A stretch of DNA of 64,000 nucleotides from Parabacteroides sp. PM6-13 (lineage in GTDB: Bacteria > Bacteroidota > Bacteroidia > Bacteroidales > Tannerellaceae): assembly GCF_029892605.1 (NCBI RefSeq), contig NZ_JARXWF010000003.1:62001-126000 (forward strand). The letters are read 5' to 3'. Below the pieces are notes generated by a model that saw only the letters and a list, made by a program, of their open reading frames with translations, was not told where the DNA came from and ran no database searches. Made by a program: the position numbers and the translations under genes. The stretch's first letter is position 1. Each line of letters begins with the position of its first letter. This document shows, one piece after another, positions 1-64,000 of the stretch.

Positions 1-8
1 CAATTGAA

Positions 9-536
9 TTAAGCGGGATGCTGTAATTGCATGATAATGACATCCTCATATCCCTCTTCCGCTGTTATCCAATCGGTTAAACATCCTGTTTCTTTGAACC
101 CGCAACGGAGGAAAAGCGATCGGCTGCGTTCGTTTGTTGCGGGGATATGTGCATAAAGCTGATGCAGTTTCAGGAAAGAGAAGGCATAGCCGATCAGTAG
201 TCGAAGCGCCTCGGTGGCCCAACCTTTTTGTTGACAGGCGGGATCGATCAATATGCCCACTCCGGCCCGGCGGTTGTGCGGATCGAAATCGAACAGGTCG
301 ATCATACCGATCGTTTTCTGTTCTGCCGTGATTTCTATCATAAGGCGCAACTGTTTCAAGTCATAAATATCGCGTCGCGACTCGGCAATATATTCCCTGA
401 GTACATATTGGGAATAGGGCGCCAAGGTGCTGCTGACCGACCAAAGCGCGGAGTCATTCTCCCACCGATAGAGCCGATCAAGATCTTCCGGTTCCAAAGC
501 GCGCAGGCGTATTTCATCATTCTGTAACAGGCTCAT
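9..536 (-). CDS. GNAT family N-acetyltransferase
   Basis: 175-residue protein of the GCN5-related acetyltransferase fold, RimJ/RimL-like: it starts with a short strand and an 'RLRALEPEDLDRLYRWEND' type N-terminus, and the acetyl-CoA-binding region is seen around residues 90-115 (RAGVGILIDPACQQKGWATEAL), followed by a 'NERSRSLFLRCGF' motif near residues 134-146, which is the usual signature in this subgroup. The acceptor (a protein N-terminus, amino sugar or small amine) cannot be told from sequence. It is the last gene of a tight leftward operon after recR and a glycosyltransferase, with a 4-bp gap, so it is probably co-transcribed with them. No signal peptide; cytoplasmic. The family call is secure, the substrate is unknown. 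Confidence 0.88.
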   Translation of the reverse strand: MSLLQNDEIRLRALEPEDLDRLYRWENDSALWSVSSTLAPYSQYVLREYIAESRRDIYDLKQLRLMIEITAEQKTIGMIDLFDFDPHNRRAGVGILIDPACQQKGWATEALRLLIGYAFSFLKLHQLYAHIPATNERSRSLFLRCGFKETGCLTDWITAEEGYEDVIIMQLQHPA

Positions 537-540
537 AGGC

Positions 541-1722
541 TTATTTTGAAGGTGATATCAATTGACCATTTTCTTTGTGATAGATATGGAAAACAGCCTG
601 CTTATTTGGCAGTTTGTCCATAAATAGCAGCATCTGCTCGTAGCGTATATCGGGCGCACAAAAAACATAGTCGGTAAACTCTTTCATCTGGTTGCGCCGG
701 TTGATCGCGTCCATCGCCCGCTCCGTATCTAAATCCCACAGATTGACATGTTCCAGATCCGGCATTTTTTTCACTGCCACATTTTTTATCGCCGGAAAAT
801 CATCTTCGTGGCAGAGTATCAACAGGCGACGATGTTTGATAGCTTTCCGTTTCTTAGTCTTATCTTTGGAAGAACCGAAAAGGGAGCCGGCAAACACCAT
901 CATGCCAACACCGGCCTTTATTAGTCCGCTCATCAGCCAACCCGAGCGGGGATAATATTTCTTATAAAATATAAGCATCGCCCCATAAAAAGCTTTGATA
1001 TATTTCATATCACCATGTTTGGTCGACTCTCCTTTATAATGTAGGATACGCTCCGGCAGGTAATAATTCTCATAGCCTGCCAGTTTGATACGGTATGACA
1101 GGTCGATGTCTTCTCCATACATAAAGAAAGCCTCGTCGAACAGACCCGATTGCTTCAGTGCCTCCTGACGCGCCAGGATGAAAGCCCCGGCCAATACATC
1201 TACTTTATGTTGTTTCTCCGGCGAGAGATAGGGCAGGCTGTAGCGGGCAAAGGTGCGCGACCGGGGGAACAACCGGGCCAATCCGAATAATTTACAGAAC
1301 GAGACCCATGGGGTAGGGAAGGCCCGTTTGCTTTCGGGCAGGAAAACACCATTTGCGTTCAGCATTTTCACCCCGACAGCGCCGGCTTTAGGATGCTCAT
1401 CCATGAAATAACAAAGCGTGCGCAAGCTCTCTTCCCCGACAACTGTGTCCGGGTTCAATATCAATATATATTCTCCTTTTGCCTGTCGGATCGCTTGATT
1501 ATTGGCTTTAGCAAATCCCGGGTTGTCGTCATTGGCAATGAAAATGACATCCGGAAAAAGCGGTCGAAGGTATTCGACGGAGCCGTCCGTAGAATTATTA
1601 TCGACCACAAAGATCTCCCGATCCATGCCGACGGTAGCCGCCCGAACCGAATACAGGCATTGCTCCAATAGATATTTTACATTGTAATTGACAATGACGA
1701 CCGATAACTTCTCCGTGTACAT
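541..1722 (-). CDS. Glycosyltransferase family 2 (rhamnosyltransferase-like)
   Basis: 393-residue GT2 enzyme. The N-terminal GT-A fold is clear (SVVIVNYNVKYLLEQCLYSV; VVDNNSTDGSV near residues 40-50; the DxD-like ILNPDT near residue 93; and the acceptor-side 'MYGEDIDLSYRIKLAGY' near residues 200-217). These match the WbbL-like rhamnosyl/glycosyl transferases that build surface polysaccharide or lipopolysaccharide. A hydrophobic stretch near residues 265-282 (GLIKAGVGMMVFAGSLFG) suggests membrane association. After it comes an extra ~100-residue C-terminal module with no motif I recognise. It lies 5 bp downstream of recR and 4 bp upstream of the acetyltransferase, so the three genes are likely one transcript. 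Sugar donor and acceptor are not determinable. Confidence 0.88.
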   Translation of the reverse strand: MYTEKLSVVIVNYNVKYLLEQCLYSVRAATVGMDREIFVVDNNSTDGSVEYLRPLFPDVIFIANDDNPGFAKANNQAIRQAKGEYILILNPDTVVGEESLRTLCYFMDEHPKAGAVGVKMLNANGVFLPESKRAFPTPWVSFCKLFGLARLFPRSRTFARYSLPYLSPEKQHKVDVLAGAFILARQEALKQSGLFDEAFFMYGEDIDLSYRIKLAGYENYYLPERILHYKGESTKHGDMKYIKAFYGAMLIFYKKYYPRSGWLMSGLIKAGVGMMVFAGSLFGSSKDKTKKRKAIKHRRLLILCHEDDFPAIKNVAVKKMPDLEHVNLWDLDTERAMDAINRRNQMKEFTDYVFCAPDIRYEQMLLFMDKLPNKQAVFHIYHKENGQLISPSK

Positions 1723-1727
1723 ACGCT

Positions 1728-2351
1728 TTACATTTTTATGGAATCGGAATAACAGGTACGGTTCAGGATCGACCGTCCGAGTGTCACCTCGTCGGTATAC
1801 TCCAGCTCATCACCGATCGATACGCCGCGCGCGATCACCGATATCTGTATATTCAAAGGAGATAATTTGCGGTATATAAAGAAGTTGGTCGTGTCGCCAT
1901 CCATGGTTGTGCTTAGGGCCAGGATGACCTCTTTGACCCCCTCGCTCTGCACCCGCTCAATAAGGCTGCTGATCTGTAAGTCGCCGGGACCAATGCCTTC
2001 GATAGGCGAGATACGCCCGCCGAGCACATGATAGACACCATGATACTGCCCCGTATTTTCAATGGCCATCACCTCTTTGATGCTTTCTACCACGCACACC
2101 AGGGAATGATCGCGTTTGTCGCTGGCACAGATCGTACATAAATCATCATCGCAAAGGTTGTGGCACGACTTGCAATACTTCACCTCCTTGCGCAGAGCCA
2201 AGAGGGCACCCGCGAATTTTTCCGTATAGGACTCTTCCCTGCGGAGCATGTGAAGCGCAAGGCGAAGGGCCGTTTTCCGACCTATCCCGGGCAATGAGGA
2301 AAGTTCGGATACAGCATTTTCTAATAAAAGCGACGGATATCTTTGGCTCAT
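1728..2351 (-). CDS. recR: Recombination protein RecR
   Basis: RecR works with RecO/RecF to load RecA at single-strand gaps. The 207-residue protein has the family order: helix-hairpin-helix [12 protein letters not shown] (residues 21-32), a four-Cys zinc finger (C60, C63, C72, C75, in CKSC...CTIC), then a Toprim domain beginning around SLVCVVES (residues 83-90). The open frame extends upstream to 2465, but the ATG at 2351 is chosen because the family N-terminus starts at MSQRYPS and a TATCTTTG -7 promoter box lies at 2374-2381, inside the extension. It heads a leftward operon with a glycosyltransferase and an acetyltransferase. Confidence 0.96.
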
Positions 2352-2373
2352 GGCAGTTTTCTTATATAAAACA

Positions 2374-2381
2374 CAAAGATA
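2374..2381 (-). promoter_or_regulatory. -7 promoter box for the recR operon
   Basis: Minus-strand TATCTTTG matches the Bacteroidetes -7 consensus TAnnTTTG and ends 23 bp before the recR ATG at 2351. No good -33 TTTG was found at the usual 19-21 bp. The position argues against the longer recR reading frame. Confidence 0.6.
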
Positions 2382-2452
2382 ATACCAACGAAACGATTTC
2401 GGGGAATGCGTGCAGGAAATTATTTGGTTTTTCCGCCCAAAATCCCAAAATC

Positions 2453-2538
2453 GAAGTGTAAGCAAAAATGGGCGATTTTTGGTGGTTTTTCCCTTTTTTG
2501 CTTACACTTCGGTTTGTTAAAAAGTGTTACCCGCGGGA
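2453..2538 (-). repeat. Intergenic repeat element B, copy 1
   Basis: Read on the minus strand, this holds a conserved block CCCGCGGGTAACACTTTTT (within 2516-2538) followed by a hairpin with 16-17 bp arms (GAAGTGTAAGCAAAAA at 2453-2468 pairing with 2494-2510). The same block plus a 'TGTAAG-CAAAAA' hairpin recurs at 32055-32117 and 45025-45085. Beyond the block, the segment with CATTTTGTCAAAA (about 2585-2600, minus strand) is also shared with copy 3. It sits just upstream of the recR promoter. Confidence 0.7.
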
Positions 2539-2766
2539 CTAATTTTAAAAACCCCTACGTTTTTGAAAAAATTCTCGGGCGGTTTTGACAAAATGTCAAA
2601 ATGGAAGATCTTCGAAAGGGAGAAGATGGGAAGGAGAAGGGAGAAAGGAGAAAGAAGAAAGGGAATAGGAATCGAAGATCGCTTAGCCGAAGGCGCAGAG
2701 CAAATAGGAGATGTTGGCACAGGTGGCACCGTTTTTTCAAATAGGAGGAAATGGGAAGGTTTGTAG

Positions 2767-2969
2767 AAAGCCCGGAAGGGCTTCAATCTGGATAACCCCG
2801 TGCAAGCCGCTAGGCGCAGCTCGGGGTAGAAGTAATGTCTATATAATGAGCTCCGTAGGAGGTCAACTGTTAAGCCCCTACGGAGCTCGTTTTTATTATA
2901 CTTTCGTCCCCCGAGCTGCGCCTAAACGGCTTGCACGGGGTTATCCACATCTAAGTCCTTGCGGACTTT
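2767..2969. repeat. Nested palindromic intergenic element A, copy 1
   Basis: A ~200-bp element built of nested inverted repeats: a small left hairpin AAGCCCGGAAGGGCTT (2768-2783); a long outer arm (2790-2826) pairing with 2909-2946 (CCCCGTGCAAGCC... / ...GGCTTGCACGGGG); a central hairpin GAGCTCCGTAGG (2848-2859) with CCTACGGAGCTC (2877-2888); and a right hairpin AAGTCCTTGCGGACTT (2953-2968). A second copy lies at 44711-44914. No reading frame inside has a recognisable product. The rest of the 2352-3282 region is a purine-rich stretch (2600-2690) and A/T-rich sequence with no gene that I can support. Confidence 0.8.
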
Positions 2970-3243
2970 AGAATCAAATCTTACAATATCTGAAGACGCC
3001 CCTTTCTCCCTTCTCCTTCAATTTTTCCAAGATCCCCTCCTCCCTTCTCTGTCCAATAACCCTTTACTATATTCGGATAATGAAGAGATTAGGGAGGAAA
3101 ATGATGCCCAATTTTGTGTGCGAACAATATCATTCTGATAGCGTGAATGGCTGATTGGGTGGGTTGAGGCGGTGTTTTGCTTTCATTTTGATAGTTTTTT
3201 CTGCTTTTTAACATCGTTTTTTGCTATTTTTTTTGAGGCAAAA

Positions 3244-3277
3244 TTGTTGATAAAGTAAAGAAAAAACCCGACTTTTG
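3244..3277 (+). promoter_or_regulatory. Probable rarA promoter
   Basis: A TTG pair (3244-3249) lies 20 bp upstream of GACTTTTG (3270-3277), which differs from the TAnnTTTG -7 box by one base. The predicted transcription start falls at or next to the rarA ATG (3283), so the message may have almost no leader. Confidence 0.4.
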
Positions 3278-3282
3278 TCCCC

Positions 3283-4554
3283 ATGTTGAGTCAGCCTTTA
3301 GCAGAACGCATGCGTCCGAAGAGCTTAGAAGATTATATCGGACAAAAACATTTGGTGGGAGAGGGTGCCGTCCTACGGAGGATGATTGAATCCGGGCGTA
3401 TTCCTTCTTTTATCTTATGGGGACCTCCGGGGGTTGGTAAAACAACGCTTGCCCAGATCATCTCCAACAAACTGGAAGCGCCTTTTTACACACTGAGCGC
3501 GATCAGTTCGGGCGTGAAAGATGTGCGGGAGGTGATTGAGAAAGCAAAGAGTAACCGGTTTTTCAATACGGTTTCCCCTATCCTTTTTATTGATGAAATC
3601 CATCGCTTCAGCAAATCGCAACAGGACTCGCTCCTGAATGCGGTAGAACGAGGCATTGTTACACTGATTGGAGCCACAACGGAAAATCCTTCGTTTGAAG
3701 TGATCCGTCCTTTGCTGTCGCGCTCCCAAGTGTATGTATTGCAATCGTTAGGCAAAGAGGATCTGTTGGAGCTATTACACAAGGCGGTATCGGAAGATAT
3801 CCTCCTGAAGGAGAAACATATTAAACTGACAGAGACCGATGCCCTTTTGCGCTATTCCGGCGGGGATGCGCGTAAACTGTTGAATATATTGGAATTGGTT
3901 ATTGCCGCGGAGGAGACTGACGATATTGAGATCACCGACGATAAGGTGGTTGAGCGTCTGCAGGAGAATCCGGCAGCCTACGACAAAGGCGGGGAAATGC
4001 ATTACGACATTATCTCGGCCTTTATCAAATCGATCCGGGGCAGCGATCCGGATGCCGCCATCTATTGGCTGGCACGCATGGTGGAAGGCGGGGAAGACCC
4101 GGAATTTATCGCGCGGCGCTTGGTGATCTCGGCGTCGGAAGATATCGGACTGGCGAATCCGAATGCCCTATTGTTGGCCAATGCCTGCTTCGATGCCCTG
4201 CGCAAAATAGGATGGCCGGAGGGGCGTATCATTCTGGCGGAGACCACCCTGTATCTGGCAACCAGTCCGAAAAGTAATTCGGCTTATATGGCTATCGACG
4301 ACGCAATCGCTTATGTGCGTGAGAGTGGCAATCTGCCCGTTCCGTTGCATCTGCGAAACGCACCGACCAAATTGATGAAAGAGTTGGATTACGGAAAGGA
4401 ATATAAATATGCCCACAGCTACGAAGGCAATTTTGTCAAACAGGATTTTCTGCCACCGGAAGCCTTAAAAATGCGTTTCTGGAAAGGACAAGACAATCCG
4501 GCGGAGGCACGTTTGACAGAACATATGCGCAAGCTTTGGGGAGAAAGATATTGA
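3283..4554 (+). CDS. rarA: Replication-associated recombination protein A (RarA/MgsA)
   Basis: AAA+ ATPase acting at stalled replication forks. The 423-residue protein has the RarA N-terminus (QPLAERMRPKSLEDYIGQKHLVG), Walker A GPPGVGKT at residues 47-54, Walker B LFIDEIHRF at 101-109, sensor-1 region TLIGATTENPSF, and the C-terminal MgsA oligomerisation region (HYDIISAFIKSIRGSDPDAAIYWLARM... through 'YKYAHSYEGNFVKQDFLPP'). Length matches the family (about 420-450). The start is the first ATG and agrees with the family N-terminus; see the promoter entry for a possible leaderless transcript. It is followed 52 bp later by serC on the same strand. Confidence 0.96.
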   Translation: MLSQPLAERMRPKSLEDYIGQKHLVGEGAVLRRMIESGRIPSFILWGPPGVGKTTLAQIISNKLEAPFYTLSAISSGVKDVREVIEKAKSNRFFNTVSPILFIDEIHRFSKSQQDSLLNAVERGIVTLIGATTENPSFEVIRPLLSRSQVYVLQSLGKEDLLELLHKAVSEDILLKEKHIKLTETDALLRYSGGDARKLLNILELVIAAEETDDIEITDDKVVERLQENPAAYDKGGEMHYDIISAFIKSIRGSDPDAAIYWLARMVEGGEDPEFIARRLVISASEDIGLANPNALLLANACFDALRKIGWPEGRIILAETTLYLATSPKSNSAYMAIDDAIAYVRESGNLPVPLHLRNAPTKLMKELDYGKEYKYAHSYEGNFVKQDFLPPEALKMRFWKGQDNPAEARLTEHMRKLWGERY

Positions 4555-4606
4555 TAATTGATATTACTAAATAATGGTTTTATACTAACATTTAAAAAAC
4601 ATTCGT

Positions 4607-5677
4607 ATGAAGAAGCACAATTTTAATGCAGGACCTTGCATTTTGCCGCAATCAGCCATTGAGTCAGCTATTGCTGCTATCAAAGATTTTGATGGAACAG
4701 GCATTGGTATTCTGGAAATCTCCCACCGTACGCCAGGATGGGAACGGATTATGGCAGAAACAGAACAACTATGGAAAGAATTGCTGAACATACCCGAAGG
4801 ATACAAAGTGCTTTTCCTGGGTGGTGGCGCAAGCACGCAATTCTGCTACGTACCTTTTAACCTCTTAGGCAAGAAGGCCGCTTACTTACAAACAGGTGTT
4901 TGGGCGAAAAAAGCCATTAAGGAAGCGAAACTCTTTGGCGAAGTAGAAGTGGTGGCTTCTTCGGAAGATGCTAACTATACCTATATTCCGAAAGACTATA
5001 CAATCCCTGCTGACGCGGATTATTTCCATATTACAACTAACAATACGATCTACGGAACAGAGATCCATACCGATATCGATTCGCCGGTGAATCTGATCGC
5101 CGATATGTCGTCCGACATCATGAGCCGTCCGGTGGATGTATCTAAATATGCTATGATCTACGGTGGATCACAGAAGAATGTAGGTCCTGCCGGGGTTACT
5201 TTCGTGATTATCCGCGAAGATATCTTAGGCAAGCTCGACCGTCAGATCCCGACGATGATCGACTACCGCACACATATCAAAGAAAGCTCTATGTTCAACA
5301 CACCTCCGGTATTCCCGATCTTCGTGATGCACCAAACCCTGACATGGGTGAAAGAACTGGGTGGCCTGGAAGCGATGTATAAAATCAACAAAGAAAAGGC
5401 TGATCTGTTGTATGGCGAAATCGATCGCAACCCGATGTTCGTAGGTACGGCAAAAACAGAAGACCGCTCGTTGATGAATATCTGCTTCGTGATGGCGGAA
5501 GGATATAAAGAAAAAGAGGCTGACTTCATGGCATTTGCTAAAGAAAAAGGCATGGTAGGTATCAAGGGACACCGCTCGGTAGGTGGATTCCGCGCCTCAG
5601 TTTACAATGCTTGTCCGCTGGAGAGCGTGAAAGCGTTGGTTGCCTGCATGCAGGAATTTGAACAAATGAACAAGTAA
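4607..5677 (+). CDS. serC: Phosphoserine aminotransferase
   Basis: PLP enzyme of the serine pathway: 3-phosphohydroxypyruvate plus glutamate gives phosphoserine; it can also serve pyridoxal phosphate synthesis. 356 residues, close to the E. coli length. It shows the class-V aminotransferase N-terminus '[18 protein letters not shown]', the phosphate-binding GGGAST (residues 72-77) and the PLP lysine in [11 protein letters not shown] (K190). It lies 13 bp upstream of serA in what is clearly a serC-serA operon, making the first two steps of serine synthesis from 3-phosphoglycerate. Confidence 0.97.
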
Positions 5678-5690
5678 TCCGGATAATAGA

Positions 5691-6608
5691 ATGAAAGTAC
5701 TTATAGCAACCGATAAACCATTTGCGAAGGTCGCAGTGGACGGAATACGTAACGTGATCGAGGGGGCCGGTTTTGAATTAGCCCTGTTGGAAAAATATAC
5801 GGAGAAAGCGCAACTGTTGGATGCCGTAAAAGACGCCAATGCGATCATTATCCGTAGTGATATCATCGACGCGGAGGTATTAGACGCAGCGAAGGAATTG
5901 AAGATTGTGGTACGTGCGGGAGCAGGATTCGACAATGTCGATCTGGCAGCTGCTACGGCTCACAATGTCGTGGTGATGAACACACCGGGACAGAACTCCA
6001 ACGCGGTAGCCGAACTGGTATTGGGTATGCTGGTATATGGTGTACGTAATTTCTATAACGGCACATCCGGCACCGAACTGAAAGGTAAGAAACTGGGTAT
6101 TCTGGCTTACGGAAATGTGGGTCGTAACGTAGCACGCATCGCCAAAGGCTTTGGTATGGAGATCTATGCCTACGACGCCTATACGCCGCAGTCGGCGATT
6201 GAAGCGGATGGTGTGAAAGCTGTAGCCTCAACCGAAGCCCTGTTCAAAGAATGTCAGATTATCTCTTTGCATATCCCGGCCACTGCCGAAACAAAGGGAT
6301 CGATCAATTTCGACCTGATGAACTCGATGCCGAAGGGAGCGATTGTGGTAAACACAGCCCGTAAAGAGGTCATCGACGAAGCCGGTCTGGAAAAGATGTT
6401 CGAAGAGCGTCCTGACTTCAAGTATCTGTCGGATATCAAACCGGCGAACGACGCGCTGTTGAACGAGAAATACCCCGACCGTTACTTTGCCACTCCTAAA
6501 AAGATGGGTGCTCAAACGGCAGAGGCTAATATCAATGCCGGCATTGCTGCGGCAGAACAGATTGTTGATTTCATCAAGAATGGCAATCAGAAATACAAAG
6601 TTAATTAA
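5691..6608 (+). CDS. serA: D-3-phosphoglycerate dehydrogenase, short Lys-type
   Basis: NAD-dependent first enzyme of serine synthesis. The 305-residue protein is the short form: a D-2-hydroxyacid dehydrogenase catalytic/NAD fold only, with no ACT or intervening domain, so feedback by serine through an ACT domain is not expected. The dinucleotide-binding motif is at about residues 137-146 (GILAYGNVGRN) and the substrate Arg in NTARKE (R224). The usual C-terminal catalytic His is absent: the segment reads ATPKKMGAQTAEAN with Lys at 270/271. This fits the type IIIK class described for Entamoeba and Bacteroidetes-type enzymes. Second gene of the serC-serA operon. Confidence 0.94.
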   Translation: MKVLIATDKPFAKVAVDGIRNVIEGAGFELALLEKYTEKAQLLDAVKDANAIIIRSDIIDAEVLDAAKELKIVVRAGAGFDNVDLAAATAHNVVVMNTPGQNSNAVAELVLGMLVYGVRNFYNGTSGTELKGKKLGILAYGNVGRNVARIAKGFGMEIYAYDAYTPQSAIEADGVKAVASTEALFKECQIISLHIPATAETKGSINFDLMNSMPKGAIVVNTARKEVIDEAGLEKMFEERPDFKYLSDIKPANDALLNEKYPDRYFATPKKMGAQTAEANINAGIAAAEQIVDFIKNGNQKYKVN

Positions 6609-6624
6609 ATAAAGATTTTCCTAT

Positions 6625-6678
6625 AAAGTCCTTGAGGTCTTTAAAGTCTTTAATGACCTTAAGGGCTTTAAGGACTTT
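6625..6678. repeat. Imperfect hairpin between serA and DUF1015 gene
   Basis: Outer arms AAAGTCCTT (6625-6633) and AAGGACTTT (6670-6678), with inner AGGTC/GACCT pairing. There is no T-run directly after it, so it could be an attenuator or RNA-processing hairpin rather than a terminator. The base motif is similar to the small hairpins flanking element A. Confidence 0.45.
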
Positions 6679-6701
6679 AAGAATATAACAGAAAAACAAC
6701 C

Positions 6702-7949
6702 ATGAAAATAAAACCATTTAAAGGAGTACGCCCTCCCAAAAATCTAATCGAAGAAGTTGCTTCGCGCCCGTATGATGTATTAAACTCGGAAGAGGCACGC
6801 GCGGAAGCCGCAGGTAATGAGAAGTCTTTATATCGTATCATCAAGCCGGAGATTGATTTTCCGGAAGGAATGGACGAACACGATCCGGCAGTCTATCTGA
6901 AGGCAGCTGAAAACTTCAACATGTTTCAGGAAAAAGGATGGCTCGTTCAGGATCAGAAAGAGCATTATTATGTGTATGCACAAACCATGAATGGCCGCAC
7001 GCAATATGGTCTGGTTGTTTGTGCCTACGTGGAAGATTATATGACCGGTAAGATCAAGAAACACGAACTTACCCGTCGCGACAAAGAGGAAGATCGCATG
7101 AAACATGTTCGGGTGAACGATGCGAACATCGAACCGGTATTCTTTGCCTATCCCGACAATGCGGAACTGGATCGCTTGGTGATGAAATATACCGAACGCG
7201 AACCGGAATACAATTTCGTAGCCCAATTGGATGGATTCGGCCATACGTTCTGGATCATCGACGACGAAAAGGATATGGAACGCATCACCGAGATGTTTGC
7301 TGAGATGCCTTCGTTGTATATTGCGGACGGGCACCATCGCTCAGCTGCCGCAGCTTTGGTAGGTAATGAGAAGGCAGGTTTGAACCCGAATCACCAGGGA
7401 GATGAGGAATACAACTACTTTATGGCGGTTTGTTTCCCGGCGGGTCAGTTGACCATCATCGACTACAACCGTGTGGTAAAGGATCTGAACGGTCTGACAG
7501 AAGAAGAATTCCTTGCGAAAGTGGGAGAGAACTTTTATGTAGAAGAAAAGGGAGCGGAGATATATAAACCCGAAGCACTGCATAATTTCTCGCTCTATCT
7601 GAACAACAAATGGTATTCATTGACAGCGAAACCGGGCACTTACGACGATAACGACCCGATCGGTGTGTTAGACGTAACGATCTCTTCCAACTTGATCTTA
7701 GATGAAGTATTAGGCATCAAAGACCTTCGTTCAGACAAACGCATTGATTTCGTAGGAGGAATCCGTGGATTAGGCGAACTGAAACGCCGCGTAGACAGTG
7801 GAGAAATGAAGGTCGCCCTGGCTTTGTATCCGGTTTCTATGAAACAGTTGATGGACATCGCCGATACAGGCAACATTATGCCGCCGAAGACCACCTGGTT
7901 CGAACCGAAACTGCGTTCGGGTTTGGTGATACACAAGCTGACGAATTGA
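6702..7949 (+). CDS. DUF1015 family protein
   Basis: 415-residue soluble protein of the DUF1015 family, recognised from its N-terminus (IKPFKGVRPPKNLIEEVASRPYDVLNSEEAR), the internal TRRDKEEDR segment and the conserved IADGHHRSAAA motif near residues 207-217. The biochemical role of the family is not established; some members are annotated as SerB-like or as kinase/phosphatase candidates because they lie beside serC-serA, and this window shows the same neighbourhood (93 bp after serA). A link to serine metabolism, perhaps the missing phosphoserine phosphatase step, is only an inference from position. No signal peptide or membrane segment. Confidence 0.85.
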   Translation: MKIKPFKGVRPPKNLIEEVASRPYDVLNSEEARAEAAGNEKSLYRIIKPEIDFPEGMDEHDPAVYLKAAENFNMFQEKGWLVQDQKEHYYVYAQTMNGRTQYGLVVCAYVEDYMTGKIKKHELTRRDKEEDRMKHVRVNDANIEPVFFAYPDNAELDRLVMKYTEREPEYNFVAQLDGFGHTFWIIDDEKDMERITEMFAEMPSLYIADGHHRSAAAALVGNEKAGLNPNHQGDEEYNYFMAVCFPAGQLTIIDYNRVVKDLNGLTEEEFLAKVGENFYVEEKGAEIYKPEALHNFSLYLNNKWYSLTAKPGTYDDNDPIGVLDVTISSNLILDEVLGIKDLRSDKRIDFVGGIRGLGELKRRVDSGEMKVALALYPVSMKQLMDIADTGNIMPPKTTWFEPKLRSGLVIHKLTN

Positions 7950-7965
7950 TAATTGATAATTGATA

Positions 7966-8015
7966 ATGGATAGTTAATGAGAGGTCGTTGTCTCTTGTTA
8001 ATTATCCATTTTTTT
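7966..8015 (+). terminator. Rho-independent terminator after DUF1015 gene
   Basis: Arms ATGGATAGTTAATGAGAG (7966-7983) and CTCTTGTTAATTATCCAT (7992-8009), pairing with two G-T wobbles, followed by a run of seven T. It ends the serC-serA-DUF1015 transcript. Confidence 0.75.
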
Positions 8016-8023
8016 ATTGTGGG

Positions 8024-8070
8024 TTATCAATTATCAACTATCAATTATCAATTATCAACTATCAATTAAC
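8024..8070. repeat. TTATCAA short-unit repeat tract
   Basis: Head-to-tail units of TTATCAA/CTATCAA, with the complementary TTGATAA units at 7947-7966 on the other side of the terminator, so the pair also forms an inverted repeat. This low-complexity motif lies directly upstream of the HAD hydrolase gene. Confidence 0.6.
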
Positions 8071-8075
8071 AACAG

Positions 8076-8702
8076 ATGATAAAATATGTAGTTTTTGATT
8101 TAGGAGGAGTCATTATCGAATTGGATCCGCAGCGCCCTATCGATCGTTTCAGGGAGATGGGCGTGAAGGATGCGGAGAAACTGATCAATTCGTATGAGCA
8201 CAAAGGCATTTTTCTGCAGTTTGAAAATGGAGAGCTCGACCTCGAAGGGTTTCGGACAAAGCTGAGCGAGCATGCCGGCAAGGAGCTGTCGACCGACGAT
8301 ATCTATTGGGGTTGGATGGGATTCATGCTCGATGTGTCGCAGGAAAAATTGGATTATATGCAGTCGCTCCGCGAAAAATACCAGGTATGTATTCTCAGCA
8401 ACACGAATCCGATCATTATGCATTGGGCCAAAAGTGGCGTTTTCTGTCCCGCAGGCAGGCCGTTGACTGACTATTGTGACAAGATTTACGCCTCCTATGA
8501 GATGAAAATGACAAAGCCCAACCCGCTGATTTTCGAAGCGATGATGGCCGATCAGCAGATGAACCCGGCAGAGATTCTCTTTATTGACGACGGAATACGA
8601 AACATAGAGGCAGCTTCCCGCTTGGGCATTCATACCTATCTGCCGAAAAACGGCGAGGACTGGCGCGCAAAAGTCGATGCCCTATTACAAGAACTGGGCT
8701 GA
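8076..8702 (+). CDS. HAD-superfamily hydrolase, subfamily IA (YihX-like)
   Basis: 208-residue cytoplasmic haloacid-dehalogenase phosphatase. Motif I is VVFDLGGVIIEL (nucleophile D8), with Gly in place of the second Asp of the common DxD form, as in the YihX group of sugar-phosphate phosphatases. Motif II is CILSNTNP (about residues 107-114), motif III the Lys in MKMTKPNPLIFEAM, and motif IV EILFIDDG (about 168-175). The alpha-helical cap lies between motifs I and II. Substrate unknown; sugar phosphate or nucleotide phosphates are the usual ones. It follows a terminator, so it is probably its own unit, and it ends at a hairpin shared with the convergent gene. Confidence 0.88.
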   Translation: MIKYVVFDLGGVIIELDPQRPIDRFREMGVKDAEKLINSYEHKGIFLQFENGELDLEGFRTKLSEHAGKELSTDDIYWGWMGFMLDVSQEKLDYMQSLREKYQVCILSNTNPIIMHWAKSGVFCPAGRPLTDYCDKIYASYEMKMTKPNPLIFEAMMADQQMNPAEILFIDDGIRNIEAASRLGIHTYLPKNGEDWRAKVDALLQELG

Positions 8703-8722
8703 AGCAAAAAAGGAACATCTGT

Positions 8723-8771
8723 ATGGTCGACAAATCGCGCGCTTCTACCCTAAAGTTTGTCGACCATTTTT
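8723..8771 (+). terminator. Terminator of HAD gene overlapping convergent gene end
   Basis: Perfect 12-bp arms ATGGTCGACAAA (8723-8734) and TTTGTCGACCAT (8756-8767) with a 21-nt loop, followed by TTTTT. The right arm also encodes the last codons of the convergent gene (MVDKL). Confidence 0.7.
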
Positions 8772-9718
8772 CGTTGTTCCTTGAAAAACAGGATGCGCTC
8801 TTTTTCCGCACTGTTGGATATTAATACAGAGGTTAGTTTTAGATTGTTGATTCTGCGACACATCTCCTGGCATACATGAGGCTTAAAGGTTAGGAATGAC
8901 CGGATGCCATAGGCTTCGACCGAATAAAACCAATAATCGCCAAAGCGCATATAGACCTGAGAGGTATCAATATTCATGGGCGATATATAGAGATCGAACG
9001 GGTTGCCACTCTCTTTGAATCGACCTTCTGCGGCTCTCGTCTCACAATCGTCAAGCAATGCGAACAACTCTTTCTTCAAGCCATCAGTTTCCTCTTTCGA
9101 TAAGAGGGATATACTCTTGAAATATTGTATATCATCAATCAACTTTGCTATGATCTTACTGTCCCATATGTAGAAGGTATGTTTGATTTGACTGTATTCT
9201 TTCATATGGTTTAGGAAGAGGGCTGACAACCGGTTGGGCATTTCCACCGTGTCGAATCTTTTGAATGACTCTATATCGCTGTAGTAGCGTCCCCATTTGA
9301 ACAGCATAAACCGCGAAAGCTCCTTGTACTGCATAAAGAAATGCCTGGTGAGGAAACCGATGGCTCCGCCGGCTTCGGTGTGAGGCTCTTCCAACAGTTG
9401 CCTCAAGAGGGGGATGCTCTGTTCCATCGTCTCCATGTCGAACCCCTGCTCGGTGACTGTCAGCGGGAGATCCATTTTCCAGGAGGGGTAATCGCCTTCC
9501 GGCTGTTCACTGAGCAGTTTGTCCAAAGAAATCGCGTATTTATGCGCCAAGATGCCCATCTCATCCGCGCTAAAGCGTACATCGCCCCGAAGCCTGCGAT
9601 AGACCGATACCTCGTCCATATCGAATAGGTTGGATATCTCATGGACAAGACCTGGTTTGTTTTGACGTATCTTGTCCATCACACGTAAGAATAGGGTGTT
9701 TAATAATGGATTGTTCAT
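8750..9718 (-). CDS. BetR-like helix-turn-helix protein
   Basis: 322-residue protein. Its first ~70 residues form a helix-turn-helix like those of Bacteroidetes BetR-domain regulators (KPGLVHEISNLFDMDEVSVYRRL followed by RFSADEMGILAHKYAISLDKLL). The remaining ~250 residues are mostly helical, Phe/Tyr-rich and without recognisable catalytic motifs; a stretch near the C-terminus reads YWFYSVEAYGIRSFLTFKPHVCQEMC. No signal peptide or membrane segment. It is transcribed away from the fimbrillin-like pair starting at 10055 with a 336-bp shared upstream region, which makes it a candidate local regulator of those genes, but this is inferred only from position. Confidence 0.72.
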   Translation of the reverse strand: MNNPLLNTLFLRVMDKIRQNKPGLVHEISNLFDMDEVSVYRRLRGDVRFSADEMGILAHKYAISLDKLLSEQPEGDYPSWKMDLPLTVTEQGFDMETMEQSIPLLRQLLEEPHTEAGGAIGFLTRHFFMQYKELSRFMLFKWGRYYSDIESFKRFDTVEMPNRLSALFLNHMKEYSQIKHTFYIWDSKIIAKLIDDIQYFKSISLLSKEETDGLKKELFALLDDCETRAAEGRFKESGNPFDLYISPMNIDTSQVYMRFGDYWFYSVEAYGIRSFLTFKPHVCQEMCRRINNLKLTSVLISNSAEKERILFFKEQRKMVDKL

Positions 9719-9918
9719 AGTATAAGGTTTTTGTAATTAGCAGACTGACTGCCTTTTATTTTCGCTGAAGATACTGAAAAGAATCCAATCTACCGCCATT
9801 TTGCGCAAACAGTTTTGCCGCTTTCCCCATTCTTAACATTTATTGTCTGAAAACGCCCTTCACCCTGTTTAATATCTTTTTCTGACAATAAAAACAGGCT
9901 CTTTTTGACATTTATATA

Positions 9919-9950
9919 CTTGACATCAAATCTTTTACTCCCTACCTTTA
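9919..9950 (+). promoter_or_regulatory. Possible promoter of the fimbrial gene pair
   Basis: CTTG (9919-9922), 20 bp, then TACCTTTA (9943-9950), one base off TAnnTTTG. It would give a leader of about 100 nt before the ATG at 10055. The rest of the 9719-10054 region is A/T-rich; I found no good -7 box for the divergent gene. Confidence 0.5.
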
Positions 9951-10054
9951 CCGACGGTCGATTATGGGTGGCGGCTGTTTTTACTCCTTAAGGCAGCGGC
10001 TGCCGGAATAATCACTAAGCGAAATAGAAGGTATAACTTTTAAAACGTAAGATA

Positions 10055-11176
10055 ATGAAGACCAAAACTATTTTTTCTATGTTGATCATAGCGTTATTCG
10101 CATTCGTTTCATGTAGTAAAAACGATGTCCCTCCCGGCAATCGTGACACCAAATCTTTTTACATTCAGATCCGGAAAGCCAGCGAGAAGAGCCGTGCGGA
10201 AGGGGCTGATATGTCGGATCAGGAGGTGAACTTCTCGGATGGTTACCTTATTTTTACTACGGCTGACGATATCGGACGCGTGATTCGTATTGTCGCCTCT
10301 AACGCCGGAGACAAGCAAGTATTGGTGTCGCAGCTGGAGGCAGGGGTTGAGATCGAGAATATTCCCGCCAGCACGACGCATGTATATCTCTATGGAAACC
10401 TGGGTGAATCCCTATCGGGTATTGCCGCCGCGGCGATAGAAGGAGGCAGTATCTCTACGGTGGAGGCGCTGACATGGGGGCTGGGCGACATACAGAATGA
10501 GACGAATGATGTCGCCAAGGTGCCGGTTTACGGGAAAGGGGATGTGGCTCCGGGTGAAGAAGAAACCGATCGGCTTGAATCCCGCTTCGATGTTTACCCC
10601 GTTGCTTCCCGTCTGCAGATAGGGGAGATCAGCTGTTCGGATGATGAGCGGGTGACTAAATTGACCCTGAGTGGTATCTACATCAATGGCTTCTATCACA
10701 GTATGGATGCGGATAATACGTTTTTGGACACCTACCTGGTGGATAATGGCATTGACATGACAAAGTATCCCGCAACCGGTTATGAAGACTATCCGACAAT
10801 GAGTGATGTCGGTTTGGCAACCGATCTAATGGACGAAGCAGCTACGCCCACCTTGACCGATGGCTATTGGGCATACAACTTCTTCCCGGCTACCATGCCG
10901 CATATTGTGTTGCATTTCACAGAATTGGAGGTGGGAGGTGAAGCCGTTTCGGGTAATAAGTACGCAACGGTCTCCCGATACAGTACCTCTCCCGAAGGAG
11001 GTGAAGAAAATGTCTTTACCACCGCGTTGGCAGGCTATGTTTACACCTTGAATATCGATATAACGGACTATGAGCAACAACTTTCGGATCGTCCCGAATC
11101 AAGTAGCTCGGTTATTGGATATGTTATTATCAATATCATTGACTGGCAAGGTGTGACTCTTTATCCGGAATGGTAA
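10055..11176 (+). CDS. Fimbrillin-like lipoprotein (FimA/Mfa1 family)
   Basis: 373-residue lipoprotein; the signal peptide ends at a lipobox before Cys20 (FAFVSC-SKND). The body has the layout of Bacteroidales fimbrial subunits: an N-terminal beta domain after a short pro-region (VNFSDGYLIF...GDKQVLVSQLEAGVEIENIPASTTHVYLYGN), a second beta domain (residues ~170-360) and a final strand region (YTLNIDITDYEQQL...IINIIDWQGVTLYPEW) like the donor-strand end of FimA/Mfa1 proteins. Such lipoproteins are exported, trimmed after an Arg and polymerised by strand exchange on the cell surface. It is followed 70 bp later by a large tip-type protein on the same strand, so both likely form a small fimbrial unit. 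No separate anchor (Mfa2/FimB-type) gene is next to it. Confidence 0.7.
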   Translation: MKTKTIFSMLIIALFAFVSCSKNDVPPGNRDTKSFYIQIRKASEKSRAEGADMSDQEVNFSDGYLIFTTADDIGRVIRIVASNAGDKQVLVSQLEAGVEIENIPASTTHVYLYGNLGESLSGIAAAAIEGGSISTVEALTWGLGDIQNETNDVAKVPVYGKGDVAPGEEETDRLESRFDVYPVASRLQIGEISCSDDERVTKLTLSGIYINGFYHSMDADNTFLDTYLVDNGIDMTKYPATGYEDYPTMSDVGLATDLMDEAATPTLTDGYWAYNFFPATMPHIVLHFTELEVGGEAVSGNKYATVSRYSTSPEGGEENVFTTALAGYVYTLNIDITDYEQQLSDRPESSSSVIGYVIINIIDWQGVTLYPEW

Positions 11177-11264
11177 GAGGATAAACCCTTTCGGTCGACG
11201 AAAGAGGCTTGGGCTGCATCGGGTAGGGGCAACGGCGGATAAAAAAGTGATGAATTGGCATGAT

Positions 11265-14096
11265 ATGATAACCAAGATCTTAATACGGAAATTGTTTACG
11301 TTGCTAATTGTAGCAGTGGGGTTGGTGTCTTGTAGCTGGGAAGTGCCGGTAAACACCGGTATCGACCCGGTTACCGACCCCATCATCGTTACGCTGGAAA
11401 TGCGCGTTTCGGGCAATTCCATACCGGCAACACGCGCCCTTGGAAAGCAACACGAAGAGGAGGTATCTGAGGTCGTCGTGTTTCTCTTTGAGAAAGGAAC
11501 GGAACTCCGTTGGGATACCGCCTTGAAGTATGTTGGTCGATCAGTAGGTGAACCGCAAGAGACCGGCGCAAGCAAGCAATTTTCCGTGGAGCTCTATTCC
11601 GGCGAATGGGATCTATGGGTGCTGGGCAATGCGCAAAGCTTGATAGATAAATTGGAGGGATTGCATAATGATACGGATATTTATTCGGAAGCGTTTATAG
11701 CGCTGGGATTGACGAAGTCGGATTTGCAGGCCGAACTCACCAAGACGGTGACCGGAAAATGGCCTGTGGATCCGACAGGTCCGAGCGGAGTCTTCCTTAT
11801 GCCCATGTGGGGGATGTCGGACGCCGTTCTGATAGACCCCTCATCTCCCCATATTACCCAAACAATCAATCTATACCGTATGCTGGTGAAGATCGATGTG
11901 GAGGTGCAACGTGAGGCTGATACAGAAGAACCGGAACTCTATCCCGGTATCCCCTTGTCGCAGTTTGAATTGACTTATGTCAGTTTACATAATTATACTA
12001 CTTCAGGTCGTCTGGTGCCGGGGCTTACGGCAGAGGATGGCGATTGGATCAACAGCAGCGGGGGATTTGCTCTTCGGACAAGTCTACCGGAAGCACCCGG
12101 TGGTGTCTACGGCTGGGAAAGCAATAAGCGCTTGGAATGGAGTGATGAAGCCGATTTTACCACTGCCGGAACCGCCCTAAATGGTGTGATCTACACCCTG
12201 GAAGCCGATTCCGGAACACAAAATACGAACCGTCCCTGTCTTATTATTGGCGGGAGGTACAATGGCGATGATGACATAACCTACTACCGCGCGGATTTTT
12301 TAGACAAAAACAAAAGCCATCTGGATCTCTTGCGCAATCACAGATATACGTTTCTTATCCGTAAGATAGGAGGTGTTGGTTCTTCTACGATACAGGACGC
12401 GTATGAAGCCGGGCCGACCAATCTCGAAGCCCAAGTGGTCGAATGGAACGAAGGCGGATACCTGGATGGGGTATGGAATGGAGCCTATGAAATCCGTTTC
12501 TCCGGCAGGAGTGTCCACTTCAATCAGTTCGGTGAACCCGATCATCAGGTTCTCAAAGTGCGCTCGAATGTGCCAACGCTTACGTTCGATGATTTTGCAA
12601 ATATTACCGCCGGACCGAACGATCAGGTTTGGACAGCCCAAAGCGACAATCGGTGGTCGAATAACCATTTTTCTCTGCAGATCGATGAGGTATCAACCCT
12701 GGGTGGTTATACCGAGTACACCTTGACCTTTGAGGCATTGCCTACGGCCATAGGGGATCCGGCGCGTAATAGTCTGTTTTATGTGAAAGGCTATATGCTC
12801 CAGGCAACTATCGAAATAACGCAGGAGCGGCATCAGCCCTATCGTTTGTTGACCTCGCCGAACCCGGCGTATGCCATTGCCATCGATGGTACACCGCAGC
12901 GCGTTAAGGTAGAAGTGATTAGTACGCATTCTTACAAAATAGATTTTATGGAATATACGGATATGTTCGATGCCGTTTACGAAGTGCCCGTGGGCGGGGC
13001 GCCTCTGGTGATGACCAACATACCGGCCTCCACCACTGAGTTATATGTGGCGGTTAATGAACATACCGAAGATGTGGCGCGTGTGGGAGAGTTTTATCTT
13101 CAACATATGGACTCTCAGAGCGATGCTCCGGCGTCTGTCTATAGCGTTTTGCAGATGACACCGATTCTTCTTGCGGAACTTGAAGAGGGAGGCCATGAGA
13201 TGCAAATGCCGAAACGGGGTGGAGAGGTAACAATAAAAGTAACCTCTAACCTGGCCTCCTGGTATCCTGTTCTTTTTATCGACGGTGAGGAATATGAGGG
13301 AGATAAGTTAGCTTATTTCAACGTGGAGACCGGTGTGAAGAATCAGACTGTTCAGTTTACCGTTCCCGAATTGCCGAGTGATGCTACAAGCAACAAGCTG
13401 TATGAAATCATGTTCAAGGACACCCGTGGCAAGACAGAAACGGCCATCCTTATCACAATCACACAAAAAGCTCAGAACGGTGTCCCTCCGACGGGTGGAA
13501 CGAACGCGCCTGAAGCTATTCTTGCTGTCGACGAAAATGGCGTTCTCAATCTCGACGGTCGGGGATATATTGTCTTCTTTAAGTGGGGCTCTACCATCGC
13601 TATCTCCGGAGCGGCCACCTCCTTTGATGCTTCGCAGATCGCTTGGGCACCTGAAGAATATGATGTGAGTCTGATTGGCGACGATTGGGCAAAGGTTCCT
13701 TATGCCAGTGATAATATCTACCTGAACGCGTTGCCGCCTAATCTCCCCGCGGATGGTTTGGGCGATCCTTGTCGACTGGCCTCGAAAAGCGGGGTGGTAG
13801 GCGGATGGAAAATGCCAACGACGGCGGCCTTTACTGGTATTGAAGCTTGGAACACCAAGACGATACAAAATGTAACTGTATGGGGACGTCCGGGGAATAA
13901 TGGCATATTTTATCCGGCAGCTGGAAGGCGTTTGAGTGGAACCCTTACTGAAGTCATGCAGACAGGGTATTATTGGAGCTCAGTGCCCAATGGTATTTAT
14001 TCAGCTCTTGTCTTCTATTTCAATTCGGGAGCGCTATTCCCGGGCAATAATGGCGGACGAGCTGTTGGGCATGCTATTCGTTGTGTTCCTGAATGA
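11265..14096 (+). CDS. Large fimbrial tip/adhesin lipoprotein (DUF4906-type) with C-terminal Fib_succ_major-like domain
   Basis: About 943-residue surface lipoprotein. The reading frame is open from a GTG at 11247 with ATGs at 11250 and 11265; 11265 is preferred because it gives a compact signal peptide ([23 protein letters not shown]) with the lipobox Cys. Order: fimbrial N-terminal domain ([19 protein letters not shown]... [13 protein letters not shown]); a DUF4906-like part with 'IGGRYNGDD...[10 protein letters not shown]...[16 protein letters not shown]'; several ~90-residue beta repeats in the middle that resemble BACON/Ig-like modules; then residues ~780-943 like the Fibrobacter succinogenes major paralogous domain ([46 protein letters not shown]). 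It probably serves as tip adhesin of the fimbria built from the upstream lipoprotein. Its 3' end overlaps mnmA by 23 bp, tail to tail. Confidence 0.72.
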
Positions 14097-15153
14097 TCAT
14101 TCCGCTTCCCAAGCAGAGATGATGATCCCGGTCATACACTACCCCAAACTGTCCGGGGGCGATTCCCTGTATCTTGTCTATGGACTCAATCCGGTAGAGG
14201 TCGCCGATGCGGCGGATAACGCCAGGGGTAAATTCCGGGGTATGGCGAATCTTGAAGGTGATTTCTTTTTCGTCCGCAAACTCTCCCCATGGGTCTTCGG
14301 TGATGAAATTGAAGCCCTGTAGGTTTATCGTTCGGCCATATTGTGTCTCCGGGTCATATCCGTTAGACACATAAACAATATTACGTCGCGTATCTTTCTT
14401 GATAACAAACCAAGGGCCACCGCTCAGTCCCAGCCCTTTGCGCTGCCCGATGGTGTGAAACCAGTATCCGTTGTGCTTACCCAGTATTTTACCGGTTTCC
14501 ATTTCTATGATCTTGCCGGTACGTTTGCCCAGGTAGCGTTCGATAAAATCGTTGTAATTAATCTTTCCAAGAAAGCAGATGCCTTGACTGTCTTTGCGCT
14601 TGGCACTGGGGAGCTTTTCGCGTTCGGCTATTTCACGCACCTCGCTTTTCATCAGGTGACCGATCGGGAACATCAGCTTCTGTATCTGCAAACGGGTGAT
14701 CTGCCCCAGGAAATCCGTCTGATCCTTCAGCGGGTCTTTGGCAGTTGATAACCATACCTTGCCATCTATTTCGGTTGTTGTGGCATAGTGACCGGTGGCA
14801 ATCTTGTCGAAGTCTTTTCCCCATTTCTCTTCGAAACAGCCAAACTTGATATATTTATTGCACATCATATCCGGGTTGGGTGTTAATCCCCGTTTAACCG
14901 ATTCAATGGTGTAGCTTACCACCTTTTCCCAATATTCATCGTGTAGCGAGACCACTTCCATGCGACAGCCATACTTGCGGGCTATGTATGAGGTGATTTC
15001 TATATCCTCTTCAGCCGGACAGTCGATATACCCATCCTTATCCTCCATCCCTATACGGATATAAAAAATGGTTGGGTCATAACCTGCCTCTTTCAGCATG
15101 TGTACGACAACCGAACTATCCACTCCTCCGGAAACCAATGCAGCTACTTCCAT
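14074..15153 (-). CDS. mnmA: tRNA-specific 2-thiouridylase MnmA
   Basis: Thiolates U34 in the wobble position of Lys/Glu/Gln tRNAs using sulfur relayed to an active-site cysteine. 359 residues. The ATP pyrophosphatase loop is SGGVDSS (residues 8-14); [15 protein letters not shown] carries the first catalytic Cys (C98) and SQGICFLGK the second (C193); the C-terminal beta-barrel follows ([18 protein letters not shown]). Start at 15153 fits the N-terminus and is preceded by a TACCTTTG -7 box. The stop lies inside the end of the convergent adhesin gene. Confidence 0.95.
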
Positions 15154-15177
15154 ACGTTTATATCTATTTTACGTCTG

Positions 15178-15185
15178 CAAAGGTA
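15178..15185 (-). promoter_or_regulatory. -7 box for mnmA
   Basis: Minus-strand TACCTTTG, an exact TAnnTTTG match 24 bp before the mnmA start. It is back to back with the regulated-looking promoter of the dipeptidyl peptidase III gene. Confidence 0.6.
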
Positions 15186-15232
15186 CAAAATAGTTAAGTA
15201 ACAATTTGGGGCAACCGGGGGCTTCTCAAAAA

Positions 15233-15272
15233 TTCTCACGCGGGTGAGAAAAAATTCTCACCCGCGTGAGAA
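15233..15272. promoter_or_regulatory. Tandem 18-bp palindromes (probable operators)
   Basis: TTCTCACGCGGGTGAGAA (15233-15250) and TTCTCACCCGCGTGAGAA (15255-15272) are each near-perfect dyads and are reverse complements of each other, centred 22 bp apart (about two DNA turns). A half-site TTCTCA lies at 15223-15228. The second dyad covers the -33 region of the following promoter, as expected for a dimeric regulator's binding site. Confidence 0.65.
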
Positions 15273-15281
15273 AAAAGACAC

Positions 15282-15289
15282 TATCTTTG
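15282..15289 (+). promoter_or_regulatory. -7 box of the dipeptidyl peptidase III operon
   Basis: TATCTTTG, exact match to TAnnTTTG, 10 bp after the second palindrome and 49 bp before the ATG at 15339. Confidence 0.65.
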
Positions 15290-15338
15290 TTCCCCGTGTA
15301 TTATACAACCGAAATTTGATAATATAAAATAGGAATGT

Positions 15339-17387
15339 ATGAAAAAAATAATTGTAACATGTATGGCTGCATCCGTATTATTGGCTTGTACCGAATCGAA
15401 AAAAGAGGCGAAAGATATGCCTCAGGAGTTTACTTATGTGGTAGATCAGTTTGCCGATCTGCAGATACTTCGTTATCAGGTGCCCGGATTTGAATCGCTT
15501 TCTTTGCAACAAAAACAATTGTTGTATCATCTGTCGGAAGCGGCATTGATGGGACGTGATATTCTTTTCGATCAGAACAACCGTTATAACCTGCCTATCC
15601 GGCGTACGTTAGAGGCTGTCTATAATGCCTATACAGGTGATAAGAACGATACAGAATACAAGGCGCTGGAAACCTATCTGAAAAGGGTTTGGTTCTCCAA
15701 CGGTATACACCATCACTATGCGGAGGATAAAATCCTTCCGACCTTTTCCGTGGATTATTTCAAGGCTTCGGTTTCAAAGCTCGATAAGTCATTGCTTCCA
15801 TTGCGCGAAGGACAGTCGGTTGAAGCCTTTTTGGAAGAGATCGTCCCGGTTATGTTCGATCCGGCAGTGATGTCTAAACGCACGGTGCAGAGCGGCGAGC
15901 AGGACATCATCATGGCCTCTGCCAATAACTATTACGGAGAAGGTCTCACCCAGAAAGAGGTGGAGGCGTTCTACGACAAGATGAAAGATCCGAAAGACAA
16001 TACCCCTATCTCGTATGGCTTGAACAGTCGCTTAGTAAAAGAAAACGGCCAGTTGACAGAAAAGGTCTGGAAGGTGGGCGGACTGTACACGAAGGCCATC
16101 GAACCAATTGTCGCTGAGCTTCAGAAGGCGATTCCTTTTGCGGAGAATGAACACCAGAAAGCGGTGATCGAAAAGCTGATTGAATTTTATCAAACAGGCG
16201 ATTTGCGCACCTTCGATGCCTATTCGGTGCTCTGGGTGGAAGATACGGCTTCGGAAGTGGACTTTGTCAACGGTTTTATTGAAACCTATGGTGATCCGTT
16301 AGGGTTGAAGGCCAGTTGGGAATCAACCGTTAATTTCATCAACCATGAAGCGACCAAACGCACGAAGATTATCAGCGACAATGCCCAATGGTTTGAAGAC
16401 CATTCGCCGGTGGACGATCGCTTCAAAAAGAAAGAGGTCAAAGGGGTGACGGCAAAGGTGATCACCGTGGCGATGATTGGAGGCGATTGCTATCCGGCCA
16501 CACCGATCGGTATCAACCTGCCGAATGCCGACTGGATCCGCCGTGATCATGGTTCTAAATCGGTTACGATCGAAAATATTACGGAGGCCTACGACAAGGC
16601 TTCGCAAGGTGGTGGCTTGGGAAGTGAATTCATCTGGAGCGATGCCGAGCGTGAACTGATTAAGAAATATGGCTTCGAAACAGGCAATCTGCATACCGAC
16701 CTGCATGAATGTTTGGGGCATGGCTCAGGTCAATTGTTGCCGGGCGTTGAAAGTGATGCGTTGAAGGCTTATAGCTCTACCCTGGAAGAGGCGCGTGCCG
16801 ACCTGTTCGGGCTTTATTATATGGCCGATCAGAAATTGGTGGATCTGGGTCTGGTGCCCGATGCGGAGGCCTATAAAGCAGAATATTACAATTTTATGAT
16901 GAACGGGCTGATGACGCAATTGGTTCGCATCGAATTGGGCAAAAACGTAGAAGAGGCGCATATGCGCAACCGCCAACTGATTGCTAAATGGGTGTATGAA
17001 AAGGGAGCGGCCGACAACGTGGTGGAATGGAAAAAGAAAGAGGGAAAGACCTATGTGGTGATCAATGACTACCAGAAGCTGCGCGCGTTGTTCGGCGAAT
17101 TGCTGACCGAGGTACAACGCGTGAAAAGCGAAGGCGACCTGGAGGCAGGCAAGAAATTGGTGGAAGAATATGCCGTTAAGATTGATCCGGCGTTGCATGC
17201 CGAGGTGTTGGAGCGTTATGCCAAACTGAATCTGGCCCCCTATCGTGGTTTTGTTAATCCGGTGATGAAAGAGGTGAAAAACAATGCCGGTGAGGTGACC
17301 GATATCCAGCTGGATTATACCGAAGGCTATGTAGAACAAATGTCACGTTACGGTCGCGACTATTCTTTCCTGCCTGCATGGAACTAA
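15339..17387 (+). CDS. Dipeptidyl peptidase III-like lipoprotein (M49)
   Basis: 682-residue zinc peptidase that removes dipeptides from peptide N-termini. N-terminal lipoprotein signal with lipobox (SVLLAC, Cys17), so it is exported and lipid-anchored rather than cytosolic as in eukaryotes. The M49 zinc motif HECLGH is at residues 456-461 (two His and the catalytic Glu) and the third ligand lies in EEARAD (residues 483-488). The length and the 'PNADWIRRDHGSKSVTIENI' region also fit family M49. The next gene starts 10 bp before this one ends. The promoter carries two operator-like palindromes. Likely role: trimming of peptides in the periplasm for uptake or growth on protein. Confidence 0.9.
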   Translation: MKKIIVTCMAASVLLACTESKKEAKDMPQEFTYVVDQFADLQILRYQVPGFESLSLQQKQLLYHLSEAALMGRDILFDQNNRYNLPIRRTLEAVYNAYTGDKNDTEYKALETYLKRVWFSNGIHHHYAEDKILPTFSVDYFKASVSKLDKSLLPLREGQSVEAFLEEIVPVMFDPAVMSKRTVQSGEQDIIMASANNYYGEGLTQKEVEAFYDKMKDPKDNTPISYGLNSRLVKENGQLTEKVWKVGGLYTKAIEPIVAELQKAIPFAENEHQKAVIEKLIEFYQTGDLRTFDAYSVLWVEDTASEVDFVNGFIETYGDPLGLKASWESTVNFINHEATKRTKIISDNAQWFEDHSPVDDRFKKKEVKGVTAKVITVAMIGGDCYPATPIGINLPNADWIRRDHGSKSVTIENITEAYDKASQGGGLGSEFIWSDAERELIKKYGFETGNLHTDLHECLGHGSGQLLPGVESDALKAYSSTLEEARADLFGLYYMADQKLVDLGLVPDAEAYKAEYYNFMMNGLMTQLVRIELGKNVEEAHMRNRQLIAKWVYEKGAADNVVEWKKKEGKTYVVINDYQKLRALFGELLTEVQRVKSEGDLEAGKKLVEEYAVKIDPALHAEVLERYAKLNLAPYRGFVNPVMKEVKNNAGEVTDIQLDYTEGYVEQMSRYGRDYSFLPAWN

Positions 17388-18031
17388 AAGAGATCCGCAA
17401 ACAACTCCGTCTGGCGATGAATGGCGTTACATCGACCAGCATGCGCCAGAAAGGAGTTGGTTATAAGATCAATTTCGGTGTTTCGCTGCCGCAACTGAAA
17501 ACAATTGCGGCAACGCATACGCCTGATCGCATATTGGCCGAAACGCTCTGGAAAGAGGATGTCCGGGAGATGAAAATCCTGGCCGTTCTTCTTTATCCGC
17601 AGAGCGAATTCGATGAGGCACGAGCTGATGCTTGGGCAGTGGATATCGCCGATCCGGAAATAGCCGGGCATTTTTGTTTTCTCCTGTTGCAACACCTCTC
17701 TTTTTCAGAAGAATTGGCCATGCGCTGGATTCGCCGTCGGGAAGGATTCTTCAGGCAGATGGGCTTCCTGTTGCTGGCTCATCTTTTTCGATATGGAGAT
17801 TTCAGCCGAAAAGAACACCTGATCCTTTTCTCGGAAGAGGCGAAAGTGGCGGTTCGCACAGGAACATTGCCCGAAAAACAAGCTGCCGCGGCAGCTGTCA
17901 AACGCTATGGAAGCCAGTCGAAAGAGCAGGCTCTTTTTCTGTTGGATTTATTTAAGGCAGGGGAAGGATCGCCGGAGGAGTGGCAGGAATTTCAGGAAGA
18001 ACTTGAATTTGAGTTCGATTATTCTCTTTAA
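17378..18031 (+). CDS. DNA alkylation repair protein (AlkD-like)
   Basis: 217-residue all-helical HEAT-like protein of the AlkD family. Seen: 'MRQKGVGYKINFGVSLPQLKTIAA', 'LWKEDVREMKILAVLLYPQSEFD', 'ADPEIAGHFCFLLLQHLSF' and 'MRWIRRREGFFRQMGFLLLAHLFRYG', which follow the repeat pattern of AlkD-type 3-methyladenine/7-methylguanine glycosylases. Whether it is a true glycosylase or only a structural relative cannot be decided here. It overlaps the 3' end of the dipeptidyl peptidase gene by 10 bp and is probably translationally coupled to it. No signal peptide. Confidence 0.8.
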   Translation: MELKEIRKQLRLAMNGVTSTSMRQKGVGYKINFGVSLPQLKTIAATHTPDRILAETLWKEDVREMKILAVLLYPQSEFDEARADAWAVDIADPEIAGHFCFLLLQHLSFSEELAMRWIRRREGFFRQMGFLLLAHLFRYGDFSRKEHLILFSEEAKVAVRTGTLPEKQAAAAAVKRYGSQSKEQALFLLDLFKAGEGSPEEWQEFQEELEFEFDYSL

Positions 18032-18059
18032 TCGGGTATGTGGTTTAGAATAAATGCGC

Positions 18060-18067
18060 TACCTTTG
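18060..18067 (+). promoter_or_regulatory. -7 box of the fur-purA unit
   Basis: TACCTTTG, exact TAnnTTTG match, 23 bp before the ATG at 18091. No clear -33 TTTG at the usual distance. Confidence 0.55.
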
Positions 18068-18090
18068 CCTTTCGTGTGAAATAATACCTG

Positions 18091-18561
18091 ATGGAAACAA
18101 AATTATATAGTGAATTAAAGCAACAGTTCACCGACTATCTTGTGGATAAGAAGATGCGGAGAACGGAAGAAAGGTACACTATATTAAAGCACATCAGTGA
18201 GATAGACGGTCATTTCGACATGGTCAGCCTGCATGAACTGCTTGATAACAATAATTTCCATGTCAGTTTAGCTACGCTTTATAACAATGTAGATCATTTC
18301 ATCCAGGCCGGATTAGTCGTACGCCACCATATCAGTCCGCAGATTGTCCATTACGAATTGCGGGTGCATGCCGAAACGCATCAACATTTGGTATGCACAC
18401 ATTGTGGCGATGTCAGGGAGATACGGAACAAAACACTACGGGCAGATATTAAAAACCTGAAGTTGCGTCGTTTCACACCGGAATATGCGAGTTTGTATAT
18501 TTACGGTATTTGCAGCAAATGCACCTTCCGTATCCGACAGGAAAAGCGAAAGAATAATTAA
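18091..18561 (+). CDS. Fur/PerR-family metal-dependent transcriptional regulator
   Basis: 156-residue Fur-superfamily repressor. Winged-helix DNA-binding half (MRRTEERYTILKHISEIDGHFDMVSLHELLDNNNFHVSLATLYNNVDHF) followed by a dimerisation half with HHISPQIVHYELRVHAETHQHLVCTHCGD and a second Cys pair CSKC near residue 147, forming the usual CxxC...CxxC structural zinc site plus His-rich metal sites. Which metal or peroxide signal it reads is not determinable. It precedes purA by 18 bp. Confidence 0.9.
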   Translation: METKLYSELKQQFTDYLVDKKMRRTEERYTILKHISEIDGHFDMVSLHELLDNNNFHVSLATLYNNVDHFIQAGLVVRHHISPQIVHYELRVHAETHQHLVCTHCGDVREIRNKTLRADIKNLKLRRFTPEYASLYIYGICSKCTFRIRQEKRKNN

Positions 18562-18579
18562 CAACGATATTGAAACACA

Positions 18580-19851
18580 ATGAAAGTAGACGTTTTATTA
18601 GGATTACAGTGGGGCGACGAAGGCAAAGGAAAGATTGTCGATGTGTTGACACCGAATTACGATGTGATAGCTCGTTTCCAGGGTGGACCGAATGCAGGTC
18701 ATACGCTGGAATTTAATGAACAGAAATATGTCCTACGCTCGGTTCCTTCGGGTATTTTCCAGGGAGGAAAAATGAATGTGATCGGCAATGGTGTGGTGCT
18801 CGACCCACTGTTGTTCAAACAAGAGGCGGAAGCGCTGGCTGCCAGTGGACATGATCTGAAGAAGCGACTGTTCATCTCCAAAAAAGCCCATCTGATCCTG
18901 CCTACGCATCGTGTGTTGGATGCCGCCTATGAAGCAGCCAAAGGAGAGGGTAAGATCGGTACGACCGGGAAAGGCATTGGTCCGACCTATACGGATAAGA
19001 TCAGCCGCAACGGAGTGCGGGTAGGGGATCTCCTGCTCGATTTCGAAACGATCTATGCAAAGGCCAAGGCGCGTCATGAGGAGATTCTGAAGTCACTTCA
19101 TTACGAATACGATATCCGTGAGTTGGAAAACGAATGGTTCGAAGGCATTGAATACCTGAAAGAGTTTACATTGATCGACAGCGAACATGTGATAAATAAT
19201 TGCCTGAAAGAGGGAAAAGCGGTGTTGGCAGAAGGTGCCCAGGGCACGATGCTGGATATCGACTTCGGCTCTTATCCGTTTGTGACCTCTTCCAATACGG
19301 TTTGTGCGGGATGTTGCACCGGATTGGGTGTGGCTCCACGTAGTATCGGCGAAGTATATGGCATCTTTAAAGCCTATTGTACGCGCGTGGGCAGCGGACC
19401 GTTCCCAACGGAATTGTTCGATGAGACAGGTGATAAATTGTGTGACATAGGCCATGAGTTTGGCTCGGTGACAGGACGTCGCCGTCGTTGCGGATGGATC
19501 GACCTGGTGGCGCTGAAGTATGCGATCATGGTAAACGGCGTGACCCAACTGATCATGATGAAGAGCGACGTGTTGGATAGCTTTGAAACAATCAAGGCTT
19601 GTGTCGGTTATATTGTAAATGGGGTAGAGGTAGATGAGTTCCCATACTCGATTGAAGAAGATGTGAAGCCGGTGTACGTGGAACTACCCGGATGGAAGAC
19701 CGACATGACAGATATGACAAATGAGGATGAGTTCCCGGAAGAGTTCAATGCTTATCTCTCCTTCTTGGAAGAGGAGCTTGAAATTCCGATCAAGATCGTT
19801 TCTGTTGGACCTGACCGCGAACAGACAATCATTCGCTACACAGAAGAATAA
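18580..19851 (+). CDS. purA: Adenylosuccinate synthetase
   Basis: GTP-dependent conversion of IMP plus aspartate to adenylosuccinate, the first committed step to AMP. 423 residues, matching the family (about 430). Motifs: QWGDEGKGK (GDEGKGK at residues 12-18, catalytic D13), NAGHT (His 41), GTTGKGIGP, the TRVGSGPFPTE segment, GRRRRCGWID and the C-terminal guanine-binding SVGPDREQTI. It lies 18 bp after a Fur-family gene and ends at a strong terminator, so the two form one short operon. Confidence 0.97.
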   Translation: MKVDVLLGLQWGDEGKGKIVDVLTPNYDVIARFQGGPNAGHTLEFNEQKYVLRSVPSGIFQGGKMNVIGNGVVLDPLLFKQEAEALAASGHDLKKRLFISKKAHLILPTHRVLDAAYEAAKGEGKIGTTGKGIGPTYTDKISRNGVRVGDLLLDFETIYAKAKARHEEILKSLHYEYDIRELENEWFEGIEYLKEFTLIDSEHVINNCLKEGKAVLAEGAQGTMLDIDFGSYPFVTSSNTVCAGCCTGLGVAPRSIGEVYGIFKAYCTRVGSGPFPTELFDETGDKLCDIGHEFGSVTGRRRRCGWIDLVALKYAIMVNGVTQLIMMKSDVLDSFETIKACVGYIVNGVEVDEFPYSIEEDVKPVYVELPGWKTDMTDMTNEDEFPEEFNAYLSFLEEELEIPIKIVSVGPDREQTIIRYTEE

Positions 19852-19879
19852 AAACGAAGAAAAATAGTCTAAAAGAAAT

Positions 19880-19927
19880 AAAATGGCAGAAGACCACACA
19901 CCCGAGGGTAGGTCGTCTGCCATTTTT
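19880..19927 (+). terminator. Rho-independent terminator after purA
   Basis: AAATGGCAGA (19881-19890) pairs with TCTGCCATTT (19916-19925), with further inner GACC/GGTC pairing, followed by T-run. Confidence 0.88.
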
Positions 19928-19982
19928 TGTATTTGGCAAAGTTTTTGCTTTATAGTTTTTGAATAAATAAATATAATAGAAG

Positions 19983-20669
19983 ATGTCAATTTATTGGATT
20001 ATTTTTATTGGAACCGCGTTACTAAGCTGGTTGGTATCCACCAATCTTCAACGCAAGTTTGAACGGTATTCGCAAATCCCTCTGCCGGCGGGATTGACAG
20101 GAAGGGAAGTGGCTGAGAAGATGTTGCGTGACAACGGGATTCATGATGTGCAGGTAGTGGCTACGCGTGGCATGCTAACTGACAATTATAATCCGACAAA
20201 TAAAACGATTAGCCTGAGTGAATCGGTCTACGCCAGCCGTAGTGTGGCGGCCGCAGCTGTGGCAGCACATGAGACAGGGCATGCTATTCAGCACGCGACG
20301 GCGTATGCACCGCTGAAGATGCGCTCGGCATTGGTGCCGGTGATCAGCTTTTCTTCCAATATCATGACCTGGGTGTTATTGGCCGGTATGTTGTTGTTGA
20401 AGACATTCCCGGGTTTAATGCTCTTTGGTATAATCTTGTTTGCTACCACCACGTTGTTTAGTTTCATTACCTTGCCGGTAGAAATCAATGCCAGCCAACG
20501 CGCTTTGGCCTGGTTGAGCAACGCAGGATTGACCAATGTCAATACACACGACAAAGCGGTTGATGCGCTTCGCTCCGCTGCTTATACCTATGTGGTAGCT
20601 GCTTTGGGTTCATTAGCAACCCTGCTTTATTATGTTATGATATTCCTTGGAGGACGAAATAGGGATTGA
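19983..20669 (+). CDS. Membrane zinc metallopeptidase (YugP-like)
   Basis: 228-residue membrane protein of the Zn_peptidase_2/YugP family. N-terminal membrane helix (IYWIIFIGTALLSWLV), the zinc motif HETGH in AAAVAAHETGHAIQHA (about residues 95-110), then two hydrophobic segments (LVPVISFSSNIMTWVLLAGMLLL and LMLFGIILFATTTLFSFI) and a final one near the C-terminus. The 'LPVEINASQRALAWLSNAGL' segment is typical for the family. Substrate and role are unknown; an inner-membrane protein quality role is a guess. It is a separate unit after the purA terminator. Confidence 0.85.
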   Translation: MSIYWIIFIGTALLSWLVSTNLQRKFERYSQIPLPAGLTGREVAEKMLRDNGIHDVQVVATRGMLTDNYNPTNKTISLSESVYASRSVAAAAVAAHETGHAIQHATAYAPLKMRSALVPVISFSSNIMTWVLLAGMLLLKTFPGLMLFGIILFATTTLFSFITLPVEINASQRALAWLSNAGLTNVNTHDKAVDALRSAAYTYVVAALGSLATLLYYVMIFLGGRNRD

Positions 20670-20695
20670 TAGATTCGACAGACTTCTTACCTTTG
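20665..20695 (+). promoter_or_regulatory. rarD promoter
   Basis: ATTG (20665-20668), 19 bp, TACCTTTG (20688-20695, exact -7 match), 22 bp before the ATG at 20718. Confidence 0.7.
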
Positions 20696-20717
20696 TCTGC
20701 TCAACAAACAAATAAAG

Positions 20718-21623
20718 ATGTCGTCTAATCATAAGAAATTAAGTTATAATCAAGGGATTGTTTATGCCCTGGGGGCTTATGTCGCCTGGGGACTTTTCCC
20801 TATTTATTGGAAAGCTATAACGGGTGTGCCGGCCGTCAACGTGCTGGCACATCGCATTGTATGGTCATTTGTTTTTCTTCTTATCTGGGTATTACTTACC
20901 AACCGGCAGACGTTTATCAATTATGTAAGGCAACCGCGCCTTCTGTTGCGGTTAGGGCTGGCCGGATGCCTGATCAGCATTAACTGGGGCATATACATCT
21001 ATGCGGTAGCGAGCGGTCATATTGTTGAAGCCGGTTTAGGCTATTACATCAACCCGTTGGTGAATGTGTTTCTGGGGTATGTATTCCTGAAAGAGCGGCT
21101 GGCAACGATGCAGAAAATAGCCGTTGTATTGGCGCTTATCGGGGTGGTCTATTTTACCGTTAGTTACGGCCAGTTCCCTTGGATATCGCTATTGCTTGCC
21201 ATTTCATTCGGTCTGTATGGTTTGTTGAAAAAGAAGGCAAATCTCGAATCGATGCCGGCGTTAACCATAGAGACCATGATGGTTTTTCCGATCGCTTTGA
21301 CCTATTTAATCTATACGGCGGAGAGTGCTGTGGCTATTCCTTTCTTCCCTTCGTCGGGCATCACAAGCGCGTTGCTGATTCTGGGCGGCCTGGTCACGGC
21401 GATTCCGCTCTTTTGGTTTGGAAAATCTGCCCAGGTAATCCCTTTATCCACCATGGGGTTTATTCAATACCTGAATCCGACGCTGCAACTGCTTCTTGGC
21501 ATATTTGTCTACGGTGAAACCTTTGGTATCGAATATGGTATTTGCTTTGCCTTTGTTTGGGCCGGGTTGATCTGTTATACCATCAGCATTCTGAAAGGTA
21601 AAAAGGTGAGAATTGCCAAGTAG
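20718..21623 (+). CDS. rarD: EamA-family transporter RarD
   Basis: 301-residue inner-membrane protein with ten predicted helices in two EamA halves. It begins with the RarD-type N-terminus (GIVYALGAYVAWGLFPIYWKAITGVPAVNVLAHRIVWSF) and shows 'ASGHIVEAGLGYYINPLVNVFLGYVFLKERL' and 'GFIQYLNPTLQLLLGIFVYGE', all conserved in RarD proteins of the drug/metabolite transporter superfamily. RarD was named for chloramphenicol sensitivity in other bacteria, but its true substrate is not known. Own promoter upstream. Confidence 0.92.
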   Translation: MSSNHKKLSYNQGIVYALGAYVAWGLFPIYWKAITGVPAVNVLAHRIVWSFVFLLIWVLLTNRQTFINYVRQPRLLLRLGLAGCLISINWGIYIYAVASGHIVEAGLGYYINPLVNVFLGYVFLKERLATMQKIAVVLALIGVVYFTVSYGQFPWISLLLAISFGLYGLLKKKANLESMPALTIETMMVFPIALTYLIYTAESAVAIPFFPSSGITSALLILGGLVTAIPLFWFGKSAQVIPLSTMGFIQYLNPTLQLLLGIFVYGETFGIEYGICFAFVWAGLICYTISILKGKKVRIAK

Positions 21624-21705
21624 GAGGGATGCCTCTTAAAAGAGAATTCGCTAAATACTACCATATTGTAATTGAAAAAACTATTTTTGTCTCAAAATAC
21701 ATAAA

Positions 21706-22896
21706 ATGGAGACAAACAATCTTTCTCCTTTGCGTAAAGGGGTTATCGGAGTGCAATTTTTGTTTGTTGCTTTTGGGGCAACTGTTTTGGTACCGCTATT
21801 AGTTGGACTTGATCCGGCAAGTGCTTTGTTTGTAGCAGGTGTCGGAACGCTTATCTTTCATCTGGTTACCAAAGGCGTCGTTCCGATTTATCTGGGGAGT
21901 AGTTTTGCCTTTATCGCTCCTATGATTAAAGCGACTGAGTTGTATGGTTTGCCGGGCACCATTTTTGGATTAATAGGCGTGGCACTCGTCTATTTCCTTA
22001 TGAGTGCGTTTGTGAAGTGGCGAGGTATTCAATTTATTCAACGCCTGTTCCCACCGGTGGTCATTGGCCCGGTTATTATTCTGATTGGTATCTCCCTCTC
22101 ATCTACAGGTGTGAATATGGCGAAAGAAAATTGGATCCTGGCACTTATCTCTCTCTTTGTCGCTGTTGTCGTTTCCATCTATGCAAAAGGAATGTTGAAA
22201 CTGATACCGGTGTTTTGTGGTATCATTGTCGGGTATATTGCTGCACTTATTTTCTTCGATATCGACTTCTCCGGCGTGCATGAAGCGGCCTGGTTTAGTT
22301 TGCCTCATTTTGTTTTCCCTCAGTTCTCCTGGGAAGCGGTGGTTTTTATGATCCCGGTGGCTATTGCTCCGGTCATTGAACACATCGGTGATGTGTATGT
22401 GGTAAACACCGTGACGGGCAAAGATTTCGTAAAAGATCCGGGACTTCATCGTACATTCCTGGGCGATGGGCTGGCTTGTCTGTTTGCCTCTTTTGTAGGT
22501 GGGCCTCCTGTCACCACCTATTCGGAAGTAACCGGAGCGATGGTGTTGACCAAAGTGTTTGATCCCTTGGTGATTCGCATCGCGGCCGTAACAGCCATCC
22601 TGTTTTCTGTCGTAGGAAAGATTAGCGCCCTGTTGAAATCTATTCCTAACGCCGTTTTGGGAGGCATTATGTTATTGCTTTTCGGGACAATCGCCTGTGC
22701 CGGCATATCCAATATGATTCATAACCGCACCGATCTATCGGACACCCGAAACATCATAATTGTTTCTTTGACGCTCACCATCGGTATTGGCGGAGCTGTC
22801 TTCACCTGGGGTAATTTCTCCTTGTCGGGCATTGGATTGGCTGCCTTAACCGGGGTTTTGTTAAACTTGATATTGCCTCAGAAACAAAAACAATGA
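21706..22896 (+). CDS. uraA: Uracil/xanthine permease (NCS2 family)
   Basis: 396-residue nucleobase:cation symporter with about 12-14 membrane helices. Family marks: 'LRKGVIGVQFLFVAFGATVLVPLLVGLDPASALFVAGVGTLIFHLVTKG', the 'YLGSSFAFIAP' loop, the substrate-site Glu in 'PVAIAPVIEHIGDVYVV' (UraA-like E), 'GDGLACLFASFVGGPPVTTYSEVTGAM', and a second 'IPNAVLGGIMLLLFGTIACAGI'. Most like UraA (uracil), but xanthine specificity cannot be excluded. It stands alone, 82 bp downstream of rarD. Confidence 0.9.
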   Translation: METNNLSPLRKGVIGVQFLFVAFGATVLVPLLVGLDPASALFVAGVGTLIFHLVTKGVVPIYLGSSFAFIAPMIKATELYGLPGTIFGLIGVALVYFLMSAFVKWRGIQFIQRLFPPVVIGPVIILIGISLSSTGVNMAKENWILALISLFVAVVVSIYAKGMLKLIPVFCGIIVGYIAALIFFDIDFSGVHEAAWFSLPHFVFPQFSWEAVVFMIPVAIAPVIEHIGDVYVVNTVTGKDFVKDPGLHRTFLGDGLACLFASFVGGPPVTTYSEVTGAMVLTKVFDPLVIRIAAVTAILFSVVGKISALLKSIPNAVLGGIMLLLFGTIACAGISNMIHNRTDLSDTRNIIIVSLTLTIGIGGAVFTWGNFSLSGIGLAALTGVLLNLILPQKQKQ

Positions 22897-23007
22897 AATG
22901 GTTTACAGTTTGTTTGCCTAATATCTTCTCGTGATACTTGGGTGAATGACACCGTACATTCGTATTAGTAGTGATATAGAACTAATATAATTAAAACCAT
23001 TTCTGTT

Positions 23008-24624
23008 ATGATATCAAGAAAAATACTATTTCTCTTTGTCCTTTTAGGCATTATTTCTGGTGCCTTTGCTCAGCAGTTTATTCATCCCGGATTGCTTCAT
23101 TCCGAAGAATCGTTGGAAAGAATAAAGCTTTTAGTTGATAAGAAATCGCAACCGGCTTATGGCTCGTATGAAATCCTTACTAAGTTGCCGGAAGCCCGGA
23201 GCGATTACTCCATGGGAGGACCTTTTGAGATTATAAGCCGCGATGGGAAGTATAGTTACACCAAAGGTCCGAGTGAGCATGATTTTAATGCAGCCTATTA
23301 CAATGCACTCCTTTGGCAGATAACGGGGCATAAGGCACATGCGGATAAATCGATGGAGATCATCAGGGCATACGCTGCTACCCTTCGGGAAATACCCCCG
23401 ACGAATGATGCGCCGCTTTGTGCCGGATTGCAGGGCTTTATGCTGGTAAACGCGGCAGAGATCATGCGATATACCTATCAGGCGCCCCACTGTTCGGGAG
23501 GCTGGAACGAACAGGATACGGAAGCGGTAGAAGCGATGTTTCGGAAAGTGTTTCTGCCGGTGTTGAATAAGTTCTTTCAAACCAAACCTTATACGAATGG
23601 GAATTGGGGTATTGCCGTGGCCAAGGCGAAGCTCTCTTTTGGGGTGTTTTTGAATGATCGCGCACTCTATAACGAGGCGATTGATTTCTTTTATCACGGG
23701 AAGGATAATGGCAGCCTACCCAATTATATCGCTGAGAGCGGCCAATCACAGGAGGCGGGCCGTGATCAACAGCATGTGATGCTGGGTGTGGCCTGTTTTG
23801 CAGATATGGCCGAGGTGGCCTGGACACAAGGGAATGACCTGTATGGCGCATTGGACAACCGTATCATGAAAGGGTATGAATATATGGCTAAGTCGAACTT
23901 GGGCTACGAGGTTCCCTTTGTTACCTGGAAGGATATAACCGGGAAATATTCTCATCTCTCAACCTTTGGAAAAGATGGTATGGGCCGTTTTCGTTCCGTC
24001 TTTGAGATTGCTTACAACCATTATGTTGTGCGGAAAGGATTAGAGATGCCCTATACGAAAATTGTGTTAGGCCTCGTACGTCCCGAAGGAGCCGGATTTA
24101 CCTGCGATAATACAGGCTTTGGTAGTTTACTCTATTATTTAGGAGAGGATCTGAATGCCGGTAAAGAGAAAGATCGAATAGAGGAAGATTTAACCCAACT
24201 AAAGGCATGGACTTTCTCAACAGGAGCATATCGGGCAGTGAATGGGGTGATGTCGTTTGTCTCCTCAGGCATCAAACTACAGAAGCGTATTTCATACGAT
24301 CCGTCGACGTATCCGAATATTGTCGTGAAAGCTCCCGCGATCCCTACGACGGCGAATAAAAAATGGTTAACTTTGTCTTATAGTATACAGGCAGCTCCTG
24401 AGTTTTGGGAACTAGACTCAGACAAAGCTACAAAAATAGGTGAAGATCTCTATGTATTTAAGATCACCGATTTCCAATCAAACAATGGGGCACCCTTTTC
24501 AATACGTCCAACGAATGTAACTTTGATATTGAATTTTGGTGATACCTGTGGCAGTCCCGTGGTGGTTGAATGGGTGCGTTCATACACCGATGCGGAGATC
24601 TTATCCTTGCGTGCAAACGAATGA
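23008..24624 (+). CDS. Alginate-lyase-fold polysaccharide lyase (PL5/PL38-like)
   Basis: 538-residue secreted protein; signal peptide MISRKILFLFVLLGIISGAFA, cleaved before QQF. The body is an (alpha/alpha) toroid of the Alginate_lyase (PF05426) type: 'DFNAAYYNALLWQITGHKAHADKSMEIIRAYAATL', 'KPYTNGNWGIAVAKAKLSFGVF' (Asn/Trp motif), 'GSLPNYIAESGQSQEAGRDQQH' and 'LGYEVPFVTWKDITGKYSH'. Enzymes with this fold cut uronate-containing polymers by beta-elimination; the PL38 group cuts beta-1,4-glucuronan. The exact PL family is not certain from sequence alone. The C-terminal ~110 residues form an extra beta region. It lies 32 bp upstream of a double GH43 gene, together a small glycan-degrading locus without SusC/SusD. 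Confidence 0.8.
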   Translation: MISRKILFLFVLLGIISGAFAQQFIHPGLLHSEESLERIKLLVDKKSQPAYGSYEILTKLPEARSDYSMGGPFEIISRDGKYSYTKGPSEHDFNAAYYNALLWQITGHKAHADKSMEIIRAYAATLREIPPTNDAPLCAGLQGFMLVNAAEIMRYTYQAPHCSGGWNEQDTEAVEAMFRKVFLPVLNKFFQTKPYTNGNWGIAVAKAKLSFGVFLNDRALYNEAIDFFYHGKDNGSLPNYIAESGQSQEAGRDQQHVMLGVACFADMAEVAWTQGNDLYGALDNRIMKGYEYMAKSNLGYEVPFVTWKDITGKYSHLSTFGKDGMGRFRSVFEIAYNHYVVRKGLEMPYTKIVLGLVRPEGAGFTCDNTGFGSLLYYLGEDLNAGKEKDRIEEDLTQLKAWTFSTGAYRAVNGVMSFVSSGIKLQKRISYDPSTYPNIVVKAPAIPTTANKKWLTLSYSIQAAPEFWELDSDKATKIGEDLYVFKITDFQSNNGAPFSIRPTNVTLILNFGDTCGSPVVVEWVRSYTDAEILSLRANE

Positions 24625-24656
24625 TTGTTGCCATTATTTATTTAGTACCTAATGAT

Positions 24657-27650
24657 ATGAGAACACGTCTATTTTTCTTTTTTATTATTTTTTCTTCATT
24701 ACTCGCAAACGCTCAATATTTCAATCCGATTATTCCGGATAATGTGGCCGATCCTTCCATCTCGAAATTCGGGGATACCTACTATTTGTATGGGACAACT
24801 GATATCGACAAAGGATTAGATCAAATGGGACCTCCTGTTGTATGGAAATCAAAAGATTTTGTGAACTGGAGCTTCGAAGGCACTATCCTGCCGGAAATAA
24901 AATGGAATACCCCCTATCTCTACACCAATAAAGAGGGGATTCAGAAATATGGCTATTTCCGCTATTGGGCACCGGGGAGAGCTGTGAAAAAGGGTGACCT
25001 GTATTATCTGTTTCCGACGATTGTGTCGCCCGATGGTACCTGCCCGGTCTATACTTTGGTCTCTGAATCGCCGGAAGGACCTTTCCGATTCCAAAATGGT
25101 GATGGTCTTTTCTGGGGAGAAGTGCCCGAAGGCAAGACTGCCAGCCAACCCTTTTTGCCGGATATCGACGGGGAGCCTTTTACGGACGATGATGGACAAA
25201 CCTATATGTACTGGCGTCGTTGGAAAGCCGCGCAGGTGAGCCCTGATTTTACACAAATTGAAGGCGATATCGTGACTATTCCTACCAAACGAACCGCTTA
25301 CTCCGAAGGACCAACCCTCTTCAAACGAAACGGTCTTTATTACTACGTCTATACTCAAGGGGGAGATCAGAACTACCGCAATGCCTATATGATAAGTAAA
25401 GAGGGGCTTCTCACCGGCTATAAGGCGCCGGCAGGAAAAGATGTCTTTATCTCTTCTTCGCTGGAGAATGGCGTATGGGGACCTGGTCATGGAAATGTCT
25501 TTTATGATGAGGATTCCGACACCCACCTGTTTACCTATCTGGAATTTGGCGAAGGCAGCACCACGCGGCAGGTTTTTGTTGATAAGATGGAATTCAATCG
25601 GGACGGTACGATAAAAACCATTGTTCCCGGATTCGAAGGGGTTGGGTATTTAAACAATACGCCCGATAAGCGAATCAACCTGGCGTTGAAAGCTAAGGTG
25701 ACAGCGTCGAGTCATAAAGCCCCGCTGACCTCCTCGAAAAAAGTATATACCAACTTTGATGGTGCGGAACCGGACGAAGCTACAGCCGTTATGGCCACGC
25801 GTGAGTTTACCTATGAGCCGAAAAATGCAATAGACGGCTCGAACGGAACACGTTGGATGGCTTCAGGCGATGACAAACGCCCCTGGCTGATGCTCGATTT
25901 CGGAGAACAGAAAAGCTTGGCTACCTGCGAGATGTCATTCAATTTCCCGGCGTTTGGCCATGCCTGGATACTCGAAAAATCACTGGATGGCAAAAGCTGG
26001 GAGGTCTGTGCCATGCAAAATGAAGCGGTGGCTCGTTCGCCACATGTGGCTTGTGATTTAGGAGAAGCAAGATATCTGAGAGTTAAAATAATCCAAGGCG
26101 ATCCCGGACTGTGGGAGATAAAGGTGTATGAAGATGATAACACATGGGGAGCCTGGACCCAGTGGGGTGATCAGGGCAACGGTACCTATCGTAATCCTGT
26201 CATTCCATCCGACTACAGTGATATCGATTGCATTCGGGTAGGCGACGACTATTATGCGATCTCCTCTACCTTTCAGTATTCGCCCGGTATGGTGGTTCTC
26301 CATTCCAAAGACTTGGTGAACTGGACAATCAAAGGGCACGTGGTGTCCGATCTGAATCAGATCAGCGAAGAGATGAACTGGACACGTATGAACCGGTATG
26401 GTCGGGGCATTTGGGCAGGAGCTATTCGCTATCATCAGGGCAAGTTTTATGTCTATTTCGGTACACCCGATGAGGGCTATTTCATGTCGACCGCTTCCGA
26501 TCCGGCAGGCCCGTGGGAACCATTGCACTGCATCAAAGCCGAAGCCGGATGGGACGATTGTTGCCCTTTCTTTGATGAGGATGGGCAAGCCTATTTTGTC
26601 GGCACTCATTTTGCCGATAACTACAAAACCTACCTCTACCGGATGACGGCAGACGGACGAAACCTAATCGAAGACTCAAAGATATTGATCAACGAAGGAG
26701 CCGGTCGTGAAGCCAGTAAGCTCTATAAAATCAATGGCACCTATTATCATTTCTTTAGTGAAGTAGGGCAGGGAGGACGTTATATCATGATGCAACGTGC
26801 CTCTTCCATTACGGGACCCTACCTTGAAAAGAAGCAATTGAGCCATGTGCAACGCGAATACAATGAGCCCAACCAGGATGGTCTGCTGGAAGGACCTGAT
26901 GGGAAATGGTATTTCTTTACTCATCATGGTACGGGCGACTGGGCAGGCCGGATAGCCAGCCTATTGCCGGTGCATTGGATCGATGGGTGGCCAATCATCG
27001 GTCGGCTGGGGCAGGATGGTATCGGCACCATGGTTTGGCAGGCAACTAAGCCTTCCAACCAGTATCCGGCTCAAACACCACAGGCATCCGATGACTTTAG
27101 TAAAGCCCAGCTTTCTCCTCAATGGGAGTGGAACTACCAGCCCCGTAATGAGATGTGGTCGTTGACCGAAAATCCCGGTAGCCTGCGTCTAAAAGCTTAT
27201 CGTCCCTTGGTGGCGGATGAATTGCTGAAAGCCGGAAACACCCTGACGCAGCGCTGCTTTCGCACAAACAAGAGCGAAGTAGTTGTTAAGATTAACCTGG
27301 AAGGTATGGTAGACGGGCAGAAGGCCGGTTTATGTCATTACTCTAAAGCTTACGCCATGTTGGGTGTCAGTCAGTCGGGTAAAAAACGCGTGTTAGCATT
27401 TCAAACCGATAAAGAGATAATCAAGGGCCCCACCATCAAGGGATATCATATATGGCTTAAATCGACTTGGGGGCTGGATGGGAAATGCCAATTCTCTTAT
27501 AGTCAGGACGGAAAGCACTTCCTGCCGTTTGGCGAAGATTATCAACACACATGGGGCTATTACCGCGGAAGCCGTATCGGTATCTATAACTTCAATAATA
27601 AAGAGGATGCCGGATATGTAAATGTCGAAGATTTTACCTATCTTTATTGA
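24657..27650 (+). CDS. Double GH43 glycosidase with F5/8-type carbohydrate-binding domain
   Basis: 997-residue secreted enzyme. The start at 24657 gives a good signal peptide (MRTRLFFFFIIFSSLLANA); an open frame further upstream is not used. Order: GH43 five-bladed propeller 1 (about residues 20-345; 'NPIIPDNVADPSISKFGDTYYLYGTTD'), an F5/8 type C (CBM32-like) domain (about 370-500; 'WMASGDDKRPWLMLDFGEQK...RYLRVKII...EIKVYED'), GH43 propeller 2 (about 510-800; 'GTYRNPVIPSDYSDIDCIRVGDDYYAISSTFQYSPGMVV') and a C-terminal beta-sandwich ('FSKAQLSPQWEWNYQPRNEMWSL' onward) as in GH43 beta-xylosidases/arabinofuranosidases. Two catalytic modules in one chain suggest removal of two different side sugars from one polymer. 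Linkage specificity is not determinable. Ends at a strong terminator. Confidence 0.87.
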   Translation: MRTRLFFFFIIFSSLLANAQYFNPIIPDNVADPSISKFGDTYYLYGTTDIDKGLDQMGPPVVWKSKDFVNWSFEGTILPEIKWNTPYLYTNKEGIQKYGYFRYWAPGRAVKKGDLYYLFPTIVSPDGTCPVYTLVSESPEGPFRFQNGDGLFWGEVPEGKTASQPFLPDIDGEPFTDDDGQTYMYWRRWKAAQVSPDFTQIEGDIVTIPTKRTAYSEGPTLFKRNGLYYYVYTQGGDQNYRNAYMISKEGLLTGYKAPAGKDVFISSSLENGVWGPGHGNVFYDEDSDTHLFTYLEFGEGSTTRQVFVDKMEFNRDGTIKTIVPGFEGVGYLNNTPDKRINLALKAKVTASSHKAPLTSSKKVYTNFDGAEPDEATAVMATREFTYEPKNAIDGSNGTRWMASGDDKRPWLMLDFGEQKSLATCEMSFNFPAFGHAWILEKSLDGKSWEVCAMQNEAVARSPHVACDLGEARYLRVKIIQGDPGLWEIKVYEDDNTWGAWTQWGDQGNGTYRNPVIPSDYSDIDCIRVGDDYYAISSTFQYSPGMVVLHSKDLVNWTIKGHVVSDLNQISEEMNWTRMNRYGRGIWAGAIRYHQGKFYVYFGTPDEGYFMSTASDPAGPWEPLHCIKAEAGWDDCCPFFDEDGQAYFVGTHFADNYKTYLYRMTADGRNLIEDSKILINEGAGREASKLYKINGTYYHFFSEVGQGGRYIMMQRASSITGPYLEKKQLSHVQREYNEPNQDGLLEGPDGKWYFFTHHGTGDWAGRIASLLPVHWIDGWPIIGRLGQDGIGTMVWQATKPSNQYPAQTPQASDDFSKAQLSPQWEWNYQPRNEMWSLTENPGSLRLKAYRPLVADELLKAGNTLTQRCFRTNKSEVVVKINLEGMVDGQKAGLCHYSKAYAMLGVSQSGKKRVLAFQTDKEIIKGPTIKGYHIWLKSTWGLDGKCQFSYSQDGKHFLPFGEDYQHTWGYYRGSRIGIYNFNNKEDAGYVNVEDFTYLY

Positions 27651-27666
27651 GGTTCGTAAACGCACC

Positions 27667-27698
27667 AACCAAGTTCGCATGCCGGACTTGGTTTTTTT
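27667..27698 (+). terminator. Rho-independent terminator after GH43 gene
   Basis: AACCAAGT (27667-27674) pairs with ACTTGGTT (27686-27693), followed by a run of seven T. Confidence 0.82.
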
Positions 27699-27726
27699 AC
27701 ATTGTTAGCTATAAAGTGATAGAATT

Positions 27727-28911
27727 ATGAGACTTATTCACACCGCCGACTGGCACTTAGGACAACTATTCTTTGATTACGATCGTAAAGCGGAGCATAT
27801 GCTTTTTTTGGAATGGTTGAAAGGCAAGATCGGGGAATTGCGCGTAGACCTATTATTGATTGCAGGCGATATCTTTGATAGCCCAAACCCCTCGGCAGAA
27901 TCCCAAAGGATGTATTATCATTTCCTGCGCGATGTGACGGCCGCCAATCCTGAATTACAAATCATCATCATTGCCGGAAACCATGACTCCGCCGCCCGTT
28001 TGGAGGCTCCCAATCCGTTGTTGGAAGATATGCGTATCTCGGTGCGTGGGGTGGTCAAGCGATTAGACGATGGAGAGATCGATTTTGAGCACCTGATTGT
28101 TCCGCTGGATAAGGGGGGCTATTGCCTGGCTGTGCCCTATCTGCGGCAGGGCGATTATCCCGATGCCGAAACCTACACACAAGGGGTTCGCAATATGTAT
28201 GAAGATATCTATCGTAAGGTAGAAAACAGGGGCGCGCCTATTATCGCCATGGGACATTTGCAGGCGACGGGTTCAGAGATCTCGGAGACCGATCGCTCTG
28301 AACGAACCATCATCGGCGGCTTGGAGTGTGTCTCTCCCGATTCGTTTCATCCGGATATTGTTTATACGGCTTTGGGACATCTTCATCGCGCTCAACGGGT
28401 ATCGAAGCGTGAGAACCTGCGCTATGCTGGTGCGCCGTTGCCGATGTCATTCGCCGAGAAAAATAATAAACAGGGCGTTACCTTGGTTGAGATAACCGAT
28501 ACAACGAAGATTGAACGTATCGAGTTTGATGCGCCTGTTAAGCTGTTGAGCATTCCGGCCGAGCCTATGCCGTTGAGTGATGTGTTGCTTGCGATCGCGG
28601 AACTGCCGGAGGGTGAGATAGATGCCGCATCACCCTATCTGGAGATCAAAATAGCGATCACCGAACCAGAGCCCTCGCTTCGCCATCAGATAGAAGAGGC
28701 ATTGAAAACAAAATCCGTGCGATTGGCCCGAATCGTAGCCATTACGCCCAAGCGCGATACTGAAATGCCTACCATCTCTTACGAACAATTACAGACAATC
28801 AATCCGATGGACATGGCTATTGATATTTATCGTCGCCGCTTTGGTGGCGAGGATATGCCGGAAAAGATGAAAACGCTGTTACAAGGATTAATACGGGAGG
28901 AAGGAATATGA
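27727..28911 (+). CDS. sbcD: Nuclease SbcCD subunit D
   Basis: Mre11-type metallophosphoesterase nuclease of the SbcCD complex, which opens hairpins and trims DNA ends. 394 residues. Metal motifs in order: TADWHLGQ (D8, H10), LLIAGDIFDS (near residue 45), IIIAGNHDSAARL (about 84-95) and TALGHLHRAQRV (about 217-228). The helical C-terminal region contacts SbcC. It overlaps sbcC by 4 bp (ATGA), so the two subunits are translationally coupled. Confidence 0.96.
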   Translation: MRLIHTADWHLGQLFFDYDRKAEHMLFLEWLKGKIGELRVDLLLIAGDIFDSPNPSAESQRMYYHFLRDVTAANPELQIIIIAGNHDSAARLEAPNPLLEDMRISVRGVVKRLDDGEIDFEHLIVPLDKGGYCLAVPYLRQGDYPDAETYTQGVRNMYEDIYRKVENRGAPIIAMGHLQATGSEISETDRSERTIIGGLECVSPDSFHPDIVYTALGHLHRAQRVSKRENLRYAGAPLPMSFAEKNNKQGVTLVEITDTTKIERIEFDAPVKLLSIPAEPMPLSDVLLAIAELPEGEIDAASPYLEIKIAITEPEPSLRHQIEEALKTKSVRLARIVAITPKRDTEMPTISYEQLQTINPMDMAIDIYRRRFGGEDMPEKMKTLLQGLIREEGI

Positions 28912-31900
28912 AGATATTAGCCATAAGAGGAAAGAACCTCGCCTCGTTGGAAGGCGAATTTGATATTGATTTCACGACAGAACCGTTGCTGTCGGCCGGT
29001 ATTTTTGCCATAACGGGGAGTACCGGTTCGGGAAAGTCTACCTTGCTCGACGCGCTTTGCCTGGCGCTGTTTGATGATACGCCACGTGCTAACCGAGCAG
29101 GGGAAAATGTGAATGTAATCGATGTGCGAGATCAGACAATCAACCAGAGAGATTCCCGTAATATCCTGCGTCGCGGAACAGGGGAGGGGTATGCGGAGGT
29201 GGATTTTATTTCGCTTGCCGGGGAGAAATACCGTAGCCGTTGGAGCGTACGACGTTCACGAAATAAAGTGGATGGCGCACTGCAGAGTATCGGGTTTACG
29301 TTGACCAATCTAACAACAAACACGGAAGAGCAAGGCCGAAAGACGGAACTGCTTGCCAAAATAGAGCAACTCATCGGATTGACCTTCGACCAGTTTACAC
29401 GTGCCGTATTGCTTGCCCAGGGTGATTTTGCGACCTTCCTGAAGGCTAATCAGAAGGAAAAAGCCGAGTTGCTTGAAAAGCTGACAGGCACTGAAATCTA
29501 TTCCCGTATATCGGTCGCTATTTTCGATAAGTCGAGAAGTGCCGAGCAAGAATTGAATAACCTCAAAGAGCGTATCAAAGATATTGAATTGTTGTCGGAT
29601 GAAGAGCAGGTGGCGCTGTCGGAAGAGAAGGAGACGATCGCGAAGGATGTGTTGGCGTTGAATGCGAATATAGAAATATGGACTAACAAACTGAAGTGGA
29701 TTGCCGACGAGTTGGCACTGAAACAGGGTGTTGAGCAGGCTGAACGCACGTTGGCTACAGCGCAACAAGCCATCGATGAGGCAAAACCCCGATACGATTA
29801 CCTGGCTCGGCTGGATAGCGTGCAGGAGATTCGGGATTGTTTTGGTGAACTAAAAAATGCCAATCGTCAGCTGACGGATAACCAAAAAAGTCTTATAGAC
29901 CACGAAGAGGCGCTGAACAAAAACGGGTTGTTGTTGAAAGAGGCGTTGGAGAAGATCACCGTTTGTGAAGCGGATAAAAAAGCGCATGAGAAAGATCTAC
30001 TGGCTGTCATGCCGAAGATAAAAGAGGCTCGGGTGTTGGATATTCAACTTATAAACGCGAAAGCTAATCTCTCTGCGGCCGACAAAGAGAAAAAAGGGGC
30101 GGATGACAAGAAAACGAAGCTCGAAAAGAGTATCGCAGCAACACAGGCATCGCTTGACGCTGCAACAGCGAAAATCAAACAGATAAACAATTGGTTTGAG
30201 CAACATGCCCAATACCAAACCATAATGCCACGGGTGGATTTGATTGTGAACCTTCTGAGCGATTTGGAGAATGTAATCAAGCAAAAGGCAAAGAACGAAA
30301 CAACTTTGGCATCATCTAAAACGGTTCTCGACGGTGAAACAGCTCAATTGCTGGAACTAACCAATGAGGCCGCGCGCTTGAATAGCCTGCTCCCTTCTGA
30401 AATCGCTGCGTTGCGCGCGAAACTGGAGGATGGGATCCCATGTCCGGTTTGCGGCAGCACGCATCACCCCGCAAGCCAAGTAAGCGGCGAGAGCCTGGAA
30501 GAGGCGGAATTGAACAAAGCCAAAAAAGCGGTGGCGAAGAAGCTGGAGACCTTGACGCTTCAGGTAGAGGAACGAAAAGCGGATCATATCCGTTTGACTA
30601 CGGTTATTGAGAATTACACGACGCAAGCGAGCGGTGCTAAAAAACAGTTGGATGGTTATCTCGCCAATTTCCCGGAATGGGAGCAGGCCTTCAAGCGAGG
30701 TGGTATGCAAGCCTCGCTGAAAGAGATGGCGGCTGTCTGGGATAAAAATGAAAAGGCAAAGAGCGAGGCAAATGCCCAGATAGCGAATGGTCAAACCAGC
30801 TTGCAACTCGCCGGCGAGCAGTTGACAGAGGCCATAGATAGCTGTGTTGCGAAAGAGAAGACATGGGAAGATGCGAAGGTGCTATTGGATAATCTCCAAA
30901 AGAATAGAGCGGTCTTGCTCGATGGAAAGGATGCCGATGAGGTGGAAGCGGCTTATTCGAAAAAAGGGGAGAAGCTGGCAGCAGCGTGGACCGCTTTGGA
31001 AAAGAAGCAGAGCGATATCACGGCAACGAATAACACGCTGTCGGGTACAATCGCCCAAATCAAACAGGAAATAGAAAAACTGACGAAGCAAAGCGCTTTG
31101 GCTCAAACAGCGGTCGACGACTGGTTGTCATCGAAAGAGGGAACGATTTCCTTGGAACACTTATCGGAGCTATTATCGAAAAATAACACTTGGATAACCG
31201 TCGAACGCGAGCAGTTAAACCGACTGCATCAACAGAAAACAACCTCTTTGGCAACCCTTGCCGAGCGAAAGAAAACCCTGGAGAATCATGCTTCGAAGGA
31301 GAATAAACCAACGGAGGAGGAGACAACAGAAGTCTTACAACAACTGTTGGCGGAGAACAAACAACTATGGCAACAGAAAACAGAGCGTAAGGCGGAAATT
31401 GATCTCCTGTTTGTCAACCATCGACGAGGCCAAGCGCGCGTCAAGGAAATCGAACACGAACTAAACGAAAAAAGCCTGTTGTCGGAAAACTGGAAAAAGC
31501 TCAACGAGGTGTTTGGCTCGGCTGACGGATCGAAATTTAAGGTCCTGGCACAAGGCTACACCTTGGATATCCTATTGTCGTATGCCAATAAGCATTTACA
31601 GGAACTGACCAAGCGATATGCCATTCAGCGCATTCCCGGCGTATTGGCTTTGCAGGTAGTCGATTTAGATATGCTTGGCGAAACCCGTTCGGTCCACTCA
31701 CTATCCGGGGGAGAATCCTTTCTGGTGTCGCTGGCGTTGGCACTCGGTCTCTCCTCACTCTCTTCGAACAGAATGAAAATCGAGTCGTTATTTATCGACG
31801 AAGGCTTTGGATCGTTGGACATCGAAACCCTACGTGTCGCCATGGACGCCTTAGAGCGTTTGCAAACACAAGGACGAAAAATCGGTGTCATCTCGCACGT

Positions 31901-31988
31901 CGCCGAAATGACCGAACGAATCACCACCCAAATCTGTGTCGAAAAAATGGTAAACGGCCGAAGCAAAATTGAGATAAAAGGGGCATAG
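28908..31988 (+). CDS. sbcC: Nuclease SbcCD subunit C (SMC-like ATPase)
   Basis: 1026-residue Rad50-type ATPase partner of SbcD. Walker A GSTGSGKSTLLDAL near residues 36-49, Q-loop 'LLAQGDFATFLKA', long coiled coils rich in Glu/Lys/Ala on both sides of a zinc hook CPVCGS near residue 515, then the signature LSGGESFLVSLALALGL, Walker B SLFIDEGFGSLD and the switch 'VISHVAEMTERI'. Length and order agree with the family. Probably one transcript with sbcD. Downstream is a 399-bp gene-free stretch holding element B copy 2 and the mutA promoter. Confidence 0.96.
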   Translation: MKILAIRGKNLASLEGEFDIDFTTEPLLSAGIFAITGSTGSGKSTLLDALCLALFDDTPRANRAGENVNVIDVRDQTINQRDSRNILRRGTGEGYAEVDFISLAGEKYRSRWSVRRSRNKVDGALQSIGFTLTNLTTNTEEQGRKTELLAKIEQLIGLTFDQFTRAVLLAQGDFATFLKANQKEKAELLEKLTGTEIYSRISVAIFDKSRSAEQELNNLKERIKDIELLSDEEQVALSEEKETIAKDVLALNANIEIWTNKLKWIADELALKQGVEQAERTLATAQQAIDEAKPRYDYLARLDSVQEIRDCFGELKNANRQLTDNQKSLIDHEEALNKNGLLLKEALEKITVCEADKKAHEKDLLAVMPKIKEARVLDIQLINAKANLSAADKEKKGADDKKTKLEKSIAATQASLDAATAKIKQINNWFEQHAQYQTIMPRVDLIVNLLSDLENVIKQKAKNETTLASSKTVLDGETAQLLELTNEAARLNSLLPSEIAALRAKLEDGIPCPVCGSTHHPASQVSGESLEEAELNKAKKAVAKKLETLTLQVEERKADHIRLTTVIENYTTQASGAKKQLDGYLANFPEWEQAFKRGGMQASLKEMAAVWDKNEKAKSEANAQIANGQTSLQLAGEQLTEAIDSCVAKEKTWEDAKVLLDNLQKNRAVLLDGKDADEVEAAYSKKGEKLAAAWTALEKKQSDITATNNTLSGTIAQIKQEIEKLTKQSALAQTAVDDWLSSKEGTISLEHLSELLSKNNTWITVEREQLNRLHQQKTTSLATLAERKKTLENHASKENKPTEEETTEVLQQLLAENKQLWQQKTERKAEIDLLFVNHRRGQARVKEIEHELNEKSLLSENWKKLNEVFGSADGSKFKVLAQGYTLDILLSYANKHLQELTKRYAIQRIPGVLALQVVDLDMLGETRSVHSLSGGESFLVSLALALGLSSLSSNRMKIESLFIDEGFGSLDIETLRVAMDALERLQTQGRKIGVISHVAEMTERITTQICVEKMVNGRSKIEIKGA

Positions 31989-32054
31989 CCCCAACTTACG
32001 ATTTAAAACTTCAGCAGGACTTTTTCATCAAAAACCAAGGACTATTTTTTCAAA

Positions 32055-32117
32055 CTCCCGCGGGTAACACTTTTTAACGTACGAGATTGTAAGTAAAAAG
32101 CCCTTTTTGCTTACAAT
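32055..32117 (+). repeat. Intergenic repeat element B, copy 2
   Basis: CTCCCGCGGGTAACAC (32055-32070) continues as TTTTTAACG, followed by a hairpin of ATTGTAAGTAAAAA (32086-32099) with TTTTTGCTTACAAT (32104-32117). Preceded by 'GGACTATTTTTTCAAA', which is also close to copy 3. It lies 66 bp after sbcC, without a copy of element A. Confidence 0.75.
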
Positions 32118-32249
32118 CCGTATTTTAGCACTTTTGATGAAAATACATTTTAGAGCTAACTTATTAAATCGATAGATTTGCCTCCTGAGTTCTCCAATTA
32201 TGGCATAGGAGATATTACACAGGATATCGTTTTAAGCTATTGAACACAT

Positions 32250-32286
32250 CCCCTAAAAGGCGTTAAATCCGTGTGGATTTTAGGGG
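32250..32286. promoter_or_regulatory. Hairpin with alternative pairing upstream of mutA promoter
   Basis: CCCCTAAAA (32250-32258) can pair with TTTTAGGGG (32278-32286), while AAATCC (32265-32270) can pair with GGATTT (32275-32280); the two stems share the T-run. It ends 8 bp before the -33 box of mutA, so as DNA it could be a regulator site. It is upstream of the predicted transcript and so is unlikely to be a leader riboswitch. Confidence 0.45.
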
Positions 32287-32293
32287 GTATTCC

Positions 32294-32325
32294 ATTGGCT
32301 GTCCTATTTATTTATCCTACCTTTG
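32294..32325 (+). promoter_or_regulatory. mutA-mutB promoter
   Basis: ATTG (32294-32297), 20 bp, TACCTTTG (32318-32325, exact -7 match). Leader of about 56 nt to the ATG at 32388. I see no cobalamin riboswitch in that leader. Confidence 0.72.
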
Positions 32326-32387
32326 CACCCTGTTATTAAGCTATATAGTAATTATTACTAATACCAGTATTATAAACAAAACATATT

Positions 32388-34241
32388 ATGGCAGAACTAA
32401 AAGAGAAACTTTTCTCGGAATTCGCTCCTGTTTCTACGGAAGAATGGATGGCGAAGATCACGGCCGACCTGAAAGGAGCGCCGTTTGAGAAAAAGCTTGT
32501 TTGGAAAACAAGCGAAGGATTCAATGTAAATCCTTTCTATCGTGCGGAAGACATCGAAGGTTTGAAGACGGCGACGTCGCTTCCCGGTGAATTTCCTTAC
32601 GTTCGTGGAACAAAAACGGACAACGACTGGAAGGTACGCCAAAACATTGATGTAACTGATTTCAAAGCGGCCAATGCGAAAGCGTTGGATGTATTGAACA
32701 AAGGGATTACCTCTTTGGGATTCCATTTCTGTGGCGAAGATGTGACGGCAGAAAACATCGCTACACTGTTGGAAGGCATTTGTCCGGAATGTGTAGAACT
32801 TAACTTCAAAACTTGCAACAACAAAGCGGCTACACTGATCGGTCTGTTGGCAGACTACCTGCAAGCGAAAGGTGTTGATCTGGAAAAATGCGAAGGTTCG
32901 GTGTCTTACAATCCGTTCAAAAAACCGTTGGTAAAAGGTGTTGCCTTCGACGGTTGGGTAGAACAAGCAACGGCTGTTCTGAACGCTGGCAAAGCGCTTC
33001 CGGCATTCCGCGTATTGGCAGTTGATGCTTGCACGTTGAACGATGCCGGTTCTTATATCTCTCAGGAGCTGGGTTACGCCCTGGCCTGGGGTAATGAAAT
33101 CATTGCCAAACTGACGGAGGCTGGTTTCTCGGTAGACGAAGTAGCGAAGAAGATTAAATTCAACTTCGGAACGACTGCCAACTATTTCATGGAAATCGCG
33201 AAGTTCCGCGCAGCCCGTTGGTTGTGGGCGGAGATTGTGGCAGCCTACCAGCCGGCCTGTGACTGCGCCTGCAAGATGGTGGCTCATGCTCAATCATCGA
33301 ACTGGAACATGACCGTTTACGACGCGCATGTGAACCTGCTTCGCACACAAACGGAAGCCATGTCGGCTGCTATTGCCGGAGTGGATTCTATTACGGTAGC
33401 TCCGTTCGACCAAACATACCAGGATTCGGATGATTTCTCAGAACGCATCGCGCGCAATCAGCAGTTACTGTTGAAAGAAGAGTGTCACTTCGACAAGGTG
33501 GTTGACCCTTCTGCCGGTTCTTATTACCTGGAGGTATTGACCGGTTCGATTGCCGACGAGGCATGGAAACTCTTCTTGGAAGTGGAAGACAAAGGTGGAT
33601 TCTACGCAGCAGTAGCTGCCGGTGAGGTACAGAAAGCGGTTAACGCCTCTTCCGTAGCCCGTCGCAAAGCGGTTGCTACCCGTCGTGAGATCCTGTTGGG
33701 AACTAATCAATATCCTAATTTCACTGAAGTGGCTGCCGGAAAGATCCAAAACGAAGACGATTGCAACTGCGGATGCGGAGCGAACGCAACGATCGAGAAG
33801 CTCGACTTTTCACGTGGTGCTTCCGAATTCGAAGCCCTTCGTCTGGCAACAGAAAAGAGCGGTAAGACTCCGAAAGTATTTATGTTGACAATCGGTAACC
33901 TGGCAATGCGCCTGGCTCGTTCTCAGTTCTCCGGTAACTTCTTTGGTTGTGCCGGTTACAAACTGATCGACAACCTCGGTTTCGAAACCGTTGAGGCTGG
34001 TGTGGATGCAGCCTTGAAAGCCGGTGCTGACATTGTCGTGCTTTGCTCAAGTGATGACGAATATGCGGAATATGCTCCTGCTGCTTACAAACTGCTGGCC
34101 GGAAAAGCTGAGTTTGTTGTAGCCGGTGCCCCTGCCTGTATGGACGACCTGAAAGCTCAGGGTATTACTGAATTCATCAATGTGAAGAGCAACGTGCTTG
34201 AAACATTGAAGGCGTTTAACTCCAGATTAGGTATTAATTAA
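32388..34241 (+). CDS. mutA: Methylmalonyl-CoA mutase, small (beta) subunit
   Basis: 617-residue partner of MutB in the B12-dependent interconversion of methylmalonyl-CoA and succinyl-CoA, used by Bacteroidales to make propionate from succinate. It keeps the TIM-barrel and B12-binding-like folds ('KFRAARWLWAEIVAAYQ', 'TVAPFDQTYQDSDDFSERIARNQQLLL', 'VDPSAGSYYLEVLT', C-terminal 'GADIVVLCSSDDEYAEYAPAAYKLL') but lacks the DxHxxG cobalamin motif, as expected for the non-catalytic subunit. Two Cys-rich patches are seen: CDCAC at residues 291-295 and CNCGCG at 459-464. It precedes mutB on the same strand. Confidence 0.95.
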   Translation: MAELKEKLFSEFAPVSTEEWMAKITADLKGAPFEKKLVWKTSEGFNVNPFYRAEDIEGLKTATSLPGEFPYVRGTKTDNDWKVRQNIDVTDFKAANAKALDVLNKGITSLGFHFCGEDVTAENIATLLEGICPECVELNFKTCNNKAATLIGLLADYLQAKGVDLEKCEGSVSYNPFKKPLVKGVAFDGWVEQATAVLNAGKALPAFRVLAVDACTLNDAGSYISQELGYALAWGNEIIAKLTEAGFSVDEVAKKIKFNFGTTANYFMEIAKFRAARWLWAEIVAAYQPACDCACKMVAHAQSSNWNMTVYDAHVNLLRTQTEAMSAAIAGVDSITVAPFDQTYQDSDDFSERIARNQQLLLKEECHFDKVVDPSAGSYYLEVLTGSIADEAWKLFLEVEDKGGFYAAVAAGEVQKAVNASSVARRKAVATRREILLGTNQYPNFTEVAAGKIQNEDDCNCGCGANATIEKLDFSRGASEFEALRLATEKSGKTPKVFMLTIGNLAMRLARSQFSGNFFGCAGYKLIDNLGFETVEAGVDAALKAGADIVVLCSSDDEYAEYAPAAYKLLAGKAEFVVAGAPACMDDLKAQGITEFINVKSNVLETLKAFNSRLGIN

Positions 34242-34243
34242 GA

Positions 34244-34329
34244 AGTTAGAGAAGTCAGAGGAGTTAGAGAAGTCAGAGAAGTATTCTTAACTTCCAATGA
34301 GCGAAGCGAATGGTAACTTCTTTAACTTC
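34244..34329 (+). repeat. Repeats and hairpin between mutA and mutB
   Basis: Two tandem 18-bp units (AGTTAGAGAAGTCAGAGG at 34244-34261, and 34262-34279 with the last base A). GAAGTTAGAGAAG (34242-34254) can also pair with CTTCTTTAACTTC (34317-34329). Likely an intercistronic RNA structure just ahead of the mutB start. Confidence 0.5.
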
Positions 34330-34362
34330 CAGGCGAAGCCGATGACTACTAAAAAAGAAATT

Positions 34363-36510
34363 ATGAGACCGAATTTTAAGAATATAGATATTAAGAATGC
34401 CGGATTTGCAGCGACGAATGCTGCGGAATGGGCAAAAGAGAATGGAATCTCGGCAGATTGGAAAACACCTGAGCATATCGAGGTGAAATCTGTTTATACA
34501 AAAGAAGACCTGGAGGGGATGGAGCATCTGAATTATGCTTCCGGTTTGCCTCCTTTCCTGCGTGGACCGTATAGCGGTATGTACGCGATGCGTCCCTGGA
34601 CGATCCGTCAGTATGCCGGTTTCTCCACCGCAGAAGAGTCAAATGCCTTCTATCGTCGTAACCTGGCTTCTGGACAGAAAGGTCTGTCGGTAGCGTTCGA
34701 CCTGGCAACCCACCGCGGATACGATGCCGACCACGAACGTGTGGTAGGTGACGTAGGTAAAGCAGGGGTGTCTATCTGTTCACTGGAAGATATGAAAGTG
34801 TTGTTCGATGGTATACCTTTGAACCAGATGTCTGTTTCGATGACCATGAACGGTGCCGTTCTTCCTGTATTGGCATTCTATATCAATGCCGGACTGGAAC
34901 AGGGCGCTAAACTGGAAGAGATGGCCGGAACAATCCAGAATGATATCCTGAAAGAATTCATGGTGCGTAACACCTATATCTACCCACCCGAATTCTCTAT
35001 GAAGATCATCGCCGACATCTTCGAATATACTTCACAGAAGATGCCGAAGTTCAACTCGATCTCTATCTCCGGTTACCATATGCAGGAAGCCGGTGCTACA
35101 GCTGATATCGAGATGGCTTATACGCTTTGCGACGGGATGGAATACCTGCGTGCCGGTATCAATGCCGGTATCGATGTGGATGCCTTCGCTCCGCGCTTGT
35201 CGTTCTTCTGGGCAATTGGTATGAACCACTTTATGGAAATCGCCAAGATGCGTGCTGCTCGTATGTTGTGGGCGAAGATCGTGAAGAGCTTTGGAGCGAA
35301 GAACCCGAAATCACTGGCATTGCGTACGCACTGTCAGACTTCCGGTTGGTCGCTGACCGAGCAGGATCCGTTCAACAACGTGGGACGTACCTGTATCGAA
35401 GCCATGGCTGCTGCATTGGGACACACCCAATCACTGCACACCAACGCACTCGACGAAGCCATCGCTTTGCCGACCGACTTCTCCGCACGTATCGCGCGTA
35501 ACACGCAGATCTATATTCAGGAAGAGACCCAGATCTGTAAAGAGATCGACCCATGGGCCGGTTCCTATTATGTGGAAACGCTGACCAATGAGTTGGTTCA
35601 CAAAGGCTGGGCATTGATTCAGGAGATCGAAAGCATGGGTGGTATGGCGAAAGCTATTGAGACAGGCATTCCAAAGATGCGTATCGAAGAAGCGGCAGCT
35701 CGTACACAGGCTCGTATCGACTCACAGACACAGACCATCGTGGGTATCAACAAATATCGTCTGGAAAAAGAGGATCCGATTGATATCCTGGAGATCGACA
35801 ATACGGCGGTGCGCGAACAGCAGATCGAGCGCCTGAACACCTTGCGTGGCAAGCGCGACGAAGCAGCAGTGAAAGAGGCGTTGGCGGCTATTACCGAATG
35901 TGCTCGCACAGGCAAAGGAAACCTGTTGGAACTGGCCGTGAAAGCTGCCGGTCTGCGTGCTTCCTTAGGAGAGATTTCAGATGCCTGCGAAGAAGTTGCA
36001 GGACGTTATAAAGCAATTATCAGAACTATATCAGGCGTGTATTCATCAGAAACAGGTAAAGATGCCGACTTCCAGAAAGCGACCGAACTGGCTGAGAAGT
36101 TTGCCAAGAAAGAGGGTCGTCAGCCACGTATTATGGTTGCCAAGATGGGTCAGGACGGACACGACCGCGGTGCGAAAGTAGTAGCTACCGGCTATGCCGA
36201 CTGTGGCTTCGACGTAGACATGGGGCCGTTGTTCCAGACACCGGCCGAGGCGGCTCGTCAGGCTGTGGAGAACGATGTGCATGTGATGGGCGTCTCTTCG
36301 TTGGCTGCCGGTCACAAGACATTGGTTCCGCAGGTAATCGAAGAACTGAAACAGCTGGGACGTCCGGATATCATCGTGATAGCCGGTGGTGTAATCCCTG
36401 CCCAGGACTACGACTTCCTTTACAAAGCAGGTGTGGCCGCGATCTTTGGTCCGGGTACCTCTGTGGCGAAGGCTGCCGTACAGATATTGGAAATCCTATT
36501 GGCAGAATAA
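34363..36510 (+). CDS. mutB: Methylmalonyl-CoA mutase, large (alpha) subunit
   Basis: Catalytic subunit, adenosylcobalamin-dependent. The ATG at 34363 is chosen because the protein then begins [10 protein letters not shown] as in relatives; the open frame extends upstream to 34297 but over the repeat/hairpin region. About 715 residues: substrate-binding TIM barrel with '[34 protein letters not shown]', '[19 protein letters not shown]', '[18 protein letters not shown]', then the B12 domain with the axial-His motif DGHDRG at residues 598-603 (H600) and '[25 protein letters not shown]'. Together with MutA it supplies the succinate-to-propionate route. Ends at a strong terminator. Confidence 0.96.
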
Positions 36511-36524
36511 GCTAATGGCATAAA

Positions 36525-36567
36525 ATTGAAAGCGGATTCGTTTGAGAGTCCGCTTTCAATCTTTTTA
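36525..36567 (+). terminator. Rho-independent terminator after mutB
   Basis: Perfect arms ATTGAAAGCGGA (36525-36536) and TCCGCTTTCAAT (36549-36560), followed by CTTTTT. Confidence 0.9.
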
Positions 36568-36643
36568 CACAAAGTCTGTCTGATGAGGGACAGTACACAC
36601 AACACACAACACAACTAACCGAGAGTTTTAATACCATTATACT

Positions 36644-37828
36644 ATGTGGGCTCGATTTTTATTACTACTTCCTTGCTTTACCTGTTTGTTTTGGAGCATC
36701 ACTTTTCTGCTTCAATGGAAGACAAACACCCGGTCGCGAAAGATATGGACCGGTACTGTTTTTGTGATGGGAATAAGCACCTTTATTTGGGGCTATTATA
36801 TGGGGGGAATCCAAGATCATGCGTTGTTCTATAAGGTAGAGGTATTAGAGATTTTCACCACCTTATTGTTTTTTCCGTTACTTTATTTTGCTTTTAAATC
36901 GTTGACCAGCGAAGAGCCGTTTAACTGGAAAGATTATTTGTGGCTCTTGCCGGCTCCTATGATTGCTATTAGCCTGATGACGATGTACGCCTATATGGGC
37001 GAGGAGCAGGTGGTAGTCTATATGACGAAGCTGGTGGAGAATAAGGGGGATATCACCGCCTTCACTGCTCCGGTCTTTCAATTCCATCATTTTGTGAGCG
37101 TCTCTTTGTATAAGATATTGATTTTTGTGCAAATCTTCTTCCTGTTGGTGCTTACGACGATTCGCCTTGTGCGCTATCGGCATCGGTTGGACGATTATTT
37201 CTCTACCCTGGATGACAATTCTATGAGGCATCAATATGCTTTGCTGGCGGGGCTTTACGTTGTTCTTCTTCTGGCTTTATTCACCTGCAGAGGGGACTTC
37301 TATTATAATGGCGATGCTTGGTTTGTTCAGTTTACCATGTTCCTATGGGCCGCCACGCTTTATTTTATGTGTTACCACCTGAGTCGCCTGGAATATACGG
37401 CCGATAATTTAGCCTCCGATTTAGTAGAGGCTGACTGGGCAGAAGGAAATGGAGAATGTGTCGATGCGAATGAACAATATAATGTTATAAAAAACCTGTT
37501 GCCGCTGTTTAATCAGATCATAGATGAAGAACAGGTCTTTTTGCAGAATAATCTCCACCTGGACGATGTCGCGCGCGTGATGCGTACGAACCGCACCTAT
37601 ATTTCACGCCTTATAAATGAGGAGTTTCAGTGCAACTTCTCTGACTATATTAACATGAAAAGAATCGAGTATGCGCAGGAACTTATGCGTACGAATCCGG
37701 ATATGTCCCAAGAACAGATCGCTATTCAATCGGGCTTTTCACACCCCTCTTCTTTCAGCCGCACCTTCAAACGGCAAACAGGCGTTACTTTTCGGGATTG
37801 GCAACGGGAGAATCTGCGTGAAGTTTAA
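36644..37828 (+). CDS. Membrane-bound AraC-family transcriptional regulator
   Basis: 394-residue protein with about six to seven membrane helices in the first ~250 residues (for example FLLLLPCFTCLFWSITFLL, VFVMGISTFIWGYYMG, LLFFPLLYFAFKSL, LLPAPMIAISLMTMYAYM, ILIFVQIFFLLVLTTI, ALLAGLYVVLLLALFTC) and a C-terminal AraC double helix-turn-helix (residues ~290-394: 'LHLDDVARVMRTNRTYISRLINEEFQCNFSDYINMKRIEYAQELM...IAIQSGFSHPSSFSRTFKRQTG'). Such membrane AraC proteins in Bacteroidetes sense a signal at the envelope. The likely target is unknown; the next gene, a TlpA-like lipoprotein, follows closely but has its own -7 box. Confidence 0.88.
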   Translation: MWARFLLLLPCFTCLFWSITFLLQWKTNTRSRKIWTGTVFVMGISTFIWGYYMGGIQDHALFYKVEVLEIFTTLLFFPLLYFAFKSLTSEEPFNWKDYLWLLPAPMIAISLMTMYAYMGEEQVVVYMTKLVENKGDITAFTAPVFQFHHFVSVSLYKILIFVQIFFLLVLTTIRLVRYRHRLDDYFSTLDDNSMRHQYALLAGLYVVLLLALFTCRGDFYYNGDAWFVQFTMFLWAATLYFMCYHLSRLEYTADNLASDLVEADWAEGNGECVDANEQYNVIKNLLPLFNQIIDEEQVFLQNNLHLDDVARVMRTNRTYISRLINEEFQCNFSDYINMKRIEYAQELMRTNPDMSQEQIAIQSGFSHPSSFSRTFKRQTGVTFRDWQRENLREV

Positions 37829-37829
37829 T

Positions 37830-37837
37830 TATATTTG
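37830..37837 (+). promoter_or_regulatory. -7 box of TlpA-like gene
   Basis: TATATTTG, exact TAnnTTTG match, directly after the AraC gene stop and 42 bp before the chosen ATG at 37880. Confidence 0.55.
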
Positions 37838-37879
37838 CCGTGTTTTATAATCGGAAATAAATCGTATAAATATTACTAT

Positions 37880-38959
37880 ATGAAAAAGTATAGCGCCTTT
37901 TTGTGTTGTTTTCTTATGCTTGCCGTATGCATGTCTTGCGGTTTTGAGAATGGATTTTTATTGGAAGGTAAACTGACAGATCCTCTTTTTGACGGAAAAG
38001 AAGTTATTTTGATAACGGAAACGGGTGCCCCGTCCGATACCGTACGGGTAGAGAAAGGCAAATTCACGATAACCGGCACGGTTGCCTATCCGGTGCGGGC
38101 GGCTTTGCAGATAGAGCATCTGACCATTCCTTTTACGTTGGTCAATGACCGGATTGACTTTTCAGAATCGGTGAACACAGAGAATGAAAAGGCCGTTGCC
38201 TATAAAAAGTCAAAAGCCGCGTCGAATATCGCCGCTTATTACGAGGCGAACAAAACACTTTTCTATCAGAAGTATATGGATTTATTATCCGCTGAGGTGG
38301 AAGCAACGACGGAAGAGGAAAAGAATAAATGCAATTTGCAGAAAGACAGCCTTGTGGAGTATTACCTGTCGGTATTGATCGACCAATATAAAAAGGAGAA
38401 GAACCGGGAGGGGTTCTCTATTATTGTGAGCGATCTCTCCGGATTGTTTGGCGTTCGGGAACGACCGGATCTGATTGGCGAATTGTTTCTCTTAGTGCCG
38501 CAGCAGGAGAAAGAGGGGTATATGGGTGAGAAGATCGAAACTTATCTGGCACGATCCGAGAAGATACGGATCGGACAAACGGTCGACTTTGCTTTTGTAG
38601 ATCATAAGGGAGTTGCCGGACGCGTTTCCGATTACGCCGGCAAACTGGTATTAGTAGATTTCTGGGCAACCTGGTGTGGCCCCTGTCTGGCACAAATACC
38701 ACAGTTGGAAGATATCAGCGCTCGCCATGCGGATAAGATACAGTTTGTAATGGTATCGATCGATGAGGATAAGGATGCCTGGTTGAAGAAAGCCGCTGAA
38801 ATGAATCCTTTGTGGCGAAACATACATTATCTCCAGGATGTGGACCTGAAAAAAGAGTATTTTGTTACCGGTGTACCTGACAACCTGCTCCTGTCGGAAG
38901 ACGGGAAAATAATGCAGCGCAGAATCTTCACAGGCGACCTGTTGAAAATACTCGAATAA
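37880..38959 (+). CDS. TlpA-family thioredoxin-like lipoprotein with DUF4369-like N-terminus
   Basis: 359 residues from the ATG at 37880; the longer open frame from 37835 is rejected because the signal peptide begins at MKKYSAFLCCFLMLAVCMSC and the -7 box lies inside the extension. Probable lipoprotein (Cys20, weak lipobox). Residues ~25-110 look like the DUF4369 domain that precedes thioredoxins in Bacteroidetes (GKLTDPLFDGKEVILITETGAPSDTVRVEKGKFTITGTV). A helical linker follows, then a TlpA/ResA-type thioredoxin domain with active site WCGPC (C266, C269) and cis-Pro region 'VTGVPDNLLLSEDGKI'. It likely keeps periplasmic cysteines reduced, or serves redox stress response. Confidence 0.88.
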   Translation: MKKYSAFLCCFLMLAVCMSCGFENGFLLEGKLTDPLFDGKEVILITETGAPSDTVRVEKGKFTITGTVAYPVRAALQIEHLTIPFTLVNDRIDFSESVNTENEKAVAYKKSKAASNIAAYYEANKTLFYQKYMDLLSAEVEATTEEEKNKCNLQKDSLVEYYLSVLIDQYKKEKNREGFSIIVSDLSGLFGVRERPDLIGELFLLVPQQEKEGYMGEKIETYLARSEKIRIGQTVDFAFVDHKGVAGRVSDYAGKLVLVDFWATWCGPCLAQIPQLEDISARHADKIQFVMVSIDEDKDAWLKKAAEMNPLWRNIHYLQDVDLKKEYFVTGVPDNLLLSEDGKIMQRRIFTGDLLKILE

Positions 38960-38963
38960 TCCG

Positions 38964-38990
38964 GCGGGGAGTTACAACTGCAACTCCCGC
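38964..38990. terminator. Short bidirectional hairpin between convergent genes
   Basis: GCGGGGAGTT (38964-38973) and AACTCCCGC (38982-38990) pair across a short loop. It covers the last codons of the leftward gene. No long T-run, so termination is only possible. Confidence 0.4.
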
Positions 38991-40093
38991 GTCAGCTGAT
39001 CCAGCCAGCCTGGTAATTCATAGAGGTGGCTGATACGGTCTTCGAAATAGGGCGGGGCGAATACGTTTATCTGTAGATCCCGGCATTTTTCCAATAGATA
39101 GGTCTCTACCGGATAGTAGCTCGCCAGCACGGCACGTGAGATATCTCCCCCGTAGGTCTCCCTGACTCCATCGATTTTATAGATATCGTTCTGGGTGACT
39201 TGGCCCGATTTACACTCGATGAAGATCAACTTCTGCTTATTGTTAACCAATACATCCACTTCGTTTTTCGACTGGGTATTCTCCGAGTCGGTCTGAAACA
39301 ATACATTCTGCCAAGCCTCCGGTGGATTCTTTTGCTGTTCTGTCCAGATGCGTACCTGATGGGCTACCAATGTCTCCCACCAACTGGCTTTGAAATAGAG
39401 ATATAAGGCGTTCGGATTAGAGACGCGAAGGAGTATCTGGCCCCGCTGGGTGAAGAGCAAGGTGCCGTTTTTTGTCTTAAAGCGCAATTCGTTTGTCAGT
39501 AGTTTGGACGGTGGCAAACGGGAAATCTGCCGGTGACAGATCACGCCGAAGAATTTCATGATACGCGCATGCTCCTGCGGGTAGTTCTCGATAAAGCGTT
39601 TGATCTGCTTGGAGGTTTGTATATTCTCTTCCCGGAGCTCTTTGATGTCATGGAACTGGGAGAGTATGTTTCCGCTTAGTTTAATGATCTCTTCATTGTC
39701 GAGCATGCTTCGCATCGGAAGGATCTCGAAGGTGTCCAGCCAAACCAGTTCACCCAGTTGTGTCAGATAGAAGGCACGGCATCCCATCTCCCGGGCGATG
39801 TCGAACGCCGCCAGTGCCATGGGCTTGGTGCCTTCGGAGAGGTGGTAAAGGAATTCTCCTTCATACTCCTGGTGGATCACACGGCACACCTCTTGCACCC
39901 GGCTTCCGTCGTAGGGATCTGTCTGGTAGGCACATTTTCGGATATGTGCCGGCAACAGCGGAAACATGGTGTCGGCAATGCCGCGTGTCGCCTCCGTATA
40001 GAGCAGGTGGATGTAATCGGGACGAAACTCTTTGATCCCGTGATAAACCGAGGTGATATCTTTCCCTAAAAGGATGATCTGGTGTTTTGTCAT
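38972..40093 (-). CDS. Card1/Can2-like (DUF1887) CARF-nuclease protein
   Basis: 373 residues, the size of Card1 nucleases. Three parts: an N-terminal Rossmann CARF-like domain (1-~135; 'HQIILLGKDITSVYHGIKEFRPDYIHLLYTEAT', with the ligand-pocket motif EGTKPM at 87-92), a winged-helix-like linker (~165-225), and a C-terminal PD-(D/E)XK nuclease with E240, D280 (NEVDVL) and E293-x-K295 (FIECKSG). In known Card1/Can2 proteins, cyclic oligoadenylate made by type III CRISPR complexes binds the CARF dimer and turns on DNA/RNA cutting. Here no cas gene, Cas10 or repeat array is seen in the window, so its activator is unknown. It is a lone leftward gene, divergent from a barrel protein. All nuclease residues are present, so it is probably active. 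Confidence 0.84.
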   Translation of the reverse strand: MTKHQIILLGKDITSVYHGIKEFRPDYIHLLYTEATRGIADTMFPLLPAHIRKCAYQTDPYDGSRVQEVCRVIHQEYEGEFLYHLSEGTKPMALAAFDIAREMGCRAFYLTQLGELVWLDTFEILPMRSMLDNEEIIKLSGNILSQFHDIKELREENIQTSKQIKRFIENYPQEHARIMKFFGVICHRQISRLPPSKLLTNELRFKTKNGTLLFTQRGQILLRVSNPNALYLYFKASWWETLVAHQVRIWTEQQKNPPEAWQNVLFQTDSENTQSKNEVDVLVNNKQKLIFIECKSGQVTQNDIYKIDGVRETYGGDISRAVLASYYPVETYLLEKCRDLQINVFAPPYFEDRISHLYELPGWLDQLTRELQL

Positions 40094-40118
40094 GGTTGGA
40101 ACACTATGGATTTATCTG

Positions 40119-40126
40119 CAAATATA
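40119..40126 (-). promoter_or_regulatory. -7 box of the Card1-like gene
   Basis: Minus-strand TATATTTG, exact TAnnTTTG match 26 bp before the start at 40093; no clear -33 box. Confidence 0.5.
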
Positions 40127-40213
40127 TTCTTTATGCGTAAACACTCTTCCTTCTTTGTTTGTTTTATAAACGTAAAAAGTCTTATTTTGCATTAAATAAA
40201 AAAATAGAGCTAT

Positions 40214-40822
40214 ATGAAAAAGATATTTAGTTTGTTGGTTGTCTTGTTTGTGGCCTCGTATGCTTTTACGGCAAACGCGCAGTTGCGCTTTGGTTTGAAG
40301 GGTGGGGTTAATATTTCTACCGTGCATTTTAGCGATGTGCGCGAGAATTGGAATCCGAATAATGTAACCGGCTTTCATATCGGGCCGATGATTGAAGCAA
40401 CGGTTCCGCTCTTAGGCTTAGGCTTTGATGCCGCATTGCTTTATACGCAGAAAGGGATGGAACCTCAGGGCGTAGAGATAGGTGATACCAAAATAGGCGA
40501 TGACGCGATTAAGATCGATTATATTGATGTGCCCATCCATTTGCGCTGGAAGATCGATCTACCTTTGATAAAACCCTACCTGGCTACCGGTCCCTATTTT
40601 GGTTTCCGTTTGTCGAAAGACAAGGTATGGAGTGTGTTGGAAGATCAGATCAAAGCGAAAACCTTTGGTATGGGTTGGGATTTTGGCGCGGGTGTGGAAT
40701 TGTTCAACCACCTGCAGGTAGGTTTTAATTATGGTTTAGGCCTTACCGACAACTATAAACTCGGCAAAAAAGAGGGCGGTAAGAACCGGGGCTGGATGAT
40801 TTCTGCCGCTATTATGTTCTAA
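40214..40822 (+). CDS. Outer-membrane beta-barrel protein (porin-like family)
   Basis: 202 residues with signal peptide MKKIFSLLVVLFVASYAFTANA. The mature part alternates hydrophobic/polar strands typical of small 8-strand barrels ('LRFGLKGGVNIST', 'TGFHIGPMIEATVPLLGLGFDAALLYTQKG', 'IDVPIHLRWKID', 'VKPYLATGPYFGFRL'-like, 'GWDFGAGVELFNHLQVGFNYGLGLTDNY') and ends in Phe, as barrel proteins usually do. It belongs to the broad OMP_b-brl_2/PorT-like group, with no specific function known. Divergent from the Card1-like gene; ends at a strong terminator. Confidence 0.85.
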   Translation: MKKIFSLLVVLFVASYAFTANAQLRFGLKGGVNISTVHFSDVRENWNPNNVTGFHIGPMIEATVPLLGLGFDAALLYTQKGMEPQGVEIGDTKIGDDAIKIDYIDVPIHLRWKIDLPLIKPYLATGPYFGFRLSKDKVWSVLEDQIKAKTFGMGWDFGAGVELFNHLQVGFNYGLGLTDNYKLGKKEGGKNRGWMISAAIMF

Positions 40823-40842
40823 AAACAGATGCAATATATCAT

Positions 40843-40878
40843 AACAAAAAAGCCATTCGAAAGAATGGCTTTTTTGTT
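40843..40878. terminator. Bidirectional terminator between barrel gene and prs
   Basis: AACAAAAAAGCCATTC (40843-40858) pairs perfectly with GAATGGCTTTTTTGTT (40863-40878) around a GAAA tetraloop, giving T-runs on both strands for the two convergent genes. Confidence 0.92.
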
Positions 40879-40923
40879 GTTATATCTGTCGGAACCTTTT
40901 TTCGTTCCTGTTTTGTCGGCAAA

Positions 40924-41865
40924 TTAGATAACATACAGGGAACTGATCGATTCGTTATTGCGTACGCGACGGATCGCTTCGGCAAACATATCCGCAACGG
41001 AAAGCACTTTCACTTTCGTACAGTCTTTGGCATAAGGGATAGAGTCGGTAAAGATCATCTCTTGCAAAGCCGATTCGCCGATACGCAGGGTAGCCGGATC
41101 GGACATCACGGCATGGCTGGCGATGGCACGTACCGAGCGGGCGCCATTTTCCATCATCAGGTTGGCAGCTTTGGTAATCGTACCGGCTGTATCAACCATA
41201 TCGTCCACCAGGATCACATCCATATCCGTCACGTCACCGATAATGCGCATCTCGGCCACTTCATTGGCACGCAGGCGCGACTTATGACAGATCACCATCG
41301 GCGTGCCGAGGTATTTGGAATAGGTGCTGGCGCGTTTTGTACCACCTACGTCAGGCGTTGCAATACATAATGTTTCCAAAGGATAAGTCGCTTTGATATA
41401 TTCCAGGAAAACGGTAGAACCATAGAGGTGATCCACCGGCACATCAAAGAATCCCTGTATCTGATCCGCGTGCAGATCCATGGTGATCAGGCGATCAATC
41501 CCCGCCACACTGAGCATATTGGCTATCAGCTTGGCGCCGATAGAAACGCGCGGTTTGTCTTTTCTGTCCTGACGTGCCCATCCGAAATAGGGAATCACCG
41601 CAATGATAGATCGGGCAGAGGCACGCTTGGCCGCGTCGATCATCATCAATAGTTCCATCAGATTGTCGGAGTTCGGGAAGGTCGACTGTACCAAAAACAG
41701 ATCACGGCCACGAATAGATTCTTCGTAAGAAACTGAAAATTCACCGTCTGCAAAGTGTTGAATATTCATTTGCCCCAGCTTACAGCCAAGACTGTTACAT
41801 ATTTTCTCTGCTAAATAACGGGAGTTGGTACCTGAGAAGACCAGGTAGGGAGCTTGTGTACTCAT
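40924..41865 (-). CDS. prs: Ribose-phosphate pyrophosphokinase
   Basis: Makes PRPP from ribose 5-phosphate and ATP for nucleotide, His and Trp synthesis. 313 residues, class I. Motifs: FSGTNSRYLAEKIC, 'DGEFSVSYEESIRGRDLFLVQST', the ATP/Mg site 'VIPYFGWARQDRKDKPRVSIGAKLIANML', 'TMDLHADQIQGFFD', and the PRPP-binding loop 'DVILVDDMVDTAGTITKAA'. Length and motifs are standard. Between it and the amylase gene lies a perfect inverted repeat (41939-41991). Confidence 0.97.
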   Translation of the reverse strand: MSTQAPYLVFSGTNSRYLAEKICNSLGCKLGQMNIQHFADGEFSVSYEESIRGRDLFLVQSTFPNSDNLMELLMMIDAAKRASARSIIAVIPYFGWARQDRKDKPRVSIGAKLIANMLSVAGIDRLITMDLHADQIQGFFDVPVDHLYGSTVFLEYIKATYPLETLCIATPDVGGTKRASTYSKYLGTPMVICHKSRLRANEVAEMRIIGDVTDMDVILVDDMVDTAGTITKAANLMMENGARSVRAIASHAVMSDPATLRIGESALQEMIFTDSIPYAKDCTKVKVLSVADMFAEAIRRVRNNESISSLYVI

Positions 41866-41938
41866 TGATGCCTAATTTTTCTTAAATTGAATAGATTTGC
41901 ATTGCGCTGCGAAATTACAAAAAATAGTAGTTACTATT

Positions 41939-41991
41939 AAGCGTTTAGAGATTAATTCTTGCCATAGGGTAGAATTAATCTCTAAACGCTT
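41939..41991. repeat. Perfect 21-bp inverted repeat
   Basis: 21-bp arms at 41939-41959 (starting AAGCGTTTAGAG) and 41971-41991 (ending CTCTAAACGCTT), loop of 11 nt. No T-run follows on either strand, so it does not look like a standard terminator for the amylase gene, although it lies at its 3' side and upstream of prs. Confidence 0.75.
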
Positions 41992-42025
41992 GAGAAATCA
42001 ACGAGCCAGCTCTTTATGTCATAAA

Positions 42026-43723
42026 TTAATAGGTGAATTTCAGGATCCGGCCGGAGTAGGGGGGCAATACCACCTGGTAGGGCCAGGCATCGGTCAGTGT
42101 GCTGACAGAGGTTTGGCCGGTGAACAGATCCGTCAGGCGGGCTGCCTTATTGTCTTTTATGCCACATACCCGGAAGGCGTTTTCCGGAATCTGTACCCTC
42201 ACCGTCTGCTCGGCTTTGTCGAAGTTGGCCACCACGAGGATCACCTCATTCTCCTGTTTGCGCAAAAAGGCATATTGACGATGCGGATTGAAGTAAGGAT
42301 TCTTTAGGTTGGCATACGTAAGATCATGGAATATTCCCTGGCTAATGACCGGTTCGGTGAGCGCGATGTTTAAGAGTGCTTTGTACTTGTCGCGCAATTC
42401 TTTTTGCTCTTTTGTCAGTTGCCCGTCATCCGGTTGTCCATCGTTGAACCAGTGGCGCACGCTTTCCATGCTCCAATAATCAAAGATGGTTGTTCTTCCG
42501 TCGAGTCCGCTGAACCCCTCTTCGTCCATGCCGCGTTCGCCCAGCTCCTGTCCGTTATAGACCATCACCGGGTTTGTGTTCATCAGCGTTGAAACCATCA
42601 TGCCGGGAAATCCTTTGCGGGCATCTCCGGCGAAAAAGTCCGACGCGATGCGCTGCTCGTCGTGGTTCTCCAGGAAGTTGAGCATGCGCGATTGGATACC
42701 GTCCAATGCCTGCCAGCAACCGGTGATCTGGCTTGCCGGTGCCTCTCCGGTAATCACCAATCGAAGCGTATCGTATAATCCTACCTTATCATAGAGGTAG
42801 TCGAAGTGTCCGTTTATTAAATAGTTATGATATTCGGCCGGGTTATAGACTTCGGCGATAAACAACACATCATGTTGTTCCTTAACTTTCGGGATGACCC
42901 ACTGCCAAAATGCCACAGGCACCATCTCCGCCATATCGCAACGGAAGGCATCGACCCCTTTCGATGCCCAGAACAATAAGATCTGCAACATCTTTTCCCA
43001 TGTGTTCGGGACAGGATCAAAGTGAGTCGTTCGCCCGTTCAGGTAATCAATGCCATAGTTTAGTTTGACCGTTTCGTACCAATCATTCCGACTGGGGTTG
43101 GGTGAGAAACAGTCGTTCCCCGTTACCTTGGCAGGGAATTCACTGTATTCAAAATCCTCCTGCTTCGCACCGAAATGAAGCTCCAGCGCCTGTCCGGGGA
43201 GATAGTAGAAGTTATTGTTCGCATCGAATGCCTTTGTAGTATCGTCTGTCTGGCCTAAGTCTTCAATAAAAGGAGCGCGGACATCCGAATGATACTGACG
43301 GGCTACATGGTTCGGCACAAAATCGATAATGGCTTTCAGGCCTGCCTCATGTGTCCGTTTGATCAATGCCTCGAATTCCTCCATGCGACAGCTTATATCA
43401 TCCGCCAATGCCGGGTCGACATCATAGTAGTCTTTGATGGCATAGGGGGAGCCGGCTGTTCCTTTGACCACCGCATTGTGGTCTTTGGGGATGCCGTAGG
43501 CGGTGAAATCCGATTTGGTGGCATGCTCAATAATGCCGGTGTACCAGATGTGTGAAATCCCTAAGGCTTTGATCTCCGTTAATACGTGCTCGGTGTAAGC
43601 GGAGAGTTTCCCTACGCCGTTTTCTTCTATGTTTCCATATTTAACATGGGACGATTGCTTGTTCCCAAAAAGACGGGGAAGCGTCTGGTATATGACCATT
43701 TTCTTGTTTGTTTCCATATTCAT
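42026..43723 (-). CDS. GH13 alpha-amylase family enzyme (cytoplasmic)
   Basis: 565 residues, no signal peptide, so intracellular. TIM-barrel motifs of family GH13 in order: DFVPNH (134-139), 'GVDAFRCDMAEMVP' with the nucleophile D263, 'FIAEVYNP' with acid/base E291, and 'FLENHDEQRIA' with H354/D355. C-terminal beta domain follows (~480-565). In Bacteroidetes, such cytoplasmic GH13 proteins are linked to glycogen or maltodextrin turnover; the exact reaction (hydrolysis versus transfer) is not clear. Its start ATG overlaps the stop of the upstream patatin gene (ATGA), so translation is coupled; an ATG two codons later is possible. Confidence 0.9.
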   Translation of the reverse strand: MNMETNKKMVIYQTLPRLFGNKQSSHVKYGNIEENGVGKLSAYTEHVLTEIKALGISHIWYTGIIEHATKSDFTAYGIPKDHNAVVKGTAGSPYAIKDYYDVDPALADDISCRMEEFEALIKRTHEAGLKAIIDFVPNHVARQYHSDVRAPFIEDLGQTDDTTKAFDANNNFYYLPGQALELHFGAKQEDFEYSEFPAKVTGNDCFSPNPSRNDWYETVKLNYGIDYLNGRTTHFDPVPNTWEKMLQILLFWASKGVDAFRCDMAEMVPVAFWQWVIPKVKEQHDVLFIAEVYNPAEYHNYLINGHFDYLYDKVGLYDTLRLVITGEAPASQITGCWQALDGIQSRMLNFLENHDEQRIASDFFAGDARKGFPGMMVSTLMNTNPVMVYNGQELGERGMDEEGFSGLDGRTTIFDYWSMESVRHWFNDGQPDDGQLTKEQKELRDKYKALLNIALTEPVISQGIFHDLTYANLKNPYFNPHRQYAFLRKQENEVILVVANFDKAEQTVRVQIPENAFRVCGIKDNKAARLTDLFTGQTSVSTLTDAWPYQVVLPPYSGRILKFTY

Positions 43724-44568
43724 TCTTTTCCTTTTAGTTGGTTAATTTCTATACTTTTCTTTTTGATGGTACTGACTAATTGGTCGAAAGTACTGTCCTG
43801 TATGAGATCGTCGAAAGCTCGGATTGCTGTCTCATAGCCTATTTGTGCCACCTTGTCGACATTCTCCAAATCGAACATCTTCACATCATCGAAGGCCTCA
43901 GTTTCGATAAGTACATCACACAATAGACGATCTTCTGTCGTATTGGCGCGGAACATATAATGGTAAGAACGTTCGGCAATATGGAAGAGTGTCTTTTTGT
44001 ATTTCTGGGGCACCAGGGGGCTGACATTGACTCCGATAACCTTGTCGCACTCTTCGCGGATAGTGCTCACCGGGAAGTTGCGAAACAGGCCACCATCGAC
44101 ATAATGGATTCCATCGATCTGCACCGGGCTGAATATGATGGGTACACTACAGGAGGCGGTGACAGCTTCCACCAGGGGGCCGGTTCGGAATTCATGGCTT
44201 ATGCCATGATCCAGGTCCGTAGCTACCACCACCAATGGGATAGCCAGATCCTCGAAGTTTTTCGCATGCAGATGGCGACGCAGGAATTGCGTCAGGCGGG
44301 AGTTGTCGAAGAGACCAGACATGGGGATTTGCACTTTGGCAAATTCGGAGAACTCTTTTCCGGTGAAGATATGGCGTATCTCTTCGGAAGAATAACCATC
44401 CGCAAAGAGACATCCGGCTAACGCACCGGCGCTGGTACCTGAAATAATATCCGGTTTCACGCCACACTCTTCTAATAAGCGGAAAACACCTACATGGGCA
44501 AATCCTTTCGCGCCTCCGCCACTAAGGGCTAAGCCGATTTTGTAAGGTTTTTGTTTTTTCTTTATCAT
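43720..44568 (-). CDS. Patatin-like phospholipase (RssA-like)
   Basis: 282-residue serine lipase of the patatin family. From the ATG at 44568: oxyanion motif GGGAKG (17-22), nucleophile elbow GTSAG (44-48, Ser46), and the catalytic Asp in DGGLFRNFPV (D158), all intact, so it should be an active acyl hydrolase on phospholipid or another ester. A longer open frame to 44613 is rejected because the promoter -7 box (44592-44599) lies in it. No signal peptide. First gene of a two-gene operon with the GH13 enzyme. Confidence 0.9.
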   Translation of the reverse strand: MIKKKQKPYKIGLALSGGGAKGFAHVGVFRLLEECGVKPDIISGTSAGALAGCLFADGYSSEEIRHIFTGKEFSEFAKVQIPMSGLFDNSRLTQFLRRHLHAKNFEDLAIPLVVVATDLDHGISHEFRTGPLVEAVTASCSVPIIFSPVQIDGIHYVDGGLFRNFPVSTIREECDKVIGVNVSPLVPQKYKKTLFHIAERSYHYMFRANTTEDRLLCDVLIETEAFDDVKMFDLENVDKVAQIGYETAIRAFDDLIQDSTFDQLVSTIKKKSIEINQLKGKE

Positions 44569-44591
44569 AGCCACGTACCTATTAATTAAGA

Positions 44592-44622
44592 CAAAGATAA
44601 TCAATACATCCAAAAACCCAAT
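44592..44622 (-). promoter_or_regulatory. Promoter of patatin-amylase operon
   Basis: Minus strand: ATTG (44622-44619), 19 bp, TATCTTTG (44599-44592, exact -7 match), 23 bp before the ATG at 44568. Confidence 0.7.
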
Positions 44623-44710
44623 AGCGGAAGAATGTTTTCACAGGGGTGCTTTTTAATAGGATTGGGATGGGGTGCGGGGGGATTCAAGTATGGGGATAAT
44701 TGAAGATCCC

Positions 44711-44914
44711 AAAGTCCGCAAGGACTTTTACGTGGATAACCCCGTGCAAGCCGTCAGGCGCAGCTCGGGGACGGGAGTAAATAGAAACGAGCTCCGTAGG
44801 TGCTCTATGGTTGAGCACCTACGGAGCTCATGAATAATAGGCATAGCATCAACCCCGAGCTGCGCCTAAACGGCTTGCACGGGGTTATCCACGTCTAAGT
44901 CCTTGCGGACTTTT
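44711..44914. repeat. Nested palindromic intergenic element A, copy 2
   Basis: Same layout as at 2767-2969: left hairpin AAAGTCCGCAAGGACTTT (44711-44728), outer arms 44734-44770 and 44853-44890, central hairpin GAGCTCCGTAGGTGCT (44789-44804) with its complement (44814-44829), right hairpin AAGTCCTTGCGGACTT (44897-44912). The left hairpin differs in sequence from copy 1 but pairs equally well. The 44569-45106 region has no gene I can support; it contains this element and element B. Confidence 0.82.
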
Positions 44915-45024
44915 CTGAATCCTTCCAGCTCCCTCAAATCTCCCCAAAATCAAAAAATCAAAAATATCATTTTGTCAAAATCGTAGGACTTTTTTTCCGA
45001 AATGGCAGGAGTATTTTGAAAAAG

Positions 45025-45085
45025 TCCCGCGAGTAACACTTTTTAACGTATCATATTGTAAAGCAAAATGCCCTTTTTGCTGACA
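45025..45085 (+). repeat. Intergenic repeat element B, copy 3
   Basis: TCCCGCGAGTAACACTTTTT followed by AACG (45025-45048), then an imperfect TGTAAAGCAAAA/TTTTTGCTGACA hairpin (about 45057-45085). CATTTTGTCAAAA at 44969-44981 matches the flank of copy 1. Together with element A copy 2 it has the same A-then-B order as the reverse complement of 2453-2969. Confidence 0.7.
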
Positions 45086-45106
45086 CTTTGCTTTTTTGAG
45101 GTAGGC

Positions 45107-45592
45107 TTATTTTTCGTCCGACAGGATATGTTCCAACAGGCCTTCGCAGGCATCTTCCAACAGGTCGAGCACCAGTTCAAAGCCGGCATCTCCACCATAA
45201 TAGGGATCGGGGACATGGTCGTAGGTCTTGTGGCGGGAGAAATCAGTCATTCGATGAATTTTCTCAACCGACTCCCAATCGGGCGCTTTGCGTTTGAGGT
45301 CGGAGATATTCTGGTCGTCCATCCCGATAATCATATCGAACTCATAAAAATCATCCGTTACCACCGGACGAGACAGCGATTCCAAGCGATATCCCCGACG
45401 AGATGCATGCGCCCGCATCCGCGAATCAGCCCGTTCCCCCGCATGATACCCAATGGTACCGGCCGAATCGATCTCAATCCGATCCGTCAACCGCCTATCT
45501 TCCACGATCTTTTTCATCACCGCCTCTGCCGATGGCGACCGGCAGATATTACCCATACACACAAAAAGCAGTCTTATTTTCTCTTGTTTCAT
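45107..45592 (-). CDS. Low-molecular-weight protein-tyrosine phosphatase
   Basis: 161 residues from the ATG at 45592. The P-loop CxxxxxRS is CMGNICRS (C12 nucleophile, R18) right at the N-terminus as in the family, and the general-acid Asp lies in VPDPYYGG near residue 129. In bacteria such enzymes often act on tyrosine kinases of capsule export or on arsenate (ArsC-type), but the neighbourhood gives no hint of either. The longer open frame to 45616 is rejected; a TACTTTTG -7 box (45621-45614) lies just upstream of the chosen start. Cytoplasmic. Confidence 0.93.
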   Translation of the reverse strand: MKQEKIRLLFVCMGNICRSPSAEAVMKKIVEDRRLTDRIEIDSAGTIGYHAGERADSRMRAHASRRGYRLESLSRPVVTDDFYEFDMIIGMDDQNISDLKRKAPDWESVEKIHRMTDFSRHKTYDHVPDPYYGGDAGFELVLDLLEDACEGLLEHILSDEK

Positions 45593-45613
45593 AATGCACA
45601 TGTTTATTGGGGG

Positions 45614-45621
45614 CAAAAGTA
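45614..45621 (-). promoter_or_regulatory. -7 box of phosphatase gene
   Basis: Minus-strand TACTTTTG, exact TAnnTTTG match, 21 bp before the ATG at 45592. Confidence 0.5.
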
Positions 45622-45660
45622 ATTATTTTTCGTGTATAGGCGCTTTCCCTATTCTTTTCT

Positions 45661-45668
45661 TATCTTTG
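45661..45668 (+). promoter_or_regulatory. -7 box of outer-membrane protein gene
   Basis: TATCTTTG, exact match, 47 bp before the ATG at 45716. No convincing -33 box. Confidence 0.5.
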
Positions 45669-45715
45669 GGCGAAATTTCACAGCGGACTAACTACACACT
45701 ATAATAAACTAACGT

Positions 45716-46456
45716 ATGAAAAAAGTATTTTTTGTGTTTGCATTGCTTATGGCATGCGTGACTACTGCATTTTCTCAAGAGACAGTAAGGGAGACCGTTT
45801 ACCTTAAAAATGGAAGTATTATCAAAGGGCTTGTGATCGAACAGGTGCCTAATGAGTCTCTGAAAATCCAAACGGCTGACGGAAGCATTTTCGTCTACAA
45901 GATGGAGGAGGTAGAAAAGATTACCAAAGAGATTCTGCCTACTACAGCCCGAAGAGAGCGTACCGTGCGTGTTTCGACCAAGAAACCGGTTAGTGATATC
46001 CGGGGTTATCGCGGGTTTGTGGATATGGGTTATATTGCCGGCTTGGGCGATTACGGTTCGGATGGTATCGAGATCAATACCAGTCATGGGTATCAGTTCA
46101 ATGAACATTTCTTTGTCGGCGGTGGAATGGGTATTCATTATCATGGCGATTACGATGTGGCGACCGTGCCGGTATTTGTCGAAGGACGAGCCAATTTCAT
46201 CAAGGGACGGATTGCTCCTTTTGCCAGTGTTCGGGTAGGGGTATCTGCTATTGTCGACGATGATGAGCCGGGCGGTTTCTATTTCTCTCCTACGGTAGGG
46301 GCGCGATTTGCTATTGTACGTAACCTGGCGCTTTATCTTTCGACCGGTTATAATCTACAAATGGCGGAAATCTATTTCTATGGCAGCGGGTATGGCTCCT
46401 GGTATGATACCAAAAACATCGGCGGATTAACCTTTAAGTTCGGGATTGAATTCTAA
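45716..46456 (+). CDS. Putative outer-membrane beta-barrel protein with N-terminal strand domain
   Basis: 246 residues; signal peptide MKKVFFVFALLMACVTTAFS. Residues ~21-75 form a small beta module (ETVYLKNGSIIKGLVIEQVPNESLKIQTADGSIFVYKMEEVEKI) seen in other Bacteroidetes envelope proteins, followed by a basic linker and a barrel-like part ('YRGFVDMGYIAGLGDYG', 'NEHFFVGGGMGIHYHG', 'GRIAPFASVRVGVSAIV', 'GGFYFSPTVGARFAIVRNLALYLSTGYNLQM', final 'GGLTFKFGIEF' with terminal Phe). Function unknown. Convergent with priA, 8 bp apart. Confidence 0.78.
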   Translation: MKKVFFVFALLMACVTTAFSQETVRETVYLKNGSIIKGLVIEQVPNESLKIQTADGSIFVYKMEEVEKITKEILPTTARRERTVRVSTKKPVSDIRGYRGFVDMGYIAGLGDYGSDGIEINTSHGYQFNEHFFVGGGMGIHYHGDYDVATVPVFVEGRANFIKGRIAPFASVRVGVSAIVDDDEPGGFYFSPTVGARFAIVRNLALYLSTGYNLQMAEIYFYGSGYGSWYDTKNIGGLTFKFGIEF

Positions 46457-46464
46457 CCCCGCTG

Positions 46465-48930
46465 TTACAGCGGATCGACATCATAGTGGAGGATGAGCTG
46501 GCGGAAAGCCGGTTGATCCTCCATTTCTTTATGTACCTTGGCAAGCAATTCGCGCACAGGGGCAACGGCTGCCGTTACCTCCAGCTTAAGCACGATCTGC
46601 CGGATATGCAGTGTCTGTATGCGGGTAATGACCGGCGTGACGGGACCGAGTACGCGTTCGCCCAGGTAGGCACGCAGTTTATCGGCATAGAGGGTGGAGA
46701 GCTCGCGCAATACCTGCTCGTTGCGTGAACGCAATACCATCACAATCAAGCGATAATAAGGCGGATAGCGGAACATACTCCGTTCGGTCTGTTGCAGGTC
46801 GACCATGCCTTTGTAGTCGTTCTGCTGCACCATTTGAATGATCGGATGTTCAGGTTGGGTGGTTTGTAAAACGACCGTTCCCTGTTTGTCGCGACGCCCG
46901 GCACGACCACTCACCTGGAGCATCAGTTGGAAGGCGCGTTCATGGGCTCGGAAATCGGGGAAGTTCATCAGGTTGTCCGCGTTCAGTATGCCGACTACGC
47001 TCACATTTCCAAAGTCCAATCCTTTGGATATCATCTGTGTGCCGATCAGTATCTGGGTTTTCCCTTTCTCGAAATCACCCAGGATTCGCTCGTAGGCCGA
47101 ACGGGTGCGTGCCGTATCGGTATCCAGACGCTCTACATTCGCTGCCGGAAACAGGGCTGAAACTTCTTCTTCCACTTTTTCGGTGCCGAACCCCAGCATG
47201 CGCAAATCTTTGCCTTTGCAGGCGGGACACTCCGAAGGGGCATACTGCGTAAATCCACAATAATGGCAAACCAATACGTTTCTGAACTTATGATAGGTAA
47301 GGCTTACATCGCAATGCTCGCAATGGGGCACCCAACCGCAATCCTTACACTCAATCTGCGGCGCGAACCCTCGGCGGTTCTGGAACAAGATTGCCTGCTC
47401 GCCTTTGTCTAAGGCTGTTTCGATCTGCTGTATCAACAGCGGAGAGAAAAGCGATTCTTTCGGCATCATCTTCTTGCGACGCAACTCTTTCAGGTCGGCG
47501 GTGAGGATATCGGGCATTTGGCAATCGCCATAGCGTTCACCCAATTCCACCAGGCCATATTTGCCTGTTGTGGCGTTGAAGTAGGAGTCGATCGAAGGAG
47601 TTGCCGAACCTAATAGGGTTTTGGCTCCATGCATGCCGGCAAGCACCATCGCCGCGTTGCGGGCATGATAGCGGGGAGCCGGTTCCTGTTGCTTGTAACT
47701 GGGCTCGTGTTCCTCGTCGACAATCACCAACCCCAGGTCGTGGAAGGGCAGGAAAAGCGAGGAACGGACACCAAGCACCACGATCGGTTCTTTGTTATGC
47801 AACAGGCGATTCCATATCTCTACCCGTTCATTGTCGGTGAATTTCGAATGATACACCACCAGTTTGTCGCCGAAAAGCCGTGCCAGCCGTTCCGTTATCT
47901 GCGTCGTGATGGCTATCTCCGGCAATAGATAGAGCACCTGCCTGCCCAATGCCAACGCGTCTTTGATCATGTGTACATAGATCTCCGTCTTGCCGCTCGA
48001 GGTGACTCCGTATAACAGGCAGACATCCTTTTCTTTGAAGCATTGATGAATGGCATCGTAGGCCAGTTCTTGTTTTTTGGAAAGGGTCGACAGGGGTTGC
48101 AGTTTCGTAACCGATGCCTGCAGGCGCCCCACCTCTTTCTCATAACTCTCCAGGATACCCCGCTTGATAAGCCCGTCCAAGAGGGCGGGAGAGGAGTGGC
48201 TGTATTCCAACAACTCCTTACGGGATATTTCTTTGGCGAGGGTAGGGTGAAGCGCGTGGCTGAGTTCCAGGAAGGCAATCAACAACATCTCCTGCTTTTT
48301 GGCTCGTTTCAGTTCGTCAAAGGCAGCTTTCAGACGCTCCTCCTCTTTGTAGTCGGCTGCCAAACGAATGAAAGCCTGCTTCTTCGGAACGAATTTCTTT
48401 TTAAGCTCTTCACTTACCATCACCGCACCTTTTGAGATTAAGGAGGTGATGACCGGCATGATATTCCGCAGTCCTGTCTTTCGTTCCAGTTCGGAAACGG
48501 TCAGTTTCACCACACCCGCAAAGGCATCTAATACCGATTGTTCGTTTGGACGCAAAGGGGCGTCAGCTTCAAAATCTTCGTTATAGGTCACGGCTGTCTC
48601 GCTCTCCAATTTCAATCCCGATGGGAGTGCCGCTTTGTACACATCGCCTAACGCGCAGAGATAGTAGGAGGAAATCCATTGCCAGAAGCGTAGTTGCGGA
48701 CGGCGCAGGATGGGTGTCGGATCCAATAGGGCAAAGATTTCTTTGGTTTCGTAGGCCGAATCGGGTTGGCGGGTATGTATCTCTAATACGATCGCGGTAT
48801 AATAGCGCTTGCGTCCGAAGTGAACAATGACCCGGCTTCCCGGCACCACCGCCTTTTCCAGATCGGAAGGTATCCGGTAGGTGTATTTTTGTTCCAGGGG
48901 AAGAGGCAGGATGACATCCGCGAACTTCAT
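46465..48930 (-). CDS. priA: Primosomal protein N' (PriA helicase)
   Basis: Restarts replication at collapsed forks. 821 residues with the PriA layout: 3'-end-binding N-terminal domain ('FADVILPLPLEQKYTYRIPSDLE...GSRVIVHFGRKRYYTAIV'), helicase Walker A GVTSSGKTEIY, 'VIVDEEHEPSYKQQ' (DEEH box), the cysteine-rich zinc region (CKDCGWVPHCEHCDVSL...CHYCGF...CPACKG), and the C-terminal helicase motifs 'RLDTDTARTRSAYERIL', 'ILIGTQMISKGLDFGNVSVVGILNAD' and 'QVSGRAGRRDKQG'. It follows uvrA by 1 bp and is the last gene of a four-gene leftward operon. Confidence 0.97.
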   Translation of the reverse strand: MKFADVILPLPLEQKYTYRIPSDLEKAVVPGSRVIVHFGRKRYYTAIVLEIHTRQPDSAYETKEIFALLDPTPILRRPQLRFWQWISSYYLCALGDVYKAALPSGLKLESETAVTYNEDFEADAPLRPNEQSVLDAFAGVVKLTVSELERKTGLRNIMPVITSLISKGAVMVSEELKKKFVPKKQAFIRLAADYKEEERLKAAFDELKRAKKQEMLLIAFLELSHALHPTLAKEISRKELLEYSHSSPALLDGLIKRGILESYEKEVGRLQASVTKLQPLSTLSKKQELAYDAIHQCFKEKDVCLLYGVTSSGKTEIYVHMIKDALALGRQVLYLLPEIAITTQITERLARLFGDKLVVYHSKFTDNERVEIWNRLLHNKEPIVVLGVRSSLFLPFHDLGLVIVDEEHEPSYKQQEPAPRYHARNAAMVLAGMHGAKTLLGSATPSIDSYFNATTGKYGLVELGERYGDCQMPDILTADLKELRRKKMMPKESLFSPLLIQQIETALDKGEQAILFQNRRGFAPQIECKDCGWVPHCEHCDVSLTYHKFRNVLVCHYCGFTQYAPSECPACKGKDLRMLGFGTEKVEEEVSALFPAANVERLDTDTARTRSAYERILGDFEKGKTQILIGTQMISKGLDFGNVSVVGILNADNLMNFPDFRAHERAFQLMLQVSGRAGRRDKQGTVVLQTTQPEHPIIQMVQQNDYKGMVDLQQTERSMFRYPPYYRLIVMVLRSRNEQVLRELSTLYADKLRAYLGERVLGPVTPVITRIQTLHIRQIVLKLEVTAAVAPVRELLAKVHKEMEDQPAFRQLILHYDVDPL

Positions 48931-48931
48931 A

Positions 48932-51772
48932 TTATTTTCCTTTCAATTCGTCTTTCAGAAAACCGGAGGTAAAGCCAATACCGCTTGCCGCCAGCTCTTC
49001 GGGCGTTCCGGCAAACAGGAGTTGCCCTCCGCGGCGTCCGCCTTCAGGCCCCATATCGATGAGCCAATCGGCGCTTTTTATCACATCCAGGTTGTGTTCA
49101 ATCACCAGAATGGTGTTTCCTTTCTCGACCAGACGGTTCAATACGCCCAGCAATACGCGGATATCTTCGAAGTGAAGACCGGTTGTCGGCTCGTCTAATA
49201 CATACAAGGTCTTGCCGGTATCGCGTTTCGCCAGTTCGGTAGCCAATTTGACACGCTGGCTTTCGCCGCCCGATAGGGTGGTCGAAGGCTGCCCGAGCTT
49301 GATATATCCCAGGCCTACATCCTGCAATACCTTGATCTTATTCAGGATATTGGGCTGGTTTTCGAAGAACTCCACCGCCATATTGATGGTCATATCCAGT
49401 ATGTCGGCAATCGATTTGCCACGGAAACGCACCTCTAATGTCTCACGATTGTAACGCTTGCCGTGGCAATCCTCGCAAGGCACCAATACATCAGGCAGGA
49501 AATTCATCTCGATAGCCTTGTAACCGTTGCCTTTACATGTTTCACAACGCCCGCCGGATACATTGAAAGAGAAGCGGCCGGGTTTATATCCCCGTATCTT
49601 CGACTCCGGCAATTCGACAAACAGGTTGCGGATATCCGAGAAGACACCCGTATAGGTGGCCGGATTGCTGCGCGGCGAACGCCCGATAGGCGACTGGTCG
49701 ACGTTGACTATCTTATCGACATGGTCAATGCCTTCGATGGAATCATAGGGGAGAGGATCCTCTAATGAACGGTAAAAGTGCTGGCTGAGTATCGGTTGCA
49801 GGGTATGATTGATCAGGGAAGACTTACCACTTCCCGACACGCCCGTTACACAGATAAACGTGCCCAAAGGGAAAGAAACGTCGACATGTTGCAGGTTGTT
49901 ACCCGATGCCCCTTTGATAGTGATGAACTTCCCGTTCCCTTTCCGTCGCTCCGTGGGAATAACAATCTCCTGCTTCCCGTTCAGATAGGCGGAGGTGAGT
50001 GTGTCGGCCTGGAGCATCTCTTGAGGAGTACCCGCGAAGACCACCTCGCCCCCTTTGCGTCCGGCAAAAGGTCCCATATCGACCACGTAGTCGGAATTTA
50101 GCATCATATCTTTATCATGCTCTACGACCACCACGGTATTTCCCGTGTCCCGCAATTGCTTCAGGGAGTGGATCAGGCGCATATTGTCGCGCTGATGGAG
50201 CCCGATGCTGGGCTCATCCAATATATACAGTACATTGACCAACTGGCTTCCGATCTGAGTGGCCAGGCGAATGCGCTGGCTTTCGCCGCCCGAGAGGGTG
50301 GCCGACGCACGGTTCATCGCCAGGTAATCCAAGCCCACATCCAACAGGAAGCTTAGGCGGGAACGTATCTCTTTCAGTATTTCTACGGCAATAGCCCGTT
50401 GTTTGTCATCCAGTTTCTCCTCAACTCCATCGAGCCATTCGTAGAGTTCGGAAATATCCATCTCCGCCAATTCGGCAATGTTCTTGCCGGCGATGCGGTA
50501 ATGCCGCGCCTCCTGGTTCAATCGTTGGCCGTCGCACTCGGGGCAGGTAGATAGTTTGATGAATTGACCGGCCCATTTCTGTGCCGTAGCGGAGGCTTCG
50601 CTCTCCTGTTGCATCATGATATATTTGGCTACCCCTTCGTAGGTGAGGAAATAGTTGGAGCTGCCCAGCGAAGCATTTTTGATGGTCAATCGCTCGTCGG
50701 TTCCGTTCATGATCTCTTCCATGGCCTCTTCCGGAATATCCTTCACCGGTGTCTTGATGGTTACGCCATGTTTCTCACATAAAGCCTCGATCTGCCAGAA
50801 GATAAGCGCGTTGCGGTATTTACCTAAAGCCGATATGCCGCCGTTGTAGATACTGACGTTTTTATCCGGAACGATCTTGTCCATATCGAGGATATTCACC
50901 TGTCCCAGTCCTTTGCAGCGGGGGCAGGCACCCTGTGGTGAGTTGAAAGAGAAGTTATGCGGCGCCGGTTCCGTATAGGATAGCCCGGTGGTCGGGTCCA
51001 TCAGTCGTCGGCTGTAATGGCGCACTTCGCCCACTTCGCCATCCAATATCATAATCAGTCCGTCGCCCTGTTTCATAGCAATCCGAAGACTCTCTTTCAG
51101 ACGGCGTTCGTCTGACTGGGTAACTTTCATCTTATCGATAACGACCTCAATACTGTGCATTTTGTAGCGGTCGAGCTTCATGCCGTGATATACCTCTTTC
51201 AGTTCGCCGTCGACCCGCACATTCAGGTAGCCCTTCTTGCGAACCTGTTCGAACACCTCTTTGTAGTGCCCTTTTCGGTTGCGCACCAGCGGCGCCAACA
51301 GATAGATCTTTTCGCCTTCGTATTCGTCGAGTATAAGGCGGAGGATCTGCTCTTCGGTATATTTCACCATCTTCTCGCCACTCAGATAGGAGTAAGCCTC
51401 TCCGGCGCGGGCAAACAACAAACGGAAAAAGTCGTACACTTCGGTCGTTGTGCCTACAGTTGAGCGCGGATTACGGTTGGTTGTCTTCTGTTCGATGGAG
51501 ATCACCGGGCTCAATCCGGATATCTTATCCACATCCGGCCGCTCAATGTTTCCCAGGAAATTGCGGGCATAAGCGGAGAAGGTCTCCACATAGCGCCGCT
51601 GTCCTTCGGCAAAGATGGTGTCGAAAGCCAGGGAAGATTTGCCGCTACCACTCATGCCGGTAATCACCGTCAGTCGGTTACGGGGGATTTCTATATCGAT
51701 ATTCTTCAGGTTATGCACACGGGCGCCAAGCACCACGATCTGGCCGCCTTCAATTTGCTCTTTGTTATCCAT
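48932..51772 (-). CDS. uvrA: Excinuclease ABC subunit A
   Basis: Damage-sensing ATPase of nucleotide excision repair. 946 residues with two ABC modules: Walker A GMSGSGKSS (N-terminal) and GVSGSGKSS (C-terminal), each followed by LSGGESQR signatures, and zinc-binding Cys clusters (CPRCKGLG, CPECDGQRLN and CETCKGNG...CEDCHGKRYN). Start 51772 gives MDNKEQIEGGQIVVLGARVHNLKNID, the usual N-terminus. It lies 30 bp after the transglycosylase and 1 bp before priA. Confidence 0.98.
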   Translation of the reverse strand: MDNKEQIEGGQIVVLGARVHNLKNIDIEIPRNRLTVITGMSGSGKSSLAFDTIFAEGQRRYVETFSAYARNFLGNIERPDVDKISGLSPVISIEQKTTNRNPRSTVGTTTEVYDFFRLLFARAGEAYSYLSGEKMVKYTEEQILRLILDEYEGEKIYLLAPLVRNRKGHYKEVFEQVRKKGYLNVRVDGELKEVYHGMKLDRYKMHSIEVVIDKMKVTQSDERRLKESLRIAMKQGDGLIMILDGEVGEVRHYSRRLMDPTTGLSYTEPAPHNFSFNSPQGACPRCKGLGQVNILDMDKIVPDKNVSIYNGGISALGKYRNALIFWQIEALCEKHGVTIKTPVKDIPEEAMEEIMNGTDERLTIKNASLGSSNYFLTYEGVAKYIMMQQESEASATAQKWAGQFIKLSTCPECDGQRLNQEARHYRIAGKNIAELAEMDISELYEWLDGVEEKLDDKQRAIAVEILKEIRSRLSFLLDVGLDYLAMNRASATLSGGESQRIRLATQIGSQLVNVLYILDEPSIGLHQRDNMRLIHSLKQLRDTGNTVVVVEHDKDMMLNSDYVVDMGPFAGRKGGEVVFAGTPQEMLQADTLTSAYLNGKQEIVIPTERRKGNGKFITIKGASGNNLQHVDVSFPLGTFICVTGVSGSGKSSLINHTLQPILSQHFYRSLEDPLPYDSIEGIDHVDKIVNVDQSPIGRSPRSNPATYTGVFSDIRNLFVELPESKIRGYKPGRFSFNVSGGRCETCKGNGYKAIEMNFLPDVLVPCEDCHGKRYNRETLEVRFRGKSIADILDMTINMAVEFFENQPNILNKIKVLQDVGLGYIKLGQPSTTLSGGESQRVKLATELAKRDTGKTLYVLDEPTTGLHFEDIRVLLGVLNRLVEKGNTILVIEHNLDVIKSADWLIDMGPEGGRRGGQLLFAGTPEELAASGIGFTSGFLKDELKGK

Positions 51773-51802
51773 TAATCTTTATACTATTTTTACAATCAGA
51801 CG

Positions 51803-52762
51803 CTATCGCACCACCCATTTCGGGTTATGTACAATGGTATTGGGCGTATGGTAATAAATCTCTTCCTGTTTCGGAACCTGTAAGGTATATTTCCGGCCTC
51901 CGGTTTGCAGTTTGCGGTCGCGCAGCCAGGGGTTAAAGCGTTTCAGGTCGGCGTATGTCACGCCACGTTTCTTTGCCCAGTCCGCCAGGTCCAGGATATC
52001 GGCTGTGACTGCAACCTCTTCACATTCGATCGGCTTGTAGAGATCCTGCGCGCGGAGTACAAATCCATACCGGTAGGGATTCTCAAAAATTAGTTTGATC
52101 GCCATGATCCGATAAGGATAGCGGGTCGTCTCTTCCACCACCCAGAGATCCATGGAGTGATCGACGAACTGTTTCTGCAGCTCGCCCGTGATACGCCCCA
52201 TGCCGGCATTATAGGAAGAGGCCACGGTGGCCCAGTCGCCATATTTTGCATAGGCATCTTTCAGGTATTTGCAAGCGGCCACAGTCGCCTTCTCCACATG
52301 ACATCGTTCGTCGACCGTCGTCGTAATGGTCAATCCATACTGCTTTCCGGTCGTTTCCAGAAACTGCCACATGCCAACGGCCCTGGCAGGAGACGATACA
52401 CGTGGATCCAGACTGCTCTCGATCACTGCCAGGTATTTGAAATCATCAGGCACACTCTGCGCTTTCAGAATCGGTTCGATCACCGGAAAATAACGGTTGG
52501 CTCGCTTGAACAGCAATAGGGTGGTGGAGTGGAAATAGGTGAAGCTCGACAATTCCCTGTCGATCCCTTCGTGCCGATCGTAGCGTGTCAGGTCGTATTC
52601 TTTCTCACAAAAATGCACGGAAGTGGGAACCTCCGGCGTAACAGTCATCGACGAAACGACGGGGCGTTCTTCCCTCACTTGTTGGGCGTCATGGGAGCCA
52701 AGGCAGAACCAGCAGATCAGCCCTATTACCAATATAAGCCCCGGAATATATATTCTTTTCAT
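51803..52762 (-). CDS. Lytic murein transglycosylase (SLT domain, MltD-like)
   Basis: 319 residues. N-terminal membrane anchor/signal (IYIPGLILVIGLICWFCLG). SLT lysozyme-like domain about residues 95-225: catalytic Glu in AVIESSLDPRVSSPARAVGMWQFLETTGKQYGL, then 'AACKYLKDAYAKYGDWATVASSYNAGMGRI'. The C-terminus ('DILDLADWAKKRGVTYADLKRFNPWLRDRKL...YTLQVPKQEE') resembles a LysM-like wall-binding part. It cleaves peptidoglycan glycan strands with 1,6-anhydro ends. Located 8 bp after the T9SS-cargo gene and 30 bp before uvrA. Confidence 0.9.
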   Translation of the reverse strand: MKRIYIPGLILVIGLICWFCLGSHDAQQVREERPVVSSMTVTPEVPTSVHFCEKEYDLTRYDRHEGIDRELSSFTYFHSTTLLLFKRANRYFPVIEPILKAQSVPDDFKYLAVIESSLDPRVSSPARAVGMWQFLETTGKQYGLTITTTVDERCHVEKATVAACKYLKDAYAKYGDWATVASSYNAGMGRITGELQKQFVDHSMDLWVVEETTRYPYRIMAIKLIFENPYRYGFVLRAQDLYKPIECEEVAVTADILDLADWAKKRGVTYADLKRFNPWLRDRKLQTGGRKYTLQVPKQEEIYYHTPNTIVHNPKWVVR

Positions 52763-52770
52763 TGTTTATT

Positions 52771-54087
52771 TTATTCTTGTGTTGTTTTAGAGCGGAGGAT
52801 ATTGATATCGCCGGCCTTTTTGTATTTGATGCCATCCGACCCTTCGGCTTCGATCACATAAAAATAGACACCGGGCGGCACATATTTTCCACCCTTCTTG
52901 CCATCCCATCCCTGCGAAGGATCGGACCAGCGGAACTGCTCCACGCCCCAACGGTTATAGATCCATCCATTGAACCGTATCAGCGAGCGATAAGAGACCT
53001 TGAAAATATCATTGATGCCCGGCGTTGTTCCCGGTGAAAAGGCATTGGGTACGGTCAGATACGAATCAGAGATCTGAATATCAAACGTAATATCTTTATT
53101 AATGCAAACCACCTGCCGGTCGACCACTTCGAGTTCGACCATATACCGGCCAGCCTGCGTAAAGGTATATTCCATCTCCTCGCCGCGGTAGCGCACCAGC
53201 GGGTTCTCCGCACCATTCTCTTCATCCGCGCGATAGATGATCCAGGTATACCCGGCAGCTACCGGTTCGTTGGCATACGCCCGGAAAAGAATGGTGGCTG
53301 GTGCCGACAGCCCGTCTCCTCCGGAGGAGAATGGATCGACAATCAGCGTCGTATCGGCATGTGCCTCGACGGCAACGGTTGTGTACACATCCGAATGTAT
53401 CTGTTTCTCCCGATCGAAATGGCGGGCATACTGATCGCCACGCAACACATAATCGGTATCTACTAAAGGTGCTTTCAGGGTGATTGGAAAAGGAACGCTG
53501 TTTACCAATGTCGTGTCGACCTGTCGATGGCTAAACATTTTACTATTCTCTTCCCATTGCAGGGTCTGGTAGGATATATCAAACGAGCGTTCCAGCCATT
53601 GCCTTCCGCCGATAGGGGTGGTGTAGGCAATCAGGGGCACTTCGGTGGTCGTGTTTAAGGAGATGTTGCGGCAGGGATCGACGCCTCCGGTGACTGTTAA
53701 GGCCTCCGGCGTGAATTCATACCTGCTGTAATCGATCAGCCATACATATTTCTTCATCGTTCCCGGATCATCCACATAGTAGCCCCATCCCTCTTCGAGG
53801 TTTGTAATCACGGAGGTGTTGCCTTGTTGTGTGCTGCTGATGGGTTCTGCTTCGAGCGCTCTGGTCCTGTAGCGATACCACTGGTGAGAGGCCGACGACG
53901 AGGTGTAACTGATCTCTACCCCCTCCATACCATAGACCATCCAAACCTGTATGTCATTTGATGTATCGTTCTTGGCCATCAATGGGGTTCCTTTGCCTCC
54001 TTGTACTGCATATTGAGCCGATAGCCCCCATACAATCAAGAGAAAGCAGGTCATCACCGCCCACTTCCGATATTCTTTTATCCGCAT
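52771..54087 (-). CDS. T9SS type B sorting-domain (gliding motility-associated C-terminal) protein
   Basis: 439 residues from the ATG at 54087, giving a signal peptide (MRIKEYRKWAVMTCFLLIVWGLSAQ). Longer frames to 54156 are rejected because a good promoter lies in them. Mid part contains PKD/Ig-like beta domains ('ATILFRAYANEPVAAGYTWIIYRADEEN...GRYMVELEVVDRQ'). The last ~85 residues are the type B C-terminal domain: 'VPNAFSPGTTPGINDIFKV', 'WIYNRWGVEQFRWSDPSQGWDGKKGGKYVPPGVYFYVIEAEG'. Such proteins are secreted through the type IX system. First gene of the operon that also holds the transglycosylase, uvrA and priA. Role of this cargo unknown. Confidence 0.86.
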   Translation of the reverse strand: MRIKEYRKWAVMTCFLLIVWGLSAQYAVQGGKGTPLMAKNDTSNDIQVWMVYGMEGVEISYTSSSASHQWYRYRTRALEAEPISSTQQGNTSVITNLEEGWGYYVDDPGTMKKYVWLIDYSRYEFTPEALTVTGGVDPCRNISLNTTTEVPLIAYTTPIGGRQWLERSFDISYQTLQWEENSKMFSHRQVDTTLVNSVPFPITLKAPLVDTDYVLRGDQYARHFDREKQIHSDVYTTVAVEAHADTTLIVDPFSSGGDGLSAPATILFRAYANEPVAAGYTWIIYRADEENGAENPLVRYRGEEMEYTFTQAGRYMVELEVVDRQVVCINKDITFDIQISDSYLTVPNAFSPGTTPGINDIFKVSYRSLIRFNGWIYNRWGVEQFRWSDPSQGWDGKKGGKYVPPGVYFYVIEAEGSDGIKYKKAGDINILRSKTTQE

Positions 54088-54133
54088 ATACGCTCTATTC
54101 GCTTTCAAAGTAAGTGTTCTTCTTAAAACCATA

Positions 54134-54164
54134 CAAAGATAACCTTTTATCAACATATTTCAAT
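54134..54164 (-). promoter_or_regulatory. Promoter of the T9SS-cargo/transglycosylase/uvrA/priA operon
   Basis: Minus strand: ATTG (54164-54161), 19 bp, TATCTTTG (54141-54134, exact -7 match). Transcription would start near 54127, fixing the first gene's start at 54087. Confidence 0.72.
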
Positions 54165-54288
54165 AACTAAAATCCCATGCCCCGCAAAGAAAGGCGGGTA
54201 GTATGTAAACGTAAATTTTTAATCTGATTGTATATAGCTCCTGTTAAATTTCCGAATTTATTTTGTATGTTTACTGGGTATTTGTTGG

Positions 54289-54376
54289 CTGACCATGCTC
54301 AGCCAACTGGTCGAGCTTAGTCAGCCAATTGGCTGAGCATAGTGAGCCAACTGGTCGAGCATGGTCGGCCACCAGC
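54289..54376. repeat. Four 22-bp tandem repeats upstream of HU-like gene
   Basis: Units: CTGACCATGCTCAGCCAACT+GG (54289-54310), 54311-54332, 54333-54354 and 54355-54376. All have the pattern (C/T)(C/T)GA-C-AT/TA-G-CAGCCAA-TGG; units 1 and 3 begin with CTGA, units 2 and 4 with TCGAGC. The unit is exactly two DNA turns. The junction of units 2 and 3 makes the palindrome CAGCCAATTGGCTG. It ends 42 bp before the ATG at 54419 and may be a multi-site regulator target. Confidence 0.8.
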
Positions 54377-54418
54377 TTAACGATGGGAAATTACTAACTA
54401 TGAGAAATAGAATTAATT

Positions 54419-55033
54419 ATGAAAATCAAATTTGGAGTCTATGAAAACCCGCCTGCTCCGGGTAGTGAAGAAACATCTTGTCAATTACATGGAAGAATAA
54501 TCAGTAAAGGAACGTTCCGATTGCCGGAATTGTGTGAAAACCTGCGTGAATTGGGCGTTAATTCGGCTCAGGTGAAAGCGGTATTGGACGCGACCGCTCG
54601 CTTTATCCGTCAGTCGCTGACCGACGGGTACCATGTTGAATTGGACGGGATCGGTACTTTTTCCCTTTCTTTGCGTAGTCAGTTTGTTGAAGAAGAGGGT
54701 GAAGGAGAAGAGGCAGAAGTGAAAAAAATGACTCGGTTGACAGTCGACCGAATCAATTTCAAAAGCAACAGGCGGCTGTTGGAACAGATCAACCGGAATA
54801 TGGAGTTGATGAATATATCTTCGATCCAGCCAATTCCTCCCTTTGTCTATAGGAAGCAACGCCTGTTGAAACATCTGCGAAAAAACGGTTTTATCAGTGA
54901 AAGGAAATATGCCGAGCTCAATAACTGCTCTCGCTACCAGAGTCACAAAGACCTGTCTCTTTTCGAACAGGAAGGCCTGATTGCCCGAAAAGGCACTGGA
55001 ACCCATAAAGTGTATGTGCTGGTGGAGGAATAG
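54419..55033 (+). CDS. HU/IHF-like DNA-binding protein with C-terminal winged helix
   Basis: 204 residues. N-terminal ~125 residues match the Bacteroidetes HU-HIG type ('FRLPELCENLRELGVNSAQVKAVLDATARFIRQSLTDGYHVELDGIGTFSLSL', then 'VDRINFKSNRRLLEQIN'), but the pattern is unlike classical 90-residue HU and has an acidic insert (EEEGEGEEAE). The last ~70 residues look like a winged helix ('KQRLLKHLRKNGFISERKYAELNNCSRYQSHKDLSLFEQEGLIARKGTGTHKVYVL'). Likely a nucleoid-associated or regulatory protein. The 22-bp tandem repeats directly upstream might be its own target, an untested idea. Confidence 0.78.
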   Translation: MKIKFGVYENPPAPGSEETSCQLHGRIISKGTFRLPELCENLRELGVNSAQVKAVLDATARFIRQSLTDGYHVELDGIGTFSLSLRSQFVEEEGEGEEAEVKKMTRLTVDRINFKSNRRLLEQINRNMELMNISSIQPIPPFVYRKQRLLKHLRKNGFISERKYAELNNCSRYQSHKDLSLFEQEGLIARKGTGTHKVYVLVEE

Positions 55034-55040
55034 GGTGTAT

Positions 55041-55154
55041 ATGGGTTATTTAGAAGTGGTTGAGTGGAACCATAATTTTGAGACAGAGACTTTGTTTGAT
55101 ATAGAAGATGCTTTAGACATACATATCATAAACAAATCATCGGATATGCAATAA
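55041..55154 (+). other. Very short open frame in the 55034-55257 gap
   Basis: A 37-codon ATG frame (MGYLEVVEWNHNFETE...) starts 8 bp after the HU-like gene. It has no recognisable domain and no strong translation signal; it may be chance. The rest of the 224-bp gap contains only the promoter of the next gene. Confidence 0.15.
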
Positions 55155-55225
55155 TGCAGCCTTATAGATTGTTTGGGAGAGGCTATTTTCAATCGGAAAG
55201 ATTAGCATTTTATACCGACATACAC

Positions 55226-55233
55226 TATCTTTG
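55226..55233 (+). promoter_or_regulatory. -7 box of LysM-lipoprotein gene
   Basis: TATCTTTG, exact match, 24 bp before the ATG at 55258. It overlaps a TTG at 55231 that would otherwise be an upstream start, which argues for 55258 as the true start. Confidence 0.65.
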
Positions 55234-55257
55234 CCTGCAAATTATTCCAATCTGCAG

Positions 55258-57063
55258 ATGAACAGACATAGTCTTTTTTTATGTGTCATTCTACTTTTTA
55301 CGGCTCTATCCGGGCTGCAGGCACAAGTCAACCGTAACGGACAAGCTATCGCGTCGAACGTGCAGGGAGATGATATATTCTATCATACCATTGAGCGTGG
55401 ACAAACTGTTTATTCCATTGCCACGATGTATGGCGTGAGCCCGGATGATATATACCGATTGAACCCGGGAAGCAAAGAGGGCATTCGTGCGGGTGATGTG
55501 TTGAAGGTACCCCAGCGCGATGTGGCGGTCAATCCGGTGGAGGCCGATGGATCCGACAATTTTATCTATCATACGATTCAACCGAAAGAGACGCTTTACT
55601 CTTTGTCCAAACGCTACAACGTGGTGGCGCAGGATATCGTGCGGGCGAACCCGGGATTGACCGTGCTTAAGTATGGGCAAACCATCCGTATCCCGGCTAC
55701 GCGCATCGAAGAGTTGCCAACAACAGAGGTGAAAACCGTACAGAAAGAGCTGGAATATACGGTGGAGCGTCGAGAAACCCTTTACCGTATCTCTCGCAAA
55801 TTCAATATGTCTACGGCAGAACTTATCCGCCTGAATCCACAGCTCAAAGATGGATTAAAGGAGGGTATGGTGCTTAAGATCCCGATGCAGTCCGAGGAGG
55901 TGGTGACCGAAGATGTGAGCCGTCCTATGAGCGAACGCGAGGTGAATGCGCTGTTGACCGAGACAAAACCGGTGGAACGGGTAGACCTGATGAAAGTAGC
56001 CCTGTTGCTTCCTTTCTCAACCACCGAACGGCAGGCGATTCCCCGTTTTGTGGAATATTATGAAGGCCTGTTGCTTGCTGTCGATAGCCTGAAGAACAGA
56101 GGCTGTTCGCTGGAATTGTCTGTGTATGATACGGGCGACGGCTTGACAAAGGTCAATCAGATACTGAACGAACCGGCACTGCAGGAGGCGAATCTCATTA
56201 TTGGTGCCGTGCAGAATGATCAGATACACCGTGTGTCGGAGTTCGCGCAGGAGAAGCAGATCAAATATGTGATTCCTTTCACCTCACGCAACGATGATGT
56301 GCTTTCCAATGCCTATGCCTACCAGGTAAACATACCGCATTCCTATCTCTATGCCAATGCGGCGAAGGCAGGGTGCGACCTGTTTGCTAATGACAATATT
56401 ATTATTTTGAAAATAGGCGACAAAGACGAAAAGACGGAGTTTGTTCAGACGTTTAAGAGCGAGATGGAGCAGCGTAGTATTCCGCACAAAGAACTGGCTT
56501 TTGCCCGGGAAACTTTTGTGGATGATATTCAGAAACTGCTCGATTCCGAACGCCGGAATATTGTGCTTCCGACCTCTTCTTCGTTGGAGGCCTTGAACAA
56601 TATCCGTTCCCATTTGCGTATGTTGTCTGAAGTGGCCTACAACGATCATCCTCCCTATAGCATCAATCTGTTTGGTTACCCGGAATGGCAAACCTATACA
56701 CAACATGCGTTGGATGATTTGTATGCTTTGAATACCTATATCTATAGTCTTTTTTATGCCGACAACCTGTCGCCCGATGTGCAATCGTTTTATGCCAATT
56801 ATAAGAATAAGTACAGCAAAAACCTGATAAATACCTTCCCTAAATATGGTATGTTGGGCTTTGATACGGCGATGTTTTTCTTTGATGCCTTGCGTCAGTA
56901 TGGAACCAACTTCGAGGCCAACCTGGATAAAATTGATCATAAGAGTTTGCAGACCGGATTTAATTTTGAGCGGGTAAACAACTGGGGTGGATTTATTAAT
57001 ACCAATGTCTTTATTGTGCAATACCGCGACGACTATACAGTTGTTCGCAACAACATACGATGA
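55258..57063 (+). CDS. LysM-repeat protein with periplasmic-binding-protein-like domain
   Basis: 601 residues from the ATG at 55258. Signal peptide MNRHSLFLCVILLFTALSGLQA. Three LysM peptidoglycan-binding repeats follow at about residues 40-85 (FYHTIERGQTVYSIATMYGV...), 98-143 (YHTIQPKETLYSLSKRYNV...) and 160-205 (YTVERRETLYRISRKFNM...). The C-terminal ~370 residues form a type-1 periplasmic-binding-like fold ('VALLLPFSTTERQAIPRFVEYYEGLLLAVDSLKNRG', 'LIIGAVQNDQIHRVSEFAQEKQIKYVIPF'), like the ligand-binding domain of amino-acid ABC transporters but with no transporter genes next to it. It may bind the wall and a small molecule or peptide. Its stop overlaps the start of the barrel gene. Confidence 0.85.
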   Translation: MNRHSLFLCVILLFTALSGLQAQVNRNGQAIASNVQGDDIFYHTIERGQTVYSIATMYGVSPDDIYRLNPGSKEGIRAGDVLKVPQRDVAVNPVEADGSDNFIYHTIQPKETLYSLSKRYNVVAQDIVRANPGLTVLKYGQTIRIPATRIEELPTTEVKTVQKELEYTVERRETLYRISRKFNMSTAELIRLNPQLKDGLKEGMVLKIPMQSEEVVTEDVSRPMSEREVNALLTETKPVERVDLMKVALLLPFSTTERQAIPRFVEYYEGLLLAVDSLKNRGCSLELSVYDTGDGLTKVNQILNEPALQEANLIIGAVQNDQIHRVSEFAQEKQIKYVIPFTSRNDDVLSNAYAYQVNIPHSYLYANAAKAGCDLFANDNIIILKIGDKDEKTEFVQTFKSEMEQRSIPHKELAFARETFVDDIQKLLDSERRNIVLPTSSSLEALNNIRSHLRMLSEVAYNDHPPYSINLFGYPEWQTYTQHALDDLYALNTYIYSLFYADNLSPDVQSFYANYKNKYSKNLINTFPKYGMLGFDTAMFFFDALRQYGTNFEANLDKIDHKSLQTGFNFERVNNWGGFINTNVFIVQYRDDYTVVRNNIR

Positions 57064-57755
57064 TGAAGAAATACAGATATCTGTTGCTGAGCCTTGTTGC
57101 ATGTCTTCTTGCTTTTGCGATGGAGGCACAAGAGCCTTTCCGCCGGGAGTTTTCCCTGGGGCTGGGAGGGGGAGCCAGCCTTTCCAATGTTGGTTTTGTG
57201 CCGAGGGTCGACCAGACCATGCTTCTCGGTATGCATGGCGGGCTTACGATGCGGTGGATCACGGAGAAAAACCTGGGGTTGATCATTGAACTCAATTACG
57301 CCCAGCAGGGCTGGCAGGAGGAGTTGCCCCCGATCAATCCCGATTCGGAGAGCTCGCTTCGTTATCATTACGCGCGTACAATTAATTACATCGAACTGCC
57401 CCTGTTGACACATATCTATTTCGGAGGTAAGAATGTTCGCTTTATACTCAATCTGGGACCTAAGTTCGGGTATGCCATTAGCGAAACAACCTGCCGCCGC
57501 TTGAAAGGGACAGAGCCCAATAGTGGAGCGAATGCCCAGCATGATATGCCGCTTGAAAACAAATTCGACTGGGGAATATGCGCCGGTCCCGGGGTGGAGT
57601 TTCGTACGCCTATCGGTTCTTTCCTGTTGGAAGGACGTTATTATTTCGGGTTATGGAATATGTACGGCAATTCGAAAGCCGATTATTTCAGTAAATCCAA
57701 TATGCAAACCCTCTCTGTGAAGGTGAGCTATCTGTTCAATTTCAAGAAGAAATAG
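57060..57755 (+). CDS. PorT-like outer-membrane beta-barrel protein
   Basis: 231 residues (the ATG at 57063 is an equal candidate). Signal peptide KYRYLLLSLVACLLAFAMEAQ. The body is an 8-strand barrel pattern ('FSLGLGGGASLSNVGFVPRV', 'MLLGMHGGLTMRWITEKNLGLIIELNYAQQGW', 'YHYARTINYIELPLLTHIYFGGKNVRFILNLGPKFGYAI', 'FDWGICAGPGVEFRTPIGSFLLEGRYYFGL', 'LSVKVSYLFNFK'). It belongs to the broad PorT/OMP_b-brl group; PorT itself belongs to type IX secretion, but that identity is not proven here. Overlap of the start with the upstream stop indicates translational coupling. Confidence 0.82.
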   Translation: MMKKYRYLLLSLVACLLAFAMEAQEPFRREFSLGLGGGASLSNVGFVPRVDQTMLLGMHGGLTMRWITEKNLGLIIELNYAQQGWQEELPPINPDSESSLRYHYARTINYIELPLLTHIYFGGKNVRFILNLGPKFGYAISETTCRRLKGTEPNSGANAQHDMPLENKFDWGICAGPGVEFRTPIGSFLLEGRYYFGLWNMYGNSKADYFSKSNMQTLSVKVSYLFNFKKK

Positions 57756-57833
57756 CGAAACAGGCTGAAGATATTTATTTTTCTTTTTATATACTCCGTT
57801 GGGAGTGACTTATTACTCTAATAACTTATTTTT

Positions 57834-59867
57834 ATGAACTCTAAATCATTTTTGGTAGCCCTCGCGGGCTTTGCACTCGCTGTCTGTGTTACCTCCTGTA
57901 ACGACAAACAGGCTGCGAATCAATCCACAAACGTAGAAAACACGTTTCAGTTACAACAGCCGGACTATACCCTTAGTCCCAAGACAGGCATGACCCGTCG
58001 GCATTGGGTCGATGCGGCGGAATACTTGTTAGAAGGGGCGTTTACTTATATCCATAGCTTGGATGATCCGATGAAATTTCCCAAACAACACGACAAAACC
58101 TATCCGCAAAACGAAGGACAGGTGCCGACCGAGAAATTGGAAGGGCTCTGTCGTACACTGTTTGTGGCTGCCCCGCTTTTGCGGGAAAGGCCGGACCTGG
58201 TCTTGAACAATATCAAGGTGGCCGATTATTATCGTCATCAGCTGTTGAACCTGATCGACCCGGATAGCCCGAGCTTTATCCGCCACCGGGCACCCAACGG
58301 AGGCCCCAGCCAGATATTGGTTGAGTTCGGCGCATTGGCTATTTCGCTCTCGGTGATTCCTGAAATATTATGGGAGCCGTTGAGTCAGGAGCAGAAAGAC
58401 GCGCTTGCCGCTACGATGATCAGCTATGGCGATGGCCCGACGGTTGATTCCAACTGGCGCTTTTTCAACATCTTTGTCTTGAGTTTTTTCAAAGACCAGG
58501 GCTATGAGGTGAACGAAGAGCGATTGATCGAAAACCTGGATAAGGCGTTGGCTTTTTATCGTGGCGAAGGATGGTATAACGATGCGCCGGCGTACGATTA
58601 TTATAGTATGTGGGCTTTTCAGATGTATGGCCCGGTATGGTCGAAGCTGTATGGTGAGAAATATTATCCCGAATACGCCCGGCGGTTTATGTCGAACCTG
58701 AGGGATATCGTCGATAACTATCCCTATATGTTCAACCGCGATGGGCAGATGAATATGTGGGGACGTAGCATTCCCTACCGCTTTGCCTCGGTGGTTCCCC
58801 TTGCTCTGTTGGGTTATTTCGACGATCCAGCTGCGATCAATTACGGCTGGATGCGCCGGATTGCTTCGAGCACCATGTTGCAATTCCTGCAAAACCCCGA
58901 TATGATGGAAGATCATGTGCCGACCTTGGGCTTCTATAAGGCATTCGAACCGGCTACTCAAATCTATAGTTGCCGCGGTAGCGTGTACTGGTGTGGCAAG
59001 GTGTTTTTGGCGCTTCTTCTTCCGGAGGATAATATTTTCTGGACTGCGAAAGAAAATAATGGAGCTTGGGAAGAGGAGCTGAAACCGGGTCAGGTGTATA
59101 ATAAGTTCCAACCGGCCACCAACCTGATGATTACTGATTATCCCAACTCAGGTGGCGCGGAGATGCGTTCCTGGTGTCATGAAACGGTTGCGCGCGACTG
59201 GCAGAAGTTCCGTAGCAGCGAGAACTACAATAAACTGGCCTATCATACGGAGTTTCCCTGGATGGCCGATGGCAAAGAGGGCGAGGTGTCGATGAATTAT
59301 GCTGTCCGGAATGACAAAGGGGCGTGGGAGGTGCTTCGCCTGTATACCTTCAAGAGCTTTGAAGATGGCATATATCGTCGGGATGCCGTGTTGGAAACGA
59401 ACCAAGAGGTGCGCTTCCAGCTGGCGGATATCCTGCTTCCGGATGGTGTGTTGCGTGTGGACAAGGTGACGACGCCTGTGGCAACCGATATTCGCTTGGG
59501 GCATTACTCGCTGCCCGAACTGGGGAAAGCCATCGCGGAGAAGAATCAGAAGGTGAAGGAATACGATGCGCATATCATTGACAATGGTGCCTATCAATTA
59601 GCATTGATTCCCTTGGTAGGCTGGCAGGAGACTGTAGCCGCCTATCCCGAAGGACTGCACCCGGTGAGCGATCGCTGCGCTACCCTGATGGCTACCGACC
59701 GGATCGAACAGGAGGCTATCTATGTGACGCTTCAATTATGGAAAAAAGGCGATAAGGCATTTACTTCCACAGAATTAAGTCCGGTCAAAGAGGTAACGGT
59801 CTCTTCTGATAAGAAGCAGGTGGAGATTGTTTTTCGTGATGGGACGACGAAAACGGTTGAATTCTGA
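57834..59867 (+). CDS. DUF2264 (GH154-like) lipoprotein
   Basis: 677 residues; lipoprotein signal (SFLVALAGFALAVCVTSC, lipobox Cys). DUF2264 helical barrel at about residues 50-430: 'MTRRHWVDAAEYLLEGAFTYIHSLDDPM', 'HRAPNGGPSQILVEFGALAISLSVIPEILWEPL', 'NWRFFNIFVLSFFKDQGYEVNEERLIENLDKALAFYRGEGWYNDAPAYDYYSMWAFQMYG'. Some DUF2264 proteins are now classed as GH154 beta-glucuronidases; the activity here is not proven. The C-terminal ~230 residues are beta-rich. It lies 78 bp after the barrel gene. It could complement the uronate-lyase-like enzyme at 23 kb, but the two are far apart in the window. Confidence 0.82.
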   Translation: MNSKSFLVALAGFALAVCVTSCNDKQAANQSTNVENTFQLQQPDYTLSPKTGMTRRHWVDAAEYLLEGAFTYIHSLDDPMKFPKQHDKTYPQNEGQVPTEKLEGLCRTLFVAAPLLRERPDLVLNNIKVADYYRHQLLNLIDPDSPSFIRHRAPNGGPSQILVEFGALAISLSVIPEILWEPLSQEQKDALAATMISYGDGPTVDSNWRFFNIFVLSFFKDQGYEVNEERLIENLDKALAFYRGEGWYNDAPAYDYYSMWAFQMYGPVWSKLYGEKYYPEYARRFMSNLRDIVDNYPYMFNRDGQMNMWGRSIPYRFASVVPLALLGYFDDPAAINYGWMRRIASSTMLQFLQNPDMMEDHVPTLGFYKAFEPATQIYSCRGSVYWCGKVFLALLLPEDNIFWTAKENNGAWEEELKPGQVYNKFQPATNLMITDYPNSGGAEMRSWCHETVARDWQKFRSSENYNKLAYHTEFPWMADGKEGEVSMNYAVRNDKGAWEVLRLYTFKSFEDGIYRRDAVLETNQEVRFQLADILLPDGVLRVDKVTTPVATDIRLGHYSLPELGKAIAEKNQKVKEYDAHIIDNGAYQLALIPLVGWQETVAAYPEGLHPVSDRCATLMATDRIEQEAIYVTLQLWKKGDKAFTSTELSPVKEVTVSSDKKQVEIVFRDGTTKTVEF

Positions 59868-59931
59868 ACCGGGATTTCGCTGATTTAGGGATTTTCTTGA
59901 TTAGATTTCCCAATCAGCGTAATCCAGGTTC
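59866..59931. repeat. Imperfect inverted repeat after DUF2264 gene
   Basis: GAACCGGGATTTCGCTGATT (59866-59885) pairs with AATCAGCGTAATCCAGGTTC (59912-59931) with few mismatches. It starts at the gene's stop codon. The 'AATCAGCGTAATCC' word looks like a dispersed Bacteroidales intergenic motif. Confidence 0.6.
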
Positions 59932-59936
59932 AAAAT

Positions 59937-59973
59937 AAAAAGGGATGATATCTTGCGATACCATCCCTTTTAT
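59937..59973. terminator. Bidirectional terminator before rpsP
   Basis: GGGATGATATC (59942-59952) with GATACCATCCC (59957-59967), flanked by A-run and T-run, so it can serve the leftward rpsP and the rightward DUF2264 gene. Confidence 0.85.
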
Positions 59974-60000
59974 CTTTTCCTTTGAAGGAAAGCCGTAGAA

Positions 60001-60558
60001 TTACTCTGCGCTTTCTGCAGCAGGAGCTTCTTCTGCCACCTCTTCGGCCGGAGCCTCTTCGGTTGCTTCGGCAGCTGCTTCAGCAGCTGCAGCCGCTAAT
60101 TCGGCTTTCTTCTTAGCTACTTCTTCTGCTTTTGCTTTGTTCACCTCCTGCTCAGCTTGCAAACGAGCTTTGGCGTCTGCTTTCGCAGCTTCGCGCTCTT
60201 TGTCTTTGATAGCTTGAGTAGCAGATTGTTTGTCGCGCAACCAAGCCTGGAACTTCTGTTCTGCAGCAGCTTCGTCGAACGCGCCTTTTTTTACTCCTTC
60301 CAAAAGATGTTTTTTCAGTAATACACCTTCGTGAGAAAGGATATTACGAACTGTGTCAGTAGGTTGTGCACCCACTTGTAACCAATACAAAGCTCTCTCG
60401 AAATTCAAATCTATTGTAGCAGGATTAGTGTTCGGATTATAAGAACCTACCCTTTCAATAAACTTTCCATCACGTGGAGCCCTGCTGTCTGCGACAACGA
60501 TCTGGTAAAAAGCATAGTTTTTACGACCGCGTCTTTGCAATCTTAACTTTGTTGCCAT
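60001..60558 (-). CDS. rpsP: 30S ribosomal protein S16 with long C-terminal extension
   Basis: 185 residues, about twice the usual ~80-90. Residues 1-~85 are S16 ([83 protein letters not shown]). The rest (~100 residues) is a charged helical tail rich in Ala, Glu, Lys ([20 protein letters not shown]..., ending in Ala/Glu runs). Such tails are known in Bacteroidetes S16. Start 60558 has a -7 box TATCTTTG at 60605-60598 upstream. Confidence 0.95.
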
Positions 60559-60597
60559 GTTTGAATAATTAATTTAAGCTGTTTGTATTAGCGGGTG

Positions 60598-60605
60598 CAA
60601 AGATA
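60598..60605 (-). promoter_or_regulatory. -7 box of rpsP
   Basis: Minus-strand TATCTTTG, exact match, 40 bp before the rpsP start; AT-rich upstream with a weak TTTC -33-like element. Confidence 0.6.
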
Positions 60606-60703
60606 AGAAAAAAGTTATTAGAAAATCTCTTTACGTTTAGTTTTATTTCTTATATTTACGCGTAGAGACCGCATTTTCATAACCTTTATATAAAACTACT
60701 GCT

Positions 60704-62908
60704 ATGATTACTCCTATTTTCTGGGTTATCCCTATCGCTTCGGTCGTGGCTCTCCTTTTTGCCTGGTACTTTTTTAGGCAAATGATGAAAGAGAGCGAAG
60801 GTACAGCTACGATGGCAAAGATTGCTTCTTATGTGAGAGAAGGGGCTATGTCTTATCTGAAACAACAATACAAGGTTGTTCTCTTGGTATTTTTAGTGCT
60901 AGTTATTCTGTTTGGCTTGATGGCTTATGTGTTTCATGTACAAAACGAATGGGTGCCGATTGCTTTCCTCACCGGCGGATTCTTCTCCGGGTTGGCTGGC
61001 TTCTTGGGTATGAAGACTGCCACTTATGCCTCGGCACGTACGGCGAACGCGGCCCGCACCTCTTTGAATCGGGGGCTGCAGGTGGCTTTCCGATCCGGTG
61101 CCGTGATGGGCTTAGTAGTTGTCGGATTAGGTCTGTTGGACATCTCTTTCTGGTATTACCTCCTAAACTGGTTTATCCCTGCGGAGATGATGGAGCCGAC
61201 TCATAAGCTCACGATTATCACGACAACTATGCTGACATTCGGTATGGGCGCCTCCACGCAGGCCTTGTTTGCTCGTGTTGGGGGTGGTATTTATACGAAA
61301 GCCGCCGATGTGGGAGCTGACCTGGTGGGCAAGGTAGAAGCCGGCATCCCCGAAGACGACCCGCGTAATCCGGCGACGATAGCCGATAATGTGGGGGACA
61401 ACGTAGGAGATGTGGCAGGGATGGGTGCTGATCTGTATGAATCGTATTGTGGTTCTATTCTGGCGACAGCTGCTTTGGGAGCAGCTGCTTTTGTCTCTAC
61501 AGGAAACGTTGAATTACAATACAAAGCCATTATGGCGCCGATGCTGATTGCTGCTGTCGGCATTATCCTCTCTATCCTGGGTATATTTGCTGTCCGAACA
61601 AAGGAGGATGCAACAATTAAGCAACTCCTGAAAGCCTTGTCGTTGGGTACGAACCTAAGCTCTGTATTGATCGCCATCTCGACCTTTGGAATTCTTTATC
61701 TGTTGGGCATGGATAATTGGTTTTGGATCAGTTGCGCTGTCGTGGTTGGCCTGGTCGTGGGCATCGTCATCGGGCAGTCGACCGAATATTTTACTTCCCA
61801 GTCCTACAAACCGACTCAACGCGTATCGGCTGCCGGGCAAACGGGGCCTGCTACGGTTATTATCTCCGGCTTGGGCTTGGGTATGCTTTCTACGGCTATG
61901 CCTGTGTTAGCGGTTGTGGTTGGTATCATCTGCGCTTTCTTGTTCGCCTCCGGCTTTGATTTTGCGAATGTCGGCATGGGGTTGTATGGTATTGGCATTG
62001 CGGCGGTCGGCATGTTGTCGACACTGGGTATCACCTTGGCTACTGATGCCTATGGGCCTATCGCGGACAATGCGGGTGGGAATGCGGAGATGGCCGGCTT
62101 AGGCCCGGAGGTACGCAAACGCACCGACGCCTTGGATTCGTTAGGCAATACCACCGCTGCCACAGGCAAAGGTTTTGCCATCGGCTCGGCGGCATTGACG
62201 GGGCTGGCCTTGTTGGCCTCCTATATCGAAGAGATCAAGATAGGACTGATTCGTCTGGGAGAAAATACTTTGGCTATGGCCGACGGGCGTTTGCTTGAAA
62301 CGGCGAAAGCATCGTTTACCGACTTTATGTATTATTACGATGTGACCCTGATGAACCCCAAAGTATTGTCCGGTATTTTCATCGGCTCCATGATGGCCTT
62401 CCTGTTCTGCGGGCTTACGATGAATGCCGTCGGGCGCGCTGCAGCCAAGATGGTGGAAGAGGTGCGTCGACAATTTCGCGAGATAAAAGGCATATTGACG
62501 GGAGAGGCTGAGCCTGATTATGCCCGTTGTGTGGAAATTTCCACCAAAGGAGCACAACGGGAAATGGTTGTTCCTTCGGTATTGGCTATTGTTGCGCCAA
62601 TCGTTACCGGATTGATTTTTGGGGTGACGGGTGTTATTGGTTTATTGATTGGTGGATTGAGTACAGGTTTTGTCTTGGCTATCTTCATGGCGAATGCCGG
62701 AGGGGCGTGGGATAATGCCAAGAAATATGTTGAGGAGGGTAACTTCGGCGGGAAGGGGCTCGATTGCCATAAGGCGACTGTCGTAGGAGATACGGTGGGC
62801 GATCCGTTTAAGGATACGTCGGGGCCTAGTCTGAATATATTGATTAAACTCATGAGTATGGTGGCTATTGTGATGGCCGGATTGACCGTTGCCTGGAGTG
62901 TTTTTTAG
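60704..62908 (+). CDS. hppA: Membrane-bound ion-pumping pyrophosphatase
   Basis: Couples PPi hydrolysis to H+ or Na+ export across the inner membrane. 734 residues with about 16 membrane helices. The catalytic Asp-rich loop [22 protein letters not shown] lies near residues 218-239 and the second conserved loop near 720 ([25 protein letters not shown]). The GNTTAA motif (residues 481-486, Ala at 485) is the signature of the K+-dependent subfamily; K+-independent pumps carry Lys there. H+ versus Na+ selectivity cannot be read with certainty. Single gene, divergent from rpsP. Confidence 0.96.
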
Positions 62909-63045
62909 GATTTATTGAAAATCTTGCTCTCTGTACTATGTTTGAAACAATTTTTTTAATATGTTTGAACATCGAAAAAGTATGGATAAGTAAAACAACA
63001 CGATTATACATTTATTAATACCTAAAAAACAACACAACAAAGAAA

Positions 63046-64000
63046 ATGAGTAGAGAAGTAAATCCTATGTCAAGACGGAAGTTCCTGGCATCAACCGGCG
63101 CACTCACCGGCGCGGCTTTGTTATCATCAGCTCCTATCAGTGCTAGTACAAACGAATCTCCAATTGCTGCCCCTGTGCAGAACGGCCCTAAGCTGCGAGT
63201 AGCTTTGGTGGGTACCGGCTCGAGAGGGAACAGTATGTGGGGTCGCGACCTGGTACGTAACTATTCCGATTACCTGACCTTCGTCGGTTTGTGCGATAAG
63301 AATGAAGGCCGTGTATTGACCGGTAAAGAGATGATCGGCGCCGACTGTCCTACGTATACTGATTTTGAAAAGATGATGCGGGAAACGAAACCCGATCTGT
63401 TGATTGTGACAACGATGGACAGCACGCACCATGAGTTTATCATCAAAGGTATGGAGATGGGCGCTGATGTGATCACCGAAAAACCATTGACGACCGACGA
63501 GCAGAAGGTACAAGCGATCCTGGATGCTGAGAAGCGCACGGGAAAGAATTGCCGTATCACGTTCAACTACCGCTATTCTCCGCATCGCGCAAAGATGTGG
63601 GAATTGATCCGTAATGGTGAGATTGGCGAACTTACATCTGTTGATTTCCATTGGTATCTCGATACCTCACACGGAGCAGATTATTTCCGTCGCTGGCACC
63701 GATTGGTGGAATGCGGAGGTTCGCTTTGGGTACATAAGGCAAGTCATCACTTTGACCTGTTGAACTGGTGGATCGATAGTGACCCGGAAACTGTTTTCGC
63801 TTTGGGCGATTTGGAACATTATGGAAAGAATGGCCCCTACCGGGCAGAGAATTGCCGTACCTGCTCACATACGAAAGAGTGTAAGTTCTATTGGGACATT
63901 ATGAAGAACCCGACGAACGTGAAGCTCTATGTAGAGAATGAGAAGTATGACGGCTACCTGCGCGACGGATGTGTGTTCCGGAATGATGTGAATATTTTCG
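63046..64000 (+). CDS. Gfo/Idh/MocA family oxidoreductase (cut by window end)
   Basis: Begins at the ATG at 63046 and runs off the window after 318 codons. N-terminus has a twin-arginine-like signal (NPMSRRKFLASTGALTGAALL), so it is likely exported. Then a Rossmann NAD(P)-binding domain (LRVALVGTGSRGNSMWGRDLV; 'KPDLLIVTTMDSTHHEFIIKGMEMGADVITEKPLTTDEQ', with the EKPL motif) and the start of the substrate domain ('RITFNYRYSPHRAKMWELI'). A Cys cluster (CRTCSHTKECKF, near residues 273-284) is seen in many large Bacteroidetes members that act on sugars. Substrate unknown. The 138-bp gap after hppA shows no clear promoter. Confidence 0.88.
   Translation, partial: MSREVNPMSRRKFLASTGALTGAALLSSAPISASTNESPIAAPVQNGPKLRVALVGTGSRGNSMWGRDLVRNYSDYLTFVGLCDKNEGRVLTGKEMIGADCPTYTDFEKMMRETKPDLLIVTTMDSTHHEFIIKGMEMGADVITEKPLTTDEQKVQAILDAEKRTGKNCRITFNYRYSPHRAKMWELIRNGEIGELTSVDFHWYLDTSHGADYFRRWHRLVECGGSLWVHKASHHFDLLNWWIDSDPETVFALGDLEHYGKNGPYRAENCRTCSHTKECKFYWDIMKNPTNVKLYVENEKYDGYLRDGCVFRNDVNIF

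What the first reader, a model, noticed from the sequence alone, without database searches (positions are those of the whole stretch)
38972..40093. Orphan Card1/Can2-like CARF nuclease with no CRISPR genes nearby
The protein has the full Card1 plan: an N-terminal CARF-like domain with EGTKPM in the ligand-pocket position, a winged-helix-like linker, and a PD-(D/E)XK nuclease with E240, D280 and E293-x-K295 all present. Known members are switched on by cyclic tetra-adenylate from type III CRISPR complexes. In this window it is flanked by a thioredoxin lipoprotein and a barrel protein and has its own -7 box, with no cas10, ring nuclease or repeat array. Either it answers a type III system elsewhere in the genome, or it answers another nucleotide signal, which would be a previously undescribed defence or stress circuit.
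Basis: partly seen in the sequence, partly recalled or inferred. Interest (0 to 1): 0.75.

Follow-up and report, generated by a model that had tools for sequence, protein, structure and literature searches.

The report
CRISPR-style nuclease living without CRISPR
A gut Parabacteroides carries an intact copy of a nuclease normally switched on by CRISPR alarm molecules, but neither it nor most of its relatives with this gene appears to have the CRISPR machinery that makes that alarm, so the protein probably answers a different, still unknown signal.

Summary
The finding holds. The ORF at 38972-40093 (-) encodes a 373-aa Can2/Card1 (DUF1887) protein: CARF domain plus complete PD-(D/E)XK site (model pLDDT 91, best matches Can2/Card1 structures). 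It belongs to one clade of 28 proteins, 27 from the window's family. The window's genome (99.5% complete) has no hit for Cas10, RAMPs, SMODS, mCpol, DncV-like NTases or GGDEF, but has a c-di-AMP synthase. Eleven divergent Card1 relatives all sit in genomes with Cas10; of the clade's 28 genomes 4 do, all with CorA/NrN loci of the SAM-AMP type; a fifth has a partial III-A locus. The clade's sisters lie inside type III loci. Unlike orphan VC1899, most mapped cA4-contact positions are conserved, and purifying selection is strong; one loop position differs throughout. Best reading: a Card1 that left type III CRISPR and is kept as a ligand-gated nuclease answering a non-Cas10 signal. The ligand is not shown.

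The parts
38972..40093 (-). orphan can2/card1-type gene, 373 aa
   Evidence: single full-length frame; strong homologues in 28 genomes including this one
39644..40093 (-). CARF domain, about residues 1-150
   Evidence: model m895c3c4013af; CARF matches by Foldseek and VIA-align
39818..39838 (-). SEGTKPM ligand loop, residues 86-92 (K90 corresponds to SthCan2 Lys99)
39404..39643 (-). linker helices and strands, about residues 151-230
39044..39403 (-). PD-(D/E)XK nuclease core, about residues 231-350
   Evidence: PF09002 over residues 236-351
39254..39262 (-). E278-V-D280 catalytic pair (E and D invariant in 28 of 28)
39209..39217 (-). E293-C-K295 catalytic pair (invariant in 28 of 28)
40119..40126 (-). 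TATATTTG, match to the Bacteroidota -7 box (consensus recalled)
37835..38959 (+). convergent neighbour, thioredoxin-fold protein; not part of the system as far as seen
   Evidence: no relative of it in the other neighbourhoods laid out
40214..40822 (+). divergent neighbour, outer-membrane beta-barrel protein; kept beside the gene in 4 of the 27 neighbourhoods laid out for the clade (window plus L048-L073), all of the window's genus

Best explanation
The gene encodes a dimeric, ligand-gated nuclease of the Can2/Card1 family whose ancestor was an effector of a type III CRISPR locus in Bacteroidales. In the window's family (Tannerellaceae by the titles of named relatives) it left that locus, is inherited mainly with the chromosome, and is kept by selection as a stand-alone protein. 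Inferred mechanism: two CARF domains form a shared pocket; an adenylate-type ligand that is not made by a Cas10 in the same cell binds there; the paired PD-(D/E)XK domains then nick or degrade DNA and RNA and slow a phage or the cell. Shown here by computation: family, predicted fold, intact catalytic residues, conserved pocket positions, one origin of the clade, absence of linkage to type III, purifying selection. Inferred: dimerisation, ligand, nuclease activity, defence role.
Against: No ligand, no synthase partner and no activity was shown. No neighbouring gene is conserved across the clade and the ten neighbours scanned with Pfam look mostly like housekeeping genes, so there is no operon clue. 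The residue before GTK differs in every clade member from all 11 full-length type III relatives, and Ser19 of SthCan2 is glycine here, so the pocket may no longer take a cOA. The contact map rests on a sequence alignment, not a co-structure. At threshold 28 of 28 the pocket enrichment is not significant (3 of 7 vs 20 of 143, p 0.073). Several dS values exceed 1, so dN/dS is rough. The gene tree and the MutB tree agree only in part (Mantel r 0.49). G010 (66% complete) has a partial III-A locus with a Csx1/Csm6 protein. 4 of 27 family carriers have SMODS hits (G045, G054, G070, G122) against 3 of 96 others (p 0.041, not corrected for multiple tests).
Confidence: 0.58

Rival explanations
1. Degenerate remnant like VC1899: cut off from CRISPR, the CARF no longer gates anything, and the protein is a weak ligand-independent nuclease or serves another role.
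For: VC1899 is an orphan of the same family with weak RNase not regulated by cA4 (PMC7969007 passages); the clade has E/K/V in the GTK loop in 28 of 28; of the synthases sought only DAC was found in this genome.
Against: VC1899 has Asp, Asp, Arg and Val at the four shared contact positions; here the Thr, Lys and Tyr are 28 of 28. dN/dS is low in both CARF and nuclease. All 28 matches are without internal stops.
Confidence: 0.17
2. In-trans effector of type III systems that come and go: the gene is a resident that answers cA4 whenever a mobile type III locus is present, in this or another strain.
For: Type III loci are patchy (Cas10 in 14 of 123 family genomes); signalling between loci is argued in PMC11229360 (passages); G010 has a III-A locus with the orphan.
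Against: Cas10 is not enriched in orphan genomes (4 of 27 vs 10 of 96, p 0.51), and the 4 are CorA/NrN loci. Only one genome per species was searched, so strain variation was not seen.
Confidence: 0.15
3. Sensor of c-di-AMP or its linear product: the bulkier residue before GTK narrows the pocket to a smaller two-fold symmetric adenylate.
For: DAC is the only one of the synthase families sought that this genome has; the E/K/V change is specific to the orphan clade among the sequences compared.
Against: DAC is near universal in the family (116 of 123) while the gene is in 27 of 123, so there is no co-occurrence signal; c-di-AMP is generally a housekeeping signal (recalled). Pocket size was not measured.
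Confidence: 0.06
4. [quoted passage not shown]
For: Precedent of a CARF with a ligand not made by Cas10 (PMC7790460 passages).
Against: RtcR families mostly lack the positive residue after strand 4 (PMC4012209 passage), which here is K90, 28 of 28; RNA-repair genes were not seen among the neighbours annotated but were not searched for genome-wide.
Confidence: 0.04

Closest known systems
Can2/Card1 (8bao Dysgonomonadaceae Can2, 7bdv SthCan2, 6wxw/6xl1 Card1, 8q3z TbCan2)
   Same: domain order, fold over the whole chain, and (aligned against 7bdv) catalytic residues and most cA4-contact positions
   Different: no type III locus found, single gene, E/K/V instead of G/S before GTK; ligand unknown
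VC1899 of Vibrio cholerae (1xmx)
   Same: orphan member of PF09002 with key nuclease residues (PMC7969007 passages)
   Different: VC1899 lacks the cA4-contact residues; the window clade keeps Thr, Lys and Tyr in 28 of 28
PADLOC model PDLC01890 CARF4--CARF_PDDEXK
   Same: 479 bits over the full length, so the subfamily is already in a defence catalogue, with no description given
   Different: the model says nothing of CRISPR-free occurrence or ligand
Type III-D locus Card1 of a Bacteroidales MAG (L114, 37% identity)
   Same: nearest type III-linked relative found, in the sister group with L117
   Different: lies beside Cas10d, Cas1 and a second CARF4 protein; has TGGTK
RtcR
   Same: CARF protein with a ligand not made by Cas10 (passages)
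   Different: transcription activator, no nuclease

Membership tests
Can2/Card1 (DUF1887, PF09002) | PF09002 endonuclease domain above curated cut-off | tested here: met
   36.5 vs 26.4 bits
Can2/Card1 (DUF1887, PF09002) | N-terminal CARF Rossmann fold followed by PD-(D/E)XK domain in one chain | tested here: met
Can2/Card1 (DUF1887, PF09002) | catalytic E/D/E/K residues | tested here: met
   28 of 28
Can2/Card1 (DUF1887, PF09002) | cA4-contact residues Ser19, Thr42, Lys99, Tyr118 of SthCan2 | tested here: inconclusive
   three of four kept (T33, K90, Y109); Ser19 is Gly10; neighbouring position 87 altered
Can2/Card1 (DUF1887, PF09002) | activation by cA4 and DNase/RNase activity as a dimer | not testable with these tools
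   needs purified protein
Type III CRISPR ancillary effector | gene in or near a Cas10 locus, or Cas10 in the genome | tested here: not met
   no Cas10 or RAMP hit in G000 at 99.46% completeness; the Cas10 model rang in 5 of 14 control genomes, the RAMP model in 4
CBASS effector | CD-NTase gene in the genome | tested here: inconclusive
   no SMODS or DncV-like hit in G000, but the DncV-like model rang in 0 of 14 controls and other CD-NTase clades may be missed
mCpol-linked CARF system | mCpol polymerase in the genome | tested here: not met
   1 of 123 family genomes, not G000

The most novel reading that the evidence does not exclude
Tannerellaceae hold a CRISPR-free signalling circuit in which a Card1-type nuclease, with a re-shaped CARF pocket (E/K/V before GTK), is switched on by an adenylate signal from an unknown synthase or directly from infection.
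Probability: 0.3. Interest if true: 0.82.

Novelty: new variant of a known kind. Interest (0 to 1): 0.56.

Why it matters
If these nucleases are still ligand-gated, there must be an adenylate-type signal in Parabacteroides (records of P. goldsteinii, P. gordonii, P. faecis and P. acidifaciens carry the gene) that is not made by type III CRISPR in the same cell. The clade gives a clean natural comparison (type III-linked sisters against relatives without type III) with one consistent pocket change to test.

Tried and rejected
Type III elsewhere in the genome: not supported for G000. Phage or plasmid cargo: no relative confirmed in viral contigs or phage records; one distant DUF1887 protein (21.5%) in plasmids. 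Defence islands: of 10 neighbours in a PADLOC scan, 3 had hits (a HipA-like pair, PDC-M66A/B, and a protein with a partial DpdF match); I chose those 10 out of 144 ORFs listed, so this is a sample. GGDEF as a Cas10-like palm: 3 of 123 genomes, none with the orphan. Makarova 2020 (CARF classification) and the Card1 paper (PMC7906951) are not held, so whether this clade was singled out there is unknown to me. Searches for Parabacteroides with CARF, Card1 or Can2 and on orphan or non-CRISPR CARF showed no title or abstract start about this clade among the rows listed (10 to 20 of up to 412 papers). Rows dropped before the tree: fragments L077 and L092, and second CARF-type proteins of L114 and L092. 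The MutB comparison used 25 of 28 genomes (26 of 28 had a hit; G007 was split and left out; G010 and G024 had none). The dN/dS pairs were 10 that I picked among close relatives.

Full report
What is there. The window (a Parabacteroides-like genome; closest named record Parabacteroides sp. PFB2-10, 97% identical protein) carries one ORF of 373 aa at 38972-40093 on the minus strand. Pfam gives Card1_endonuc (PF09002) over residues 236-351 above its cut-off; the CARF model is below its cut-off. PADLOC's CARF4--CARF_PDDEXK model PDLC01890 matches over the full length with 479 bits, so the subfamily is already catalogued, with no description. By sequence the nearest solved proteins are 8bao, 7bdv (Can2) and 1xmx (VC1899); a profile of 26 sequences adds 8z4i/9u49 (Cdn1).

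Orphan status. In the window's family, 32 of 123 genomes match the protein: 27 (including this genome) strongly (50-100% identity, nearly full length, no internal stops) and 5 at 22-33%. In 392 genomes drawn from the order (at least 90% complete) 11 match: 5 strong, of which only one (G354) lies outside the family, and 6 at 24-36%. That makes 28 strong carriers. Cas10 (PF22335) is in 14 of 123 and 47 of 392 genomes. All 11 divergent carriers have Cas10, 9 of them on the same contig within 10 kb; of the 28 strong carriers 4 have Cas10, none near the gene (Fisher 8e-7). Cas10 is no commoner in family carriers (4 of 27) than in the rest of the family (10 of 96; p 0.51). The RAMP search adds one carrier, G010; G354 was not in that search. 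Only 61 of the 123 family genomes are at least 90% complete with at most 5% contamination.

The exceptions. The four carriers with Cas10 (G033, G071, G119, G024) have type III-B loci with a CorA-like protein and a DHH/NrN-type phosphodiesterase: by PADLOC in G033, by tblastn with the G033 proteins in the other three. In B. fragilis such a system makes SAM-AMP and no cyclic oligoadenylate (PMC10600005, abstract and passages). That these four do so too is an inference from homology. G010 (66% complete) has Csm3, Csm4 and Csm5-like genes, Cas1 and a Csx1/Csm6-type CARF protein; no Cas10 was found and the contig ends there.

Other synthases. SMODS is in 7 of 123 family genomes, 4 of them carriers; DncV-like in 1 (a carrier, G045); mCpol in 1; GGDEF in 3; none in G000. 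The DncV-like model rang in none of 14 control genomes and other CD-NTase clades may escape these models. Of 22 family carriers at least 90% complete, 14 have no hit for Cas10, RAMP, SMODS, mCpol, DncV-like or GGDEF, G000 among them. DAC (c-di-AMP synthase) is in 116 of 123, G000 included.

Origin. A tree of 39 proteins puts the 28 orphans in one clade (99/99) next to L114 (37% identity) and L117 (32%), which lie in type III loci; L114's locus has Cas10d, Cas1 and a second CARF4 protein. Several long branches make the deeper order unsure. Against MutB in 25 genomes, card1 distances correlate (Mantel r 0.49, 0 of 2000 permutations as high) and are about 6 times larger; the two trees differ in places, G354 among them. 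I read this as mainly vertical descent of a fast-evolving gene with some transfer. Presence is patchy (27 of 123).

Constraint. dN/dS is 0.038-0.127 in 9 pairs (a tenth was saturated, and several dS values exceed 1); values are low in the CARF and, where defined (7 pairs), in the nuclease. From the alignment to 7bdv and the published contacts (PMC7969007, section read), T42, K99 and Y118 correspond to T33, K90 and Y109, all invariant; S121 to T111 (26 T, 2 S); S19 to G10. VC1899 has Asp, Asp, Arg and Val at the four shared positions. Six of seven contact positions are conserved in at least 26 of 28, against 35 of 143 other CARF positions (p 0.0017; at 28 of 28 the test gives p 0.073). Position 87, before GTK, is E (23), K (3) or V (2) in the 28 orphans and G or S in all 11 full-length type III relatives. 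This is a consistent difference in the ligand loop; its effect is unknown.

Context. The gene stands alone. In the window it is convergent with a thioredoxin-fold gene (12 bp apart) and divergent from a barrel gene; elsewhere its neighbours differ, and ten that I chose for Pfam are DsbA, SIS, phosphatase, DEAD helicase, CorC/CNNM, HAD, GHMP kinase, S41 and M28 peptidases and a HipA-like kinase. A TAnnTTTG box 31-38 nt upstream is seen in 7 of 28.

Reading. Family membership by fold and catalytic site is met; membership among type III effectors is tested and not met; the ligand is untested. The best account is a Card1 that left CRISPR and is kept as a gated nuclease. The constraint on the pocket argues against simple decay; the pocket change and the missing synthases argue against a plain cA4 receptor. 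Orphan CARF genes as a kind are known: PMC4012209 (passage) states that each CARF family has genes not linked to CRISPR-Cas, with an example from the VC1899 family, and PMC12669027 (passage) mentions the abundance of Cas3 and CARF homologues outside CRISPR-Cas systems.

Noticed in passing
window 54285-54371: Tandem 22-nt units, partly palindromic (TTGGCTGA...TCAGCCAA), in an intergenic stretch upstream of the ORF at 54419; not a CRISPR array.
   Followed up: partly
L114:10001-12284: Two adjacent CARF4 nuclease genes in a type III-D locus, the first in the sister group of the orphan clade.
   Followed up: partly
L068:6169-7312 and similar genes in L069, L071, L072: HipA-like kinase pair (PADLOC PDC-M66A/B in L068) near the orphan gene in one genus.
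   Followed up: partly
L151 (G024 C103): CorA-type III-B locus whose corA and cas10 match in several pieces and frames, so probably decayed or an assembly problem.
   Followed up: no
L152 (G010): III-A locus with Csx1/Csm6 and a PrimPol-TPR protein beside Cas1.
   Followed up: no
L150:5014-5991: Reverse transcriptase resembling the first part of a Cas1_IIIb model, in a CorA-type III-B locus.
   Followed up: no
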